DNA from: Alphaproteobacteria bacterium
Lineage (GTDB): Bacteria; Pseudomonadota; Alphaproteobacteria; UBA8366; Aestuariispiraceae
Reading direction: 5' to 3'
DNA length: 64,000 bases
NCBI GenBank assembly: GCA_030065235.1
Contig: JASJDC010000008.1
Location: forward strand, 62,001 to 126,000
A program made the translations under genes and the position numbers. Under the pieces are notes generated by a model. The model had not been told where the DNA came from. It made no database searches and saw only the letters and a list, made by a program, of their open reading frames with translations. This document shows positions 1 to 64,000 of this stretch, one piece after another; the first letter of the stretch is position 1; the number at the start of each line of letters is the position of its first letter.

Positions 1-363
1 GCCGAAAATGTTCACGCTGGCAAGCACCACGGCGATGAAACCGAATACTTTCGAAATGTTCATGTCGGCCGGGCCCGCGGCGATCAGCGCGCCGACGATG
101 ATGACGCTGGAAATCGCGTTGGTGACGCCCATCAGGGGCGAATGCAGCGCAGGGGTGACGCTCCAAACAACGTAGTAGCCGACGAAACAGGCCAGAACGA
201 AAGCGGTGAACAGGAACAGGAAGGGCGAGCCGCCGCCCGCAGCCATGTCGCCGACGCCCGCCATATTCGCCGCTTGCAACGCCAAAGCGTCGGCCTGCGC
301 CGCCAGTTCTAACGCCTGTGCGTTCAACTGGTCGATCTTCTCGAGGAGTTGTTCCTTATCCAT
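1..363 (-). CDS. pntAB: NAD(P) transhydrogenase subunit alpha part 2 (PntA C-terminal membrane subunit), partial
   Basis: Membrane part of the alpha subunit of the proton-translocating transhydrogenase, which couples hydride transfer between NADH and NADP+ to proton flow across the inner membrane. The protein starts MDKEQLLEKIDQ, has a short Ala/Gln-rich helix, then hydrophobic segments beginning FLFLFTAFVLACFVGYYVVW and a second around GVTNAISSVIIVGALI. The motif TPALHSPLMGVTNAISS between them is characteristic of this subunit. The gene runs off the left edge, so only the first 121 codons are visible. The start lies 3 bases after the stop of pntAA, so the two are translationally coupled; pntB is expected next, outside the window. 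The split alpha subunit is the normal arrangement in alphaproteobacteria. Confidence 0.93.
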   Translation of the reverse strand, partial: MDKEQLLEKIDQLNAQALELAAQADALALQAANMAGVGDMAAGGGSPFLFLFTAFVLACFVGYYVVWSVTPALHSPLMGVTNAISSVIIVGALIAAGPADMNISKVFGFIAVVLASVNIFG

Positions 364-366
364 GGC

Positions 367-1716
367 TTAATTCTCTCCCTCGGGTTTGGACGCCGCTGGG
401 GCGACCTCCGATGCGGATGGTTCGGCGGCGGCGTCCGGTTCCGGTTTTGGCGGGGCGGGCTCGGGCGGTGCCGTTGTTGCGGCGGCTTTCGCCGTCGCCG
501 CTTTCTTGGCGCCTGACTTCTTCGCGCCCGCTTTCTTAGCCGCCTTTTTCGCAGGTGGCGCTTTCTTGGCCGCTTCTTTGACGCGCTCATGCACGATCGC
601 GCCGTCGCGCGTCACCATCGAGCCGGCGATGATCTCGTCTTCCGGATTGACGGTCAGCGCGCCGCTCTCCTTGTCGATCATCGGGGTCAGGAAATTCAGC
701 AGATTTTTAGCAAAGAGTTGACTCGTAGTTTCCGGCACGCGGCTCGGCCAATTGCCGTGCCCGACAAGGGTCACGCCGTGTTTCCGGACCGTCTTACCCA
801 GTTCGGTGAGCGGGCAGTTGCCGCCGGCCTCGGCGGCGAGATCGACAATGACCGATCCCGGCTTCATGCTCTTCACATGGTCCTCGGTCACCAGGACAGG
901 CGCCGGACGACCGGGAATAAGCGCGGTCGTGACCACGATGTCCATCTTTGGGATGGTCTCGGCCACCAGCGCGGCTTGCTGTTTCTTATAGTCGTCGGAC
1001 ATTTCCTTGGCGTAGCCGCCGGCGGTCTGCGCCTGCTGAAACTCTTCGTTCTCAACCGCGACGAACTTGCCGCCGAGGCTCTCGACCTGCTCTTTCGTGT
1101 CCGGCCGGACATCGGTCGCGTAGACAATCGCACCCAGGCGTTTCGCCGTCGCGATCGCCTGCAGGCCGGCGACGCCGACGCCCATGACGAAGATATTGGC
1201 CGGCGACACGCGTCCGGCGGCCGTCGACATCATCGGAACGGCGCGTCCATAGGCCTCGATCCCATCGAGCACCGCCTTGTAGCCGGCGATATTCGCCTGT
1301 GAGGACAGAATATCCATGGATTGCGCGCGAGTGATTCGGGGCACCAGCTCCATTGCAAAGCTGGTGACGCCGGCGTCCGACAAGGCCTTGACCAGCGCGC
1401 CTTCTGTCAGGGCGTTGAGCTGGCAAAGCAGGATTTGACCCTTAGACAGAAGCGCCACCTCGTCCGGGCCCTCAGCCGCGGTCATCGGGCGCTGAACCTT
1501 CAGGACGACATCGGCGCCCTTCAGGGTCGCAGCCGGCGAAGCCGCCAGTTTGGCGCCCGCCTCGACGAAGGCCTCGTCTGGAATCGCCGCTTCCAAGCCG
1601 GCGCCCTTTTCGACGGTCACGTCGGCGCCCAGATCGGTGAATTTCTTGGCCGTCTCCGGCGACAACGCCACCCGCCGCTCGCCTGGCCGACGTTCCTTCA
1701 AGACCGCGATCTTCAT
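367..1716 (-). CDS. pntAA: Re/Si-specific NAD(P)(+) transhydrogenase subunit alpha part 1
   Basis: Soluble NAD(H)-binding domain I of the transhydrogenase. It starts MKIAVLKERRPGERRVALSPE, the conserved opening of the alanine dehydrogenase/PNT N-terminal domain. The NAD-binding motif VMGVGVAGLQAIATAKRLGA lies near residues 177-196, and the mobile-loop region and VDLAAEAGGN motif follow. The enzymatic core ends near residue 379. The last 70 residues (380-449) are an odd Lys/Ala/Pro-rich tail, first AAKK/AKKA repeats like a histone H1 tail and then a Pro/Glu/Ala stretch; most PntAA proteins are about 370-390 residues long. It is followed within 3 bases by pntAB. Function is certain from sequence; the role of the tail is unknown. 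Confidence 0.95.
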   Translation of the reverse strand: MKIAVLKERRPGERRVALSPETAKKFTDLGADVTVEKGAGLEAAIPDEAFVEAGAKLAASPAATLKGADVVLKVQRPMTAAEGPDEVALLSKGQILLCQLNALTEGALVKALSDAGVTSFAMELVPRITRAQSMDILSSQANIAGYKAVLDGIEAYGRAVPMMSTAAGRVSPANIFVMGVGVAGLQAIATAKRLGAIVYATDVRPDTKEQVESLGGKFVAVENEEFQQAQTAGGYAKEMSDDYKKQQAALVAETIPKMDIVVTTALIPGRPAPVLVTEDHVKSMKPGSVIVDLAAEAGGNCPLTELGKTVRKHGVTLVGHGNWPSRVPETTSQLFAKNLLNFLTPMIDKESGALTVNPEDEIIAGSMVTRDGAIVHERVKEAAKKAPPAKKAAKKAGAKKSGAKKAATAKAAATTAPPEPAPPKPEPDAAAEPSASEVAPAASKPEGEN

Positions 1717-1820
1717 TCTCGTTGTTTCCCCATTTCGGACACTTCTGCCAACGCCAACCTTGTGCGCCGCCCGGTGCTGGTCGCCGGCGCTTCTCGCTCC
1801 AGACCCACTTCGCGCGGATA

Positions 1821-1850
1821 AACGGGCGCCGCCAAGCGGCGACGCCCGTT
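1821..1850. repeat. Strong hairpin in the pntAA leader side
   Basis: Inverted repeat with arms AACGGGCG-C-CGCC and GGCG-A-CGCCCGTT around an AAGC loop: 12 paired positions and one C/A mismatch. No T-run follows on either strand, so it does not look like a simple intrinsic terminator. It could be a leader structure for pntAA (read on the minus strand) or a protein-binding site. Confidence 0.55.
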
Positions 1851-1856
1851 CACCTC

Positions 1857-1871
1857 AACGCTTTAAGCGTT
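1857..1871. promoter_or_regulatory. Perfect palindrome AACGCTT-T-AAGCGTT
   Basis: A 15-base sequence with 7-base arms that are exact reverse complements around one central T. It lies 6 bases beyond the hairpin at 1821-1850, in the divergent pntAA/Hpt promoter region. The form is that of a dimeric regulator operator, but the regulator is unknown. Confidence 0.4.
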
Positions 1872-2077
1872 AAACGGCGGATTCGACAAGACCTGACTTA
1901 TGTTTCGTTGGATAAAGAGCGCGCTTCAGGTCGAATTTTCGCTGGCAAAGCGCGGCTCATTAGACGATACCCATGTATCAGACCGAAAGACGCTATGCAT
2001 ATGTGAAGCTCGATGACCGCGACATGTGTGCCGCACGGCGCGCGGCGCGATCGGCGACAAATATTGCGATATAAGAC

Positions 2078-2467
2078 ATGCCGAACGACCTGATACGCGA
2101 TCTCGACGCGCTCCCCCTGCTGGATAAGGCCACGACGGCGGTTCTACGAGAATCGATTGGCGACGAGAAATACGCCGAACTGTTCGCGACGCTTCCGGCG
2201 GAAGTCTCGCGCCTGTGTGACGCGTTGTCGTCCTACTGCACGCTCTCCCCAATCGACAGGGACGGAATCCGCGCGGCCGCGCATGCGCTGAAAGGGGTGG
2301 CGGCGAATTATGGAGTCGTGCGGCTGGAAGCGGTTGCGCGCGCCCTGGGCGGCCCGACCTCGACGGAAGGCGAAATGCGCGATTTGGTCGCCTATCTGAA
2401 AAATCAGTTGGCGCTTCTTGAAACGGCGGCGCTGGACGCGCCGGACGATGCGGGGCGTGTCGCATGA
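2078..2467 (+). CDS. Hpt (histidine phosphotransfer) domain protein
   Basis: Small cytoplasmic phosphotransfer protein of 129 residues, an all-helical Hpt domain. The conserved motif AAHALKGVAANYG places the phospho-accepting histidine at residue 69, within the usual H-x-LKG-xxxxxG pattern. Such proteins relay phosphate between a hybrid histidine kinase and a receiver domain. Its last 4 bases overlap the start of the receiver-GGDEF gene (ATGA at 2464), so the two are co-expressed and the natural partner is that protein's receiver domain. No histidine kinase lies nearby, so the kinase feeding it must be elsewhere. The start lacks a clear ribosome binding site. Confidence 0.85.
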   Translation: MPNDLIRDLDALPLLDKATTAVLRESIGDEKYAELFATLPAEVSRLCDALSSYCTLSPIDRDGIRAAAHALKGVAANYGVVRLEAVARALGGPTSTEGEMRDLVAYLKNQLALLETAALDAPDDAGRVA

Positions 2468-3369
2468 AGGTCGTCGTGGTCGATGACGCCTTGCCGAATG
2501 CGATGCTCGCCGAGCGTCTGCTGTCACAAATCGACTTTGTTGAGGTGAGCGTCTTTACCCATCCGCAGGAGGCGCTCGATTGGTGTGCGGCGGAAACCCC
2601 GGACCTCGTGATTTTGGATTATTTGATGCCCGACATTGACGGGCGGGAGTTCTTGCAACGTTTCACGGCGCTTGAGAAGAACCGGCATGTTCCCATCATC
2701 GTCGTGACCGCGGACGAACATCAACGCACATTGCATGAGATGTTGGAGGCCGGAGCCACGGACTTCATCCGAAAGCCGGTCGATCCCGTCGAACTTATCG
2801 CGCGGTCGCGAAACCTGCTGCGGCTGCGCGAATATCAGAAGGAATTGAACCAGACCGTCGATCGCCTGCATGTCATGGCGACCACTGACGCGCTGACCGG
2901 CGTCGCGAACCGGCGGCATTTTCTCGAACGCGCGACCGTCGAGGCGGCGCGGTCGCGGCGCTTCAGCGAACCGTTGTCCATTGCAATGCTCGACGCGGAC
3001 CACTTTAAGGGGATCAATGACGCCTATGGGCATGCAGCCGGGGATCGCGTTTTGGCCGATCTCGCCGACGCATGCCGGGACGCCCTGCGCAGTCATGATA
3101 TTGTTGGTCGAATCGGTGGTGAAGAATTCGGCATTTGCATGCCGCAAACGCCGTTGGATAAGGCCGAACTCGTCTGCAACCGCCTCCGTGAGACGATCGA
3201 GAAACACAGCGTGCGCATCGACGCGGTCTCTATTCAGTATACAGTCAGTATTGGGGTTGCGGCCTATCGGCCTGACCAATACGACGCCCAAGGCGTGATC
3301 AGCCGCGCCGACGCGGCGTTGTACCAAGCCAAAGAAAGCGGCCGGAACCGGGTCGTCGTGGCCGGGTGA
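2464..3369 (+). CDS. Response regulator diguanylate cyclase (receiver + GGDEF)
   Basis: Makes cyclic di-GMP from two GTP under control of phosphorylation. Residues 1-120 are a receiver domain: acidic pair D7-D8, phospho-acceptor D52 in VILDYLMPD, and K104 in FIRKPVD. A short helical linker (residues 120-138) leads to a GGDEF domain with the active-site motif GGEEF at 218-222. An RxxD product-inhibition site (R209-S-H-D212) lies exactly five residues before it, so activity should be feedback-limited by c-di-GMP. With 301 residues and a single receiver it is shorter than Caulobacter PleD, which has two. It is translationally coupled to the upstream Hpt gene. Confidence 0.92.
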   Translation: MKVVVVDDALPNAMLAERLLSQIDFVEVSVFTHPQEALDWCAAETPDLVILDYLMPDIDGREFLQRFTALEKNRHVPIIVVTADEHQRTLHEMLEAGATDFIRKPVDPVELIARSRNLLRLREYQKELNQTVDRLHVMATTDALTGVANRRHFLERATVEAARSRRFSEPLSIAMLDADHFKGINDAYGHAAGDRVLADLADACRDALRSHDIVGRIGGEEFGICMPQTPLDKAELVCNRLRETIEKHSVRIDAVSIQYTVSIGVAAYRPDQYDAQGVISRADAALYQAKESGRNRVVVAG

Positions 3370-3529
3370 GGCGTTTCCGATCGGCGACAGCTACGCACGT
3401 CCTTCAGGCGCAAGGGGCAGACGCAAGCCAGTCTCGGCGCGGCCCTGTCCAACTCTCAGCGCCTCACCGCCTTTCCCCCCGTCTGGCCTTGCTATACTCT
3501 CACTGGCAGGTTTCACGAGGAGGCGTACC

Positions 3530-5107
3530 GTGATGCCCCTATTCAAAAGCGTTGCGTTCGGCGCGCTGGCTTTGGCGGCGCTGGCGGCGACGCCTGTCGA
3601 GGCGAAGGAATTCCGTTGGGCGGCGACGACCGATCCGCAAACCATGGATCCGCATGCAACCGGATCGGCCCCCGTGTTGGGCTTTCTCAACAATATCTAT
3701 GAGGGCCTTGTGCGCCGGGGCAAGACGATGCGGTTGGAACCCGCGCTCGCCTCTCGCTGGCAGCCGCTGGCCGATACAGGCTGGCGCTTCACGCTGCGCA
3801 AGGGCGTCAAGTTTCATGACGGATCGGACCTAACGGCCGAGGACGTCCTATTCTCTTATCAGCGCGCGTCGTCGGAAGATTCCGATGTTCGTTCCTGGTT
3901 CGCGCCGGTCGCCGAAGTGCGGATCGTCAACGACTATACGGTGGATTTCCTGACCACCGGGCCAAACCCGCTCTTTCCAGACTCCATCGCCAATTTCATG
4001 ATCATGGACAAAGACTGGACCGAGGCTAATGACAGCGCGCGCCCAAGCCGTGAACAGGAGAATTTCGCGACCCGCAACGCAAACGGCACCGGCGCCTTCC
4101 GGCTGGTCTCCCGCGACCCGGGCGTGCGGACGGAACTGGCGCCGTTTGAGGGGTGGTGGGGCAAGCCCGAACACAACATCACCAAGGCGATCTTTACGCC
4201 GATCGGCAATCAGGCCACCGGCATCGCGGCGCTTCTGTCCGGGGAAATCGATTTCATCGAACCAATCCCACTGCAAGATGCGCAGCGCCTGAGGCAAACG
4301 CCCGGATTCACCGTTCATCAAGGGGTCGAGGCGCGGGTGATCATGCTGGGCTTCGGCCATGATCACCCTTCGCTGAAATACTCGGACGAGACCGACGGGG
4401 CTAATCCGTTCCAGGACGCCCGGGTGCGTCAGGCCATCTATCAGGCGATCGATGTCGACACGCTGATCGATCGGATCATGCGCGGGAATGCACGGCCAGC
4501 TTCGCAATTGGTCAGCCCGGCGATGAAGGGCTACACGGAAAGCTTGAGCGCCCGCCCGCCCTTCGACCCGGACGCCGCCAGAGCGCTCTTGGCCGAGGCC
4601 GGCTATCCGGACGGCTTCAGCTTTGGTCTGATGTGTCCAAACGACCGCTACATCAACGACGAGGCGATCTGCAAAGGGATCGCCAGCATGCTGGCCAAGG
4701 TCGGCATCCGGGCGAAGCTGAACGCCATGCCGGTGCGGACCTATTGGCCCGAACTGCGCGCCGATAATTTCGACATGTATCTCTTGGGCTGGTCTCCGGG
4801 GACGTTCGACGCGGAACACCCGATCCGCTTTCTGGTTGCGACGCCGAATGAGGAGAAGAAATTGGGGAGCTGGAATTTCGGCGGCTATTCCAATGCGCGG
4901 ATCGATGCGCTATTGCCCGAAATTCAGACCGAGCTGAACGAACGGAAGCGACAGGCCAAGATCGATGAGGCGCATACGATCATCCAAGAAGATACGGTCT
5001 ATGTGCCGCTCTATATTCAACCCTTGGTATGGGGCTCGAAAGACACGATCTTACTGACCCAGCGCACCGATAACTTCTTCATCCTGCGCTGGGTGACGGT
5101 CAATTAA
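3530..5107 (+). CDS. ABC transporter substrate-binding protein, peptide/opine/nickel type (SBP_bac_5)
   Basis: Periplasmic binding protein of the DppA/OppA family (525 residues), expected to deliver peptides or similar solutes to the permease encoded at 5116-8797. It has a Sec signal peptide with a hydrophobic core FGALALAALAAT and an AEAKE-like cleavage region near residue 25. The family hallmark follows: TMDPHATGSAPVLGFLNNIYEGLV, then WRFTLRKGVKFHDG. A good ribosome binding site (ACGAGGAGG, 3515-3523) precedes GTG at 3530 and ATG at 3533; either could be the start. A TATACT-like -10 lies near 3491. The gene is convergent with, not part of, the permease/ATPase operon, and the two stop codons are 8 bases apart. 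Confidence 0.92.
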   Translation: MMPLFKSVAFGALALAALAATPVEAKEFRWAATTDPQTMDPHATGSAPVLGFLNNIYEGLVRRGKTMRLEPALASRWQPLADTGWRFTLRKGVKFHDGSDLTAEDVLFSYQRASSEDSDVRSWFAPVAEVRIVNDYTVDFLTTGPNPLFPDSIANFMIMDKDWTEANDSARPSREQENFATRNANGTGAFRLVSRDPGVRTELAPFEGWWGKPEHNITKAIFTPIGNQATGIAALLSGEIDFIEPIPLQDAQRLRQTPGFTVHQGVEARVIMLGFGHDHPSLKYSDETDGANPFQDARVRQAIYQAIDVDTLIDRIMRGNARPASQLVSPAMKGYTESLSARPPFDPDAARALLAEAGYPDGFSFGLMCPNDRYINDEAICKGIASMLAKVGIRAKLNAMPVRTYWPELRADNFDMYLLGWSPGTFDAEHPIRFLVATPNEEKKLGSWNFGGYSNARIDALLPEIQTELNERKRQAKIDEAHTIIQEDTVYVPLYIQPLVWGSKDTILLTQRTDNFFILRWVTVN

Positions 5108-5115
5108 CCGTCGCC

Positions 5116-6852
5116 TCAGGCCACCGTCTGGGCGGCCAGAATTTGCGGATCGGCGAGCTTGTCGAGCGACGGCGTCTGGGCCAACAGCATGCGGCTATAG
5201 TCGTGGCGCGGGCTCTTATAGAACGCATCCGCCGCGCCTTCCTCGACTAGGACGCCGTTCTGCATCACCGCCACCCGGTCCGACATCTGCCGCACAACGG
5301 GCAGGTCGTGGCTGATAAATAGGATCGCCAGGCCGAAGCGGTCCTGGATGTCCTTCAGCAGGTTCAGGATCTGCGCCTGGACCGAGACATCAAGCGCGGA
5401 GGTCGGCTCGTCGCAGATCATCAGCGCGGGACGCGCTGCGAGGGCGCGGGCGATGGCGATCCGTTGGCGCTGGCCGCCGGAGAATTGATGCGGGTATTTG
5501 CCGACCGCGTCCGGGTCCATCCCGACCAGCGCCAGCATCGACGTGGTGATGGCGGCCGCCTCGCGCCGGTTCTTGCAGAGCCCGTGAAAGCGCAAAGGCT
5601 CGGAGACGATGGCCCCGACCTTCCAGCGGTTGTTGAGTGACGAATAGGGGTCCTGAAAGATCATCTGGATCTCGCGCCGGGACGGGTCGCGCGCCGGCCG
5701 TTTCTCGGTCAGCGCCAGCGGCCGCCCGAAATAGCGCAGCGCGCCGGCCTGGGCCTTGTGAACGCCGACCAGGGCCTTGGCGATGGTGGATTTGCCGCTG
5801 CCGCTTTCGCCAACCAAACCCAAGGTTTCGCCGACCGCTAGCCGCAACCCGACATCTTTCACCGCCCGCACCACGCGGCTCTGCCGAAACAGCCCGCCGC
5901 CGGACCGGAACGACACGGACAAGCCTTGCAGGTCCAGGATATCGCCCTCGCGCTTGCTTCCCGCTCCCGGTCTGCTCAGCAACCATTCGGCCCCCCGCTG
6001 CGCCAGGTCAGAGCGCGCGCCGCGACGCGGGCCGGCGTCGCTCAATTGCGGGAAGCGCGCGACTTTCTTTTCGACCCGCGGGACTGAGGCGATCAGGCTG
6101 CGGGAATAGGGCGCCGACGGCGCGCCGAGCACCCGGTTCGTCTCTCCCGCCTCGACCAGCCGACCGTCTCGCAGGACCGAGACCGTGTCGGTGATCTCGG
6201 CGATCACCCCCATATCGTGGGTGATCAGCAGCACCCCGACCCCGCGCTTGGTCGCCAGGCGCCGGATCAGCGCCAGCACCTGCTTCTGCACCGCCACATC
6301 GAGCGCGGTGGTCGGTTCATCGGCGATGATCAGGTCGGGCTCCGAACATAGCGCCAAGGCGATTACAACCCTTTGGCGCATACCGCCGGAGAATTGATGC
6401 GGATAGTCGGCGATCCGGGCGGCGGCGTCGCGAATGCCGACCTCCTCCAGCAGGCTCAGGGCGCGTGTCTTCGCCTTCGCCTCCGACAGTTTCGTGTGAG
6501 TGAGGATCGTCTCGACCAACTGCTCCTCGATGGTCAGCAGCGGGTTCAGGCTGGTCTGCGGGTCCTGGAAGATCATGCTGATCTTGGCGCCGCGCAGCCT
6601 GTGCCAGTCTCTCTGGCTGAGGTCGACCAACTCGCGCCCGTCCAGCCGGATCGAGCCCCCCTCGATCTGACCGCCGCCTGGCAGCAGGCCCAGGATAGCC
6701 GCGCCGACGGTCGATTTGCCGGCCCCGGACTCGCCGACCAGCCCGTGGATCTCGCCGCGTTCGAGGCTCAACCCATAGCCATCGACAGCCATCTGCTTAC
6801 CGAACCGCGTCTCGAAACTGACGCTCAGGTCTTGGATGTCCAACAGAGCCAT
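5116..6852 (-). CDS. Dipeptide/oligopeptide ABC transporter ATP-binding protein, two fused ATPase domains
   Basis: Cytoplasmic energy-coupling subunit of 578 residues with two complete nucleotide-binding domains, corresponding to DppD and DppF in one chain. Domain 1 has Walker A GESGAGKST, signature FSGGMRQRV and Walker B LIIADEPTTALD. Domain 2, beginning near residue 305, has GESGSGKST, FSGGQRQRI and LMICDEPTSALD. Both are intact, so both sites should hydrolyse ATP. It is the last gene of a three-gene operon read from 8797 downwards. Fused ATPases of this type (as in YejF) are common in alphaproteobacteria. Confidence 0.94.
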   Translation of the reverse strand: MALLDIQDLSVSFETRFGKQMAVDGYGLSLERGEIHGLVGESGAGKSTVGAAILGLLPGGGQIEGGSIRLDGRELVDLSQRDWHRLRGAKISMIFQDPQTSLNPLLTIEEQLVETILTHTKLSEAKAKTRALSLLEEVGIRDAAARIADYPHQFSGGMRQRVVIALALCSEPDLIIADEPTTALDVAVQKQVLALIRRLATKRGVGVLLITHDMGVIAEITDTVSVLRDGRLVEAGETNRVLGAPSAPYSRSLIASVPRVEKKVARFPQLSDAGPRRGARSDLAQRGAEWLLSRPGAGSKREGDILDLQGLSVSFRSGGGLFRQSRVVRAVKDVGLRLAVGETLGLVGESGSGKSTIAKALVGVHKAQAGALRYFGRPLALTEKRPARDPSRREIQMIFQDPYSSLNNRWKVGAIVSEPLRFHGLCKNRREAAAITTSMLALVGMDPDAVGKYPHQFSGGQRQRIAIARALAARPALMICDEPTSALDVSVQAQILNLLKDIQDRFGLAILFISHDLPVVRQMSDRVAVMQNGVLVEEGAADAFYKSPRHDYSRMLLAQTPSLDKLADPQILAAQTVA

Positions 6853-6856
6853 GGCG

Positions 6857-7819
6857 CTAGCGCAACTTTGGGTTCAGCGCGTCGCGCAGGAAATCGCCGA
6901 GCAGGTTCACCGCGATCACCATCAGAACCAGCGCCAGGCTGGGGAAGAGTGCGATCCACCACTCGCCGGAGAAGATATAGGCGGTGCCGATCCGGATGAG
7001 CGTGCCCAGCGAGGCCTGATCCGCCGGTACGCCGACGCCGAGGAAGCTCAGCGTCGCCTCCAGCAGGATCGCGACCGCCAGATCGATCGTCAGCACCACC
7101 AGAATCGGCCCGGCGATGTTCGGCAGGATATGGCTCAGCATGATCCGCCAGGCCGGCAGGCCCATGATCTCGGCCGCCTGGACATAGTCCTTGTCGCGCT
7201 CGACCAGGGCGGAGGCGCGGGCCAGCCGGGCGAAATCCACCCAGAGCGACAGGCCGATCGCCAGGATCAGGACCGGGATCATCAGCCGGTCGTGGCTCTC
7301 GCTGGGCAGGACCCCGCGCGCCACCCCGTCGATCAGCAACGCGGTCAGGATCGCCGGCAGGGCGAGCTGCACATCGGCGATCCGCATCACCACATGATCG
7401 AACCAGCCGCCGAGATAGGCCGCCGCCAGCCCCAGCGTCACGCCGAGGATCGCGGCGAACGCAATCGAGGCGCCGCCGATCAGCACCGAGATCCGCGCGC
7501 CATAGAGGATCGCCGAGAGCATGTCCCTGCCCTGATCGTCGGTGCCCAGCAGGAAACGCGCCTCGCCGCCTGCGGCCCAGGCCGGCGGAAGCAGCGAGTC
7601 CAGCAGGTCATAGGCCGCCAGGTCGAACGGATCAGTGGGCGCGACCCAGGGCGCGAATAGGGTGGCGCCGAGCGACAGCACGGTCAGCAGCGCGCCGATC
7701 ATCGCCGGCGGCGAACGCAGGAACAGATAGGCCAGTTCCGACCGCCGTCCGATGCGCCGCCACAGGGACAGGGTCTCGCGCTTCGCCGCGCCTTGATCCG
7801 CGCTGTCCTCGATGGCCAT
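6857..7819 (-). CDS. Dipeptide/oligopeptide ABC transporter permease (DppC-like)
   Basis: Inner-membrane permease of 320 residues. An N-terminal cytoplasmic stretch is followed by a first membrane helix (AMIGALLTVLSLGATLFAPW), then the periplasmic LGTDDQGRDMLSAILYGARIS motif that marks the DppC/OppC family. Several more helices follow, with the EAA loop EIMGLPAWRIMLSHILPNIAGPI contacting the ATPase. It lies 4 bases before the ATPase gene and 3 bases after the DppB-like permease gene, so it is the middle cistron of the operon. Confidence 0.93.
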   Translation of the reverse strand: MAIEDSADQGAAKRETLSLWRRIGRRSELAYLFLRSPPAMIGALLTVLSLGATLFAPWVAPTDPFDLAAYDLLDSLLPPAWAAGGEARFLLGTDDQGRDMLSAILYGARISVLIGGASIAFAAILGVTLGLAAAYLGGWFDHVVMRIADVQLALPAILTALLIDGVARGVLPSESHDRLMIPVLILAIGLSLWVDFARLARASALVERDKDYVQAAEIMGLPAWRIMLSHILPNIAGPILVVLTIDLAVAILLEATLSFLGVGVPADQASLGTLIRIGTAYIFSGEWWIALFPSLALVLMVIAVNLLGDFLRDALNPKLR

Positions 7820-7822
7820 CGC

Positions 7823-8797
7823 TCAGCCCTCCGCCCGGGCGCGGATGCGCGGATCGATGACCAGATACAGAATATCGACGACCAGATTGACCAGCACGAA
7901 CAGGAAGCCGATCAACACCAGATAGACCGACATCACCGGAATATCGACATAGCGGATCGAGTCGAGAAACAAGAGCCCCATGCCCGGCCACTGGAACACG
8001 CTCTCGGTCACGACCGCGAAAGCGATCACCCCGCCGAATTGCAGCCCGACGATGGTCACCACCGGCGCCAACGTGTTCTTGAAGGCGTGCCGGTAATGGA
8101 TCGCGCGCCAATCGAGCCCGCGCGCGACGGCGAATTTCAGATAATCGGTGCGCATCACCTCGAGCATTTCCGAGCGCACCAGCCGCAGCGTCAGGGTCAG
8201 CTGATAGACCCCCAGCGTCAGCGCCGGCAGGATCAGCGAGCGCCATCCGTCCAGCGTGAACAGGTTGCTCTTCCACCAGCCCAGCGTCACCGTCTCGCCG
8301 CGGCCGAAGGTCGGCAGCCAGCCCAATTGCACGCCGAACAGAGTGATCAGCCCGATGCCGATCACGAAGGTCGGGGCCGAGATCCCCGCCAGCGTCGTCA
8401 GCAGGATCGCGCTGGAGGCGGCGCGCCTGGGATGGATCGCGGTATAGATCCCCGCCGGCACGCCGATCAGAAGCGAGATTATCAGCGAGACGAAAGCCAG
8501 CTCCAGTGTCGCCGGCAGGCGGCTCAGGATCATCTCGCCGATCGGCTGGCGGGTGCGATAGGAATAGCCGAAATCCGCCGTCGCCATATCGCCCAGGAAG
8601 CGCAGGAACTGCACCGGCGCCGGATCGTTCAGCCCCAACTGCTCCCGCAGCCGCTCCTGATCCTCAATCGCCGTCTCCTGCCCCACCATCTGCGCCACCG
8701 GATCGCCGACAAAGCGAAACAGCGCAAAGGCCAACGCCGCCACCGCGAGCATCACAAATATCGACTGCGCCAAGCGCCCGGCCAACAGGGAGATCAT
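7823..8797 (-). CDS. Dipeptide/oligopeptide ABC transporter permease (DppB-like)
   Basis: First gene of the operon: a 324-residue inner-membrane permease of the DppB/OppB family. The N-terminal helix (AQSIFVMLAVAALAFALFRF) is followed by the periplasmic DPVAQMVGQE...EQLGLNDPAPVQFLRFLGD region conserved in this family. About five further helices and the EAA-type loop ARGLDWRAIHYRHAFKNTLAPV follow. With the DppC-like partner it forms the translocation channel for the substrate delivered by the protein at 3530-5107. Confidence 0.93.
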   Translation of the reverse strand: MISLLAGRLAQSIFVMLAVAALAFALFRFVGDPVAQMVGQETAIEDQERLREQLGLNDPAPVQFLRFLGDMATADFGYSYRTRQPIGEMILSRLPATLELAFVSLIISLLIGVPAGIYTAIHPRRAASSAILLTTLAGISAPTFVIGIGLITLFGVQLGWLPTFGRGETVTLGWWKSNLFTLDGWRSLILPALTLGVYQLTLTLRLVRSEMLEVMRTDYLKFAVARGLDWRAIHYRHAFKNTLAPVVTIVGLQFGGVIAFAVVTESVFQWPGMGLLFLDSIRYVDIPVMSVYLVLIGFLFVLVNLVVDILYLVIDPRIRARAEG

Positions 8798-8815
8798 GCC
8801 ATAAGTGAACCACGC

Positions 8816-8855
8816 GGGGTGGGATGGGGGCTAGTGGAAAGGGTGGGGTTAGGGG
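8816..8855 (+). promoter_or_regulatory. G-run tract, possible quadruplex-forming sequence
   Basis: On the plus strand six G-runs of three or more (GGGG, GGG, GGGGG, then GGG, GGGG, GGGG) occur in 40 bases. Loops are mostly 1-3 bases, with one 10-base gap. It ends 19 bases from the start codon of the DppB-like permease, which is transcribed in the opposite direction, so the G-rich strand is the template strand of its leader. Quadruplex formation is inferred from pattern only. Confidence 0.4.
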
Positions 8856-9038
8856 AAAGGAGGCGCGGCACGCTGCTAGACGGGTATTTCCGCGTCATGG
8901 GCAAGAACATGAACGGCGGAACGCCAAAAAGCCATCTTCATCGACAGCCTGCCGAAGCCGAAAAACGGAAAGGAAGACGGCAACAGAAAAGTCGCATAAG
9001 CTGAACCAAAGAAGCAGCGACTGTCAGGCATTTACCGT

Positions 9039-9076
9039 CTTTGTACACGTAGATTCCCAATCGATAGCTTTGTACA
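9039..9076. repeat. Spaced pair of CTTTGTACA repeats
   Basis: CTTTGTACA occurs at 9039-9047 and again at 9068-9076, 29 bases apart start to start. Each copy contains the palindrome TGTACA. They lie about 185-220 bases upstream of the likely DUF262 start, in the AT-richer segment, and could be paired operator sites. Confidence 0.35.
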
Positions 9077-9258
9077 ATGCCATTGGAAACCATAACTAGA
9101 GGTGATGGTAGTGTGAGGAAAGAATGCGGCTGAGCTTCACTCAACGGATTAGGCGTCGGTAGGGTGTCTATTAACTTTGGGCATTCTACAAGAAAATATG
9201 TATCTAAAAGATGTTTCGTGCTAACCATAATATGGCATCAAGTAGTAATGGGGAAAAA

Positions 9259-10839
9259 ATGGCCGACCTTACAATTCGTACCCTTATCGACCGCGTTTCG
9301 AGCGGTGATATTAGGATACCCGCCTTCCAGAGAGACTTTGTTTGGGAACCTGATCAAGTCGCCTTCTTGATAGACAGCATCTACAAGAACTTTCCTATTG
9401 GAACGGTGGTCTTCTGGCAGACAGATGAACGGCTTAAGACAGAGAAGAAGTTGGGATCTTTTGAACTGCCGCCGCCCAGACGTGACTATCCGGTCAACTA
9501 TGTTCTGGATGGGCAACAGCGCATCACAAGTCTTTTCAGCGTCTTTCAGTTAGATTTACAGCCAACCGACTCTACGTGGGTTGATATATACTTCGATATG
9601 GATGCAGCGGACAATCCGCAGGACTCTTCTTTTGTTGCCCTAGAAGCAAGCGAGGTCGATCTAGAACGCCATTTTCCAATAAGTACTTTCTTTAGTTCGG
9701 TCGAATACCGGAAAGCGACAAACGATATCGGTAATGATCGCGTGGCGTTGGTAGACGAAGTTCAAGCTAAGTTCAAAGAGTATCGCATTCAGAATCAGAC
9801 ATTTGAAACGCAAGATCGCAATGAGGTCGCTATTGTGTTCGAGCGTATCAATCGTGCAGGTACGGAGCTTGATCTCTTCGCATTGCTTGCTGCATGGAGT
9901 TGGTCCGATGATTTTGATCTGATCGAGAAATTCGGAGAGCTACGGGACAAAATAAGTGAGCATGGCTATGAAGAGCTTACTGATGAGCGTGATCTTCAGC
10001 TCAGAACCTGTGCGGCCGTAATCACTGGAGAGACATCTCCTAACAAGATATTCGATCTGCAGGGCGATGATATACGTTCACGTTTTGTAGAAATTGAATC
10101 TGGGATACTGGGCGCAATAGATTTTCTAAAACGTGAGCTCGGCGTCGTGCATTTCCGAATGTTACCTTTTCCTGGTATCCTGGTTCCTCTGAGTACGTTT
10201 TTCGCTACAGATATGGCTGACGGGGTTAACTATACTGACAAGCAAAAAGAGAAGATTATTCGTTGGTTCTGGAGGTCGGTTTTTACGCGTAGGTTCTCCG
10301 CTGACGTCTCTGAGCGTCAGGCGAACGACATCCGTGAGATGCTTGCGCTTCGTAGAGATGAAAATCATGATTTTCGTTTCCCAACTTTCGAAATCAAGTT
10401 TGACTTTCGCAAAGCACGCTTTTCCGCAGGAAATGCGAACTCCAAGGCGACTGTTCTTATGCTAGTTAATCGCAAACCTCACTCTTTTATTAGTGGTGCG
10501 GCGATTGATGCTTCGAAGGTGCTAAAAAAGGGTAGCAGGCATGAGTTTCACCACATCTTCCCTAGGAGGTTTCTCGAGGGGCAGGGGCATGAGCTTCGAG
10601 AAATAAACTCTATCGCGAATATCTGCTTTCTCACTAGGAGTGACAACAATACGATTAAGGCAAAGTCGCCTTCAGAGTACTTCAACGGCATGTCGGAAGG
10701 TAACCGAGATCAGTATCTCGAAGAGGCGTTATGTGAATATCGCGATGGCACGCGAACGTATGACGAATTTTTGGAATGCCGCTCGAAACGCCTCATAGAA
10801 CTCGCGCACAAGTTAGCCGGTGTAGCACTGCCACCTTGA
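9259..10839 (+). CDS. DUF262 + HNH (DUF1524-like) protein, GmrSD-like predicted restriction/defence nuclease
   Basis: Single-chain protein of 526 residues. The N-terminal DUF262 domain (GmrS-like, ParB/sulfiredoxin-type fold) shows IPAFQRDFVWE near residue 20 and DGQQRITSL at 84-92. The C-terminal part carries an HNH-type nuclease motif, HHIFPRRFLEG from residue 431, then NSIANICFLTRSDNN, as in DUF1524. Known GmrSD proteins are type IV restriction enzymes that cut modified phage DNA. I chose ATG at 9259 because GGGG sits 5 bases upstream and the family usually starts near MADLTIRTLI; an in-frame ATG at 9211 is possible. The gene is clearly AT-richer than its neighbours, indicating horizontal transfer. 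No partner gene is seen. Other DUF262 proteins have unknown roles, so defence is inferred. Confidence 0.82.
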   Translation: MADLTIRTLIDRVSSGDIRIPAFQRDFVWEPDQVAFLIDSIYKNFPIGTVVFWQTDERLKTEKKLGSFELPPPRRDYPVNYVLDGQQRITSLFSVFQLDLQPTDSTWVDIYFDMDAADNPQDSSFVALEASEVDLERHFPISTFFSSVEYRKATNDIGNDRVALVDEVQAKFKEYRIQNQTFETQDRNEVAIVFERINRAGTELDLFALLAAWSWSDDFDLIEKFGELRDKISEHGYEELTDERDLQLRTCAAVITGETSPNKIFDLQGDDIRSRFVEIESGILGAIDFLKRELGVVHFRMLPFPGILVPLSTFFATDMADGVNYTDKQKEKIIRWFWRSVFTRRFSADVSERQANDIREMLALRRDENHDFRFPTFEIKFDFRKARFSAGNANSKATVLMLVNRKPHSFISGAAIDASKVLKKGSRHEFHHIFPRRFLEGQGHELREINSIANICFLTRSDNNTIKAKSPSEYFNGMSEGNRDQYLEEALCEYRDGTRTYDEFLECRSKRLIELAHKLAGVALPP

Positions 10840-10887
10840 TGAAATTTGTATTGTCAGATTCTGCTCAGGCCCGCTTTAGAGCACCCC

Positions 10888-11967
10888 CTACCGCGCCTGC
10901 GCGCGCATCAACATCCCGAACAGGTCCCTCGGTTGGTCGGGGTCGGCGAGCATGTCGAGGGGGGCGTAGTGGGGGTAAGTCTCGAGCGCGTCGCGGATAT
11001 AGCGGAGGGCGGAGAAATCCTCGGTGGCGAAGCCGACGCTGTCGAAGAGCGTGATCTGGGAATCGGCGCGCCGGCCTGCCGCCGCGCCCGTGACGACACG
11101 CCAGAATTCGGTGACCTTGTGGTCTGGCGCCAACTGTTGCAGCTCGCCTTCGACTCGCGTCTGGGGCGGGAATTCGACGAAAATGTCGGAGCGCAGCAGC
11201 ACGTCGCGATGCAACTCCGTTTTGCCGGGGCAGTCGCCGCCGATTGCGTTGATATGCACGCCCGCGCCGACCAGATTGTCGGTCAGGATCGTCGCGCGCT
11301 GCTTGTCCGCCGTCACCGTGGTGATGATCTCGGCGCCTTGCACCGCTTCCTCCGGCGTCGCGCATGGGGTGATCTCGAACCCGCGCCCGGCGAGATTGGC
11401 GGCGCATTTCTGCGTCGCCTGCGGGTCCACGTCATAGAGCCGCAGCCGGTCGACGCCGCAGATCGCCTTGAAGGCCTCGGCCTGAAATTCCGACTGCGCG
11501 CCATTGCCGATCAGCGCCATGGTCCGCGCGCCCTTGGGCGCCAGATAGCGTGCGACGAGTGCGGAGGTCGCGGCGGTGCGCAGGGCGGTCAGGATCGTCA
11601 TCTCCGACATCAGCAGAGGATAGCCGGTATTGAGGTCCGACAGGACGCCGAACGCGGCGACGGTCTGCAACCCTTCGCGCGTATTCTTCGGATGGCCGGT
11701 GACATATTTAAAACTATAAGTTTCGCCGTCGCTGGTCGGCATCAGCTCAATCACCCCGACCGGCGAATGGGCGGCGACGCGGGCCTGTTTGTCAAACTCG
11801 GGCCAGCGTTTGAAATCCGCCTCGATATAGCGCGCCAGATCGACCAACATCTGGGACAGGCCGATCGCGTGGACCAGCTTCATCATATTCTCGACGCTGA
11901 CGAAGCGCACCAGATTGGCGCCTTCGGGCGGGGACGGGGTGTCAACCACAGTCGGGCTGTCTCGCAT
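10888..11967 (-). CDS. ocd: Ornithine cyclodeaminase
   Basis: Converts L-ornithine to L-proline and ammonia with bound NAD+, completing arginine breakdown with the arginase encoded just upstream. The protein (359 residues) has the ornithine cyclodeaminase/mu-crystallin fold, with substrate-side motif FKYVTGHPKN and Rossmann motif ALIGNGAQSEFQAEAF. It also has GVHINAIGGDCPGKTEL and a C-terminal region typical of the longer bacterial OCDs. ATG at 11967 is chosen because GGAGGAG lies 7 bases upstream; the TTG at 11994 would overlap the arginase stop. The gap to rocF is 23 bases, so they form an operon. Confidence 0.93.
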   Translation of the reverse strand: MRDSPTVVDTPSPPEGANLVRFVSVENMMKLVHAIGLSQMLVDLARYIEADFKRWPEFDKQARVAAHSPVGVIELMPTSDGETYSFKYVTGHPKNTREGLQTVAAFGVLSDLNTGYPLLMSEMTILTALRTAATSALVARYLAPKGARTMALIGNGAQSEFQAEAFKAICGVDRLRLYDVDPQATQKCAANLAGRGFEITPCATPEEAVQGAEIITTVTADKQRATILTDNLVGAGVHINAIGGDCPGKTELHRDVLLRSDIFVEFPPQTRVEGELQQLAPDHKVTEFWRVVTGAAAGRRADSQITLFDSVGFATEDFSALRYIRDALETYPHYAPLDMLADPDQPRDLFGMLMRAQAR

Positions 11968-11990
11968 TCGTCGTCTCCTCCAACCAGCGC

Positions 11991-12941
11991 TCAACAGCCG
12001 CGCGTGGGGCGGTCCATGACGCTCTTGCCGAACAGGCTGGCCACTAGATCGACCATCAGCGTCGCGGTGCGGCCGCGCTCGTCCAGGAACGGGTTCAGCT
12101 CGGCGACATCCAGCGAGGTGACCAGATCGCTGTCATGCAGCATCTCCATGATCAGATGCGCCTCGCGGAAGGTGGCGCCGCCCGGGACCGTTGTGCCGAC
12201 CGCCGGCGCGATATCCGGGTCGAGGAAGTCGATGTCGAAACTGACATGCAGCCGTCCGTTCGCTTCTTCGACCCGCTCCAGGAAAGCGCGCAACGGTTGG
12301 GCGATGCCGGTCTCGTCAATGCGCCGCATGTCGACCACATCAATGGCGTCTGCGCTCTTTTCCTTGGCCATCTCACTCAAGGCCGCGCGTTCATGGCCAT
12401 CGACCGAACGGATGCCCAGCATGCAGATATGCTCCGGCCGCACCCGCGCCTTCAGCGCCGGGAAATAGCCGTCGAACCCCGCCTGGCCGGTGAAATAGGC
12501 GACGGGCGTGCCGTGCAGATTGCCGCTGTCGCTCGTCTCCAGGGAATGGAAATCCGTGTGTGCGTCGAGCCAGAGCACGAAGAGCGGCCGCCCGTCGCGC
12601 TCGGCGCCCGCGGCCAGGCCCGGAACCGTGCCCGCCGCCATCAGATGATCGCCGCCGAGGAAGATCGGCACGCGGTTGTCGTTGCAGGCCTCCAGCGCCG
12701 TCTCCTGCAGGGTCTCGACCCAGGCGGCGCAGGCGTCAAAGGCGTAGAGCTTGTTATTCGGATGGCGCGCAAGGGCGCGGTCGGTTTGCGGCGCGGCGTC
12801 GCCCCAATCCTCAACCGCGTGGCCCAGTTCCGCCAGGGCGCCGGCCAGGCCGGCGGTGCGCATCGCGTCCGGCCCCATCAGGCAACCGGGCCTCCGACTG
12901 CCTTCATTCACCGGCGCGCCGACAAGGGTGATCTGTTTCAT
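11991..12941 (-). CDS. rocF: Arginase
   Basis: Manganese enzyme that hydrolyses L-arginine to L-ornithine and urea. At 316 residues it has all ureohydrolase motifs: GGDHLMAAG, DAHTDFH (metal-binding Asp/His) and SFDIDFLDPDIAP, with the C-terminal DVAELNP. It is first in a two-gene operon with ornithine cyclodeaminase, giving arginine to ornithine to proline. A GGAGG lies 12 bases upstream of the ATG. The divergent Lrp-type regulator at 13079 shares the 137-base promoter region and probably controls the operon. Confidence 0.95.
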   Translation of the reverse strand: MKQITLVGAPVNEGSRRPGCLMGPDAMRTAGLAGALAELGHAVEDWGDAAPQTDRALARHPNNKLYAFDACAAWVETLQETALEACNDNRVPIFLGGDHLMAAGTVPGLAAGAERDGRPLFVLWLDAHTDFHSLETSDSGNLHGTPVAYFTGQAGFDGYFPALKARVRPEHICMLGIRSVDGHERAALSEMAKEKSADAIDVVDMRRIDETGIAQPLRAFLERVEEANGRLHVSFDIDFLDPDIAPAVGTTVPGGATFREAHLIMEMLHDSDLVTSLDVAELNPFLDERGRTATLMVDLVASLFGKSVMDRPTRGC

Positions 12942-13031
12942 GACCGCTTCGATCCTCCATGCGGCCGACGGCGGCCGCTCTGGAACGCAACATGAAGCCC
13001 ATAAGTGGCGGTCTCAATCCGGAAAACTGCG

Positions 13032-13065
13032 CATTATTGAGGGTAGAATGAGCATTTTGATAATG
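13032..13065. promoter_or_regulatory. AT-rich divergent promoter region with inverted repeat, candidate Lrp operator
   Basis: Between rocF and the Lrp gene the sequence turns AT-rich. CATTAT at 13032-13037 and ATAATG at 13060-13065 are inverted copies spaced by 22 bases, followed by TTATATAACC just before the regulator start. Lrp-family proteins bind loosely conserved AT-rich inverted repeats in such positions, so this is a candidate autoregulatory and rocF operator. Confidence 0.4.
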
Positions 13066-13078
13066 TTATATAACCAAT

Positions 13079-13540
13079 ATGGACGATACCGACGCCGAAC
13101 TGATCGCCGCCTTGCGCCGAAACGGGCGCGAGAGCGTCTCCGACCTCGCCGTGCGGATGGGCGTGACGCGCGCGACGGTGCGCAGCCGGCTCGAGAAGCT
13201 GCGGGGCGGCGGCGTAATCCTGGGTTTCACCGCGGTCTTGAAATCCGACAGTCATGACCGTCCGGTGCGCTCTATGACCCTGATCGAAATCGAGGGCAAA
13301 GGGATCGAGCGCATCATCAAGGCGCTGGACGGCATGCCGGAGATTCAGACGATCCATGTCACCAACGGCCGTTGGGACCTGATCATAGAGATGGGGACCG
13401 AAACCCTCGCCGATTTGGACGAGGCGCTGCGCCGGGTGCGCAACATACAAGGCGTCGCCAACAGCCAGACCAACCTGTATCTTTCAACCGTCCGCAGCCA
13501 GCGTCTTGTCGGGTTTCCCGGCTTACCGGGCGACACTTGA
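13079..13540 (+). CDS. Lrp/AsnC family transcriptional regulator
   Basis: DNA-binding regulator of 153 residues. An N-terminal winged helix (residues 4-60, with SDLAVRMGVTRATVRSRLEKL as the recognition part) is followed by an RAM/AsnC ligand-binding domain with IEGKGIERIIKALDGMPEI and NGRWDLIIEMGTETLADLDEAL. It is transcribed away from rocF-ocd. By analogy with ArgR/PutR-type local Lrp regulators it probably activates arginine catabolism in response to arginine or ornithine. The ligand is inferred, not seen. No strong Shine-Dalgarno precedes the ATG. Confidence 0.9.
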   Translation: MDDTDAELIAALRRNGRESVSDLAVRMGVTRATVRSRLEKLRGGGVILGFTAVLKSDSHDRPVRSMTLIEIEGKGIERIIKALDGMPEIQTIHVTNGRWDLIIEMGTETLADLDEALRRVRNIQGVANSQTNLYLSTVRSQRLVGFPGLPGDT

Positions 13541-13651
13541 CAGTCAGCGGCCCTTGTAGGCTTAGTAGAGAAACGGGGGCGCGCGGTCGCCCTGTGAGGC
13601 GCCAGCCGAAGAACCGCATCCTATGAACCATGTGATATGGGAGGATGCTCT

Positions 13652-14470
13652 ATGGCCTCACCAACCGAAATTACGGTCCAGCAACTCAACCGATTAGTGG
13701 GTACGCCTGACGGCCCGATCCTGGTCGATCTGCGAATCGATGAGGACGCCGCCGCCGATCCCGACCTGATTCCCGGCGCCTTTCGTTGGCCGCATACGGA
13801 CGCCGACACGCTGGCGGCGCGTTTAGGCGGACGCAAGACCGTGGTCTATTGCCAAAAGGGTAAAAAGATAAGCCAAGGAACCGCGGCGATCTTAAGAACC
13901 CTGGGTGTTCCGACCGAAACCTTGGCCGGCGGCCATTTCGCTTGGCGTGACGCCGGGCTCCCGCGTATCCCAGAGGCCGCGCTACCGCGGCGCGATGCGC
14001 AGGGGCGTACGGTCTGGGTGACTCGCCAGCGGCCCAAGATCGACCGGATCGCCTGTCCCTGGCTGATTCGGCGCTTCGTCGATCCATCCGCGCGATTCCT
14101 GTTCGTCCCGGCCGCGGACGTTCTGGCCGTGGCTGAGAAGTTCGACGCGACGCCGTTCGATATCGACGGCGTCACCTGGTCCCATCGCGGCGAGAAATGC
14201 ACCTTCGATATGATGGTCGAGACGTTTTGCCTGCATTCCGACGCGATGGATCGGCTGGCGGTTATTGTGCGCGGCGCCGATACGGACCGGCATGATCTGG
14301 CGCCGGAAGCGGCGGGATTGCTCGCAGCCTCTCTCGGCCTCTCCCGCATGTATCGCGACGATCTCGCGCAATTGGACGCCTCAATGGGACTGTATGACGC
14401 GTTCTATCGCTGGGCGCGGGACGCCGTGGATGAGCGGCACGACTGGCCCGCTGGCGCGAAAGTAGGGTGA
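13652..14470 (+). CDS. Rhodanese-ChrB fusion, chromate resistance protein
   Basis: A 272-residue protein in two parts. Residues 1-105 form a rhodanese-like domain (DLRIDEDAAADPDLIPGAF, active-site loop YCQKGKK with cysteine, then GGHFAWRDAGLP). The rest is a ChrB C-terminal domain beginning WVTRQRPKIDRIACPWLIRRFVD, with FCLHSDAMD and YDAFYRWARD. ChrB proteins are linked to chromate-responsive control or detoxification, and chrA follows 4 bases downstream. The rhodanese part suggests sulfur or cysteine redox chemistry. Start 13652 is preferred over ATG 13637 because GGGAGG (13639-13644) is 7 bases upstream of it. Confidence 0.87.
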   Translation: MASPTEITVQQLNRLVGTPDGPILVDLRIDEDAAADPDLIPGAFRWPHTDADTLAARLGGRKTVVYCQKGKKISQGTAAILRTLGVPTETLAGGHFAWRDAGLPRIPEAALPRRDAQGRTVWVTRQRPKIDRIACPWLIRRFVDPSARFLFVPAADVLAVAEKFDATPFDIDGVTWSHRGEKCTFDMMVETFCLHSDAMDRLAVIVRGADTDRHDLAPEAAGLLAASLGLSRMYRDDLAQLDASMGLYDAFYRWARDAVDERHDWPAGAKVG

Positions 14471-14474
14471 GGTC

Positions 14475-15779
14475 ATGGTCGAGACAGACGCGAAACGCGA
14501 CGCCCGGAAATCGGTCGCCGCGCCCAGCTTGGGCCAAGCCCTCACTATATTTCTGAAGATCGGCGTCTTGAGTTTCGGCGGGCCGGCGGCGCAGATCTCA
14601 CTGATGCATCGTGAGCTGGTCGACGCGAATCGCTGGCTCTCGGAGAAACAATTCCTCAACGCGCTCAGCTTCTGCATGCTGTTGCCGGGGCCGGAGGCGA
14701 TGCAGCTTGCGACCTATGCGGGCTGGCGGCTGCATGGCGTGATCGGCGGCTTGGTTGCAGGGCTGCTCTTCGTACTGCCTGGCGCCGCGGTCATCCTGGC
14801 GCTGTCCGTGGTTTACGCCTTCTACGGCGCCGTGCCGCTGGTCGCCGCCCTGTTTCTCGGCGTTAAGGCGGCGGTGCTGATCATCGTTCTCGAGGCCTTG
14901 CTGAAAGTCTCCAAACGCGCCCTGACCGGCGTCGGCCATTGGGCGATCGCCGGGCTGGCCTTCATCGGCATCTTCTTCTTGGCGATCCCCTTTCCCATCA
15001 TCGTTCTGGCCGCCGCCGCCTATGGCTTTGTCGTCGGGGCGAAACACGCCCCGAGCGATGGCGAAGTTGGTGTTGCGGTCTCGCCCGGCCGCACGCTAGG
15101 GACCGTTCTGTTATGGCTCGCGATTTGGATGGTTCCGCTGTTCGTGATCGACGCGACGGCGGGAACGGCGATCCTCGGGCAGATCGGCGCCTTCTTCTCG
15201 AAGCTCGCCGTTGTGACCTTCGGCGGCGCCTATGCGGTGCTCGCCTATATGGCGCAGGACGTGGTCACCCAGTTCGGTTGGCTGACCGCCGGCGAAATGA
15301 TGGACGGGCTGGGATTGGCCGAGACGACGCCGGGGCCGCTGATCCTGGTCACGCAATTCGTTGGGTTCCTGGCGGCGTTCGGGGAGGGCGGTTTCGCGCT
15401 GGGCCTGGCGGGGGCGGCAGTGACGCTTTGGGCGACCTTCGCGCCCTGCTTCCTATGGATCTTCGCGGGCGCGCCTTATATCGAATGGATCTCCGCGCAG
15501 CCCAGACTTAGCGGCGCTCTGACCGCGATCACCGCGGCGGTGGTCGGGGTCATCCTCAATCTGTCGCTCTGGTTCGCGCTGCATATCTTTTTCGCCGACG
15601 TGACACGCGAGAGCCTGGGCCTCCTCACGCTTTGGACGCCTGATCTCGGCACGATCGATTGGCGCGCGCCGGTCCTATCGGCGATCTGCGCGGTCCTGCT
15701 GCTGCGGCTGCGTTGGGGGATCGGCCCTGTGCTCGGCGTCGCCGCCGCGCTCGGTTGGGCGGTGAGCCAGATCGGTTAG
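14475..15779 (+). CDS. chrA: Chromate transporter ChrA
   Basis: Inner-membrane chromate efflux protein of 434 residues, a long-chain (bidomain) CHR family member with about 10-12 membrane segments. The N-terminal half starts with FLKIGVLSFGGPAAQISLMH and has the family motif FLNALSFCMLLPGPEAMQLATYAGW. The second half repeats the pattern with FFSKLAVVTFGGAYAVLAYM and GLGLAETTPGPLILVTQFVG. It follows the rhodanese-ChrB gene by 4 bases with a GTGAGG ribosome site. Its last 4 bases (TTAG, 15776-15779) are shared with the stop of the convergent kinase gene. Confidence 0.95.
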   Translation: MVETDAKRDARKSVAAPSLGQALTIFLKIGVLSFGGPAAQISLMHRELVDANRWLSEKQFLNALSFCMLLPGPEAMQLATYAGWRLHGVIGGLVAGLLFVLPGAAVILALSVVYAFYGAVPLVAALFLGVKAAVLIIVLEALLKVSKRALTGVGHWAIAGLAFIGIFFLAIPFPIIVLAAAAYGFVVGAKHAPSDGEVGVAVSPGRTLGTVLLWLAIWMVPLFVIDATAGTAILGQIGAFFSKLAVVTFGGAYAVLAYMAQDVVTQFGWLTAGEMMDGLGLAETTPGPLILVTQFVGFLAAFGEGGFALGLAGAAVTLWATFAPCFLWIFAGAPYIEWISAQPRLSGALTAITAAVVGVILNLSLWFALHIFFADVTRESLGLLTLWTPDLGTIDWRAPVLSAICAVLLLRLRWGIGPVLGVAAALGWAVSQIG

Positions 15780-17107
15780 ACGAGGTCGACTATTTTCAAC
15801 GCCGTGCTTTGCCGCTTTTCCATTTCGGCGACGTCGAAATCCTCGATCAGATCGTGGAACAGGCCGTGCCAGTTGATCTCGGCCTTGAGATGCATGAAGA
15901 CCGACCCAAGGCCGATGGCGGCGCGGTCCATCAGCACGAATTCGCGCGGCACGGTGACGCCGCCGAATTTCTTCAACTCCTGATGCACCTTATGCGCGAC
16001 AGTCGCGCCATAAAGCCCACTGTCACTTTCCTGAATCTTCTGAACCTTATCTTCCATCAGCGGGCCGTAGATGAAGCCGGCCCAGATATTCATCACCTCC
16101 AGCAGTTCCTTGCTGAGATTGGTGAAGCCCCAAGTCTCGTAGGCGTGCGCCGCGAGGTCGAGATCGTCGTCGCGCAGGGCGCGGTAGAGATCGATGACCC
16201 CATTGACAAAACTCGGCTGGAAGACGCGGATGGCGCCGAAATCGAGCAGGTTCACCCCATGATCGGTGCGCACTGAATAATTGCCGAGATGCGGGTCGCC
16301 ATGGATCACGCCGTAATAGTAGAAAGGCGTGTACCAGGCGTGGAATAGGGCCAACGCGATCTCGTTCCGAACCTCTAGCGGCGCTTCCTTGAAGGCCATC
16401 AAGGGCTGACCGTCGAGCCAGGTCATGGTGAGAAGCCGATCCGTGGTGAGGTCGTCGACCGGGATCGGCGTCTGAACGCGCGGTTCATCCTTCAGCATCT
16501 CGGCATAGAGCCGCATCTGCTTGGCTTCGCGCGCATAGTCCAACTCTTCGCGCAGCCGTTCGGACAATTCCGCATGGATCTGACTGGGATCGATCGCATT
16601 GTCGTAACGGCGATAGATCGAGAAAACGAGTTTCAACTGGCGCAGATCGGCCTCGACCGCCGAGCCCATATCCGGATATTGCAGCTTGCAGGCGACTGGC
16701 GTCCCATCGATTGTCACCGCCCGGTGAACTTGACCCAGAGAGGCGGCGTGCGCGGCCTCATGCTCGAAACTGTCGAAATGGGCGCGCCATTTCGGGCCTA
16801 ACTCGCCCGACATCCGGCGTTTGACGAAGGGCCAGCCCATGCTCGGCGCGTTCGACTGAAGCTGGCGCAGCTCATCGACATATTCCTTGGGCAGGGCGTC
16901 GGGGATCGTCGCAATGATCTGCGCCACCTTCATCAGCGGCCCCTTGAGGCCGCCGAGCGCTTTCTTCAGGTCGTCCGCGTGACCCGCCTTGTCCAGCTCC
17001 ACCCCGAACAGCCGGGCGCCGGCCATGCGTGCGCCGACGCCCGCCATCGCCCCGCCGACGCGGGCGACGCGTTTAACCTGTCCGGTGAGTGTGCTTTCAT
17101 CCGACAT
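15776..17107 (-). CDS. ABC1/AarF/UbiB family atypical kinase
   Basis: Protein-kinase-like protein of 443 residues, of the family that supports ubiquinone biosynthesis (UbiB/Coq8). It has the family's N-terminal K-x-x-Q segment GPLMKVAQIIATIPDALP, here KVAQ instead of the usual KxGQ. It also has an Ala/Gly-rich loop (AAHAASLGQVHRAV), the lysine in VACKLQYPDM, catalytic HGDPHLGNY and metal-binding LLDFGA. It lacks the C-terminal membrane helices of E. coli UbiB, so it belongs to the shorter AarF group. It is convergent with chrA and divergent from hsp20. Its substrate is unknown. Confidence 0.88.
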   Translation of the reverse strand: MSDESTLTGQVKRVARVGGAMAGVGARMAGARLFGVELDKAGHADDLKKALGGLKGPLMKVAQIIATIPDALPKEYVDELRQLQSNAPSMGWPFVKRRMSGELGPKWRAHFDSFEHEAAHAASLGQVHRAVTIDGTPVACKLQYPDMGSAVEADLRQLKLVFSIYRRYDNAIDPSQIHAELSERLREELDYAREAKQMRLYAEMLKDEPRVQTPIPVDDLTTDRLLTMTWLDGQPLMAFKEAPLEVRNEIALALFHAWYTPFYYYGVIHGDPHLGNYSVRTDHGVNLLDFGAIRVFQPSFVNGVIDLYRALRDDDLDLAAHAYETWGFTNLSKELLEVMNIWAGFIYGPLMEDKVQKIQESDSGLYGATVAHKVHQELKKFGGVTVPREFVLMDRAAIGLGSVFMHLKAEINWHGLFHDLIEDFDVAEMEKRQSTALKIVDLV

Positions 17108-17207
17108 ACGGCTTGTTCCTGAAATAAAACCAGAATTTCACATTGTTTCTTACGCCTTGCGACAGCGCACGGACCAACGCCGCGCGGCCCCGTCACGACC
17201 GCTGTTC

Positions 17208-17221
17208 TTGATTCAAATCAA
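17208..17221. promoter_or_regulatory. FNR/Anr/FixK-type binding site
   Basis: TTGAT-TCAA-ATCAA matches the FNR/FixK consensus TTGAT-N4-ATCAA at all ten specified positions. It lies about 100 bases upstream of the ABC1 kinase start (minus) and about 81 bases upstream of the start point predicted for the hsp20 promoter. It therefore suggests oxygen- or redox-dependent control of one or both genes. Confidence 0.6.
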
Positions 17222-17258
17222 GGCGATAGCAAGGCGGCGGAGAGACACTGCGGTCGGT

Positions 17259-17288
17259 CTCGAAGCCGCGACAGCCGCATCCCCTATT
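17259..17288 (+). promoter_or_regulatory. Sigma32 (RpoH)-like promoter for hsp20
   Basis: CTCGAAG (17259-17265) is close to the RpoH -35 consensus CTTGAAA. A 15-base spacer is followed by CCCCTATT (17281-17288), close to CCCCATNT. It would start transcription near 17296 and leave a leader of roughly 113 bases before hsp20. This fits control of a small heat-shock gene, but it is inferred from sequence. Confidence 0.45.
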
Positions 17289-17338
17289 GGCGTCGCCCCG
17301 AGCCGCTTTTTTGAAGAAAACAAGGCCGGTCGCGACCC

Positions 17339-17403
17339 GGGCCTTTTGGCCGATAGGACCGTTCGGGGTCCGCGGGGCCGGTCGTTCGAAAAACGATGGA
17401 GGA
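17339..17403 (+). promoter_or_regulatory. Stacked hairpins ending at the hsp20 ribosome site, candidate RNA thermometer
   Basis: Three short hairpins follow one another in the predicted 5' leader: GGCC-TTTT-GGCC (17340-17351), GGACC/GGTCC (17356-17371) and TCGTT/AACGA (17382-17396). The last ends one base before the GGAGGA ribosome site. Alphaproteobacterial small heat-shock genes are often controlled by ROSE thermometers of this layout, but I do not see pairing that clearly covers the ribosome site itself. Confidence 0.3.
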
Positions 17404-17408
17404 TTGTC

Positions 17409-17885
17409 ATGACCAATGTATCCGTGGGCAAGTCAAACGGCGACAGCGAGCGCCAATCCGTGGGCCGGGGCGACGTGTTCTGGCCGCATCTGTTCGATCC
17501 GTTCCGCAGTTTCGGCCACACACTCGGGACCACCGTCTCGAACTTCTTTTCGCCCAGCGCCGAGGCGCATCACAGCACCGACAAATACACCGTCGCGGTG
17601 GAGCTGCCCGGCGTCAAAGCGGACGATATCGACGTGTCGCTTCATGACAATGTGCTGACCATCAAGGGCGAAAAACGCTCCGAGCGGGAAGAGAAGGACG
17701 CGGAGAAGAATACCTATTTCTCAGAACGCACCTATGGCGCCTTCCAACGGTCGTTCCGGCTGCCCGCCGATGTCAAAGCCGACGACATCGACGCGCATTT
17801 CACCGATGGCGTACTAACCGTATCGATCCCGAAAGTGCAGGAGGAAGTCGTCAAGCCGCGCAAAATCAACGTCAACGCCCGCTGA
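17409..17885 (+). CDS. Small heat-shock protein, Hsp20/alpha-crystallin family
   Basis: ATP-independent chaperone of 158 residues. A variable N-terminal arm (WPHLFDPFRSFGHTLGTTVSNFF) is followed by an alpha-crystallin domain from about residue 55 (DKYTVAVELPGVKADDIDV, DNVLTIKGEKR) to GVLTVSIPKV. The short C-terminal tail has no clear I-x-I beyond KINVNAR. It starts at ATG 17409 with GGAGGA 5 bases upstream. It shares a complex promoter region with the divergent ABC1 kinase and ends facing the hydrolase gene. The class resembles the inducible Hsp20 genes of alphaproteobacteria. Confidence 0.94.
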   Translation: MTNVSVGKSNGDSERQSVGRGDVFWPHLFDPFRSFGHTLGTTVSNFFSPSAEAHHSTDKYTVAVELPGVKADDIDVSLHDNVLTIKGEKRSEREEKDAEKNTYFSERTYGAFQRSFRLPADVKADDIDAHFTDGVLTVSIPKVQEEVVKPRKINVNAR

Positions 17886-17904
17886 CGCCCCCCTCGTAGA
17901 CATA

Positions 17905-17937
17905 GTCCAGGTCGGCCTCGTCGCAGGCGGCCTGGAC
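17905..17937. terminator. Possible bidirectional terminator hairpin
   Basis: GTCCAGG (17905-17911) and CCTGGAC (17931-17937) are exact inverted repeats, with partly paired GC-rich sequence between them. It lies in the 65 bases separating the convergent hsp20 and hydrolase genes. There is no T-run, so this is tentative. Confidence 0.35.
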
Positions 17938-17950
17938 CGCGCTTTGTTCC

Positions 17951-18859
17951 CTATAGACCTTCGGCCCAAAGCCAGCGGCACATCCGTTCCGCCACTGTTT
18001 CCCAATGGCGGTCGAGCATCATGCCATGGCCCGTCTCGGGAATGAACTCGGCGTTCGTGCCCAACTGGCGCGCCGTTGACTTCACGAAGGCCCGGCCGAT
18101 CAGCGCATCCTTTGCGCCGCCCAAAACCAGGCGCGCGGTTCGGTCGCGCCAGGGGATCGGGTTGAGGCTTAGCGGTCCATGCATCTCGTAGGTGGCGCGC
18201 ATCGACTCCGCGCCCATCTTGCCGAAATGCCGCTGCATCACCTGCGGGTCGTCTTCGGCGGAGAACAGCGCTTCGCGCATCATCTCAAGCGACGCCCAGC
18301 TTGGATCCAGGGATTGGATCAGGGCGATTTCCTGAAGCAACGCCGGTTTGTGCGCCGCCAGGCTCATCGACGAGCCGGTCAGGCCGTTCGGCGGCACAGA
18401 GGCGAGCAGGATCAACCCCGCCGTGCTGCCGGCGTCCAGCCCGGTCTCCATATAGCGCATCGCGACGAAGCCGCCCATTGAATGACCGATCAGGACCGGC
18501 GCTTCGGCGCCTTGAAAAGCCAACTGATCGGTCAGCGCGCGGATATCCGCGACATAGGCGTCGACGCCATAATCATGCAGCGAGTCATGACCGATGCTGT
18601 CGCCATGGCCGCGCAGGCTGACCGCGTAGCAATCATAGCCGCGCTGGGCGAACCAGGGCATGAAATGTTCGTCCCAACACCAGGCGCCGGCGAAGGCGCC
18701 ATGCACGAAGACCAAGGGGTGGGGGCGTTTGGCGACCGCGTGCGGCGGCGCACAGGTCAGGACTTCCAAACCGTGATCGCGGCGCAGGATATCCGAAACA
18801 TCGGCCTGCGCTGCTGAGCGTGCGCCGCTATAGACCTCGAACTCCAACATTGACGACAC
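17951..18859 (-). CDS. Alpha/beta hydrolase
   Basis: Cytoplasmic serine hydrolase of 302 residues. An N-terminal extension of about 45 residues precedes the fold. The oxyanion segment is VFVHGAFAGAWCWDEHFMPWF, followed by SLRGHGDS. The nucleophile elbow is LIGHSMGGFVAMRY (serine in GHSMG), the acid is probably the Asp in GGAKDALI, and the histidine is in IPETGHGMMLDRHWE. Substrate cannot be predicted; relatives include esterases and lysophospholipase-like enzymes. It is transcribed alone, convergent with hsp20 and divergent from the acyl-CoA synthetase. Confidence 0.85.
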   Translation of the reverse strand: MSSMLEFEVYSGARSAAQADVSDILRRDHGLEVLTCAPPHAVAKRPHPLVFVHGAFAGAWCWDEHFMPWFAQRGYDCYAVSLRGHGDSIGHDSLHDYGVDAYVADIRALTDQLAFQGAEAPVLIGHSMGGFVAMRYMETGLDAGSTAGLILLASVPPNGLTGSSMSLAAHKPALLQEIALIQSLDPSWASLEMMREALFSAEDDPQVMQRHFGKMGAESMRATYEMHGPLSLNPIPWRDRTARLVLGGAKDALIGRAFVKSTARQLGTNAEFIPETGHGMMLDRHWETVAERMCRWLWAEGL

Positions 18860-19157
18860 AGATCCTCATCTCGCCCAGCTCTCCGACCCCCAGGAAGAGG
18901 TTGGACGATGCAAAAACTTCCCCTGATTCACCCCAAATTACTACTGATATCCGGGGATAGGGAAAGCGCCGCTCGGTTGATCTTCACCAAAGCGCAAGAT
19001 ATTCAGCAATTTTAACATAAAGCGCGCCGCTCTATTCGCCGTGGGGGCCCGTATACGGTACACGGCAGGTTGAATATGGCTGATGCGGCCGATTGCAGGA
19101 TTAAGGGAGGGGCCCGGCGCAGGCCGACCCGCCGCAGGGCAAGTTCGGGGAAACATC
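18860..19157. other. Divergent intergenic region before the acyl-CoA synthetase
   Basis: About 300 bases without a gene between the hydrolase (minus) and the acyl-CoA synthetase (plus). The left part is AT-rich (around 18930-19020). A perfect 10-base palindrome, CCGTATACGG, lies at 19049-19058 and could be an operator or part of a promoter. Nothing else is recognisable. Confidence 0.5.
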
Positions 19158-20951
19158 ATGAATATCGACTACCGGTCCATCGCCAATCTGCCGACCCTGT
19201 TCTTCGATCAGTGCGAACGCTATGGCGATGCGCCCTTCCTGTGGGCGAAACGCGACGGGGTGTGGAGCTCGATAAGCTGGACCGACACCGCCGATCGGGT
19301 CGCCGCGCTGGCCGCCGGCCTGAAGGCGCGGGGCGTCAAGCCCGGGGACCGCGTGATCATCGCCTCCGAGAACCGACCGGAATGGATGATCGCCGATCTG
19401 GCCATTATGTCGATCGGCGCGGTGATGGCCCCGTGCTATGTCACCAACACAATCGACGACCACGTGCATATTCTCAAGGACAGCGGCGCCGTCGTCGCTT
19501 TCGTCTCGAACGCGCAAATCGCCAAGCGCTTGGCGCCGGCGGCGGCGCAGACCGATGTCAGCCAGATCTTCGCGTTCGACGACTTTACGCTGGATGAGGA
19601 TTATGGAGTCAGTATTACGCCAATGGCCGACCTGTTGGCGCCGGCCGATACAGACGCGATCCGGGCGGCGGCGCGAGAGATCGATCGGGCGGCGCTGAGT
19701 TGTTTGATCTACACCTCGGGCACCAGCGCCTTACCGACGGGCGTCATGCTGAGCCACGGCGCCATCCTCTGCAATGCGATGGGCGCGGAATCGATGCTGG
19801 TCAATCTGCCCGGCTTTACGTTTGGCGGCGAAAAATTCTTGTCCTTCCTACCATTGAGCCATTCCTACGAGCATACGACCGGGGTGTTCGTTGCGATCGC
19901 CATCGGCGCCCAGGTCTATTACGCCGAAGGCATCGACAAGCTGATCCAGAATATCGAAGAGGTTCGTCCGACCATCATGACGGCCGTGCCGCGCCTCTAC
20001 GAAACCATGCGCGGACGTATTCTAAGGGGCGCCGAACAGGCGGGCGGGTTCAAGAAAAAGCTATTGTTCAAGACGATCGATATTGGTCGGCGGCGTTATC
20101 TCGACACCGGCTCTTTGACATTGGGCGATAAGCTGCTCGACCCCTTGCTGACCAAACTGGTGCGCAAGAAAGTCGCCGACCGGTTCGGCGGCCGCCTGAA
20201 GACCTTCGTGTCCGGCGGCGCGCCGTTAAATCAGGATATCGGCCAGTTCTTCACCGCGCTCGGGGTCGGTATTCTGCAAGGCTATGGCCTGACCGAGGCG
20301 GCGCCGGTGATCAGTTGCAACTATCCCGCCAAGAACAAGCTGCACACGGTCGGCCCGCCGCTGGAAGGCGTCGAGGTGAAGATCGCCGAGGATGGCGAGA
20401 TCCTGGTGCGCGGCGAGTTGGTGATGATGGGCTATTGGAACCAGCCGGAACGCACCGCCGAGACCGTCAAGGACGGCTGGCTGCATACCGGCGATATCGG
20501 CAAGACCGACGAGGACGGCTATCTGCAGATCACCGACCGCAAGAAGGACATCATCGTCAATTCCGGCGGCGACAATATCTCGCCGCAGCGGGTCGAAGGC
20601 GTGATCTGCCTGGAGCCGGAAATCCTTCAGGCCATGGTGGTCGGCGACAAGCGCCCTCATCTCGTCGCCTTGATCGCGCCCGATCCCGACTGGACGGCGG
20701 ATTGGAAGAGGGCGCACGGGTTTACAGGCGACGACGCGGCGCTTAGAGAGGATCCTGACTACCGCAAGGCCCTGCAGGGCGCCTTCGATCGGATCAACGC
20801 CAACCTGTCGGTGATCGAGCGGGTGCGCCGCTTCGCGATCACAGACGAACCGTTCAGCATTGAAAACGCCCTCTTGACCCCATCGCTGAAAATACGCCGG
20901 CACATGATCCTGAAGGCCTATGGCGACAGGTTGGACGCGCTGTACGGTTAA
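19158..20951 (+). CDS. AMP-dependent long-chain acyl-CoA synthetase (FadD15/FAA1-like)
   Basis: Activates long-chain fatty acids to acyl-CoA through an acyl-AMP intermediate. The 597-residue protein has the adenylation motifs LIYTSGTSALPTGVMLSHG (P-loop), FLSFLPLSHSYEHTTG, LQGYGLTEAAPVI, and LHTGDIGKTDEDGYLQITDR, followed by the hinge KKDIIVNSGGDNISPQRVE. In the P-loop the usual P-K-G is P-T-G, so the conserved lysine is replaced by threonine. The start at 19158 fits the domain beginning; an upstream in-frame ATG at 19083 would add 25 Gly/Arg-rich residues. The stop codon overlaps that of the convergent epimerase gene (TTAA, 20948-20951). Confidence 0.92.
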   Translation: MNIDYRSIANLPTLFFDQCERYGDAPFLWAKRDGVWSSISWTDTADRVAALAAGLKARGVKPGDRVIIASENRPEWMIADLAIMSIGAVMAPCYVTNTIDDHVHILKDSGAVVAFVSNAQIAKRLAPAAAQTDVSQIFAFDDFTLDEDYGVSITPMADLLAPADTDAIRAAAREIDRAALSCLIYTSGTSALPTGVMLSHGAILCNAMGAESMLVNLPGFTFGGEKFLSFLPLSHSYEHTTGVFVAIAIGAQVYYAEGIDKLIQNIEEVRPTIMTAVPRLYETMRGRILRGAEQAGGFKKKLLFKTIDIGRRRYLDTGSLTLGDKLLDPLLTKLVRKKVADRFGGRLKTFVSGGAPLNQDIGQFFTALGVGILQGYGLTEAAPVISCNYPAKNKLHTVGPPLEGVEVKIAEDGEILVRGELVMMGYWNQPERTAETVKDGWLHTGDIGKTDEDGYLQITDRKKDIIVNSGGDNISPQRVEGVICLEPEILQAMVVGDKRPHLVALIAPDPDWTADWKRAHGFTGDDAALREDPDYRKALQGAFDRINANLSVIERVRRFAITDEPFSIENALLTPSLKIRRHMILKAYGDRLDALYG

Positions 20952-21931
20952 GCGCCATGATACGTCCTGAACCAGTCGGCGAAGCGTGATAGCCCTTGTT
21001 CCAATCCGGTGCGCGGCTCGAAGCCTAGATCGCGGCGGCTGGCCTCGATATCGGCGTAGGTGGCGGGCACGTCGCCGGGCTGCATCGGCTGGAAATCGAT
21101 CATGGCCTTCTTGCCCAAGGCGGCCTCCAGCTTGGCGATCATCCCCATCAAGGGTTCGGGTTTGTTGTTGCCGAGATTGTAGACCCGATGCGGCGCCTCA
21201 GCGTCGTCTTCGGCATTGGGCGGGCGGTCGAGCGCCGCCAAAACGCCGGCGACGATATCGTCGATATAGGTGAAGTCGCGCTGCATCTCGCCATTGTTAA
21301 AGACCGGGATCGGCTCGCCGGCGAGGATCTTTTTCGCAAAGATAAAGGCGGACATGTCCGGGCGTCCCCATGGGCCATAAACGGTGAAGAAGCGCAATCC
21401 TGTCATCGGAGTGCGATAGAGATGCGCGTAGGCTTGGCTCATCAACTCGTCGGACTTCTTGGTCGCGGCGTACAGACTGACCGGATGATCCACCGAGTCG
21501 TCGACCGAGAACGGCAGTTTCGTGTTGCCGCCATAGACCGAGGATGAGGAGGCATAGACCAGGTGCTTCAACGCCGGCCGCGCGCGCGCGAATTCCAACA
21601 GGTTGAGATGGCCTGAGATATTCGCCCTGATATAGGCGCGCGGGTTTTCAAGGCTGTATCGGACCCCCGCCTGCGCGGCGAGATGCACCACGCGGTCGAT
21701 ATCGGCGAAATCCGCAACGGCGGCGTCTAGCGCGTCTTCATCGGCGATATCCGCCTTGGCGAAACTGAAGGCGTTGCGCTTTTGCAGGCTCGCCAGCCGC
21801 GCCTCTTTCAAGGTCACGTCATAATAGTCGTTGAGGTTATCGACGCCCAACACGCGTTCGCCGCGATCCATCAAGGCGTGGGACACCGACATGCCGATGA
21901 ATCCCGCCGCGCCCGTTACCAGAACCGTCAT
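20948..21931 (-). CDS. NAD-dependent nucleotide-sugar epimerase, UDP-glucuronate 4-epimerase type
   Basis: Extended short-chain dehydrogenase of 327 residues acting on UDP-sugars, probably UDP-glucuronate to UDP-galacturonate for surface polysaccharide. It has TGAAGFIGMSVSHALMDRGE (NAD binding), then GVDNLNDYYDVTLKEARL, the hallmark of the UDP-glucuronate epimerase group. YASSSSVYGG and the catalytic YAATKKSDE follow, with YGPWGRPDM and RDFTYIDDIV. The gene stands alone, divergent from the indolepyruvate oxidoreductase and sharing its stop bases with the acyl-CoA synthetase. Exact substrate is inferred. Confidence 0.88.
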   Translation of the reverse strand: MTVLVTGAAGFIGMSVSHALMDRGERVLGVDNLNDYYDVTLKEARLASLQKRNAFSFAKADIADEDALDAAVADFADIDRVVHLAAQAGVRYSLENPRAYIRANISGHLNLLEFARARPALKHLVYASSSSVYGGNTKLPFSVDDSVDHPVSLYAATKKSDELMSQAYAHLYRTPMTGLRFFTVYGPWGRPDMSAFIFAKKILAGEPIPVFNNGEMQRDFTYIDDIVAGVLAALDRPPNAEDDAEAPHRVYNLGNNKPEPLMGMIAKLEAALGKKAMIDFQPMQPGDVPATYADIEASRRDLGFEPRTGLEQGLSRFADWFRTYHGA

Positions 21932-22160
21932 GTCGCCATCCGATATCCGTCTTGGCGGCGCCCCTATGGCGCGCGCCGCGCCCGCGCTATAGCCAATGTA
22001 ACAGGCTCGGTCACGCGGGAACTGGTGTCCCGCCGCGATAGGTCAGGGACTTGTAAAAAAGGTCAGCATTGCTAACCTATTAACAAAGTGTGGGCCATGG
22101 CGCTAGGCCGGCCGTTGGGTTAGCTTCATGGCCCGAGACGATAGAACAGGAGGAAACGCG

Positions 22161-25100
22161 GTGGATCCGGACGGCCTGACAGAAGACGCCGCCGATCGCG
22201 GCGCGGCGCCCGCGCTGCTGAATGTCTCGCTAGACGACAAATACACGCTTCGATCGGGTCGGGTCTTTATCACCGGAACCCAAGCCCTGGTGCGCCTGCC
22301 GCTGATGCAGCGTGAACGCGACGCCGCGGCGGGTCTGAACACGGGCGGCTATATCTCCGGCTACCGCGGTTCGCCGCTGGGCGCCTATGATCAACAGCTC
22401 TGGCGCGCCCGCGCGCATCTGAAATCGCACAATATCCATTTCCATCCGGGTCTGAACGAAGACCTGGCGCTGACCGCGATCTGGGGAACCCAGCAGAACG
22501 AGTTTTTCGGCGACAGCACCGTCGATGGCGTGTTCGGCGTCTGGTATGCGAAAGGTCCCGGCGTCGACCGGTCCGGCGACGTGCTGCGTCACGCCAATTT
22601 CGCCGGCGCCTCGAAACATGGCGGCGTGCTGCTGCTGGCCGGCGACGACCACACTTGCAAATCCTCGACGACCGCGCATCAGACCGAATACGCCTTCATG
22701 GATGCGATGGTCCCGGTCCTCAACCCGGCCGGCGTTCAGGAATTCCTCGATCTCGGCCTGCACGGCTTCGCGATGTCGCGCTATTCGGGCTGCTATGTCG
22801 CCTTCAAGACGGTGGCGGAGACGGTCGACACCTCGGCCTCTGTGCATGTCGATCCGCATCGCGTCAGCATTGCGCTGCCCGATGAGACAGAATTCCAGCC
22901 CCCTGAAGGCGGCCTCAACATCGACTACCCGAAGGAAGCGTTGGAGGCGCTGGCGCAGGAAGAGCGGCTTCACAAACACAAGCTCTACGCGGCGCTGGCC
23001 TATGCGAAGAAGAACAAGCTGGACCGGACCGTCCTGGCCGCTCCGAAGAAGCGCTTAGGGATCGTCACTGCCGGAAAGTCCTATCTCGATGTGATGCAGG
23101 CGCTGGACGATCTGGGGATCGACCGGAAAACCGCCGAGGCGATCGGCCTGTCCGTCTACAAGGTCGCGATGACCTGGCCCTTGGAGCCGGACGGCGCGCG
23201 CGACTTCTGCTCCGGCCATGAGGAGATTCTGGTTGTCGAAGAAAAACGCGCGCTGATCGAGAATCAGCTTAAGGAGCAGCTTTATAACTGGGACTCGGAC
23301 AGCCGGCCGCGCATCCACGGCAAGTTCAACGAAGACCGCGACCTGATCCTACCCTCTTATGGCGAATTGACCCCGGCTCGGATCGCACGCGCTATCGCCC
23401 AAAGGTTGCAACGCTTGCCCGGCGGTGGTGCGGTTGAGGAGATGGCGCGGTTCACCAACCGCTTGGCCTTCCTAGACGAGAAGGAAAAGCAGATCGCCGC
23501 GCAGAAAACGTCGGTCAGCCGCATCCCCTATTTCTGCTCCGGCTGTCCGCACAACACGTCGACGCGGGTGCCGGACGGCTCGCGCGCCTATGCCGGGATC
23601 GGCTGCCATTTCATGGCGCAATGGATGGATCGCGAGACCGTCACCTTCACCCAAATGGGCGGCGAAGGCGCGACTTGGATGGGTCAGGCGCCCTTCTCGA
23701 AAACAAAGCATATTTTCGCCAATCTCGGCGACGGCACCTATCAGCATTCCGGCGTCCTCGCGATCCGGGCGGCGGTCGCCGCCGGCGTCACGCTGACCTA
23801 CAAGATACTCTATAATGACGCGGTCGCCATGACCGGCGGCCAGCCGCATGAGGGCGGGCAGAGTGTCGCGTCGGTGGTGGCGCAGGTTGCGGCCGAAGGG
23901 GCGGCGCGCGTAGTTGTGGTCAGCGACGAGCCTGAGAAATATTCCGGCCGAGAATTCCCGCACGGCGTCACCGTACATCACCGCGACGATCTCGACCCGG
24001 TGCAAAAGGAACTGCGCGAGATCGAAGGCGTCACCGTCATGGTCTATGACCAGACCTGCGCGGCGGAAAAGCGGCGTCGGCGCAAGCGCGGCGCCTTCCC
24101 GGACCCGGCGAAGCGCGCCTTTATCAATTCGGCGGTATGCGAAGGCTGCGGCGACTGCTCGGTGCAATCGAACTGCCTGTCCGTTACGCCGAAAGAGACC
24201 GATTTCGGCCGCAAGCGGAGGATCGATCAATCCTCCTGCAACAAGGACTATTCCTGTGTAAAAGGCTTCTGCCCCAGCTTCGTTACCGTGCATGGCGGGC
24301 AGGTGCGGAAGGGCGCCGGAGTCGCCGCCGGGCCGAAGCCGCAACAAGCGGCGGGTGCGGATCATAGCGACCTTTTCGAGGCTCTGCCCGACCCCGTCCC
24401 GCCAAACACGACGCAAGGGCCGTATGGGATCCTGCTGACGGGGGTCGGCGGCACCGGCGTCGTCACGGTCGGCGCGGTTCTCGGCATGGCGGCGCATCTG
24501 GAGGGCAAGGGCGTCAGCGTGCTCGACATGGCGGGTTTGGCCCAGAAGGGCGGCCCAGTGATGAGCCATATCCGAATCGCCGAGACGCCGGAGGATATCC
24601 ACGCCGTCGGCATTGCGGCCGGCGGGGCCGATCTGTTGCTTGGTTGCGATATGGTCGTCGCTTCAGGCCCGAAGGCGCTTTCCAAGGTGGATCGTGAGAG
24701 CACGGCGGCGGTGATCAATGTCGAAAAGTCGATTACGGGTGATTTCACCTCGAACCCCGACTGGCGCTTTCCGACCGCGGAAATGCAAGAGTTGATCAAA
24801 GAGGCGGCGGGGCCGGACAAATCGCATTTCGTGCGTGGCGCGCGTCTGGCGACCGCGCTGCTCGGCGACAGCATCGCCAGCAACATGTTCATGCTGGGCT
24901 ACGCCTGGCAGTTGGGGCTGGTTCCCGTCACGCAGGACGCGCTGGACAGGGCGATGGAATTGAACGGCGTCGCGGTCGCCATGAACCGGCAGGCCTTCCT
25001 CTGGGGCCGCCGCGCCGCCCATGACAGTGACGCGGTCGAGAAGGTGATTGGCCGGAAAAAGAGCGAGGCGGCGGAAGAGATCAATGCGGTCGAAGAGCCT

Positions 25101-25778
25101 AACCCGGCGACGCAGTCTCTTGAGATGCTGGTCGAGAAACGCATCGGCCATCTGAAGTCCTATCAGAACGAGGCCTACGCCCGCCGCTATAAGGATTTTG
25201 TCGTCGCGGTGCAGGCGCGCGAATCGTCGATCGTGCAGGACGATTCGCTGGCCCGGGCTGTCGCGCGCTACTACTTCAAGCTGCTGGCCTATAAGGACGA
25301 GTATGAGGTCGCGCGACTCTATACAGACGATGCCTTCCTGAAGTCGCTGAACGAGCAGTTTGAAGGCGATTTCACACTGCGCTTCCATTTGGCGCCGCCG
25401 CTCTTCGCCAAGCGTCACCCCGACACTGGCCAACTCATCAAGCAGGAATACGGCCCCTGGATGATGAAAGCCTTCGCCTTGTTGGCGAAGGGCAAGTTTT
25501 TACGCGGGACGGCGTTCGATCCGTTTGGCTGGACCGAAGAACGCAAGATGGAGCGTCAGTTGATCGCGGATTATGAGGCGACCCTGGAGACCCTTTTGGA
25601 CGGACTCAACCGTGACAATCACGCGATCGCCGTGCAGATCGCCGAGATCCCGGAGCACATTCGCGGTTTCGGCCATGTAAAAGAGCGTCACTTGGCCGAC
25701 GCCAAGGCCAATGAAGCGGCCCTGTTGATGCAATTCAACACGCCGCCCTCGCCGGAAGCCAAACAAGCCGCGGAATAG
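22161..25778 (+). CDS. Indolepyruvate ferredoxin oxidoreductase, fused IorA-IorB type
   Basis: Large thiamine-diphosphate iron-sulfur enzyme (1205 residues) that oxidatively decarboxylates aryl or branched 2-oxo acids to acyl-CoA, reducing ferredoxin. From the N-terminus: the core opening VSLDDKYTLRSGRVFITGTQ, the transketolase-like region, CSGCPHNTSTRVP near 457, and a TPP-binding segment around GDGTYQHSG. The ferredoxin-like cysteines CEGCGDCSVQSNC and CVKGFCP lie near 660-700. A gamma domain starting LLTGVGGTGVVTVGAVLG near 757 is followed by a long C-terminal extension. GTG at 22161 is preferred because AGGAGG lies 7 bases upstream; the in-frame ATG at 22128 has no such site. Confidence 0.93.
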   Translation: MDPDGLTEDAADRGAAPALLNVSLDDKYTLRSGRVFITGTQALVRLPLMQRERDAAAGLNTGGYISGYRGSPLGAYDQQLWRARAHLKSHNIHFHPGLNEDLALTAIWGTQQNEFFGDSTVDGVFGVWYAKGPGVDRSGDVLRHANFAGASKHGGVLLLAGDDHTCKSSTTAHQTEYAFMDAMVPVLNPAGVQEFLDLGLHGFAMSRYSGCYVAFKTVAETVDTSASVHVDPHRVSIALPDETEFQPPEGGLNIDYPKEALEALAQEERLHKHKLYAALAYAKKNKLDRTVLAAPKKRLGIVTAGKSYLDVMQALDDLGIDRKTAEAIGLSVYKVAMTWPLEPDGARDFCSGHEEILVVEEKRALIENQLKEQLYNWDSDSRPRIHGKFNEDRDLILPSYGELTPARIARAIAQRLQRLPGGGAVEEMARFTNRLAFLDEKEKQIAAQKTSVSRIPYFCSGCPHNTSTRVPDGSRAYAGIGCHFMAQWMDRETVTFTQMGGEGATWMGQAPFSKTKHIFANLGDGTYQHSGVLAIRAAVAAGVTLTYKILYNDAVAMTGGQPHEGGQSVASVVAQVAAEGAARVVVVSDEPEKYSGREFPHGVTVHHRDDLDPVQKELREIEGVTVMVYDQTCAAEKRRRRKRGAFPDPAKRAFINSAVCEGCGDCSVQSNCLSVTPKETDFGRKRRIDQSSCNKDYSCVKGFCPSFVTVHGGQVRKGAGVAAGPKPQQAAGADHSDLFEALPDPVPPNTTQGPYGILLTGVGGTGVVTVGAVLGMAAHLEGKGVSVLDMAGLAQKGGPVMSHIRIAETPEDIHAVGIAAGGADLLLGCDMVVASGPKALSKVDRESTAAVINVEKSITGDFTSNPDWRFPTAEMQELIKEAAGPDKSHFVRGARLATALLGDSIASNMFMLGYAWQLGLVPVTQDALDRAMELNGVAVAMNRQAFLWGRRAAHDSDAVEKVIGRKKSEAAEEINAVEEPNPATQSLEMLVEKRIGHLKSYQNEAYARRYKDFVVAVQARESSIVQDDSLARAVARYYFKLLAYKDEYEVARLYTDDAFLKSLNEQFEGDFTLRFHLAPPLFAKRHPDTGQLIKQEYGPWMMKAFALLAKGKFLRGTAFDPFGWTEERKMERQLIADYEATLETLLDGLNRDNHAIAVQIAEIPEHIRGFGHVKERHLADAKANEAALLMQFNTPPSPEAKQAAE

Positions 25779-25793
25779 CGCGCGGGTCCCGGC

Positions 25794-26096
25794 TCAAACC
25801 ATGCCGATCGCGGCGAGATAGGTCTCCAGCAGCGCTTCTTCTTCCTTGCGCTGGTCGATGTCTTGTTTGCGCATGCGGATGATCTTGCGGATGGTCTTGA
25901 CGTCGAACCCGGTCGCCTTGGCTTCGGCGAAGACTTCCTTGATATCGTCCGCCAGCGCCTGTTTTTCCTCCTCCAGCCGCTCGATCCGCTCGATGAAAGA
26001 GCGCAGGCGCTCGCCGGTGACGCCCAGCGACTCGGAAGCCCCGGCGGTCGGCGTTTCGTCATTGGCGGCTTGGTTGGCGGCGGCGTCGTCCGACAT
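25794..26096 (-). CDS. gapR: GapR-like DUF2312 nucleoid-associated protein
   Basis: A 100-residue protein of the DUF2312 family, whose Caulobacter member GapR binds AT-rich, overtwisted DNA ahead of replication and transcription. A disordered acidic/Ala-rich start (20-25 residues) leads to the coiled-coil motif GERLRSFIERIERLEEEKQ. The strongly conserved IKEVFAEAKATGFDVKTIRKIIRMRK and a terminal helix follow. It is encoded alone, ending 15 bases from the stop of the convergent indolepyruvate oxidoreductase gene. This family is an alphaproteobacterial marker. Confidence 0.95.
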   Translation of the reverse strand: MSDDAAANQAANDETPTAGASESLGVTGERLRSFIERIERLEEEKQALADDIKEVFAEAKATGFDVKTIRKIIRMRKQDIDQRKEEEALLETYLAAIGMV

Positions 26097-26297
26097 GAAC
26101 AGTCACTCCGGTTTCGGGTCTTTAAGAGGGCCGCATCGCCCAAACTGGGGCGATTGCACTACGGCGCGCGACCATACAGAAGCCCCTATGCGCCCGCAAC
26201 CGAGAAGCCTTCGATAGGCGGGTCTATCGGGTTTTGTCGAGCCTGATCCGGCGTAATCTGACGCTCTCGCTGCAGACGGACCTGTGTGGGCCCTCTC

Positions 26298-27092
26298 CTA
26301 AAAGCTCTTATGGTCGTAGGATACGCCTTTTTGCGCGGAGAGGAGCGCTTTGACGCCACCGGCGACGAACCCGATATCGGGGCCGAGCCCGATCATTTGG
26401 AAGCCTTGGTCGCGCCGGGCCGTCAGATCGTCTGGATTTCGCCCCATGATCCCACTCGCCACCCCGCGCGCCTGCGCTTTCTCGCGGACCCGAAGAATGG
26501 TTTCGGCCACGCCGGGCCCCTCCCACTCACCTGTACTACCGCAACTGGCTGAAAGATCGGCCGGGCCGAAGAAGATGGCCTCCAGGCCATCGACCGCAAG
26601 GATCGCCTCGATCTCTTCTACCGCCGACTTCGTTTCGATTAGGGGAATGATCAATGTCTCCGTATCGGCCGCGGCGAGATACTCTTGCATGCGCAACCCC
26701 CAATGTACGGCTCTTTCGCCGCCAATGCCGCGCTCCCCTCGGGGCGGATAACGTCCGTACCGGAACGCCTCATCGACCTCCGCGGCGGAGCGGATATAGG
26801 GCACGATGACGCCATCGATCCCCAGATCCAGGGCGCGTTTGATATTCTCCATTGTCAGGGACGGAATGCGGGTTAGCACCGCGACGCCTGTCCCCTTGGC
26901 CGCGCGGGCATGCGCCAACACATCCTTACAGGTCAGCGCGCCATGCTCCATATCGACCAAGACCCAGTCGACACCCAATGTGCAGATCAACTCCGTCACG
27001 CTTGGGTCCTGCAAGGTGATCCAGACGCCATGAGTCGCACCGCCGGCATGTAGCTTCGGCCTGAGTGGATTGGTCATGGTCTCGAATGTCAT
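26298..27092 (-). CDS. HpcH/HpaI family aldolase (2-oxo-3-deoxy acid aldolase)
   Basis: Class II, metal-dependent aldolase of 264 residues that cleaves 2-oxo-3-deoxy or 4-hydroxy-2-oxo acids to pyruvate and an aldehyde. Motifs: VDWVLVDMEHGALT, VLTRIPS, GVIVPYIRSAAEVDE and IPLIETKSAVEEIEAIL, then FFGPADLSASCG, with the metal-binding Glu and Asp in the last two. The closest known groups are 2-keto-3-deoxy-L-rhamnonate aldolase (RhmA) and 4-hydroxy-2-oxoheptanedioate aldolase (HpaI). It follows the Ldh-type oxidoreductase gene by 33 bases, with GAGGAGAG before the ATG. It is divergent from the sugar importer and is taken as the left edge of the sugar cluster. Confidence 0.9.
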   Translation of the reverse strand: MTFETMTNPLRPKLHAGGATHGVWITLQDPSVTELICTLGVDWVLVDMEHGALTCKDVLAHARAAKGTGVAVLTRIPSLTMENIKRALDLGIDGVIVPYIRSAAEVDEAFRYGRYPPRGERGIGGERAVHWGLRMQEYLAAADTETLIIPLIETKSAVEEIEAILAVDGLEAIFFGPADLSASCGSTGEWEGPGVAETILRVREKAQARGVASGIMGRNPDDLTARRDQGFQMIGLGPDIGFVAGGVKALLSAQKGVSYDHKSF

Positions 27093-27125
27093 CGATCTCT
27101 CCTCGCCGTTGCGGACGCCTTCAAC

Positions 27126-28184
27126 TCATTTAAAGTAGACCGAGGGGTCGATACCGAGCCGCCGAGCCGTTCCGACCAATTGCTCCCAACTTTCAGCGTC
27201 GATCGGTATACCGTTTGCCGTGCGTTCCGCGCGCACCTTCGCCTCGATTTCGCCGGGCAGTAGTACGCCGCCGCCTGGCACAATCGGGGGTGAAGCCTTG
27301 GTCCATTCTGTTAGGCGGCTCATGTCTTCATCAAAAAAGCTTTGGCCTGCGAGGGACTCGGGATCGAACGCGATCGAGAGCATGTTGTTCACCAATCGAT
27401 TCGCGGTCGGCGCCTCTGGATTGCTCGCGAATCCTCCGGTGAGGCAGCCGGCCAATATCTCGCAGAAGAAGGAGAGACCCGACCCCTTGTGACCGCCGAA
27501 CGGGAAGATCGCGCCGGGCGGGTCGGCATAGAACGTCTCCGGGTCCGTCGTCGCCGCGCCGCGCCCGTCTAGGACAGCGTTTTCCGGCAAATGCTTCCCT
27601 TGGTTCCGCGCGACCTGAATTTTACCCTCGGCGATCGTCGAGGTCGCGACATCCAAGACAATCGGCGGCCCATTTGGGCGCGGCGCCCCGGCGGCGACCG
27701 GATTGGCGGAGAGCCGCCGATCAGAGCCGCCATGCGGCGCGACAAGGATGCCGTAGCCGGAGGTGTTGACAAAATGCACCGACACAAAACCGTCCGCCGC
27801 CAGCATCTCCGCCCAGGCGCCGATGCGGCCGAGATGACCGGAATTCCGAATTGCGACCGCGCCAAAACCCTGGGCGCGCGTTCGGTCCGCCAGCAACTGC
27901 ATCGCCTCCAACCCGATAACCTGGCCGTAGCCGAATCGGCCATCCAGAAGCGCGACGGCGCCGCGCTCTGAAACCAGTTCCGCATGCCGATTGGGAATGA
28001 CTTCACCGGCCTCGCGCCAATCAACATATTTATGAACGCGGACGACGCCATGTGACTCATGCCCGACTAGGTTCGATTCCACCAAGTGATCGGCGATGAT
28101 CGCGGCTTCGGCGGATTGCGAACCTGCACTCTCGAAAATCTGCGCGATCATCGCAGACAGTGCCGACGCGTCACACTTCATCAT
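27126..28184 (-). CDS. Ldh family (malate/L-lactate dehydrogenase type 2) oxidoreductase
   Basis: NAD(P)-dependent oxidoreductase of 352 residues in the MDH2/LDH2 family, which includes ureidoglycolate dehydrogenase and diketogulonate reductase. Motifs: ADHLVESNLVGHESHGVVR, FGAVAIRNSGHLGRIGAWAE, NPVAAGAPRPNGPPIVLDVATS and FGGHKGSGLSFFCEILAG. ATG at 28184 is preferred: a GAGAGG sits 9 bases upstream and the family opens near here; the frame continues 45 codons further without conservation. It is first in a two-gene operon with the aldolase. A role in oxidising or reducing a sugar-derived 2-hydroxy acid is inferred from context. Confidence 0.9.
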   Translation of the reverse strand: MMKCDASALSAMIAQIFESAGSQSAEAAIIADHLVESNLVGHESHGVVRVHKYVDWREAGEVIPNRHAELVSERGAVALLDGRFGYGQVIGLEAMQLLADRTRAQGFGAVAIRNSGHLGRIGAWAEMLAADGFVSVHFVNTSGYGILVAPHGGSDRRLSANPVAAGAPRPNGPPIVLDVATSTIAEGKIQVARNQGKHLPENAVLDGRGAATTDPETFYADPPGAIFPFGGHKGSGLSFFCEILAGCLTGGFASNPEAPTANRLVNNMLSIAFDPESLAGQSFFDEDMSRLTEWTKASPPIVPGGGVLLPGEIEAKVRAERTANGIPIDAESWEQLVGTARRLGIDPSVYFK

Positions 28185-28337
28185 CGCCGTATACCTCTCG
28201 TTGTTCCCCCAAAATAGCCTAGCCTGACTCCCCATACGCAACCGGCGGTCTAGCCATACATGTTCCTTTTTCATACGAACTATGCAATCATCCCAACTGT
28301 TATAAAGAAGAATCATCATATGGGAGGGTGAAAGATC
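28185..28337. promoter_or_regulatory. Divergent promoter region of the oxidoreductase/aldolase and XylFHG-like operons
   Basis: This 153-base AT-richer region separates two outward operons of the sugar cluster. The right part (28265-28320) has TATAAA- and AGAATCATCATAT-like sequence just before the GGGAGG ribosome site of the binding-protein gene. One AGAAT half-site resembles the palindrome at 34336-34349, but no complete copy is present. Exact promoter boxes are not assigned. Confidence 0.4.
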
Positions 28338-29387
28338 ATGTCCAAGTCATTCGGATTGCGGGTTTCGGCATTGGCGCTGGTTGCGGCGGCGGGGCTCGCC
28401 GCCGCCAATGTCGCCGCCGCGGAATCGAAGCGTATTGGGGTTAGCTGGCGTCATTTTCAGGAAGAGCGCTGGAAAATCGACGAGGCGGGGATTCAAAGCG
28501 TGCTCGGTCCATCCGGTTATGAATATGTCAGCACCGACGCTCAAGCCGATCCGGTCAAACAACTGGCGGATGTAGAAAGTCTGATCGCAACAGGCGTCGA
28601 CGCCTTGATCGTGTTGGCGCAGGATTCGCAAGCGATTCTGCCGGTCCTTGAAACGGCGCACGACGCTGGCATTCCAGTGGTCGCCTATGACGCGCCCGTC
28701 GATGACCCGAAATCTGTCTTTGTCAGTTTCGACAATGTCGCTGTCGGGCGCCTGATGGCCGAGGCCATGGTCGCCGCGCAGCCGGACGGCAATTGGGCGT
28801 TAATTGAGGGCGATTCTGCGCATTCGATCGTCAATGTCTTCCGGGAAGGACAGATGCAGGTCCTGCAGCCTCTGATCGATTCCGGCAAGATCACAATCGT
28901 CGGCCAACAGAATATCGAGAATTGGCGTCCCGACGGCGCTCAGGCTGCCGTCGATCAGATCCTGACTGCGAACGACAACAATGTTCAGGCTGTTCTGGCG
29001 ATGAATGACGGCATGTCGGGCGGCGCCGCCGCGGCGCTCGAGGCGCAGGGTCTGAGCAATGTCGCCCTGTCCGGCCAAGACGGCGAGACGGCCGCCTTGA
29101 ACCGTATCGCAAAGGGCGAACAGACGGTCACGATCTGGAAGAACGCGACAAATCTTGGACAAGCGGCGGCGACCGCTGCGATCGCCTTGGCCGAGGGTTC
29201 GACGCCGGCGAGCCTGTCGGACGTGGTGATGGCCAAGACCCAAAGCGGCAAGGATCAGCCGGCGATCCTATTGGAGCCGATCGCGGTCACCGCCGCCAAT
29301 TTGAACCTGGTTCTCGACGCGAACTGGATATCGAAAGAGGCTCTGTGCGCCGGCGTTTCCGGCGGCGGCGCGGCGGCCTGCAACTGA
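28338..29387 (+). CDS. Sugar ABC transporter substrate-binding protein (XylF/RbsB-like, Peripla_BP_4)
   Basis: Periplasmic sugar-binding protein of 349 residues. A Sec signal peptide (core SALALVAAAGLAAANVAAA, cleavage after about residue 29) is followed by a mature start KRIGVSWRHFQEERW. The type I fold shows VDALIVLAQDSQAILPVLETA, GIPVVAYDAPVDD and AVLAMNDGMSGGAAAALEAQG. The closest well-known group is the D-xylose-binding protein XylF. Two cysteines near the C-terminus (LCAGVSGGGAAACN) could form a disulfide. It heads the operon binding protein, permease, ATPase, amidohydrolase. Confidence 0.92.
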   Translation: MSKSFGLRVSALALVAAAGLAAANVAAAESKRIGVSWRHFQEERWKIDEAGIQSVLGPSGYEYVSTDAQADPVKQLADVESLIATGVDALIVLAQDSQAILPVLETAHDAGIPVVAYDAPVDDPKSVFVSFDNVAVGRLMAEAMVAAQPDGNWALIEGDSAHSIVNVFREGQMQVLQPLIDSGKITIVGQQNIENWRPDGAQAAVDQILTANDNNVQAVLAMNDGMSGGAAAALEAQGLSNVALSGQDGETAALNRIAKGEQTVTIWKNATNLGQAAATAAIALAEGSTPASLSDVVMAKTQSGKDQPAILLEPIAVTAANLNLVLDANWISKEALCAGVSGGGAAACN

Positions 29388-29411
29388 TCGGAATCAATCG
29401 AGAGCCTCGTT

Positions 29412-30641
29412 TTGGCGACCGATATTCCTGCGCCAGCGGCTCAACCGGCCGCTGGCGCCGTTACGCGCTCGGGCCTGACCGATCTGCGCCTGATCGCGAT
29501 GATCGCGATCCTGGTCGCGGTTTGGGTCGGTTTCGGCGTGGCGACCAATGGGGTCTTTCTGTCGCCGCGCAATCTCTTCAACCTGTCGCTGCAGGTCTCG
29601 ACGGTCGGCGTCTTGGCGACCGGCATGGTCTTCATCATCGTCGCCCGTCATATCGACCTGTCCGTCGGCTCCCAGATTGGATTCATCGGCGTGGTCGGCG
29701 CGCTCGTTCAAACTCAGATCCTACCGATCGATGGAACCCATACCTGGTGGATTTCGTTGGGAGCGATGCTGCTGACCGGCGCTGCGATCGGTCTGGTCAA
29801 CGGCGCCCTGGTCGCTTACGCCGGTATCCCTTCCTTTGTCGTCACCTTGGGCGGGCTGATGTTCTACAGGAACGCGGCCTATATGCTGAATGAAGGCCGG
29901 ACGATTTCCCCTTTGAACGAAGATTTTCGGCGGATCGGGGGTGGGCTCGACGGTAGTCTCGGCGCCGCTACCAGTATTTTGGTCGGCGCGGTCGCGATTG
30001 CGGCGATCTTGTTCTTTGCGGTCGCGTCCCGACGCAAGCGCGCGCAGTTTGGATTTCCGAATCCGCCGGCGTCGATGGCCTTCCTGACAATCGGCGCCGG
30101 CGTCGCGACGATCGTCGCCTTCATTGCAGTAATGAATGCGTACGAACTGCCGCGCACGAAAGAGGCGGCGGGCATCGCCATTCCGGTTTTGATCCTGATC
30201 ATGGTCGGTGTGTCGATGAGCGTGATTTCACGCCGCCATCAATTCGGTCGCCATGTCTTCTCGCTCGGCGGCAGTCCGGAAAGCACGGCCCTTTCAGGGG
30301 TCAATACGCGGCTGCTTACGCTCAAGCTTTTTGTCCTGATGGGGCTGCTCTGCGGTTTGGGCTCGGCCATCGTGACCGCGCGTCTGAACGCGGCGGCGAG
30401 CGTCACCGGCACCATGATGGAGTTGAACGTCATCGCCGCGGCGGTGATCGGCGGCACCTCTCTGTCCGGCGGGGTCGGCACGATCGTCGGCGGTTTGCTC
30501 GGCGCGTTAATCATGCAAAGCCTGGAGAGCGGTATGATCCTGATGGGTGTCCCGACGCCGTTGCAGCGTATGATTGTCGCCGTTGTGCTTATCCTCGCCG
30601 TCCTGATCGACCTAGCCTATCGCGCGCGGTCCGGGAAATGA
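29412..30641 (+). CDS. Sugar ABC transporter permease (XylH-like)
   Basis: Inner-membrane permease of 409 residues in the branched BPD_transp_2 family, with about 10-12 hydrophobic segments. It includes VFIIVARHIDLSVGSQIGF and GIPSFVVTLGGLMFYRNAAYML, then RRHQFGRHVFSLGGSPESTALSG (cytoplasmic ATPase contact) and VIGGTSLSGGVGTIVGGLLG. This long form, with an insert between the two halves, matches XylH rather than RbsC. The only fitting start is TTG at 29412, with a weak upstream site. It ends in an ATGA overlap with the ATPase gene. Confidence 0.91.
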   Translation: MATDIPAPAAQPAAGAVTRSGLTDLRLIAMIAILVAVWVGFGVATNGVFLSPRNLFNLSLQVSTVGVLATGMVFIIVARHIDLSVGSQIGFIGVVGALVQTQILPIDGTHTWWISLGAMLLTGAAIGLVNGALVAYAGIPSFVVTLGGLMFYRNAAYMLNEGRTISPLNEDFRRIGGGLDGSLGAATSILVGAVAIAAILFFAVASRRKRAQFGFPNPPASMAFLTIGAGVATIVAFIAVMNAYELPRTKEAAGIAIPVLILIMVGVSMSVISRRHQFGRHVFSLGGSPESTALSGVNTRLLTLKLFVLMGLLCGLGSAIVTARLNAAASVTGTMMELNVIAAAVIGGTSLSGGVGTIVGGLLGALIMQSLESGMILMGVPTPLQRMIVAVVLILAVLIDLAYRARSGK

Positions 30642-31393
30642 CCGATGCGCCGCTGATCGAACTGCGCGACGTCACCAAGGCCTTTGGCGGTGTCCATGCG
30701 GTCGATCGCGTGAGCCTGCGTCTCGAAAGAGGAGAGGTGCTTGGGCTGCTGGGTCATAATGGAGCCGGCAAGTCGACGTTGATCAAAATGCTGTCCGGTG
30801 TCTTCCCCGCCGATTCCGGGGACTTCTACGTTCGCGGCGAAAAGGTCGATATCCGCGAACCGAGAGACGCCAAGGAACTGGGCATCGAGACGATCTATCA
30901 GACGCTCGCTCTGTCGGAGAATTTGGATTCGATCGCCAATCTTTTCATCGGGCGGGAAAAGACGTCCTTCTTCGGCTTTATGGATGAGGTCCGGATGGAG
31001 CGCGCCGCGCGTGAAACCTTGGCGCGGATGAAGTTCAACCTGCCCAATCTGGCGACACTGGTGTCGAGCTTGTCGGGCGGGCAGCGTCAGGCGATCGCGA
31101 TCGCCCGCGCCGTACTCTTCAAGGCCGAAGTCCTGATCATGGACGAGCCGACGGCTGCTCTCGGCCCGGAGGAGACGGCGAAGGTCGGCGATTTGATCCG
31201 CGAACTGGCGGGGCAGGGCATCGGCATCATCCTAATCAGCCATGACATTCACGACGTTTTCGCCTTGGCCGACCGCATGCTTGTGATGCGAAACGGCAAG
31301 ATGGTCGGCACGGCGCCGACCAAGGACGTGACCGAAGACGAGGCCCTGGCGATGATCATCGCCGGCAATCTGCCATCCGCACTGCAGAAATGA
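30638..31393 (+). CDS. Sugar ABC transporter ATP-binding protein, single domain
   Basis: ATPase subunit of 251 residues with one nucleotide-binding domain: Walker [15 protein letters not shown], signature [16 protein letters not shown], Walker [13 protein letters not shown] and switch histidine in LISHDIHDV. Most XylG/RbsA proteins are double-domain of about 500 residues, so this is a single-domain variant that should act as a homodimer. It overlaps the permease gene at its start and the amidohydrolase gene at its end (both ATGA), so the four genes are tightly coupled. Confidence 0.93.
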
Positions 31394-32217
31394 AGATCGA
31401 CGCGCATGTCCATTTCTGGCGTCTGGCGCGGTCGGTGAACACGGCGCTCACGCCGGACATGCACGCGATTTACCGGGACTGCGAGCCCGAGGAACTGACA
31501 CCGGTGCTTGATGCGGCTGGAGTAGACGGCGTGGTCGCGGTGCAGGCGTCCGAGACCCTTGGCGAGAATCTGTTCATGGCCGGTTTGGCGGAACGGTTCG
31601 ACTGGATTGTCGGGATTGTCGGCTGGCTGGACCCCGGCTCCCCAGCTTTGGCCGAGGAAATCGCGGCGCTCAGCGGCATTCCGAAAATGAAGGGCGTTCG
31701 ACCGGTTCGGGACGACAACCACACAATCGCGTGGTTTTTGGACCGCGATCTTGAGCCAGGTTGGCGGATGCTGGCGCACAGCGGACTGGCGGTCGATCTT
31801 CTCGTCCAGGATTGGCGCGAGCTCCCACTCGCGGCTGAACTGGCGTCCCGTTATCCCGAGGGTCGCTTTATCCTGGACCACGTCGGCAAGCCGGACATTG
31901 CTGGCGGGGCGTTTCAGGATTGGGCTTGTATGATCGGGGACGTGGCCGCCTTGCCGAACGTCTATTGCAAGTTTTCGGGCATGATGGGGTGTGCGGGCGC
32001 CGAGGCGACGGTCGAGACTTTGCGGCCCTGGTTCGATCATGTGGTCGACCGGTTTGGACCGCAGCGGGTGCTGTGGGCCAGTGACTGGCCGCCGTTGCTG
32101 CTAACGAGCGACTATGCCAAATGGGCGTCCCTGTCCGATGCGTTGGTGTCGGCGCGTGACGACTTGGAGCCCGCCGCGATATTTGGGGGAACCGCCGCTC
32201 GGGTCTATAGCCTCTAG
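31390..32217 (+). CDS. Amidohydrolase family protein, COG3618 lactonase-like
   Basis: Predicted metal-dependent TIM-barrel hydrolase of 275 residues (Amidohydro_2). It starts [12 protein letters not shown], with the H-x-H metal motif, continues with FILDHVGKPDI and CKFSGMMG, and ends with LWASDWPPLLL and a conserved tail. This COG3618 group contains L-fuconolactonase and L-rhamnono-1,4-lactonase, which open sugar lactones. Lying downstream of the importer by a 4-base overlap and next to an aldose-dehydrogenase-like AKR, it fits a sugar lactonase; the actual substrate is unknown. Confidence 0.86.
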   Translation: MKIDAHVHFWRLARSVNTALTPDMHAIYRDCEPEELTPVLDAAGVDGVVAVQASETLGENLFMAGLAERFDWIVGIVGWLDPGSPALAEEIAALSGIPKMKGVRPVRDDNHTIAWFLDRDLEPGWRMLAHSGLAVDLLVQDWRELPLAAELASRYPEGRFILDHVGKPDIAGGAFQDWACMIGDVAALPNVYCKFSGMMGCAGAEATVETLRPWFDHVVDRFGPQRVLWASDWPPLLLTSDYAKWASLSDALVSARDDLEPAAIFGGTAARVYSL

Positions 32218-32233
32218 CGCGCATCCTCTGCGG

Positions 32234-33223
32234 TTAGCCTGGAAACAAGCCCTCCGGCGCCAGACGCCGATGCGCCATCTCCCGCCAAAAGTCTGCAGGG
32301 ATATCGGCGTCAGCGCAGGCTAAAACGCCATCGATCTGTTCCTCTGTCGCCGCGCCGATCACAACTGACGCTACCGCTGGTCCTGTCGCCGAGAAGGCGA
32401 TCGCCGCGGCGGGTAGGGCGATTGTATGCGCGGCGCAGACCGCCTCGATTTCCCGCACGCGGGTCAAGATTGCGTCGCTCGCCGGGTGATAGTCGTATCG
32501 CACGCCGGGTCTGGCGCCCTTGGCCAGGATGCCGCTGTTGAAGACGCCGGCGACCATAACCGCGATATTTCGCTCCGCGCACCAGGGTAGGAAGCTCTCC
32601 CGGGCGCGCTGGTTCAGGAGAGAGTGCTGACCGGCCAGCATGAAACAGTCGACCGGGACGGTCTCGGCGACGTCTCGGCAGACCTCCCATTCATTGACGC
32701 CAAGCCCGATGGCCCGGATCAAGCCTTGCTCTTTCATCGCCGCAAGGGCCGGGTAGGCGCCAGCCAACGCTTCTCGGAAGCGGGCCGGCTGGTCGGCCCC
32801 ATGGGTTCGCCGATCGATATCGTGGATCAGGGCGATATCGACCGCGTCCAATTCCAGGCGTTGAAGACTCTCCTCCATCGATCGCCAGGCGCTGTCGGCG
32901 CTATAGTCGAAAATCATGGGATCGTCGATTGAGCGCGACAGGGCCGGGCGGACGAGACGACCGACCTTGGTCGACACTGTGAAACCGGACCGCTCCCTGC
33001 CTTTCAGTAGCGCGCCCAGCCGCCGTTCGCCGGCCCCGTACCCGTACATCGGGGCGACGTCGAAATAGCGAACCCCGCGTGCGAAGAGTTTTTGACCGAT
33101 TGTCTGGAGCTCCTCCTTGGAAACCGGCTCGGTCCGCCAGCCGATCGGCCCCATGCCGAACCCAACCGCGGAGATTATGACGCCGGTATCGCCTAACGGA
33201 ACTGCAGGAAAGGTTGTCAGCAT
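32234..33223 (-). CDS. Aldo/keto reductase, aldose 1-dehydrogenase-like
   Basis: NAD(P)-dependent TIM-barrel oxidoreductase of 329 residues. Motifs: VGFGMGPIGWR, RYFDVAPMYGYGAGERRLGALLKG (catalytic Asp and Tyr), VSTKVGRLVRP (Lys) and ALIHDIDR (His position). The group resembles L-fucose/D-threo-aldose 1-dehydrogenases and pyridoxal dehydrogenase, which oxidise an aldose at C1 to the lactone. ATG at 33223 with AAGG 7 bases before it is preferred to TTG at 33238. It follows the SorC regulator by 7 bases and converges on the lactonase gene. Together they suggest an aldose to lactone to acid step. Confidence 0.88.
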   Translation of the reverse strand: MLTTFPAVPLGDTGVIISAVGFGMGPIGWRTEPVSKEELQTIGQKLFARGVRYFDVAPMYGYGAGERRLGALLKGRERSGFTVSTKVGRLVRPALSRSIDDPMIFDYSADSAWRSMEESLQRLELDAVDIALIHDIDRRTHGADQPARFREALAGAYPALAAMKEQGLIRAIGLGVNEWEVCRDVAETVPVDCFMLAGQHSLLNQRARESFLPWCAERNIAVMVAGVFNSGILAKGARPGVRYDYHPASDAILTRVREIEAVCAAHTIALPAAAIAFSATGPAVASVVIGAATEEQIDGVLACADADIPADFWREMAHRRLAPEGLFPG

Positions 33224-33230
33224 AGCGACC

Positions 33231-34205
33231 TTAGCCAACCTTTTCGATGGCTTCGGAAACGGCGAGACGGCTGGCTGTGAACCTGTCGGTGATCAGGATG
33301 TCGATAATACCCAATCGCAGAGCCGCTTGTATCGCGCCGATCTTCGACGAGCCCCCGGCGAGCGCGATAACGCGGTCGACATGGGCGAGTTCCTCCAGCG
33401 ACATGCCGATGACACGCTCATCCAGCGGCGTCTTCACCACACCCCCTTTGGCGTTGAAGAACCGTAGGGTGATGTCGCCGACACCGCCCGCCTCTTCGAT
33501 TTCGGCGAGTTCTTGCGACGAGAAGACATTGCCGGACCTGGCGAGCATGTTTGACGGCTGCATCGCGCCGATACCGACGATGGCGAGGGTGATTTTAGGA
33601 AAAAGGGCTTGTGTCTCACGAACGAACGGATCGTCCATCAGCACGTCTTTCGCCGCCGGGGATGCTGCTACGCCCGGCGTGCTGAGCAGCCGGGCCTCGG
33701 CCCCTGTTAGCCGAGCCAGACGCGCCGTAAGCTGGTTCGCGTGCATCTGGACGGTCGGGTCTCCCATGCCGCCTAGGGTCTGCACCACATATCGCGCCTT
33801 GCCTGATTTCATCGGGTGGATGTTTTCCACCATTTTCAGGATCGTCTCCGACCAGCTCGAGACACCGATGATTTCCTCATTTTGAAGCGTCGCCTCGAGA
33901 AAGTGGGCCGCCGCTTCGCCGATACGGGCCATGATCGCACCGTCTCGATTTTCGGCGCATTCGACGACGATAGCCTCGGACAGGTTGAACTCCGAGCGCA
34001 GCCGACGTTCCAGTTCGGCATAGGTGCCGGACGGCGCAACAACCGTGGTGCGCACAATCTCTTCGGCGACCGCGCGTTTCAGCATGCGCGACACGGTGGC
34101 CTGAGACAGGTGAAAATGGCCAGCAATGTCGGCTTGGCGCCGTCCCTCGAGATGATACATCTGGGCGACGCGTGCGATCATGCGCAACTCGTTCAGACGC
34201 GACAA
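33231..34205 (-). CDS. SorC-family sugar-binding transcriptional regulator
   Basis: Transcription factor of 324 residues. The N-terminal helix-turn-helix (QADIAGHFHLSQATVSRMLKRA, near residues 23-45) is followed by a sugar-phosphate-binding domain with VQTLGGMGDPTVQMHANQL, TLAIVGIGAMQPSNML, GVVKTPLDERVIGMSLEEL and VIALAGGSSKIGAIQAAL. SorC regulators usually respond to a phosphorylated sugar, which here could be the product of the FGGY kinase. The start is TTG at 34205, with AAGG upstream. It is co-transcribed with the AKR and divergent from the RbsC-like operon. The palindrome at 34336-34349 is a candidate operator. Confidence 0.91.
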   Translation of the reverse strand: MSRLNELRMIARVAQMYHLEGRRQADIAGHFHLSQATVSRMLKRAVAEEIVRTTVVAPSGTYAELERRLRSEFNLSEAIVVECAENRDGAIMARIGEAAAHFLEATLQNEEIIGVSSWSETILKMVENIHPMKSGKARYVVQTLGGMGDPTVQMHANQLTARLARLTGAEARLLSTPGVAASPAAKDVLMDDPFVRETQALFPKITLAIVGIGAMQPSNMLARSGNVFSSQELAEIEEAGGVGDITLRFFNAKGGVVKTPLDERVIGMSLEELAHVDRVIALAGGSSKIGAIQAALRLGIIDILITDRFTASRLAVSEAIEKVG

Positions 34206-34335
34206 AGCCTTATTCCTTGCAGTCAGTGACTAGACGGACGGTGGTCGCTCCGCCGCATGAGCCGCGACGCCCGAGACGTCAGAACTCGGTTGTTGACACA
34301 GACATCAGATAGTCTAACGTATATTTCATCAATTG

Positions 34336-34349
34336 AGAATAATTATTCT
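34336..34349. promoter_or_regulatory. Perfect 14-base palindrome AGAATAATTATTCT, candidate SorC operator
   Basis: Every base pairs with its partner. It lies 20 bases before the RbsC-like start codon and about 130 bases from the SorC start, downstream of a TTGACA element (34293-34298). Its place between promoter and start suggests a repressor site. Confidence 0.5.
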
Positions 34350-34369
34350 TGGGTGGGGCGAAAGGCCGA

Positions 34370-35350
34370 ATGGGGAACGTCGCTGACCAGGGCGAGGGTC
34401 GGTCGTCCATAACTAGTCTGTTCTCTCTCAGCGGCGCGACGGGTCCGCTGATTGGACTGATCCTGTTATGCGCGGTGCTATCGGTTGCGACCGACTCATT
34501 CCTGTCTGTGCGGAATTTTCTCAACATTCTCGATCAGATTACCGTACTTGGGATCATGGCGGTCGGCATGACCTTCGTCATTCTGATCGCGGGTATCGAT
34601 TTGTCGGTCGGCTCGGTCGTGGCGCTGTCGATGATGGTGCTCGGCTATCTCAATGTCGAAGCCGGTTACCCGATGTATATCGCGATCATGGGCGCGCTCT
34701 GCGCGGCCGCGCTTACCGGCATGGTTGCGGGTCTGTTGATCACTGAATTTAAGGTGCCGCCCTTTATCGCGACGCTGGCGATGATGTCCATCGCGCGGGG
34801 ACTGGCGAATATGATCACCAACGGCTCGCAGATCATCGGCTTCCCGCCCTGGTTCAACATGGCTGCGATCATCCGGCATGGCGGCTACCTGACGATCACT
34901 GTCGGCGTCATGCTGGCGGTCTTCATCGCCGCGCTTCTGTTCCAGCAGTTCCGCAAGGGCGGCAGGGTGCTCTACGCGATCGGCGGAAATCCGGAAGTGG
35001 CCCGGCTCGCCGGCATCAATGTCAAGCGCGCGACGATTCTGGTCTACACCGCTTGTGCGACGCTCGCTGGCCTGGGTGGGATCCTGCTGGCGGCGCGGCT
35101 CGACGCGGTGCAGCCGACCATCGGCATCGCCTACGAACTCGACGCGATCGCTGCGGTGGTTATCGGCGGCACCAGCCTGTCGGGAGGAACGGGCGGCATC
35201 GGCGGCACGATCATCGGCGTGCTGATCATCGGGGTTCTGAGAAACGGTCTAAACCTGCTGGCGGTCTCACCCTTCCTGCAGGCCGTGATCATCGGTCTCG
35301 TCATCGTGCTCGCGGTGGCCGCCGAAACGTTCAAGCACAGGGGAAATTGA
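34370..35350 (+). CDS. Sugar ABC transporter permease (RbsC-like)
   Basis: Inner-membrane permease of 326 residues, BPD_transp_2 family, with about 8-10 helices. Characteristic segments: FVILIAGIDLSVGSVVALSM and TEFKVPPFIATLAMMSIARG, then ALLFQQFRKGGRVLYAIGGN (ATPase contact) and VVIGGTSLSGGTGGIGGTII. ATG at 34370 with AAAGG upstream is preferred to the TTG at 34349, which lies inside the palindrome. It is the first gene of a long plus-strand operon ending with the FGGY kinase. Confidence 0.92.
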   Translation: MGNVADQGEGRSSITSLFSLSGATGPLIGLILLCAVLSVATDSFLSVRNFLNILDQITVLGIMAVGMTFVILIAGIDLSVGSVVALSMMVLGYLNVEAGYPMYIAIMGALCAAALTGMVAGLLITEFKVPPFIATLAMMSIARGLANMITNGSQIIGFPPWFNMAAIIRHGGYLTITVGVMLAVFIAALLFQQFRKGGRVLYAIGGNPEVARLAGINVKRATILVYTACATLAGLGGILLAARLDAVQPTIGIAYELDAIAAVVIGGTSLSGGTGGIGGTIIGVLIIGVLRNGLNLLAVSPFLQAVIIGLVIVLAVAAETFKHRGN

Positions 35351-35451
35351 CGGTGGCGTAGGCGCACGCGTCTTCGCCACCCAATTCGGTCCGGGCTGCG
35401 GACCTCTAACGGTCCGAATGAAACGGGCCAGCCAACCAGGAGGAGGAATCC

Positions 35452-36399
35452 ATGAAATCAGTGTTTAAGACAGTTCTCGCCGCCACGGCGATGACCGCTA
35501 TGGCGAGCGCGGCCCAGGCGGATGGTCACGGGCTCGGCGTATCGAAAATCGGCCTTGCGGTGCCGAATCTGCAGGCGGACTTCTTCAACCAGATCAAGCT
35601 TGGCGTCGAAGGATACGCCGGCCGGCTGGGCATCGAAGTCGTGACGGTGGACGCCAAGGGCGACACGGCGACCCAGGTTAGCCAGGTTCAGGATCTGATC
35701 ACGCAAGGGATCGACGCCTTCATCTATATCCCGGCGGGCGCGGCGGCCGCGGCGGTGCCGACAAGACTGGCCCGCGCCGAAGGCATTCCGGTGATCAATG
35801 TCGACCGCGAGCCCGATGGGGAGCCTGGCGACACCGTGATCTATGGCGAGAACGTGAATTCCGCCTATGAGGTCTGCTCGCATATCATCAAGCTGGCCGG
35901 CGGATCGGGCAAGATGTTCATCATCCACGGTCAGAAAGGAACAACGCCCGAAGTACAGCGCTTCGAAGGATGCAAACGGGCGATCGACGAGAATCCGGGC
36001 GTCGAACTGGTGGCGCAGCAATGGACCAATTTCTGGTCCCCGGATGAGGGCTTCTCCATCGCGCAAAACATGATCCAAGCGCATCCGGACGTAAAGATGA
36101 TCTTTGGTCAGGCGGACGGCATCGCGATGGGCGCCGCCAAGGCCGTCGAAGTCGCCGGTCTCTCCGACCAAGTCACCGTAGGCGGCTATGACGGCGATGT
36201 GGCGGCGCTGGAATCGCTGGCCGCATGCGACACGCCCTTTGTCGTGACGGCGACGCAGAGCACCCAAGCGATGGGCGTTCTTGCAGTGAATTCCGCAATC
36301 GCTGTGGCGAACGACGCTTCGGTGCCGGCTCGCCAAATCCCGAATGCGGTGTTGACGACCTGCGACAACGCGCAGCAATTCGTCGACAAGCACCCGTAA
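35452..36399 (+). CDS. Sugar ABC transporter substrate-binding protein (RbsB-like)
   Basis: Periplasmic binding protein of 315 residues with a clear signal peptide (TVLAATAMTAMASAAQA, cleavage near residue 23). The type I fold shows KIGLAVPNLQADFFNQIKLG, GIDAFIYIPAGAAAAAVPTR, GIPVINVDREPDG and IFGQADGIAMGAAKAVEVAG. It is only distantly like the XylF-like protein at 28338, so the cluster has two independent sugar receptors. A strong AGGAGGAGGA ribosome site precedes the ATG. Confidence 0.92.
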   Translation: MKSVFKTVLAATAMTAMASAAQADGHGLGVSKIGLAVPNLQADFFNQIKLGVEGYAGRLGIEVVTVDAKGDTATQVSQVQDLITQGIDAFIYIPAGAAAAAVPTRLARAEGIPVINVDREPDGEPGDTVIYGENVNSAYEVCSHIIKLAGGSGKMFIIHGQKGTTPEVQRFEGCKRAIDENPGVELVAQQWTNFWSPDEGFSIAQNMIQAHPDVKMIFGQADGIAMGAAKAVEVAGLSDQVTVGGYDGDVAALESLAACDTPFVVTATQSTQAMGVLAVNSAIAVANDASVPARQIPNAVLTTCDNAQQFVDKHP

Positions 36400-36428
36400 G
36401 CGCTCGGCGGACGAGACTTGGCAGCGCC

Positions 36429-37922
36429 ATGACCGCGGAACACCGTTCGCCAATCCTGACCTTGCAGGGAATCTGCAAGTCATTTGGGCCGACCGAGGTT
36501 CTTCACGACCTGGATCTGACGATACATGCCGGCGAGGTCGTGGCGCTGCTGGGTGAAAACGGCGCGGGAAAGTCGACGACGTCCAACATTATCTCCGGGT
36601 CGTTTCCCGCCACCACGGGGGAGATGACGTGGCAGGGCTCGCCGTTTGCGCCCGCCAATCCTAAGGAAGCGATGGACGCGGGGGTCGGCATGATCCACCA
36701 GGAGCTGATGCTTTTGCCCTATCTCTCGATTGCTGAGAATGTCTTTCTCGGCCGCTACCCGATGAAGTTCGGCAGGGTGGATCGGAAAGAGATGGAGCGA
36801 CGGGCGCATCAGGGCCTGGAGCGCCTGGGGCTCGACATATCCCCACGCCGGCTCGTTGCCGGCCTTTCAACCGCAAGCCAGCAGTTGATCGAAATCGCCA
36901 AAGCGCTGACACTAAACGCCAAGCTTCTGATCCTCGACGAACCCACCGCCGCACTTGGCGGCGAAGAGACTAAGCTGCTTTTCAAACAGATCGAGCGGCT
37001 GAAAGCCGAGGGCGTAGGGGTCCTCTATATCTCGCACCGCTTGGAAGAGATTAAGCAGATCGCTGACCGGATCGTCGTCTTGCGGGACGGCGAGAAGGTG
37101 CGGGAGTTCGATAGCGCCGACGTTCCCGTGCGGACCATTGTCGAAGCGATGGTGGGCCGGAAGATGGAGCAGATGTTTCCGCCGCTCGCCGCGCCTCGGG
37201 ACAAGACGGTGCTCGAGGTGGACAGTCTCAGCGCGCCGTCAGGCGCCTTCGAGAATGTTAGTTTCTCCGTCCGCGAGGGAGAGATTTTCGGCATCGCCGG
37301 ACTGGTCGGGTCGGGTCGGACCGAGCTGGTTCGCGCCATCTCTGGCGCGGATCCAATCCAGTCCGGAACGATCAAGTTGGACGGCGATACGATACGCGTC
37401 GGCTCGCCACGCGACGCCATTCGCAACGGCGTCATTCTGGTGCCGGAGGATCGCAAGCTTCAGGGCGTGATCCTGGAGCATTCGATCAGCGACAACATCG
37501 CCTACCCCAATCTCGACAATGTGGCGCCGTCGGGCTGGGTCGTCAGACGGCGGGTCCAAGACTTCGCCGCGCTCCAGATCGGCACATTTGGGGTCAAAGG
37601 CAAAGGCCGTCAGACGGTCAACCAGATGTCCGGCGGCAATCAACAAAAAATTGTCATCGCGAAGTGGCTAGCTCGCAGACCCCGGGTCGTTCTGTTGGAT
37701 GAACCGACGCGCGGGATCGATGTGGGCGCACGATCCTCGATTTATGAAATCATCCACGAACTCGCCGCCGAGGGCGTGGCCGTCGTCGTCGTCAGTTCGG
37801 ACTTGGAAGAGGTGCTCGGGGTTTCGAACCGCATCCTTGTCATGGCGGCGGGGCGGCAGACCGGGATTCTGGATCACAGCGAGGCGAACGATGTCTCGGT
37901 GATGGAGCTTGCGACCGCCTAG
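36429..37922 (+). CDS. Sugar ABC transporter ATP-binding protein, double domain (RbsA-like)
   Basis: ATPase of 497 residues with two nucleotide-binding domains. Domain 1: Walker A GENGAGKSTTSNII, signature region LSTASQQLIEIAKAL (degenerate SGG, as usual in this family), Walker [14 protein letters not shown]. Domain 2: a variant Walker A GLVGSGRTEL with arginine for lysine, signature MSGGNQQKIVIAKW and VVLLDEPTRGIDVG, as in RbsA/MglA. It starts at ATG 36429, where similarity begins; the open frame extends upstream over the rbsB-like gene without meaning. It pairs with the RbsC- and RbsB-like proteins. Confidence 0.93.
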   Translation: MTAEHRSPILTLQGICKSFGPTEVLHDLDLTIHAGEVVALLGENGAGKSTTSNIISGSFPATTGEMTWQGSPFAPANPKEAMDAGVGMIHQELMLLPYLSIAENVFLGRYPMKFGRVDRKEMERRAHQGLERLGLDISPRRLVAGLSTASQQLIEIAKALTLNAKLLILDEPTAALGGEETKLLFKQIERLKAEGVGVLYISHRLEEIKQIADRIVVLRDGEKVREFDSADVPVRTIVEAMVGRKMEQMFPPLAAPRDKTVLEVDSLSAPSGAFENVSFSVREGEIFGIAGLVGSGRTELVRAISGADPIQSGTIKLDGDTIRVGSPRDAIRNGVILVPEDRKLQGVILEHSISDNIAYPNLDNVAPSGWVVRRRVQDFAALQIGTFGVKGKGRQTVNQMSGGNQQKIVIAKWLARRPRVVLLDEPTRGIDVGARSSIYEIIHELAAEGVAVVVVSSDLEEVLGVSNRILVMAAGRQTGILDHSEANDVSVMELATA

Positions 37923-37934
37923 AGGCGCGCAGGG

Positions 37935-38726
37935 ATGCAGATGAAGCGTTTCGAAGATCAGACCGTCATTGTTACCGGCGGCGCCAGAGGGATCGGTTTT
38001 GCAATTGCCGAGCGGTTCGCGACGGAGGGTGCGAATCTGGTCCTGGGGTCGATCGAGGCGGAGGTGACGGAGGCGGCCGCGCGGCTGAATGAAGGCGGCG
38101 GTTCGGCGTTTGGCGTCCTATGCGACGTGACAGACAAGTCCGCGGTGCAGGCGCTGTATGCGGCTGCGGTGGACAAGTTCGGCGGCGTCGATATCTCGGT
38201 CCAGAACGCCGGGGTCATCACCATCGCCAGGATTGAGGATTTAAGCGAAGCCGAGTGGGACGCCACTATGGCGGTCAACACAAAGGGCGCCTTCCTGTGC
38301 TGCCAGGAGGCCATCGCTCGGATGCGGGCGGGCGGCAAGGGCGGGCGTTTGATCAATATCGCCTCGGGACAGGCGCGCGACGGCTTTATCTTCACGCCGC
38401 ATTACGCCGCGTCGAAAATGGGCGTCGTCGGAATCACACAGAGCCTGGCGAAAGAAGTCGCGCTCGAGGCGATCACGGTGAACGCGGTCTGCCCCGGCAT
38501 CATTCGTACGGATATGTGGGCTTACAACGACCGGGTCTGGGGCGACATGCTCGGCCACTACGGCCCGGGCGAGCTGATGGCGGAATGGGTGCAGAACAAC
38601 ATTCCGATGAAGCGCGCCGGCGAGGGCTCGGATGTCGCGGGCTTGATCGCTTTTCTGGCCAGCGACGACGCCAGCTACATCACTGGGCAGACCATCAATG
38701 TGGATGGCGGGTTGATCATGTCATGA
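37935..38726 (+). CDS. SDR family oxidoreductase (first of two)
   Basis: Classical short-chain dehydrogenase of 263 residues, NAD(P)-dependent. It has the nucleotide motif TGGARGIGFAIAE, NAG in SVQNAGVITIARI, active-site serine in NIASGQ, catalytic Y157 and K161 in HYAASKMG, and a C-terminal DDASYITGQTINVDGGLIMS. The family includes sorbitol, xylitol and sugar-acid dehydrogenases, so a polyol/ketose or keto-deoxy-acid step is likely. The start could also be ATG 37941, which has AGGG 6 bases upstream. It follows the ATPase gene by 12 bases in the operon. Confidence 0.9.
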   Translation: MQMKRFEDQTVIVTGGARGIGFAIAERFATEGANLVLGSIEAEVTEAAARLNEGGGSAFGVLCDVTDKSAVQALYAAAVDKFGGVDISVQNAGVITIARIEDLSEAEWDATMAVNTKGAFLCCQEAIARMRAGGKGGRLINIASGQARDGFIFTPHYAASKMGVVGITQSLAKEVALEAITVNAVCPGIIRTDMWAYNDRVWGDMLGHYGPGELMAEWVQNNIPMKRAGEGSDVAGLIAFLASDDASYITGQTINVDGGLIMS

Positions 38727-38768
38727 CGATCGCCTGCCGAGGAATCAGTCGAGGAGTAAGGAGCAAAC

Positions 38769-39560
38769 ATGGCCGAGATTTCGCTGAACGCGCCCGCTCT
38801 GTTTGATCTGTCAGACCGTGTGGCGTTGGTGACGGGGGCCGGTAGCGGCATCGGCCAGCGGATTGCGCTTGGCCTCGCGCAGTGCGGGGCCGATGTGGCG
38901 TTGCTGGATAGGCGCACCGACGATGGGTTGGCTGAGACCGCCGCGATGATCGCAAGCGCAGGGCGCAAAAGCTTGCAAATTCAAGCCGACGTGACTTCCG
39001 GCGATGCTCTCGCCGAGGCTGTCGCGCAGACCGAGCAGGGCCTTGGTCCGCTTCGGCTCGCGCTGAACGCCGCCGGGATCGCCAACGCCAATCCATGCGA
39101 AGAAATGGAAGAGAGCCAATACCAGACCTTGATGGACATCAATATGAAAGGCGTCTGGCTCTCGTCCCAAGCGGAAGCGCGGGCGATGCTGGCGCACGGC
39201 CAGGGCGGCTCAATCGTCAATATCGCGTCCATGTCAGGCGTGATCGTGAACCGCGGACTCAACCAGGTTCACTATAACGCGTCGAAAGCGGGCGTGATCC
39301 ATATGTCCAAATCCATGGCCATGGAGTGGGTCGATCGCGGCATCCGGGTAAATACGATTTCTCCCGGCTATACAGCGACGCCGATGAACACGCGGCCGGA
39401 AATGGTCCACCAGACTAAAGAGTTTGAATCTCAGACGCCGATGCAACGCATGGCCAGCGTCGACGAGATGGTCGGCCCTGCGGTCTTCCTGCTGTCCGAT
39501 GCGGCGTCCTACTGCACCGGTGTAGACCTCCTCGTGGATGGAGGCTTCTGTTGCTGGTGA
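38769..39560 (+). CDS. SDR family oxidoreductase (second of two)
   Basis: Classical short-chain dehydrogenase of 263 residues: LVTGAGSGIGQRIALGLAQ, LNAAGIANANP, NIASMSGVIVNRG (serine), catalytic Y169 and K173 in HYNASKAGVIHMSKS, and DAASYCTGVDLLVDGGFCCW at the C-terminus. It differs clearly from the preceding SDR and resembles D-arabinitol/xylitol/erythritol-type and threonate-type dehydrogenases, so the pair may work on different steps. A good AAGGAG site precedes the ATG. The frame of the next gene opens within its last codons, but the preferred transketolase start is 30 bases further on. Confidence 0.9.
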   Translation: MAEISLNAPALFDLSDRVALVTGAGSGIGQRIALGLAQCGADVALLDRRTDDGLAETAAMIASAGRKSLQIQADVTSGDALAEAVAQTEQGLGPLRLALNAAGIANANPCEEMEESQYQTLMDINMKGVWLSSQAEARAMLAHGQGGSIVNIASMSGVIVNRGLNQVHYNASKAGVIHMSKSMAMEWVDRGIRVNTISPGYTATPMNTRPEMVHQTKEFESQTPMQRMASVDEMVGPAVFLLSDAASYCTGVDLLVDGGFCCW

Positions 39561-39589
39561 GTCCTAAAGCGAGAGTTGAGAGAGAGGCG

Positions 39590-40423
39590 ATGGAAGCCCA
39601 ACGCGAAACGAATGATCTCCGGCTTACGGATATTAGCGAGAAGGCGCGCTGGATGCGCCGCCGCGCCATGCAGATGGTCCATGCCAAGAAACTCGGACAT
39701 ATCGGCGGGGACCTCTCGGCGACGGACATCCTTGCAGCGCTCTATTTCGGCGTCTTGCGCTATGACCCTAAGAACCCAAACTGGCCCGAGCGCGATCGTT
39801 TCGTCATGTCAAAAGGGCATGCGACGGGGGTGCTCTACACGGCGCTCTGTGCGGCGGGCTATTTCCCGGAAGGCTGGCTCGACACCTATATGGAGCCGGC
39901 GTCGAAGTTGAACGGTCATCCGAACCGGAACTACCTGCCGGGGGTCGAAGCGAACACAGGACCGCTGGGTCACGGTTTCCCGATCGCGCTCGGCGTCGCG
40001 ATTGCCGGTCAATTGTCGGGCGCCGACTACAAGACCTTCGTTTTGACCGGCGACGGCGAACAGCAGGAAGGGTCGAACTGGGAAGCGGCCATGACCGCCG
40101 GCCATCGTCGCCTCTCAAACCTGACCCTGATAATCGACCGCAACCGGCTGCAACAGGGCGCGCCCACTGAGGAGACGGTCAGCCTTGACCCGCTAGAGGA
40201 CAAGTATCGCGCCTTTGGCTGGGAGGTGTCGGAGGTGGATGGCCACGACCATGCCGCTCTTCTGGAGGCGCTCGAAGCGCCATCGAGCGGCGGTCCGCGC
40301 TGCATCATCGCGAACACGGTGAAGGGAAAGGGCGTGTCCTTCATGGAGCACAAGACCAAGTGGCATCACGGCGTCCCGAACGATGCTGAGTTCGATCAGG
40401 CCATGGAAGAACTAAGCGCATGA
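39590..40423 (+). CDS. Transketolase, N-terminal subunit
   Basis: Thiamine-diphosphate-binding half of a two-gene transketolase (277 residues). Motifs: KKLGHIGGDLSATDILAALYFGVLRY (substrate histidine), VMSKGHATGVLYTAL, GPLGHGFPIALGVAIAGQL and the TPP/Mg motif GDGEQQEGSNWEAA. Split transketolases of this kind are used in catabolic clusters, for example AptA/AptB acting on apulose 4-phosphate. ATG at 39590 with GAGAGG just before it is preferred to the earlier TTG. The stop overlaps the C-subunit start. Confidence 0.92.
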   Translation: MEAQRETNDLRLTDISEKARWMRRRAMQMVHAKKLGHIGGDLSATDILAALYFGVLRYDPKNPNWPERDRFVMSKGHATGVLYTALCAAGYFPEGWLDTYMEPASKLNGHPNRNYLPGVEANTGPLGHGFPIALGVAIAGQLSGADYKTFVLTGDGEQQEGSNWEAAMTAGHRRLSNLTLIIDRNRLQQGAPTEETVSLDPLEDKYRAFGWEVSEVDGHDHAALLEALEAPSSGGPRCIIANTVKGKGVSFMEHKTKWHHGVPNDAEFDQAMEELSA

Positions 40424-41385
40424 TGACGGCGGCTATAGAGGAAGAAGGCTTCGATTGTCGCAAGGCTTGGGCCGCGACATTGGAATCCTTGGCCGCCGAA
40501 GACGAGAGGATCGTCGCGGTGGTCAACGACTCCGTTGGATCGTCGAATCTCGGCGGCTTTCAGAAGGACTTCGCCGATCGGCTGGTTAATGTCGGCATCG
40601 CCGAGCAGAATATGGTGGGTGTGGGCGCCGGCCTCGCCAATGGCGGCCGGATTCCTTTTGTCTCGGCGGCGTCCTGCTTCTTGAGCGCCCGCGCCTTGGA
40701 ACAGATCAAGGCCGACGTCGCCTATTCCGAGTATAATGTAAAATTGGTGGGGCAGTCGTCAGGCGTCGCTTATGGCGAGCTTGGAGCCACGCACCATTCC
40801 ATTGAGGATTTCGCATGGCTGCGCGCGCTCGACACAGTGACAGTGTTGGCGCCGGCGGATCCGTGGGAGACAGAAATGGCGGTGCGGTGGGCCGCCGCGC
40901 ATCAGGGTCCGGTCTATATTCGCTTGTCCCGGATGAAGGTGCCCGATCTGGGATCGGACGCGGACGGTCGGCGCGACTTCACGCCGGGAAAGGCGCGCCT
41001 GATGCGCACGGGCGCCGATGTGACTATCCTCGCGTCGGGAACGATGGTGCATTTGGCGCTGAAGGCGGCGGATATTCTTGCACAGGGCGGGATCTCGGCG
41101 CGGGTCTACTCTTTCCATACCTACAATCCGTTGGACGAGATGGCGATCCTTGACGCCGCAACTGAGACCGGCGCTTTGGTTACGTGTGAGGAGGCGCTGG
41201 TGCGCGGCGGTTTGGGCGGGGCGGTTGCGGAACTGACATCCGCGAACCAGCCGACGCCGCTGGAACGTATCGGCTTCCAGGGATTTCAGACTACCGGTTC
41301 GGTCGATTGGTTGTTTGAGGAGAACCGCATGACCCCGGGGGGCATTGCTGAGGCCGCCCGTCGGGCCGTCGCACGTAAACTCTGA
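40420..41385 (+). CDS. Transketolase, C-terminal subunit
   Basis: Pyrimidine-binding and C-terminal half of the split transketolase (321 residues). Motifs: RLVNVGIAEQNMVGVGAGLANGG (catalytic Glu of the TPP site), PFVSAASCFLSARALEQIK and THHSIEDFAWLRAL, then the C-terminal domain with TILASGTMVHLALKAADIL and LVTCEEALVRGGLGGAVAEL. It overlaps the N-subunit gene by 4 bases (ATGA) and is followed 2 bases later by the kinase. The two chains should form a heterotetramer acting on a phosphorylated ketose. Confidence 0.92.
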   Translation: MMTAAIEEEGFDCRKAWAATLESLAAEDERIVAVVNDSVGSSNLGGFQKDFADRLVNVGIAEQNMVGVGAGLANGGRIPFVSAASCFLSARALEQIKADVAYSEYNVKLVGQSSGVAYGELGATHHSIEDFAWLRALDTVTVLAPADPWETEMAVRWAAAHQGPVYIRLSRMKVPDLGSDADGRRDFTPGKARLMRTGADVTILASGTMVHLALKAADILAQGGISARVYSFHTYNPLDEMAILDAATETGALVTCEEALVRGGLGGAVAELTSANQPTPLERIGFQGFQTTGSVDWLFEENRMTPGGIAEAARRAVARKL

Positions 41386-41387
41386 CC

Positions 41388-42839
41388 ATGTTCGTTCTGG
41401 CGATTGATCAGGGCACGACCAACACCAAGGCGCTGGTCTTCGACGGCTTAGGCCAAATTGTCAGGCAAGCATCAGCGTCGTGCCGCACAGACTATCCGCA
41501 GCCGGGCTGGGCCGAGCAATCCGCTCAGGAAATTTGGACGACCACGCAACAGGTCATTGCGGAGGCGTGTAGAGGCCTCGAACAGGACATCAAGAGTATC
41601 GGCGTCTCGAATCAACGTGAAACGCTGGTGGTCTGGGATGGCGAGACGGGCGAGCCTTTGGGGCCAGCCCCAATCTGGCAATGCCGCCGCACGACGCAGG
41701 CCTGCGCCAAACTGATTGAAGCGGGATTGTCGGACGAGGTTGCCGAGATCACAGGCCTCGGGATCAACCCGCTGTTCCCGGCCTCCAAACTGGCTTGGAT
41801 CCTCAACCATCGACTAGGCGCGCGGACGTTGCATGACTCTGGTCGCCTGCGCGCGGGAACGGTGGATGCCTGGCTGCTCTGGAACCTCACAGGCGGCGGG
41901 GTCTTCGCCACGGACCATTCGAACGCGTCGCGCACCCTGCTCTTTGATATAAACGCTCTTGCCTGGAGCCCGCGCCTGAGCGAGATCTTCGGCGTTCCGC
42001 TCGATTGCCTGCCACAACCGATGGCGTCGAACGCGCGTTTTGGTGAAACCGCGCAATCCGCTACGACGTTGCCGCCGGGCGTCGCCATTCACGCAATGAT
42101 GGGAGACAGCCACGCCGCGCTTTACGGCCATGGCGTTCGCGCGCCCGGTCGCGTAAAAGCGACATATGGAACCGGGTCCTCGCTGATGACCCTGACCGAG
42201 TTCCGCGCCGCCTCGAAACATGGTTTGTCAGGGACGATCGCCTGGACCGAGGATTCCCACACCGCCCTTGCGCTCGAAGGGAATATTACTGTGTCGGCTC
42301 AAGCCGCGGCCTTTATGGCGGAGATGATGGGGCTCTCGGACCCAGCCGCCCTGTCGGATTTGGCCCAAAAGGTCGAGGACAGCGACGGCGTGCATTTCGT
42401 TCCCGCGCTCGCCGGTCTCGGTGCGCCGCATTGGGACGACGAAGCGCGCGGCGTGGTGTCGGGTCTGTCACTGGGCAGCAAGCCCGCGCACCTGGCTCGC
42501 GCGACCATTGAAGCGATCGCCCACCAGATCGCCGATGTTTTCGATGCGATAGAGCAAGATCTCGGTCATACGCTCGACGGCCTGAGCGCCGATGGCGGCG
42601 CCTCGGCCAATCCATTCTTGATGCAGTTGCAAGCCGATCTCCTCGGGCGACCGGTCGAAAGGCTAGGATTCCCTGAAATCGGCGCGTCGGGCGTGGCCCG
42701 GATGAGCGCCAAGGCCGCAGGTCTGCCGATGGCGTTTAGACCCGCCGAGAAACACTCGTTCATGCCGGCGATCTCCGAGGCCGACCGACAGTCCCAGCGC
42801 GAGGCATGGCGGGCGGCGGTGCGAAAGATTGTCGGTTAG
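41388..42839 (+). CDS. FGGY-family carbohydrate kinase
   Basis: Sugar kinase of 483 residues with the full FGGY fold: LAIDQGTTNTKALVFD (phosphate 1), VSNQRETLVVWD, PIWQCRRTTQ, MMGDSHAALYGHG (catalytic Asp region), KATYGTGSSLM (phosphate 2) and LSADGGASANPFLMQLQADLLG (adenosine). It resembles glycerol and xylulose kinases, without the exact signature of either. Being last in the operon with a split transketolase, it probably phosphorylates a ketose to give the transketolase substrate, and perhaps the SorC inducer. Apulose kinase is one parallel from known pathways; the substrate here is not established. Confidence 0.9.
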   Translation: MFVLAIDQGTTNTKALVFDGLGQIVRQASASCRTDYPQPGWAEQSAQEIWTTTQQVIAEACRGLEQDIKSIGVSNQRETLVVWDGETGEPLGPAPIWQCRRTTQACAKLIEAGLSDEVAEITGLGINPLFPASKLAWILNHRLGARTLHDSGRLRAGTVDAWLLWNLTGGGVFATDHSNASRTLLFDINALAWSPRLSEIFGVPLDCLPQPMASNARFGETAQSATTLPPGVAIHAMMGDSHAALYGHGVRAPGRVKATYGTGSSLMTLTEFRAASKHGLSGTIAWTEDSHTALALEGNITVSAQAAAFMAEMMGLSDPAALSDLAQKVEDSDGVHFVPALAGLGAPHWDDEARGVVSGLSLGSKPAHLARATIEAIAHQIADVFDAIEQDLGHTLDGLSADGGASANPFLMQLQADLLGRPVERLGFPEIGASGVARMSAKAAGLPMAFRPAEKHSFMPAISEADRQSQREAWRAAVRKIVG

Positions 42840-42914
42840 GTTGACGTGGTTGTGGGGGGCCAGGCGGGCGCGAGCTTATTGCGCCGCGGCGCCCGACGTT
42901 GGAACCCTTGCTGA

Positions 42915-42964
42915 TTTCGAAGGCGGATCCGGCGAAATGACAAAGCCGGACCCGCCCTCCGAAA
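42915..42964. terminator. Long imperfect hairpin between convergent kinase and cytochrome genes
   Basis: The left arm (42915-42933) and right arm (42945-42964) are inverted copies: TTTCG, then AGG/CGG, then TCCGGC, with a few mismatches or a bulge. The loop is GAAATGACAAA. The central 12 positions have one mismatch. It sits between two convergent genes, so a bidirectional terminator is the simplest reading, although no clean T-run follows. Confidence 0.5.
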
Positions 42965-42988
42965 CCGATTCTTCGGGCGCGGTCGATG

Positions 42989-43771
42989 CTAACGCGCAGC
43001 CCGCAAATGCTCGTATGAGAAAACATGGGCGGTGTCTGTTAAGGGTTGATGACACTCTCGACACGCCGTCATGTCCTTGTTGAGATTCTCGCCATTGACG
43101 CTGAACAGTTCGAATTCCCAGTCGCCGACTTTCAGCGCGCCGGGATATTGCGCGTCCCAGCCTTCGCGGCGCTCCATCACGGCGATCGCCGCCATATGGT
43201 CTGGGATTCGCCGGCTGAGGGCGCTCTCCTTTATCGCGCCGGTCTCATCAACCGCCGCCTGATACAATTCCGCGACAAGCACCGAACCATAGGGCAGTTC
43301 GCCCCCTTCCTGCGCGCCTTTCACGGCGATCTCGTTGGCGAAAATCGCGATCGTCTGATGTTCGGTGAAGACCCGGTCGCCAGTGAAATAGTGGGTGAAG
43401 GCGCTCTTATAGTCGGATGGAAAGGCCAGCGTCCGGTCCTCGAGCGCGCCGTCATCCGCCCATAGGGCCGTCGACATCGCCGTGGACATCGCCGTGCACA
43501 GGGCTGTCAAGAACGCCATGGCGACCGCGGTTCGGCGGGGTCGCGTCAGGACCGGCCTTGGCGGCGTCCGAAGCGTTGACAAAGATCCCGCCAGCATGTC
43601 GGGGGCCTCGCGCATTGGTCGCTGGATTCGCCGGCGCGTCACGCGGTCGGCGAGCTTGACGCCGGCGCGTTGGATGAGACGGTAAAGCCAAGCGGCGATC
43701 GCGTTTCCAATGAACAACCGTCCGCCGGCGCGGCGTCCGATCGCGGCTCGATAGAGTGTGTCGGCGCTCAT
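42989..43771 (-). CDS. Cytochrome P460 family c-type haem protein
   Basis: Predicted exported haem protein of 260 residues. The C-terminal domain carries the c-haem motif CRECH at 237-241, with a lysine five residues before it (K232 in NLNKDMTAC), as in P460 proteins, plus TAHVFSYEHL. Cytochromes P460 oxidise hydroxylamine or handle NO, but the family has broad roles. A hydrophobic segment, MAFLTALCTAMSTAMSTALWA, near residues 83-105 looks like a signal peptide, yet it lies 80 residues inside the frame. The true start may thus be downstream of ATG 43771, which has GGGGAAG before it. It follows the His-rich protein gene by 70 bases. Confidence 0.8.
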   Translation of the reverse strand: MSADTLYRAAIGRRAGGRLFIGNAIAAWLYRLIQRAGVKLADRVTRRRIQRPMREAPDMLAGSLSTLRTPPRPVLTRPRRTAVAMAFLTALCTAMSTAMSTALWADDGALEDRTLAFPSDYKSAFTHYFTGDRVFTEHQTIAIFANEIAVKGAQEGGELPYGSVLVAELYQAAVDETGAIKESALSRRIPDHMAAIAVMERREGWDAQYPGALKVGDWEFELFSVNGENLNKDMTACRECHQPLTDTAHVFSYEHLRAAR

Positions 43772-43841
43772 GATTTCTTCCCCTTTTCCGTACATGGTTT
43801 GCAGGCGGGTTCGACCAAGGGCCGAACCCGCCCGCGGTCCG

Positions 43842-44615
43842 TCATTCGACCCGCCCAGGCAGCGATAGATCGCCGGAGGCGATGTCGAAAACGTCGGTTA
43901 CACAAAGCAACGGCGCATGAATGTCGGCATTCACCCGCAGCGCACTCGTCACCCCGTCGTAATTGGCCCCCTTGATAGCGACGGCTTCCTCGTTCGCCAG
44001 GACGACATTGATCGAGATTTCAGGCCCGTCGAAATACGGTGTGTAGCCGGGGCTATCGAGAAAGATCGGAACGCCCGGCCAAGTCGCCGGCATTTCCGGG
44101 GTCTCCCCTTCCGCCACATCGCGGACCGCCAAGGCGCCCGGGCCGCATTCTTCATTCGGCGTCAAGACGACCCAATGGCTGTGCCAATGCGCGCCATCGT
44201 TCCCGGTGTCGCCATCGTTATTCTCGTCGAAGAGCGGCGTATCGTCGAAATCGGGGTGGCTGGTCGCTGCAAGCGCAAGGATACCCGTGCCGCCTTCGAA
44301 CCCGACGGCGGACGGGTCCAGGCTTGTAGGCCAGACATACGCCCACACCGAAGATCCGGCGAATGTTCCGACGGAGTCCGGCTTGTCCGCGCCGGCGACC
44401 CCATTGGTCGTCATATGAAAGGTGATCTGCCGGCCTTCTTGATGCACATGGGCCGCCAGAATATCGAACGAGGCGACTTTGGCCTCCGACGCCTCCGACA
44501 CCACCGCGCCTTTTTGATCGATCGCGTGGTCATGGCCGGCATCCGCGACCGCGACCGTCGTCATCGCAACGCCCGAGACGGCCGCCAGAGCGGTAGACAG
44601 GAAAAACTGTTTCAT
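43842..44615 (-). CDS. Unrecognised exported histidine-rich protein
   Basis: I do not recognise this 257-residue protein. It has a clear signal peptide (FFLSTALAAVSGVAMTTVAVA, cleavage near residue 25). The mature chain starts DAGHDHAID and has clusters of possible metal ligands, HVHQEGRQITFH and HWHSHW, plus an acidic loop DENNDGDTGND and two cysteines (EECGP, LLCVTD). The start at 44615 has GGAGGACAA upstream. It is the promoter-proximal gene before the cytochrome P460-like gene and is divergent from a MarR regulator. The context suggests a periplasmic copper- or other metal-binding partner of the haem protein; this is inference. Confidence 0.8.
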   Translation of the reverse strand: MKQFFLSTALAAVSGVAMTTVAVADAGHDHAIDQKGAVVSEASEAKVASFDILAAHVHQEGRQITFHMTTNGVAGADKPDSVGTFAGSSVWAYVWPTSLDPSAVGFEGGTGILALAATSHPDFDDTPLFDENNDGDTGNDGAHWHSHWVVLTPNEECGPGALAVRDVAEGETPEMPATWPGVPIFLDSPGYTPYFDGPEISINVVLANEEAVAIKGANYDGVTSALRVNADIHAPLLCVTDVFDIASGDLSLPGRVE

Positions 44616-44643
44616 CGATTTGTCCTCCAATGGTTTTGACACG

Positions 44644-44684
44644 AAACTATATACAGCAAAAATCGCCGCTTGCAATAATAGTTT
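44644..44684. promoter_or_regulatory. Inverted repeat in the MarR divergent promoter, candidate operator
   Basis: AAACTAT (44644-44650) and ATAGTTT (44678-44684) are exact inverted copies 27 bases apart in the AT-rich 89-base region between the His-rich protein gene and the MarR gene. Both divergent promoters must lie here. The site may bind the MarR dimer or two dimers. Confidence 0.4.
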
Positions 44685-44704
44685 TTAGTCGCTACCTATT
44701 TTTT

Positions 44705-45277
44705 ATGACGAATACGCTTTCACGGCTCATCGAACGCCTGGGTCGCATCGTACAGAACGATGCGCACAGCTTTGGACTTAAGCCGACTCAATGGGAGGCG
44801 CTGCGTTTTCTGAACAGCGCCAATCGTTTCTCACGCACGCCGAGCGGGCTGACGATTTATCTTGGCATGACCAAGGGGACGGTTTCGCAAACCCTATCGG
44901 CGTTGGAGCGCAAGGGCCTTATCAGCAAGACCAAGGCGGCCGGCGACAAGCGCGGCGTCATGCTGGATATGACTCCGCTCGGGAAACAGGCGCTGAAGGC
45001 CGACCCACTGAAAACCATCGAAGAGGATTTGGATCGGCTTACACAGCGTGAACGCGATGAACTTTTCGCACTCCTATCCAAGTTCTTGAAGGCGATGCTG
45101 GCGCGCCGCGATTCGGCGCAGTTCGGGCAGTGTCGAGACTGCATGCATTTCGTTTCAAGCCAAAAGGGCGCATTGCCCCATTTTTGCGCTCTTCTGGCTG
45201 AACCGCTCAGCGGCGCTGACAGCGAACTTATGTGCGTTGAGTATTCGGCGTCGGAACGGCAGGCCCCGAGGTCATGA
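44705..45277 (+). CDS. MarR-family regulator with a C-terminal cysteine cluster
   Basis: Winged-helix regulator of 190 residues. Residues 1-130 form the MarR fold (QWEALRFLNSANRF, TPSGLTIYLGMTKGTVSQTLSALERKGLI as recognition helix, KRGVMLDMTPLGKQAL wing). Beyond it is an extra 50-residue segment with four cysteines, C143, C146, C161 and C177 (CRDCMHF, HFC and MCVEY), which could bind zinc or an iron-sulfur cluster and sense redox state or NO. Start at 44705 is the first ATG before the fold; the longer frame from 44630 overlaps the promoter. It is divergent from the exported His-rich and P460 genes and probably controls them. Confidence 0.88.
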   Translation: MTNTLSRLIERLGRIVQNDAHSFGLKPTQWEALRFLNSANRFSRTPSGLTIYLGMTKGTVSQTLSALERKGLISKTKAAGDKRGVMLDMTPLGKQALKADPLKTIEEDLDRLTQRERDELFALLSKFLKAMLARRDSAQFGQCRDCMHFVSSQKGALPHFCALLAEPLSGADSELMCVEYSASERQAPRS

Positions 45278-45323
45278 GCTACCCGGACGCGAAAGCACGT
45301 GGTCGGCGCCGAGGCGCGCCCCG

Positions 45324-45659
45324 TCAAATGATGCTGTCCTCGTCGGAAACGAGGTTCGACAGCACGGACAGGTTCTTCCGCAATTTCTGACGCGCGACCA
45401 ATTTCTTTTGCGCCTCGATCGGCAAGTCGGTGAAATTGATGACGTTCCGCCCGATCAGCACATCGATCAGGTCCTCGGTGATCCGCGCCATCTCGAGATC
45501 GCTGCCGGTCAACCGCTGACGTACGGCCATGGGACCGGCGCTGCGCAAATAGTCCTGAACTTCCGGACTGTCGGCCGGCAGGAATTCGCTCGCCGAGCCT
45601 GACGGGCGTTCGCTGACGCCGGTGATCCGGCCTGTCTCGTCTCTTGCGACGTAGGGCAT
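45324..45659 (-). CDS. Conserved hypothetical protein (short MPYV-type family)
   Basis: A 111-residue soluble protein that begins MPYVARDETGRITGVSERP. It contains a conserved-looking central helix MARITEDLIDVLIGRNVINFTDLPIEAQKKL and ends SVLSNLVSDEDSII. Proteins with this layout are widespread in proteobacteria and are often loosely labelled tryptophan synthase beta-like, without evidence of function. ATG 45659 is chosen because the family opens MPYV; ATG 45680 is also in frame. It lies downstream of atpF on the same strand and converges on the MarR gene. Confidence 0.75.
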   Translation of the reverse strand: MPYVARDETGRITGVSERPSGSASEFLPADSPEVQDYLRSAGPMAVRQRLTGSDLEMARITEDLIDVLIGRNVINFTDLPIEAQKKLVARQKLRKNLSVLSNLVSDEDSII

Positions 45660-45828
45660 CGGGCGTCCGCTCCAGTCCACGATCCAACCTATCGCAACAG
45701 ACTATAGAGACTCTGTCCTGAGTGGAACGGCTTTACTTCAACCGCCGACCGAGATCGGGGATGAAGCAATCCGCCGACGCTGGAACCGACGAACCGCCGG
45801 GGCGGCGTCGCGTCGCGCGGATCGGCGC

Positions 45829-46320
45829 CTATTGCAGCTTGCTGCCGAGGCCGGCGATGGCCTTGTCGACCAGTTTATCGCCATCCGGCCCGGCGGCGCG
45901 TTCGGCGATCAATTTCTCGGTCGCGGCGATCGCCAGATCGGTTGCGGCGGCGCGCACTTCCCGGATCGCCTTCTCCTCGGCCAGGGCGATGCGCTCTTCC
46001 GCCAACCGCTGTTGACGTTCCAATGAAATGCGGAGCTCTTGCTCGGCGAGGGTCTTCGACTCCTCGGCCTCGCGCTTGGCGGCGGCGATCATATCTTCGG
46101 CATGGGAGGCGGATTGCTGCTGCTTGCGCTCATACTCGGCCAGCAGGGCCTGCGCCTCGTCCCGCAGCTTGGCCGCCTGCTCGACCTCCGCCTTGACCTC
46201 GTCGATCTTGCCGTCGACCGAGGCCAGAAACGCCTTCTTCGCGGGTTTGTACGCGATCGCCAGAAAGATCACCAAGGATACGGCGACCCAGAAGGTCGTG
46301 TTCTGAAGCAAGGCGTCCAT
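45829..46320 (-). CDS. atpF: F0F1 ATP synthase subunit b
   Basis: Peripheral-stalk subunit of 163 residues. One N-terminal membrane helix (TTFWVAVSLVIFLAIAYKP) is followed by a long charged coiled coil rich in Ala, Glu, Lys and Arg, ending VDKAIAGLGSKLQ. It dimerises with the b' subunit to link F0 to F1. It is the last gene of the F0 operon, 12 bases after atpF'. It was assigned as b because of its place after the b'-type gene. Confidence 0.93.
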   Translation of the reverse strand: MDALLQNTTFWVAVSLVIFLAIAYKPAKKAFLASVDGKIDEVKAEVEQAAKLRDEAQALLAEYERKQQQSASHAEDMIAAAKREAEESKTLAEQELRISLERQQRLAEERIALAEEKAIREVRAAATDLAIAATEKLIAERAAGPDGDKLVDKAIAGLGSKLQ

Positions 46321-46332
46321 CGCCCGATCCCC

Positions 46333-46818
46333 TTATTTGCCGACCGCGTCGAGGGCCGCGCGCGCCGAGGCCGCGTCCACCGACCCGCCGATCAAGCGAC
46401 CGGACGCGGCTTGAACGATCTCGACCGCGTCATCCCGCATCTCGGTCAGGATATCGGTCTTGCCTTTGTCGATCCGCGCCTCGGCCTCCGCGGCTTCGGC
46501 CGCCAGCTTCTCGGCCAGTTCGCCATGCTCTTTTTCGGAACGGGCGGCGATCGCTTCGGCGGCGTCGCGATGCACCGAGCGTGCGGTTTCGGTCGCTTGC
46601 GCCAAGGCGTGTTCATAGGCCGATTGGATCTCGGCCGCCTTCCCACGCAACTCTTCCGCCTTGCCCAGATCGTCGTCGATCTTGTTCTGACGGTTGGTGA
46701 GCGTCTCCGAAATCCGGGGCAGAATGACCCGAGACATCAGGATGTAGAGAATGGTGAACGTCACGAGCAGCCAGAAGATCTGACTGACGAATGTATCGAT
46801 CTGCGCAAATTGCGGCAT
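46333..46818 (-). CDS. atpG: F0F1 ATP synthase subunit b'
   Basis: Second peripheral-stalk subunit (b', also called AtpF' or AtpG), 161 residues. It starts MPQFAQIDTFVSQIFWLLVTF, the typical b' opening, with one membrane helix and the motif SRVILPRISETLTNRQNKIDDDLGKAEEL before the coiled coil. A separate b and b' pair is typical of photosynthetic bacteria and alphaproteobacteria. It lies between atpE and atpF. Confidence 0.93.
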   Translation of the reverse strand: MPQFAQIDTFVSQIFWLLVTFTILYILMSRVILPRISETLTNRQNKIDDDLGKAEELRGKAAEIQSAYEHALAQATETARSVHRDAAEAIAARSEKEHGELAEKLAAEAAEAEARIDKGKTDILTEMRDDAVEIVQAASGRLIGGSVDAASARAALDAVGK

Positions 46819-46965
46819 ATCGAGCCTCCGGGCCGGACAATAACGGGCGGGCGGGCGGACAGCGATCCGCGCCGACTTACCCGCTCAGACCTCGAAAAGC
46901 GGCTCTCGGAGCAAAGGAACCGGGCGCAGTTCGCGCCGTCGCCCCGCTTCGGAGCCGAAAATCGA
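46819..46965 (-). other. atpE-atpF' intercistronic spacer with a small hairpin
   Basis: A 147-base spacer inside the F0 operon, longer than the other gaps. It contains the inverted repeat GGCGC/GCGCC (46923-46937). Such structures downstream of atpE can protect or attenuate transcripts to adjust the high stoichiometry of subunit c; that role is inferred here. Confidence 0.35.
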
Positions 46966-47190
46966 TTAGCCGAACAGCGCCATCAGCGCGATGATCAAGG
47001 CGAACAGCGCGATGGCTTCCGTCACGGCGAAGCCGATCCAGATATTGGCGCCGATTTCGCCTTTCGAGGCCGGGTTGCGGGCGATCGCCTGAATGTAGCT
47101 CGCCCAGACATTGCCGACCCCGATACCGGCGCCGATCATGCCGATGGCCGCAAGGCCCGCGCCGATCAATCTAGCTGCATCAGCTTCCAT
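46966..47190 (-). CDS. atpE: F0F1 ATP synthase subunit c
   Basis: Proteolipid subunit of 74 residues that forms the proton-driven rotor ring. It has two hydrophobic helices with the polar loop ARNPASKGEI between them. The first helix is Gly-rich (GAGLAAIGMIGAGIGVGNVW), and the second carries the proton-binding glutamate in AVTEAIALFALIIALMALFG. It has no sodium-type ligand set, so it should be proton-coupled. Confidence 0.96.
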   Translation of the reverse strand: MEADAARLIGAGLAAIGMIGAGIGVGNVWASYIQAIARNPASKGEIGANIWIGFAVTEAIALFALIIALMALFG

Positions 47191-47300
47191 GATGATTTAC
47201 CCCTTCGTTAAAACTGGTTTGTTGCTTGGTTGAACCCATCCGACCCGCATCGGGTCGAAAACTCAGCGCCTTTCCGAACCGCAGCCCCGGCGCGCTTTTA

Positions 47301-48041
47301 TCAGTGAAGATGCAGCGCGTCGTGCAGATAGATGCAGGACAGAATGGCGAAAACATAGGCCTGAATGACCGCGATCATGAATTCAAACGCCGTGATCGCG
47401 ACCAGGCCGGCAAGTGGAACGATCCCAAACACGCCCAAGGCGACAACGAAGCCGGCGATGACCTTCAGGATCACATGGCCGACCGTCAAATTAGCGAAGA
47501 TACGTACGCTCAGGCTGACCGGTCGGGATAGGTAGGAAACCAACTCGATCGGGATCAGGATCACCGCTGTCCAAAGCGGCGCGCCGTGTGGAAAAAACAA
47601 GGTCGCGAAACGGGTTCCGTGTTTCGCAATTCCGATGACCGTCACCGCGATGAAGATGATCGCCGCCATCGCGAAGGTCACCGCGATATGGCTGGTGAAG
47701 GTGAAGCTTCCGGGGACCATGCCCAGCAGATTGCCGAACAGCACAAACATGAAGAGCGTGAAGATGAACGGAAAATAGGGTTGTCCGCCGGAGCCGACAT
47801 TGTCACGGACCATGTTGGCGACCGTGTTGTACATCATTTCCGCCACCATTTGTCCGCGGGTCGGGATCGTCCCCCGGCTCCGTATCGACAAAAGCAAAAA
47901 CAGGCTGGAGACGACGACGGTAATGGTCATCCACAGGGCGGAGTTGGTGAAGGAGATATCGAACCCGGCCACCTCAAGCGGCACGATCGGAACGATCGTA
48001 AACTGGTCCATCGGATTCGACGCCACTTTTTCGTCTCCCAC
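47301..48041 (-). CDS. atpB: F0F1 ATP synthase subunit a
   Basis: Membrane stator subunit of 246 residues with 5-6 helices. It has DISFTNSALWMTITVVVSSL near the N-terminus, the MVAEMMYNTVANMVRDNVG loop, and helix 4 with the essential arginine in ELVSYLSRPVSLSVRIFANL. The terminal segment FEFMIAVIQAYVFAILSCIYL carries the conserved Glu and Gln. Together with the c-ring it forms the proton path. It is the second gene of the F0 operon. Confidence 0.96.
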   Translation of the reverse strand: MGDEKVASNPMDQFTIVPIVPLEVAGFDISFTNSALWMTITVVVSSLFLLLSIRSRGTIPTRGQMVAEMMYNTVANMVRDNVGSGGQPYFPFIFTLFMFVLFGNLLGMVPGSFTFTSHIAVTFAMAAIIFIAVTVIGIAKHGTRFATLFFPHGAPLWTAVILIPIELVSYLSRPVSLSVRIFANLTVGHVILKVIAGFVVALGVFGIVPLAGLVAITAFEFMIAVIQAYVFAILSCIYLHDALHLH

Positions 48042-48120
48042 TGGGGCGCCCCGCTAAGGGGCCGCCGACAAAACTCAACTCACTCTGTCTGACGCAGCCC
48101 GCTTTGTTCGTCCGGAACGC

Positions 48121-48465
48121 CTACTCGGCGTTCGTCCGCGCGGCTGCCTCATCTTCCTTCCTCTTCGCCTCAAGCTGGTTCGCGGTTCTCACCACATTCA
48201 ACAGCCCGGCGCAAAAACCCACAATCGTGAACACCAGAAGCAACCAGGGCTTGGTGTCCAATGCGCTGTCCAACCACAATCCCAGTCCCACGCCGACAGC
48301 GACGCCCGCGACCAGATCGACCGCAATACGAAGCCCGATCCCCGCGCCCGAGGCCGCGCCTTCGCGTCCGGAACCGCTTCCCGATCGCCCAGCCTCACCG
48401 GTTCCCCTGGCCGCCTTCAGGCGTTTTTCCAGGTCCGCAAGGTCGCTTTCGGGATCAGAGGGCAT
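48121..48465 (-). CDS. atpI: ATP synthase accessory protein AtpI
   Basis: Small membrane protein of 114 residues, first gene of the F0 operon. A charged, Gly/Ser-rich start (MPSDPESDLADLEKRLK) is followed by two hydrophobic segments (GLRIAVDLVAGVAVGVGLGLWLD and LLLVFTIVGFCAGLLNVVR) and a charged tail. AtpI helps assemble the c-ring or import magnesium in some bacteria. The 170-base region upstream (48466-48635) should hold the operon promoter. Confidence 0.9.
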   Translation of the reverse strand: MPSDPESDLADLEKRLKAARGTGEAGRSGSGSGREGAASGAGIGLRIAVDLVAGVAVGVGLGLWLDSALDTKPWLLLVFTIVGFCAGLLNVVRTANQLEAKRKEDEAAARTNAE

Positions 48466-48635
48466 ACGAACCGGCCCGTTTTGAAGTCGCGGCGAAAATA
48501 GGGGGGCGGCCCTAGGGCGTCAAGCCGGAAACCGCCCTCGAAAACCCCAATATCCGCGCCGTTTTTATGCGTTGGAGCGTTACGCGAATATCAAACTTTC
48601 ACGCAGCGGCGGATCGGTCAGCACGGGGGGTTCCT

Positions 48636-51600
48636 TCACGCCGATTCCCGGATGCGGGAGGCTTCGCGCAGGTCGACGGAGACCAACTGGCTGACGCCAC
48701 GCTCGGCCATGGTCACGCCGAACAGGCGGTCGACCCGCGCCATAGTCAGGCGGTGATGGGTGACGACCAGAAAGCGGGTCTGGCCGGTATGAGCGATTTC
48801 GTCCAGCAGGGTGCAGAACCGGTCGACATTCGTATCGTCCAACGGCGCGTCCACCTCATCCAACACACAGATCGGCGCCGGGTTGGTCAGAAAGACGCCG
48901 AACAGCAAAGCCAAAGCCGTCAGCGCCTGCTCGCCGCCTGACAGAAGCGACATGATCTGCATCCGCTTGCCGGGCGGGCTGGCCATGATCTCGAGCCCCG
49001 ACTGCAGCGGGTCTTCCGCCTCAGTCAGGGTCAGCCGCGCTTCGCCGCCGCCGAACAGGCGTTTGAACAGGTCCTGAAAATGACCGTTCACCTGTTCGAA
49101 GGCCGCCAATAGCCTTTCACGCCCTTCGCGGTTCAGGGCGTTGATGCCCTGGCGCAGGCGTCCGATCGCCGCGATCAGATCGTCGCGCTCGGTATGCATC
49201 GAGGCGATCTGCTCGTCGAGTTCGGCCGCTTCCTGTTCGGCGCGCAGATTGACCGGACCCATATTGTCGCGCTCGCGGGTCAGGCGCTCGAACTTACGCT
49301 CGACCTCTTCGCGCGCGCCAAGTTCCTCATCCTCGCCGACGCCGCCGGCGGCCAGCGCGCCTTCCGGCGGGCAGTCGAGCCGCTCGGCGATTCGGTCGCG
49401 GACGGTTTCCGACGCTTGGCCGCGTTGCTCGACCTCGGCCTCGCGCCGGACGCGGGTCTCACGGCTTTCCGCCAACGCCGCCTCCGCCGACCGCAGTCCC
49501 TTGTCCGCCTCGGCCTGCTCCTGTTCCGCCAAGGCCAACGCGTCGGCGACGGTTTGACGCTTGGCTTGGGCGGCGACCAAACTGTCGCTCAGCCTGTTGC
49601 GCTGCTCCTGTAATTCTCGAGGGCGCTCTTCCAGCGCCGCCCGCTCTTCCTCTGCCTGTCCGGCCCGTTGGGTCAGATCGCTTTGACGGGCCTCCGCCCC
49701 TTCGACCCGTTGGGCCCAGGACCGCCGATCCGCATCAATCTGTTCCAGCCTTTCGGCGCGCGTCTCGGCTTCGCGGCGGAAGCGCTCGCTGGCCCCGCGC
49801 TTATCGATCAGGGTCGAGCGCAACTCCGCCACCGTCGAACGCAGCCGGTTGACGCGTTCGCGCGCCTGAACCGGGTCCTCCAACACGCCGATCGCTTGTT
49901 CCGCGCCGGCGATCGCCGCTTCACTCTCCTTGATTTCTACGTCTAACTGCTGGCGGTTCGAGTCGATCCCTTCGAGGCGCGACCGCAAATCCGCCGCCTT
50001 GCCGGCTAGGCTCGACAGTCTCTGCTGCGCTTTGTTCAGCGCGCTAAACGCCTCTTGCAGGCGAGTCTTCGCTGTCTGCTCGCGGTCGGCCCCCGCTTGC
50101 GCTTCGGAGGTGGCCGTGTCCAGCAGCGCGCGGGCGGTCTCGGTCGCGGCCTCGGTCTGCGCCGCTGCTTCCGCCTCATCCGTCGCCGCCTGGTCGCGCG
50201 CCTCGGCCAAGTTGCGTTCGGCGCTCTCTCTCGCTTTTTCCAGGCGCGGGGTCAGGGCGGCGATCTCCTCACGCACTTCCGCGAGGCGATTCTTTTGCTC
50301 AAGACGTTTGGCCGCGGCGGTGGGCGCGCCGGCGGCGACCGTATAGCCGTCCCAACGCCAAAGATCGCCGTCGATGGAGACCAGCCGTTGTCCCGGTCCC
50401 AGTTGCGATTGCAGCCGCGCGCCGGTCGCGGCGTCCGGCGCAACGCCGATCTGCGATAGGCGGCGGGACAGGGCCGCCGGCCCGTCGACATATTTCGCCA
50501 AAGAATCGACGCCGCCGGGCAGACCCATGGCGCCGGAGATCGGCGGCAGAGCGGTCCAATGAACGGGCGCCGCCGCGTCCGTCGAGGCGTCCAATTCCTC
50601 GCCAAAGGCCGCGCCCAACGCCGTCTCGAAACCGGGGCGAACGGTCAGACTGTCGATCAGCGGCCGGATATCGGCCGTAAGCGCCGCGTCATGCTGTTCC
50701 AACACCGCCGCCAGGGCGTTGATTTCCGCTTCCAGCGCCCGGTGACGGGATTCAAGCGCCTCTACCGACTCGCGGCCCGCCGCTTCCGCCGAAGCAATCG
50801 CCGAACGCCCGCGTTCACGCGCTTGCTCCAACGCTTCGCGCGCCGCGGCTTCGCTTTGCTGCAGCGCCTCGCGTGCAGCGGATTCAGCCTGACGCAGGAG
50901 AGACATCGCCGCCTCGGCGTCTTCGGCCGCAGTGCGCGCTGCTGTGGCTTGCTCCTCTGCGACCGACACGGCTGCTTCCGCCGCCTCGATCTCGCCCAGG
51001 GTCTTCTGTTCGGCGCGGAGGCTTGTCTCCTGTTGATCGAGCCCGGCCCGGCGGCGCGCCAGCGCGTCGAGCCTTTGCCTTCTATCGCCAATGCTGCGCT
51101 GAAGGGCGGCGCGCTGCGCTTCAACGCCGGCGACCTCTTCGGTCAGTTGCGCCAGAGCGTCTTCCTGTTCTTCGACCGCCGCCGCAGCCTCGCGTGCCTC
51201 TTCGTCGGCGGCGGCGCGCTTTTCGGATTCCTCGGCCTGAGCCGACTCGATCTCCGCCCGCTCCGCCGCGAGCCGTTCCAGCGCCGTGCGCGCATCGTCG
51301 AACAGCGCCTTTTCCCGCTCCAGGTCGCCGGCGATCTGGATCATGCGCTGAGCCAGCGCGTCCCGCGCTGCGAGGATCCGCTCTTCCTCGCTCTCGATCT
51401 CGCGTACGGCCAGTTGCAGACGCTGCAGTTCGGCTGCGGCCGCCGCGTCGTCTTCGCGGATCGGGGGCAACGCCGCAGCGGCGTCGGCCTGCCGTTTGGC
51501 GGCGCCGGCGCTCTCGCCTGCGCGTTCCTGGACCACCGCCTCGGCCACTTTCAAGGCCGCCCGCGCCGCTTCGAGATCGGCCTCGGCGGCCTGCCAGCGC

Positions 51601-52304
51601 AGATGCAGCAACACCGCCTCGTGCCGGCGCAGATGGTCCGAAAGCCGGCGAAATCGGTTCGCCTGACGAGCCTGGCGCTGCAGCCCTTGTTGCTGGCTCT
51701 CCAGCGCGCCGATGACGTCTTCCAAACGTTCGAGATTGGTTTCCGCCGCGCGCAACCGCAATTCCGCCTCATGACGGCGGGAATGCAGGCCGCGGATGCC
51801 GGCCGCCTCCTCCAGCAACAAGCGACGCTCGGTCGGTTTCGCGCCGATGATCGCGCCGATCCGACCCTGGCTGACGATTGCGGTGGAATTCGACCCGGTC
51901 GCCAGATCGGCGAAGAGAAGCTGGACGTCCCGGGCGCGCGCCTCATTCCCGTTGATCCGATAGTGCGACCCGGCCCCGCGTTCGATCCGGCGCGTGATCT
52001 CGACTTCGCCGCCGGTATTGTAGGGGCTGGGCGCCGCGCCGTCGGCATTGTCCAGCAGCAGCGTGACTTCGGCGACATTGCGCGCCGGCCGGCCGGAAGA
52101 GCCGCCGAAGATCACGTCGTCCATCTCCGACCCGCGCATCCGCTTGGCGGAGGTCTCGCCCATCACCCAGCGCAACGCCTCGATGACGTTTGACTTGCCG
52201 CAGCCGTTCGGGCCGACGACCCCGGTAATGCCGGAATCGATCGCCAGTTCGACTGGATCGACGAAAGACTTAAACCCGCTGAGCCGAAGCTTCGAGAAAT
52301 GCAC
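48636..52304 (-). CDS. smc: Chromosome segregation protein SMC
   Basis: Structural maintenance of chromosomes ATPase of 1222 residues. N-terminal head: Walker A GPNGCGKSN at 31-39, and VMGETSAKRMRG. A long coiled coil (about residues 170-530), rich in Ala, Glu and Arg, leads to a hinge around VRPGFETALGAAFGEELDAS and PGGVDSLAKYVDGPAAL, then the returning coil. C-terminal head: LLSGGEQALTALALLFGVF (signature) and ICVLDEVDAPLDDTNVDRF (Walker B). It is longer than many SMC proteins through coiled-coil length. It compacts and segregates the chromosome, with ScpAB outside the window. Confidence 0.97.
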   Translation of the reverse strand: MHFSKLRLSGFKSFVDPVELAIDSGITGVVGPNGCGKSNVIEALRWVMGETSAKRMRGSEMDDVIFGGSSGRPARNVAEVTLLLDNADGAAPSPYNTGGEVEITRRIERGAGSHYRINGNEARARDVQLLFADLATGSNSTAIVSQGRIGAIIGAKPTERRLLLEEAAGIRGLHSRRHEAELRLRAAETNLERLEDVIGALESQQQGLQRQARQANRFRRLSDHLRRHEAVLLHLRWQAAEADLEAARAALKVAEAVVQERAGESAGAAKRQADAAAALPPIREDDAAAAAELQRLQLAVREIESEEERILAARDALAQRMIQIAGDLEREKALFDDARTALERLAAERAEIESAQAEESEKRAAADEEAREAAAAVEEQEDALAQLTEEVAGVEAQRAALQRSIGDRRQRLDALARRRAGLDQQETSLRAEQKTLGEIEAAEAAVSVAEEQATAARTAAEDAEAAMSLLRQAESAAREALQQSEAAAREALEQARERGRSAIASAEAAGRESVEALESRHRALEAEINALAAVLEQHDAALTADIRPLIDSLTVRPGFETALGAAFGEELDASTDAAAPVHWTALPPISGAMGLPGGVDSLAKYVDGPAALSRRLSQIGVAPDAATGARLQSQLGPGQRLVSIDGDLWRWDGYTVAAGAPTAAAKRLEQKNRLAEVREEIAALTPRLEKARESAERNLAEARDQAATDEAEAAAQTEAATETARALLDTATSEAQAGADREQTAKTRLQEAFSALNKAQQRLSSLAGKAADLRSRLEGIDSNRQQLDVEIKESEAAIAGAEQAIGVLEDPVQARERVNRLRSTVAELRSTLIDKRGASERFRREAETRAERLEQIDADRRSWAQRVEGAEARQSDLTQRAGQAEEERAALEERPRELQEQRNRLSDSLVAAQAKRQTVADALALAEQEQAEADKGLRSAEAALAESRETRVRREAEVEQRGQASETVRDRIAERLDCPPEGALAAGGVGEDEELGAREEVERKFERLTRERDNMGPVNLRAEQEAAELDEQIASMHTERDDLIAAIGRLRQGINALNREGRERLLAAFEQVNGHFQDLFKRLFGGGEARLTLTEAEDPLQSGLEIMASPPGKRMQIMSLLSGGEQALTALALLFGVFLTNPAPICVLDEVDAPLDDTNVDRFCTLLDEIAHTGQTRFLVVTHHRLTMARVDRLFGVTMAERGVSQLVSVDLREASRIRESA

Positions 52305-52437
52305 GCGGCCTGCGCTCCATCAACCGCGACCCGCGACGCGCTCAAAGCCGTATCACCGACTCGGAATTCGGGCGCGGGTCGCTCAAAGCCAACCTTTGAC
52401 GGTAGGGGCGGCGATTCGCCCCGGACTCCGCAAGACC

Positions 52438-53124
52438 TTAATTCAGAATCTGTTCGAATGCTTCTTCGAAGACGGAGAATGGCTGATTTCCTTTAATGAT
52501 TTCGCCATTCACGAAGAAAGTCGGCGTCGAATTTACATTCAACTGCTCGACCGCCTGGATTCGGCGTTCCAGGATCCCGTCGAGGAGCGCCTGATTGCTG
52601 GTGCAGGCGCGGAAATCGCTTTCCGACAGGCCGCCCTGCTTGCCTATGGCGATCAGCGCGCCAACCCAATCCTGGCTTCGGGACCATTCCGCCTGTGTTT
52701 TGAACAGGACGTCCATGAATTGGAAATAGCGGTCCTTGCTGGCGCAGCGCGCCATCATCGCCGCCATCGCGCCGGGCTGATCGAACGGGAAATCACGCAT
52801 CACCAGCCTGACTTTGCCGGTATCGATATATTTCTCCTTGATCAGCGGATAGGTCTCGAGGTGGAAGTCGGCGCAGTGCGGGCAGGTAAGCGACGCATAT
52901 TCAATCAGCTCGATCGGCGCGTCCGGATCGCCGATGACCCGTTCCGCCAGCGCTTCCTCAGTCGAGAGCGGCGCCGAGCGTGCGTCGCGCCCGAAGAGCG
53001 TCAGACCGGCGCCCAAGGCCACGGTCGCCGCCGCGCCGAAGGCTAAGGTCTGACGGCGGCTGATCGCCGCGTCGGCTTCCGCGCTCTTGGTTGCCAGTAC
53101 CGCTATGCTTGCGTCGCGCCGCAT
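52438..53124 (-). CDS. DsbA family thiol:disulfide protein
   Basis: Exported thioredoxin-fold protein of 228 residues. The N-terminal region has a twin-arginine-like ISRRQTLAFG followed by a hydrophobic segment (AAATVALGAGLTLFG). The active site is CPHC in YASLTCPHCADFHLETYP, and the cis-proline loop is STPTFFVNGEII. An alpha-helical insert lies between them, with VRLVMRDFPFDQPG as in the DsbA/Com1 group. It probably forms or isomerises disulfides in exported proteins. It lies upstream of smc on the same strand and after the DUF721 gene, a layout often seen in alphaproteobacteria. Confidence 0.91.
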   Translation of the reverse strand: MRRDASIAVLATKSAEADAAISRRQTLAFGAAATVALGAGLTLFGRDARSAPLSTEEALAERVIGDPDAPIELIEYASLTCPHCADFHLETYPLIKEKYIDTGKVRLVMRDFPFDQPGAMAAMMARCASKDRYFQFMDVLFKTQAEWSRSQDWVGALIAIGKQGGLSESDFRACTSNQALLDGILERRIQAVEQLNVNSTPTFFVNGEIIKGNQPFSVFEEAFEQILN

Positions 53125-53253
53125 GAAAGACTCCCGTTCGAAAGTGTTTTGGCGGGCCTTTGCCGCCGTCGGTTTTATGTGTGGCCTGCCGGTGGCGAAG
53201 GCAAGCGCAAAGCGGTTCCGCCGGCGGCGACCCCGCGTCGCGTTCGGTTCGGC

Positions 53254-53823
53254 TTAGGCTGGGTCTGAGGTCGGTTCCGTGCGTTCGCCGATCACCGCGC
53301 CGCCGAGCCGCCTGAGGGCCGCGGCCAAAGCATCTTCAGGCTCCGATGAAGCGACCAACGCCTCCAATTCCGCCGACTCGCGGTGGCTCAAGGCCCGGCG
53401 TGGTCGGCGCCGCTTGGTCGGGGCGGGCGGCGTCAGAGCGCCCTGTACGATGGTCACCGTCTCGACGGCGTTATAGCCGAAATGCGCGTTGATCCGCGAA
53501 ATCACCAGCGGGGTCAGATGCTGTAGTTGCAGCGCCATTGGGCCCGGCGCTCGGACGCGCAACGACCCGCCGACCCGCTTGCCTTTGGGAAAGACCATTT
53601 TCTCCGGCTGCGCGTGCCGCGCCAATTCCGGCCCGACGATTCGCGCCCAGTCGGTCAGGATCGAGGCCTGGGCGAAGCCGCGCCGACCGATGGCGCGCTT
53701 GGTGAGTTTCTCGACCAAGGCGCCGGCATGCCGCATCTTGCCGCGCCGTTTCAGCCGCTCCGGCGCGCCCTTGCCGGGCGGCGGTTTTCTGGCTAGGTCG
53801 GCGTGTTTTGGCGGGTCGGACAT
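53254..53823 (-). CDS. DUF721 (DciA-like) protein
   Basis: A 189-residue protein whose middle part matches the DUF721 family: AIGRRGFAQASILTDWARIVGPELARHAQPEKMVF, then LRVRAPGPMALQLQHLTPLVISRINAHFGYNAVETV. A basic start and Arg-rich linker (TKRRRPRRALSHRE) flank it. Family members include DciA, the DnaB helicase loader partner used by bacteria without DnaC. The gene is transcribed away from mutY. Confidence 0.87.
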   Translation of the reverse strand: MSDPPKHADLARKPPPGKGAPERLKRRGKMRHAGALVEKLTKRAIGRRGFAQASILTDWARIVGPELARHAQPEKMVFPKGKRVGGSLRVRAPGPMALQLQHLTPLVISRINAHFGYNAVETVTIVQGALTPPAPTKRRRPRRALSHRESAELEALVASSEPEDALAAALRRLGGAVIGERTEPTSDPA

Positions 53824-53858
53824 AATGCGGCGGTGAATTCGGTGACAAGAGGGCGAGT

Positions 53859-54962
53859 GTGACCCTGACGCGGAAGAAAGAAAAGCAGGCGGCGGCGCAG
53901 TCCGCGCCCCTCGTGTTGGATTGGTACGACCGCCATCGCCGCATCCTGCCCTGGCGCGCCGCCCCGGGCGAGACGCCGGACCCGTATCATGTCTGGCTGA
54001 GCGAGATCATGCTGCAACAGACGACCGTCGCCACCGTCGGCCCGTATTTCGCGGATTTCCTGGCGCGCTGGCCCACGGTCGCCGATCTGGCTGCGGCGCC
54101 GTTGGACGATGTGCTGAGCGCCTGGGCGGGGCTCGGCTATTACGCGCGGGCGCGCAACCTGCACAAATGCGCGCGAGCCGTGGCGTCCGACCATGACGGG
54201 CGTTTCCCGGACAGAGAAGAGGACTTGTTGGCTCTACCGGGCATCGGCCGCTACACGTCGGCGGCGGTCGCCGCCATCGCCTTTGGCCGGCGCGCGGTCG
54301 TGGTGGACGGTAATATCGAGCGGGTCATGGCGCGGCTGTTCGATATCGATACGCCGTTGCCGGGGGCGAAGCCTGCGCTGACCGAGTGGATGGACGCCTG
54401 CACGCCGGAGAACCGCGCCGGCGATTTCGCCCAGGCATTGATGGATATCGGCGCGACCGTCTGCACGCCGCGCAAACCGAAATGCATGATCTGCCCCCTC
54501 GGCGCGGTTTGCCAAGGCAAAGACCGGGCCGAGGCGTTGCCGGCGAAAGCGTCCAAGAAAAAGAAACCCTCCCGCCATGGCGCCGCCTGGTGGATCGAAC
54601 GACCGGACGGGTCGGTCCTGATACGCCGCCGGCCGGAGAGCGGCCTTTTGGGCGGGATGATGGAGCCGCCGACCAGCGACTGGCGCGAGATTGAGCCGGG
54701 CGCGATCCCGGCGCCGGATCTCTCGTCGCCGCCGGCTCCGGTCATCGGCGCGCGCGCCCTCGACGGCGTGGTGCGCCACACATTCACGCATTTCCATCTG
54801 ACCCTGACCGTTATCGCCGCCCACGCCGAGGCCGGCGCCGTTGCGCCGCCGGACGCCAAATGGCAAGCCTTGGAGTCGCTGGGCGGTCTGGCCCTGCCGA
54901 CGGTGATGCGGAAGGTGGTGGCGCACGCCCTTCGGGCCCAGACCGAAGCGACACGAAGATAG
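53859..54962 (+). CDS. mutY: A/G-specific adenine glycosylase MutY
   Basis: DNA repair glycosylase that removes adenine opposite 8-oxoguanine. The 367-residue protein has the catalytic Glu in WLSEIMLQQTTVATV, the helix-hairpin-helix LLALPGIGRYTSAAVAAIAF with catalytic Asp in VVDGNIERVMARL, and the [4Fe-4S] motif C-x6-C-x2-C-x5-C (CTPRKPKCMICPLGAVC). A C-terminal NUDIX-like 8-oxoG recognition domain contains HTFTHFHLTLTV. The start is GTG 53859, after GAGGGCGA. Confidence 0.95.
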   Translation: MTLTRKKEKQAAAQSAPLVLDWYDRHRRILPWRAAPGETPDPYHVWLSEIMLQQTTVATVGPYFADFLARWPTVADLAAAPLDDVLSAWAGLGYYARARNLHKCARAVASDHDGRFPDREEDLLALPGIGRYTSAAVAAIAFGRRAVVVDGNIERVMARLFDIDTPLPGAKPALTEWMDACTPENRAGDFAQALMDIGATVCTPRKPKCMICPLGAVCQGKDRAEALPAKASKKKKPSRHGAAWWIERPDGSVLIRRRPESGLLGGMMEPPTSDWREIEPGAIPAPDLSSPPAPVIGARALDGVVRHTFTHFHLTLTVIAAHAEAGAVAPPDAKWQALESLGGLALPTVMRKVVAHALRAQTEATRR

Positions 54963-54970
54963 AAGCCGCT

Positions 54971-56149
54971 ATGGAACAGCTGAACGCCTTTTGGGAGTTG
55001 GTCGTCGATGTCTGGTCCAGAGGGACCTTGGGCGTCGATTTCACGCGCATCGGCGTCGCCCTTTGCATATTTCTAGGATTTCTGCTGATCCGCCGCCTGT
55101 TCACCCGGTTCGTGTTGGGGCGCATTCACGCCTTCACCGAAAAGACGAACACCGATCTCGACAAAACGATCCTGACATCGGTCGAACAGCCGGTCCGGTT
55201 CGCGCCGGTAGTCATGGGCGCCTTCTTCGCCATCGATTATCTGAATCTGACCGGCGCGGTGGAGGAGGCCGGGCAGGATCTGGTCCGGTCGCTGATCGTC
55301 TTCAACATCTTCTGGGTCTTCTACCGGTTGGTCGACCCTATGTCCTTCCTGCTGGGCAAGCTGGAGCGCGCCTTCACCAACGCCATGGTCGATTGGCTGT
55401 TGAAGGCGATCAAGGTGCTGGTCGCGCTGATCGGCGCGGCGACGATTCTGGAGATCTGGGGTGTGAAGGTTGGTCCGATCCTGGCGGGTATGGGCTTGTT
55501 CGGCGTCGCCGTTGCGTTGGGTGCGCAGGATCTGTTCAAAAACCTGATCGCCGGTCTGCTGATCCTGGCGGAAAAGCGCTTCAGCATCGGCGACTGGGTC
55601 CGGGTCGATGGGATCGTCGAGGGCACAGTCGAAGGCATCGGTTTCCGTTCGACCCTGGTGCGCCGTTTCGACAACGCGCCGGTTCAGGTTCCGAACGCAG
55701 CCTTGGCGGACAATCCGGTGACCAATTTCAGCCGCATGCGGCGGCGCCGAATCTATTGGATGATCGGCGTTGAGTACCGCACCACGGTCGATCAATTGCG
55801 GCGCATCCGCGATGAGATCGAGGCCTACCTGTCCGAAAGCGACGCGTTCGTGCCCAAGGATAAGGCTGCAACCTTCGTTCGGATCGACCGGTTCAATGAC
55901 AGCTCCATCGACATAATGCTCTATTGCTTCACCCGGACGACGAATTGGGGCGAATGGCTGAAGGTCAAAGAAGAACTGGCTTACAAAGTCAAACAGGTCG
56001 TCGAGGGCGCCGGAACCGGCTTCGCCTTCCCCAGCCAGTCGCTCTATCTGGAGCAGCTACCCGACGCGGCCGACAAGGCCGAGCCTTTTACGCCGCCCGA
56101 TGATGATAAGCTCAAAGTCGGATTCACAGCGCCTTCCAAAAGCGATTAG
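54971..56149 (+). CDS. MscS family mechanosensitive ion channel
   Basis: Small-conductance mechanosensitive channel of 392 residues with about four N-terminal membrane helices (for example IGVALCIFLGFLLIRRLFTR). The pore-lining TM3 segment is GLFGVAVALGAQDLFKNLIAGLLILAEKRFSIGDWVRVDG, followed by a beta domain (VEGTVEGIGFRSTLVRRFDN) and C-terminal cytoplasmic cage. It releases solutes during hypo-osmotic shock. The start at 54971 is 8 bases after mutY; the frame extends upstream inside mutY without meaning. Its stop shares bases with the next, convergent gene (TTAG 56146-56149). Confidence 0.93.
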   Translation: MEQLNAFWELVVDVWSRGTLGVDFTRIGVALCIFLGFLLIRRLFTRFVLGRIHAFTEKTNTDLDKTILTSVEQPVRFAPVVMGAFFAIDYLNLTGAVEEAGQDLVRSLIVFNIFWVFYRLVDPMSFLLGKLERAFTNAMVDWLLKAIKVLVALIGAATILEIWGVKVGPILAGMGLFGVAVALGAQDLFKNLIAGLLILAEKRFSIGDWVRVDGIVEGTVEGIGFRSTLVRRFDNAPVQVPNAALADNPVTNFSRMRRRRIYWMIGVEYRTTVDQLRRIRDEIEAYLSESDAFVPKDKAATFVRIDRFNDSSIDIMLYCFTRTTNWGEWLKVKEELAYKVKQVVEGAGTGFAFPSQSLYLEQLPDAADKAEPFTPPDDDKLKVGFTAPSKSD

Positions 56150-56595
56150 ACGCCGCCCGTCGCCCCATCCGGTTGTGCGGATCGACGGGCCAGCCATACT
56201 GGTGTCAGGAAGAGCGCGGCGAAGATGCAGTTGGCCGCCGCGTTGCCATAGGCGCCCACCAGCAGCGAGGCGGCGCCGTCGACGGTGAACCAAAGGCCGA
56301 CGCTGACCGCGATCATCCGGCGCGCGCCGGCGCCGGCGATCGGTCCTTGCGCCCTGACGATCTGTAAGATCAGCGCGCCCCAGCCGATCAAGACAGCGCC
56401 GAGGACGCCCAGCAGCAGCCGCACAAGGGGGTTGTTCAGGCTTGGCGCGCCGTCGATGGGCCAGAAGGCGATATCGGTGTAGAGCGCCGTCGGCGCCCCC
56501 AGGGCGGAATGGCTGGCGACCGCCAGCATGGCGCCGGTCGCGATGACTGCCCATGACGCGAAACTGAGCGCCTTTTCCGTGGTTTCTTGCGTCAT
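56146..56595 (-). CDS. Small four-helix membrane protein of unknown function
   Basis: I do not recognise this 149-residue inner-membrane protein. It shows about four hydrophobic segments: WAVIATGAMLAVASHSALG, LVRLLLGVLGAVLIGWGAL, MIAVSVGLWFTVDGAASLLV and AAANCIFAALFLTPVWL. A periplasmic loop between the first two contains WPIDGAPSLN. It is divergent from an XRE regulator, with the palindrome at 56665-56681 between them, so it is a likely target of that regulator. Confidence 0.8.
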   Translation of the reverse strand: MTQETTEKALSFASWAVIATGAMLAVASHSALGAPTALYTDIAFWPIDGAPSLNNPLVRLLLGVLGAVLIGWGALILQIVRAQGPIAGAGARRMIAVSVGLWFTVDGAASLLVGAYGNAAANCIFAALFLTPVWLARRSAQPDGATGGV

Positions 56596-56664
56596 GATGG
56601 GTCTCCTTCTCTCGGTGAATGCGGGGAACGGCGCTTAGCTAGGCCGACCGTCGTTCCGTCCGCA

Positions 56665-56681
56665 ATTACCTCGCAGGTAAT
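56665..56681. promoter_or_regulatory. Perfect inverted repeat ATTACCT-CGC-AGGTAAT, candidate XRE operator
   Basis: Seven-base arms pair exactly around a 3-base centre. It lies in the 138-base divergent region between the four-helix membrane protein and the XRE regulator, 53 bases before the latter. A partial second copy, TAATTGCAGG, follows near 56711-56720. The form fits a dimeric helix-turn-helix regulator. Confidence 0.5.
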
Positions 56682-56733
56682 GGAAACGCGGACCGCCAAA
56701 GGGTAGACCCGTAATTGCAGGCAACACCGAGGG

Positions 56734-58646
<1,913 letters not shown>

Positions 58647-58667
58647 CTATTGACCATTTACTGGGAA

Positions 58668-58690
58668 GAATCATGAGTCATCGGCGATTC
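58668..58690. promoter_or_regulatory. Cluster of three GANTC sites upstream of ccrM
   Basis: GAATC (58668-58672), GAGTC (58675-58679) and GATTC (58686-58690) occur within 23 bases, 46-68 bases upstream of the ccrM start and within its AT-rich promoter region (58623-58797). GANTC is the target of CcrM itself. In Caulobacter the ccrM promoter also carries such sites and is turned off by full methylation. Confidence 0.65.
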
Positions 58691-58797
58691 CAGGTCAATA
58701 CTCAGCAATTCTTCTGGGATGAGTATTATAGATATACGCGATATATTGGGGCGTGACTTGTGGGAGGCGCTATATCTCGCATCGAGCGGCGACTTGA

Positions 58798-59406
58798 TTA
58801 AGCGAGCAGCGCCCGGATCGGCGCGAAAGAGCGGCGGTGATGGGGCGTGACGCCCAGCGCGGCGAGCGCCTGACGATGCGCCTTGACGCCATAGCCGGCG
58901 TTGCGCTCCCAGCCATAGCCCGGGTAGGTCTCGGCCAAGCGGGCCATCTGGCGGTCCCGCGTGACTTTGGCGATGATCGAGGCGGCTGCGATCGACAGTG
59001 ACATGCCGTCGCCCTTGACGATGCATTGGGTCGGCAAGCCGAGACCGGGGTCGCGGTTTCCGTCGACCAGCGCCGCGTCCGGCGGGTTCGGCAGAGCCTG
59101 CACGGCGCGCCGCATCGCCAAGAGCGAGGCTTGCAGGATGTTCAGACTGTCGATTTCCGCCACGCTGGCCTCGGCGATCGCATATTCCACCGTACTGATC
59201 AGCAGGGCATAAAGTCGGTCGCGCTTCGCCGCGGTCAGGCGTTTGGAATCGTCTAAGGCGTTCGCCAGATCGTCGGGAAAACGGGTCCGATCGATCACCA
59301 CGGCGCAGGCGGTCACCGGTCCGGCCCAGGGTCCGCGGCCGACCTCATCAAGCCCCGCTACCCGGCCGCCAGGGCGTAGCGCCGTCTCCAACGAGAAATC
59401 CGGCAT
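58798..59406 (-). CDS. rnhB: Ribonuclease HII
   Basis: Removes ribonucleotides and RNA primers from RNA-DNA hybrids. The 202-residue protein has the catalytic [15 protein letters not shown] (Asp-Glu), [22 protein letters not shown] (Asp) and [12 protein letters not shown], and ends with [15 protein letters not shown]. It is the last gene of a run with the antiporter upstream (gap 11 bases). The 175-base space below it belongs to the ccrM promoter. Confidence 0.96.
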
Positions 59407-59417
59407 CGGCGCGCGGC

Positions 59418-60986
59418 CTATTCTCCGGGCGCCGGTTTCGGCCGCCGCCGGTTCCAGAACCGGCTTGGCTGTTTCATTGGCGCGTCCGTTTGTTCAGATA
59501 AGCCCGCATCGGATTCTGTCCCCATGGCGGCGTCCGGCGCACTGTTTGGCGCACTGTCTGGCGCAGTGTTCGGGGCGGCGGCTTGGTCCGCGCCGGGCGC
59601 AGCGGTCAATCCGCTCTGCGCCGCCTTTTTCGCGCGCTCCGTCGCCTCGGCGTGCAATCGGCGCGCCTCGATCCGGGCGCGGGTCGATAGTTTCACATCG
59701 CGAAGCGCCAATTCCAGGCGTTCGACAATATCCAGCGAGACCAACCAGAACCATAGGCTGGTCGTCTTGGTGAAACGCCATTCCTCGAAATAGGAAAGCC
59801 GCAGGATCTTCTGCAAGGTCCCTGCGTGGCGCAGCGAACGATGCGACAGACGCCGCGCCAGATCGACCATCAGCGGGCTGGTCATCAGGGACAGAACCGT
59901 CACCGAGACCAACATGCGATGCACGTCCTGATCGATCACCCGCACATCGGCGGCGGCGGCGGCCAGCACGAAGGTGAATTCGCCCAGCTGTCCCAGCACC
60001 AGACTGGCGAGAAAGGCGTTCTGCATCGTCTCGCCCTGGGCCCGCAGCAGAATGACGTTCAGCGCGGTCTTGAACACCGCGACAAAGGCCCAGATCGCCA
60101 GCACGATCCAGATATGCTCCCAGAGATATTCCAGATTGATCAGCAGGCCGATCGACAGGAAAAACACCATCAACAGGACCGCCTGAATCGGTTCTGCGTT
60201 TTCATGCATCACCTGGCGCTGGCCGCTATTGCCGACGATCAACCCGGCCAGGAAGGCGCCGAAGGCGGGCGACATGCCCAACACGCCGGCCAGGGTCGCA
60301 ATCCCGAAACAGATGGTCAGCGAGCCGATCGCGCTCAATTCCGGCTTGCTCTCGAAAATCTGGTGAAAGGGAATATCGATGCGTTGGCGGCGCGTCAGAA
60401 CATAGATCACCCCGATCAGAATCCCGATTGAGAGCGCGATTTCGACCAGCACGAAGGGGTTGAAGCCGCCGCCCGCGGTCGAGGCGACAATGATCAGCAT
60501 CGGCGCGACGGCCAGATCTTGCGCGATCAGTATGCCGATGGCGACGCGGCCGGCGCGATGCCGCAACTCGCCGATATCGTTCAGGATCTTCACCGCCACC
60601 GCCGTCGAAGACAGCGCCAACGAGAATCCGAACAGCACCGCATGTTCCGGCGGCCAGTCGAACCCGCGCGCGACCAGGAAGGTCACGCCCAGACTGGCGC
60701 CGATCTGAACTGCGGTCGTTATCACCGCGATCCGCCAGATCTGGCGGAAACTGCGCAGGGACAGTTCCATGCCGATGAAATAAAGCAGCAGGATCACGCC
60801 AAGCTCGGCCAGCAAGGCGACCGCTTCGCGATCCCGCACCAGTTCGAAGCCCGACGGGCCCAGGATGACGCCGGCCAGGATATAGCCGACGATCGCCGGC
60901 TGGCGCAGGCGCACGAAGATCAGCCCGCCCACCGTCGCGGCCACGGCGACGATGGCGATGCCGGTCAGTTCGGTGACGTCATGCAT
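59418..60986 (-). CDS. CPA2-type cation:proton antiporter (Kef-like)
   Basis: Inner-membrane monovalent cation/proton antiporter of 522 residues with 12-13 helices. It has [56 protein letters not shown] and [19 protein letters not shown], typical of CPA2 (Na_H_Exchanger). No RCK/TrkA-N domain follows. Instead there is a cytoplasmic tail of about 150 residues, ending in an Ala/Pro-rich repeat-like stretch ([17 protein letters not shown]) and a basic end. It lies 11 bases before rnhB. K+ or Na+ preference cannot be told. Confidence 0.9.
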
Positions 60987-61100
60987 GCTCTATCCCAAAC
61001 GCCCGTTGCTTGGAATGCATTAGGGGCCTCTGAACGAGCATAGGGCGCGTCGGCCCGAGATCAAAAACCCTGACCGGTCAAAACGCCGAGATAGGGTGTG

Positions 61101-62342
61101 CTAGAATAGGGCCAATTGCCGCGCCCGGGCCGGATCGGCGAAACGCGAACAGTCGAGCGGGCCGGGATCGCGCCGCACCGCGCCCCGGTCTTCAAGTCCC
61201 CGGTCGTCCAACCCATGCCACGCCAGTGCCTTCTTGAAACGCTGGGCGATCAGATCGGCGACCGGACCTTCGCCGCGCATACGCTTTCCCCATTCCGCGC
61301 TATAGAGGCGCCCGCCGCGCGTCTGCTGGATCAGAGACAGCACCCGCGCCGCCCGATCCGGCGTATGCTGCACCAGCCATTCGGTGAACAGGTCCTTGAT
61401 TTCCAGCGGCAGCCGCAGCAGCACATAGCCGACCGTATAGGCGCCGGCTTCCGCCGAGGCCGCCACGATGCGCTCGATCTCCGCATCGTTCAGGCCGGGG
61501 ATGATTGGCGCGGCCATGACGCCGGTCGGCACGCCGGCCTGGGACAGGGTCCGGACCGCCGCCAATCGTTTGTCCGGGGTCGCCGCGCGCGGCTCCAGCT
61601 TGTTCGCCAATTTCCGGTCGAGCGTCGTCACCGACAGATAGACCCGCGCCATCCTTCGGTCGGCCATCGGCGCGAGTATGTCCAGATCGCGCGTGACCAG
61701 GGCGGATTTGGTGACGATGGTGAAGGGATGGTTGAATTCCGACAGCACCGCGAGAATGCGGCGCGTCAGTTCCTGATCCTTCTCGATCGGCTGATAGGGG
61801 TCGGTGTTGGTCCCCAGCGCGATGGGCTTGGGCTTGTAGCCGGGCCGCGACAATTCCCGCCGCAAGAGCGCCGGCGCGTCCGGCTTGTGAAACAGCTTGG
61901 TCTCGAAATCGAGCCCCGGCGACAGCCCGTAATAGGCGTGGGTCGGGCGCGCGAAACAATAGACGCAGCCATGCTCGCAGCCGCGATAGGGATTGATCGA
62001 ACGGTCGAACGGAATGTCCGGCGAGGTGTTGCGCGCGATCACCGTCCGCGCGCTGTCCACGCCCAGGACCGTGCGCAGCTTCGGCGGCCCCTCCTCCGCC
62101 GCGATGTCGAGCCCGTCCGCATCCGCACTCTCGCCGTCGGCTTCCGGCGCCGCCGCGCCGCGCCGCGCCGGGGAGATTTGCTTGGCCGGCATCGGCGGTT
62201 CATGCACGCCCCAGCCGTCATCCGCCAAGACCCGCCGATGCCGCTCAAACCGCCCCGCCCGATTGCTCGCCGCCCCCCGCCCCTTCACAGCGGCGATATT
62301 AAGCGGGTCGGCGTCCAGGCTAATGTTCGGCTCCTGTTCCAT
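61101..62342 (-). CDS. PA0069-family radical SAM protein
   Basis: Radical SAM enzyme of 413 residues. A basic, disordered start leads to the iron-sulfur motif YRGCEHGCVYCFARPTHAYYG (C-x3-C-x2-C). TNTDPYQPIE, IVTKSALVTRDLDIL, a Gly-rich PIIPGLND and a C-terminal domain with GRLYSAEWGKRMRG follow. The family (COG1533, PA0069/Rv2578c) is related to spore photoproduct lyase-like proteins, but its reaction is unknown. ATG 62342 is preferred to the ATG at 62384, because the LexA box and -10/-35 elements lie between them. SOS control supports a DNA repair role. Confidence 0.9.
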   Translation of the reverse strand: MEQEPNISLDADPLNIAAVKGRGAASNRAGRFERHRRVLADDGWGVHEPPMPAKQISPARRGAAAPEADGESADADGLDIAAEEGPPKLRTVLGVDSARTVIARNTSPDIPFDRSINPYRGCEHGCVYCFARPTHAYYGLSPGLDFETKLFHKPDAPALLRRELSRPGYKPKPIALGTNTDPYQPIEKDQELTRRILAVLSEFNHPFTIVTKSALVTRDLDILAPMADRRMARVYLSVTTLDRKLANKLEPRAATPDKRLAAVRTLSQAGVPTGVMAAPIIPGLNDAEIERIVAASAEAGAYTVGYVLLRLPLEIKDLFTEWLVQHTPDRAARVLSLIQQTRGGRLYSAEWGKRMRGEGPVADLIAQRFKKALAWHGLDDRGLEDRGAVRRDPGPLDCSRFADPARARQLALF

Positions 62343-62348
62343 TTCAGA

Positions 62349-62377
62349 AAAATAGAACATAAAGAGAACATTTGCAA
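62349..62377 (-). promoter_or_regulatory. SOS promoter with alphaproteobacterial LexA box in its spacer
   Basis: Reading the minus strand: TTGCAA (-35, 62377-62372), then a 17-base spacer containing GTTC-N7-GTTC (62369-62355), then TATTTT (-10, 62354-62349). GTTC-N7-GTTC is the known LexA site of alphaproteobacteria. The radical SAM start codon ATG (62342) follows the -10 by only 6 bases, so the transcript should be leaderless or nearly so. Confidence 0.72.
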
Positions 62378-62384
62378 GCGCCAA

Positions 62385-62625
62385 ACAGCTAGAACCACGC
62401 CATCCTCCTGCCGATCGAAACCATCACCGAGGTGACGCCGGCGGCGTTGCCCGATATGGTTCAGCTTCCGGGGGAGTGAGGGAGCGGACATCAGGCCGTG
62501 AAAGATGAAGCGAAAGACGTGCAGCAATGCCTGTGTTTGATTCGCCGACCTGACGGCCGCAAACGTCCCATTCGGCTGCGACAGTTCACCCGTGTAAAGA
62601 AATTGAAGCAGTATCAATGTAGGCC
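62385..62625. other. Divergent spacer with a possible CheW-like gene remnant
   Basis: No intact gene. From 62402 a plus-strand frame reads ILLPIETITEVTPAALPDM and stops at 62477-62479, a short stretch like the beginning of a CheW-like domain. A stop lies in frame just upstream, so at most 25 codons remain. The rest becomes AT-richer toward the DUF2927 gene, whose promoter must lie here. Confidence 0.3.
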
Positions 62626-63456
62626 ATGACAATAGGACAGTATTTCAAGAGCCGATGGTCGTGCGTTCATCATCCAAGGGCGGTACTTTTCGCATTGGTC
62701 GGGCTGCTCGTATGCGGCTTTCACATCGATGTCTCCGCAAGTGAGCCGGCCGCTGACGACAGCTTCACCAAACAGGAATTGATAGAGCATTTCATTGGGA
62801 CTGCTTTTGGGGCGGAGTATTTTGAATCGTTTTCCGACGATGCGGACGCAGGAACTCTTAAGCGTTGGGAGAAGCCGTTGCGCGTTCTCACAATAGCCTC
62901 ACAAGAAGACGGTAAGGTTCTATTCGAAAAGCTTAATGAAATATCGAAACTAACTGGAGTTCAGTGGCGCCCTATCGGCCTAGAGTCTCCAGAGACTTTC
63001 AACTATTTAGTGGCAATTGCGGATCGCAACGAGTTGAGAGAGGTTCTTACAGGACTTGCCAAGAGACGCCAACATGTTCGGCAGTTCGTAGATCTTATCT
63101 TCAAAGGCTTCTACGAAAAAGCTCGCTTTATTTGTTTAGGTTGGGTGGAATTCAATCAGAAAACGGAACTATACTTTGCGTTTGTGTTGGTGGAAAGCCC
63201 GGCCCCGTCGGGACTGCCGGGCCCTGTGGTGAGCGTTGCTGATTGTTTGGAAGAAGAATTGGCTCAAAGCATGGGCTTGGCCAATGACTTCCCGAATAAG
63301 CCCGGAACGGTGTTTTCCGACGATCCTTTGCAGGTTCAAAGGCAATTGACAGAAATCGACAAGGCGGCCTTGCGGCTTCTGTATCATCCCAAACTTCAAG
63401 CGGGCATGACTGAGTCGGAGGTCCGACGCACGCTTGATAGGATATTGGAGGATTGA
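62626..63456 (+). CDS. DUF2927 domain protein, exported
   Basis: A 276-residue protein with an N-terminal hydrophobic signal or anchor (AVLFALVGLLVCGFHIDVSA, residues 19-38). The mature domain starts SFTKQELIEHFIGTAFGAEY, continues LKRWEKPLRVLTIAS, and ends with the DUF2927 hallmark CLEEELAQSMGLANDFPN, SVFSDDP-like sequence, KAALRLLYHPKLQAGMTESE. Function of the family is unknown. The gene is AT-richer than its left neighbours and has weak ribosome site TAGG, suggesting an accessory or transferred origin. Confidence 0.8.
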   Translation: MTIGQYFKSRWSCVHHPRAVLFALVGLLVCGFHIDVSASEPAADDSFTKQELIEHFIGTAFGAEYFESFSDDADAGTLKRWEKPLRVLTIASQEDGKVLFEKLNEISKLTGVQWRPIGLESPETFNYLVAIADRNELREVLTGLAKRRQHVRQFVDLIFKGFYEKARFICLGWVEFNQKTELYFAFVLVESPAPSGLPGPVVSVADCLEEELAQSMGLANDFPNKPGTVFSDDPLQVQRQLTEIDKAALRLLYHPKLQAGMTESEVRRTLDRILED

Positions 63457-63535
63457 GGTCGGCGATTGCGATCCACGCGGGGTCGGGAATGCTATAATCA
63501 GAGGTGTCAATCCTCATCGAATCGGTATCAGCGGT

Positions 63536-64000
63536 CTAGGACACCGGCTGGGGACCGTCGCTGGCCTCCAAAAGCCCCATGCTCTTCTTGAGCTGTTCAA
63601 CGATCTCTTCGGCGCCGCTTTCAAAAATCGAGCGCCATGCTCCAATCGTATAGGCCCCGCCAGCGTAGATAGTGTTCGTTGTCTCAATGGTGGCGACCGG
63701 CGCCTTATCGGGTGTTTGAATGTCACTGCTGACTTTCAGTATCGTAGAGCCCGCGCCGGGCAAGAGCCAACGGGCGAACGCGTTGCCGGGCTCATATTCA
63801 TTGATCGTTGGGTTGATGGCGTAGCCAGCGTCGTCGCCGGTCGCCAACAGCCCTTCTTCCGTCAACTGTTCTGTCAAAGCCGCTTCCATTGACACCGGGA
63901 TATCCAGCGATTCCTCGTCCTGCGAGAAAACAAAGCCGGAATTGTCCGTGACGTCGCCGACCACGAACTTGGCGTCGATGGGGATGGAATTGCGGTCTTT
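63536..64000 (-). CDS. DUF4410-like protein, partial
   Basis: C-terminal part of a protein whose frame runs off the right edge; the 12 codons before the GTG at 63964 (KDRNSIPIDAKF) are open and in frame, so the true start lies outside. Visible features: NEYEPGNAFARWLLPGAGST, KVSSDIQTPDKAPVATIETT, YAGGAYTIGAWRSIFESGAEEIVEQLKKSM. This arrangement matches the DUF4410 family of predicted lipoproteins or periplasmic proteins. It converges on the DUF2927 gene. Function unknown. Confidence 0.7.
   Translation of the reverse strand, partial: KDRNSIPIDAKFVVGDVTDNSGFVFSQDEESLDIPVSMEAALTEQLTEEGLLATGDDAGYAINPTINEYEPGNAFARWLLPGAGSTILKVSSDIQTPDKAPVATIETTNTIYAGGAYTIGAWRSIFESGAEEIVEQLKKSMGLLEASDGPQPVS

Follow-up and report, generated by a model that had tools for sequence, protein, structure and literature searches.

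How is a radical SAM gene controlled whose promoter encloses a LexA box, and what does such control say about the reaction of its product? The question is raised by a gene on the minus strand of the window (the whole 64,000-nucleotide stretch of DNA that we analysed) encoding a member of the PA0069 family, whose enzymes are widespread in Pseudomonadota (above cut-off in 111 of 299 sampled genomes, more than one third) and have no assigned reaction. The preliminary description of this DNA had placed the protein in that family, and profile searches leave little doubt of it, as the whole protein matches NF033668 over its full length (493 bits, E 3.5e-148, against a cut-off of 360), an NCBIfam model of the type hypoth_equivalog. 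The next-best family, the Rv2578c-family radical SAM proteins (NF038135), reaches 227 bits, well under its 430-bit cut-off. The CxxxCxxC cluster motif (C122, C126 and C129 in the 413-aa numbering) is invariant in 71 of 71 family sequences. The features of the locus are the following:

62372-62377, minus strand: -35 element TTGCAA (sequence; its TTG is conserved in orthologues)
62355-62369, minus strand: LexA box GTTCTCTTTATGTTC, GTTC-N7-GTTC, in the 17-nt promoter spacer (sequence, genome rarity, orthologue conservation)
62349-62354, minus strand: -10 element TATTTT, spanning -12 to -7 when the ATG's A is counted as +1 (sequence, orthologue geometry)
62340-62342, minus strand: ATG start codon, its A (62342) being the predicted transcription start, from a geometry conserved in 52 orthologues
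62325-62339, minus strand: second perfect LexA box GAACAGGAGCCGAAC, in reverse orientation, directly 3' of the ATG (sequence scan, nearest relative)
61101-62342, minus strand: PA0069-family radical SAM protein, 413 aa (NF033668, Pfam Radical_SAM), single copy in the genome
59418-60986, minus strand: CPA2-type cation/proton antiporter, the downstream neighbour (profile matches)
58798-59406, minus strand: rnhB, ribonuclease HII, a downstream gene at 41 of the 84 orthologous loci
57525-58622, minus strand: ccrM-like adenine methylase, a downstream gene at 18 or more orthologous loci

The LexA boxes and their rarity in the genome

Read on the minus strand from 62377 to 62340, the DNA is TTGCAA AT GTTCTCTTTATGTTC TATTTT TCTGAA ATG, with 17 nt between the -35 and -10 elements and six bases between the -10 and the ATG. 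Direct reading thus agrees to the base with the promoter anatomy and the coordinates given in the preliminary description. The two hexamers are weak, with no more than 8 of their 12 bases agreeing with the consensus, and for this reason a generic promoter scan with a 9/12 threshold missed the window promoter and found nothing; the significance of the elements therefore rests on their conservation. An Rfam search of positions 60900-64000 returned no RNA element.

The second box, absent from the preliminary description, follows the ATG directly, and the centres of the two boxes are 30 bp (about three turns) apart. The nearest relative (L032/L113) carries GAACATATAGCGAAC in the same place, though the half-sites there enclose different encoded residues, and its upstream box has lost one matching base. 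One might guess that LexA binds the two boxes cooperatively, an arrangement shared by two lineages only.

The bare GTTC-N7-GTTC motif occurs four times in the window (2.0 expected) and 137 times in the genome, compared to 130 for the reversed pattern, and alone is no evidence of a LexA site. We therefore relied on conservation and on the strict alphaproteobacterial motif GTTCYNNNWWTGTTC, which has five sites in the 4.18-Mb genome and none for either of two reversed-motif controls. The five sites lie at the radical SAM gene, lexA, recA, a PNPOx-family gene and one unassigned place. The genome encodes a LexA with Peptidase_S24 and LexA_DNA_bind domains (L012) and a RecA (L144), with boxes before both, and the 80 bp upstream of lexA hold three GTTC-N7-GTTC sites (G000:C1:394875-394953). 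The box GTTCTTTTTATGTTC (L145, G000:C18:261845-261859) precedes the PNPOx-family (PF01243) gene, which has an SD-like GGAG and is a possible candidate for a new SOS gene of the source genome. At the fourth strict site, GTTCTTATTTTGTTC (L143, G000:C12:234477-234491), no recognisable gene adjoins, and the neighbouring ORFs tested matched no Pfam family.

Downstream of the radical SAM gene (57525-60986, minus strand) the order is antiporter, rnhB and ccrM. Since the latter two genes are often found downstream, the putative SOS gene adjoins functions in ribonucleotide repair and GANTC methylation. Upstream lies a divergent DUF2927 gene (62626-63456, plus strand), in place of which at least 16 orthologous loci have an unrelated, divergent gene for a TIGR04283-like glycosyltransferase. 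PADLOC reported no defence family.

Conservation of the operator and the predicted fold of the enzyme

Orthologous loci were taken from named genomes (80) and from relatives of the window's genome (30) and reduced to 84 non-redundant loci (<92% identity), in which the box was sought within 330 bp. A perfect GTTC-N7-GTTC lies upstream of the gene in 71 of the 84, with gene-strand orientation in 70 of these, a count that, like the geometry statistics below, comes from phylogenetically related and not from independent loci. Other half-site spacings occurred in 0 to 4 of the same 84 loci and shuffled sequences gave a mean of 0.57 (maximum 3), while ten of the 13 orthologues lacking a perfect box retain a site with one mismatch. 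Along with the genome specificity of the strict motif, this deep conservation upholds the earlier reading of GTTC-N7-GTTC as the alphaproteobacterial LexA site.

We then extended the comparison to the phylum with 40 further genomes, 20 from alphaproteobacteria and 20 from other groups. GTTC-N7-GTTC precedes the PA0069-family gene in 18 of the 20 alphaproteobacterial genomes, and CTGT-N8-ACAG, which we take to be the LexA box of the E. coli type, precedes it in 14 of the 20 others; none of the 40 has the perfect box of the other group. Judged from these motifs, LexA control of the gene is kept while the LexA motif itself changed between classes, and such retention is strong evidence for a role in DNA damage. 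Since most relatives keep the switch, the gene very probably belongs, as an unstudied member, to the core of the DNA-damage response.

To relate the enzyme to known folds we used a structure model (mean pLDDT 82.7, core above 90) that includes two extra N-terminal residues, S-E. Its best match is spore photoproduct lyase (SPL; PDB 4FHC-4FHG) with Z scores of 18.8-19.3 over 260-274 residues (rmsd 3.2-3.8), followed by SkfB and NifB (Z 14.6-14.5). A sequence search of the PDB up to E 10 gave no SPL match, and its sole hit was the maturase SkfB, partial, with E 0.0017. Besides the fold, SPL and the PA0069 family share CxxxCxxC and a tyrosine immediately preceding the third cluster cysteine, which is present in 71 of 71 sequences. 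SPL employs a cysteine as hydrogen donor, C141 in B. subtilis (C140 Gt), and Y99/Y97 (B. subtilis) in radical transfer (PMC3742179, PMC5368176), while one clostridial SPL has its cysteine elsewhere, at C74 (PMC3742179). By contrast, the PA0069 family has no conserved hydrogen-donor cysteine: beyond the three cluster cysteines no cysteine is conserved in the 71 sequences, the next column (near the C-terminus) holding it in 22, and the residue after the third cluster cysteine, where SPL has Tyr, is Phe in 63 and Tyr in 8. The suggestion in the preliminary description that the protein resembles photoproduct lyases therefore holds for the modelled fold (Z 19 versus 14.6) but not for the cysteine hydrogen donor. 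With this defining catalytic feature missing, SPL's reaction is not to be assumed and the enzyme is not to be called an SPL, although the model suggests that it may resemble SPL in binding a lesion and in starting with a 5'-dA radical.

The same data bear on whether the putatively SOS-induced enzyme is a DNA repairer at all, as its task could instead be to modify some RNA, nucleotide or protein on which recovery depends. Lipoyl synthase, viperin, TYW1, RlmN and RiPP maturases have the same barrel (Z 13-14.6), and both the missing hydrogen-donor cysteine and the partial match to a maturase point in this direction; on the other hand, SPL leads the structural matches with a margin of over 4 Z units and a longer alignment (260-274 residues), and LexA control is retained though the LexA motif differs between classes. 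On balance we regard a substrate other than DNA as rather unlikely, and a DNA substrate as fairly probable.

The predicted transcription start and the shifting operator

The preliminary description had proposed a leaderless mRNA because the ATG follows the -10 so closely. The distance from the end of the box to the ATG in the orthologues falls into two main classes, 11-15 nt (16 loci, including the window) and 23-25 nt (36 loci). In the first geometry the -35 and -10 flank the box, and in the second the N7 of the box, typically TTGATTT, provides the -35. Among culturable relatives, Thalassospira represents the first geometry, and Bradyrhizobium and Parvibaculum the second. The two operator positions are about 10 bp (one helical turn) apart, and the spacing between -10 and ATG is unchanged. 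A TTG at a spacer of 15-19 from the -10 was found in 13 of the 16 first-geometry and 33 of the 36 second-geometry orthologues, and 81% of the second-geometry loci have C at -1. In addition, a third arrangement was seen (L046, L074, L098, L102 and L103), in which the box is followed directly by TTGAC (the -35), so that the operator abuts the promoter on its upstream side; these loci have long leaders, and some of them two or three boxes.

In 32 of the 52 short-spacing orthologues TANNNT begins exactly 12 bases before the ATG, against a background of 1.6% per position; the start codons had been picked by their distance from the box, and the -10 played no part in the choice. A -10 element is expected at this location when the first transcribed base is the A of the ATG. 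Of the 52, 4 contain SD-like 4-mers, about the level of shuffles. Fifteen orthologues with a box and a long leader behave differently, with TANNNT at -12 in none of the 15 and SD sequences in 12 (Fisher p 1e-7). In the window gene TATTTT spans -12 to -7 and the ATG is preceded by no SD-like pairing, and its nearest relative (L113) reads TTTACA-17-TATAAA-TCCTTG-ATG. Thus, leaderless transcription of the radical SAM gene, as originally suggested, is strongly supported by the fixed geometry and the lack of Shine-Dalgarno sequences across the 52 orthologues.

The gene might nevertheless be SOS-controlled yet transcribed with a leader from another promoter and translated from an in-frame ATG inside the box (62360) or a TTG at 62384, in which case the leaderless promoter would be coincidental. 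Judged by the window sequence alone, these upstream starts make a longer protein possible, and the long leaders with Shine-Dalgarno sequences in the 15 orthologues, as well as the weak hexamers of the window promoter, fit such an arrangement. It conflicts with the fixed position of the -10 relative to the ATG and the missing SD before the start; moreover, an in-box start would be upstream of the conserved -10, and the N-terminus of the nearest relative starts at the same ATG (MEQ/MEH). We consider a leader of this kind improbable. A box that matches by chance and plays no part in regulation would be compatible with the frequency of the bare motif in the genome (about that of the reversed control), but is barely credible given a box in 71 of 84 orthologues versus 0.57 in shuffles and a strict motif common to lexA and recA. 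Conversely, LexA control and a leaderless start can together be assigned to the radical SAM gene with high confidence.

In the mechanism that we infer, a LexA dimer on GTTC-N7-GTTC between -35 and -10 would bar RNA polymerase from the promoter, perhaps assisted by the second box just inside the gene. Upon DNA damage, RecA-stimulated cleavage of LexA would free the promoter and transcription would begin at the A of the ATG, yielding a leaderless mRNA for the PA0069-family radical SAM enzyme. This enzyme, with its predicted SPL fold, would most likely have damaged nucleic acid as its substrate and use a 5'-deoxyadenosyl-radical chemistry that dispenses with SPL's cysteine hydrogen donor. More broadly, and only tentatively as a whole, we propose that PA0069-family proteins are core SOS enzymes throughout Pseudomonadota and directly reverse a DNA lesion by non-SPL radical SAM chemistry, without a cysteine hydrogen donor, and that in alphaproteobacteria the gene's leaderless promoter stayed fixed while the LexA operator moved by one helical turn, into the spacer or the -35. 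The promoter would then illustrate how an operator can shift around a leaderless promoter that remains in place, and a leaderless SOS transcript raises the question whether such a message is favoured when damage disturbs translation.

Comparison with known SOS genes

Our literature search found no paper joining 'PA0069' with 'LexA', nor 'Rv2578c' with 'LexA'. A study of the LexA regulon of P. aeruginosa reportedly included PA0069 itself. GTTCN7GTTC is the LexA motif of Caulobacter (PMC12700426), and 171 leaderless TSSs, all AUG, are known from S. meliloti (PMC3616915). Both features come together in Caulobacter CCNA_01391, an early mitomycin-induced SOS gene with the LexA box GTTCttgttatGTTC (PMC12700426); mapping of its TSS showed a leaderless start, and a 'CtrA motif TTAT-N7-TCAA' is reported at -32 (PMC4287350). 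Should this TTAT be the one in the LexA box, the end of the box would lie 24 nt before the start, as in the second geometry. CCNA_01391 is thus like the window gene in its LexA box and leaderless start; its product is not named in these two papers, and a search with its DNA pattern over 385 genomes of the class gave two matches, neither of them a PA0069 gene. By analogy it may serve as a precedent for the architecture, not as proof for the PA0069 family.

SOS-linked radical SAM genes have been described in Streptomyces (PMC9380542), Bacteroidetes (PMC8565304), and Gram-positives and Balneolaeota (PMC7739468). Closest to the present case, LexA sites before 'splB', a gene annotated as a spore photoproduct lyase homologue, were predicted in alpha- and beta-Proteobacteria in 2012 (PMC3323433), and this 'splB' very likely belongs to the same family as the PA0069-type gene. 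In view of that prediction and of the other SOS-linked radical SAM genes, membership in the regulon was to be expected. What the present analysis adds is the predicted leaderless promoter, the shifting operator and the missing cysteine: the accessible part of PMC3323433 gives regulon membership, and it describes neither a leaderless start, nor an operator within the promoter spacer, nor the missing SPL cysteine.
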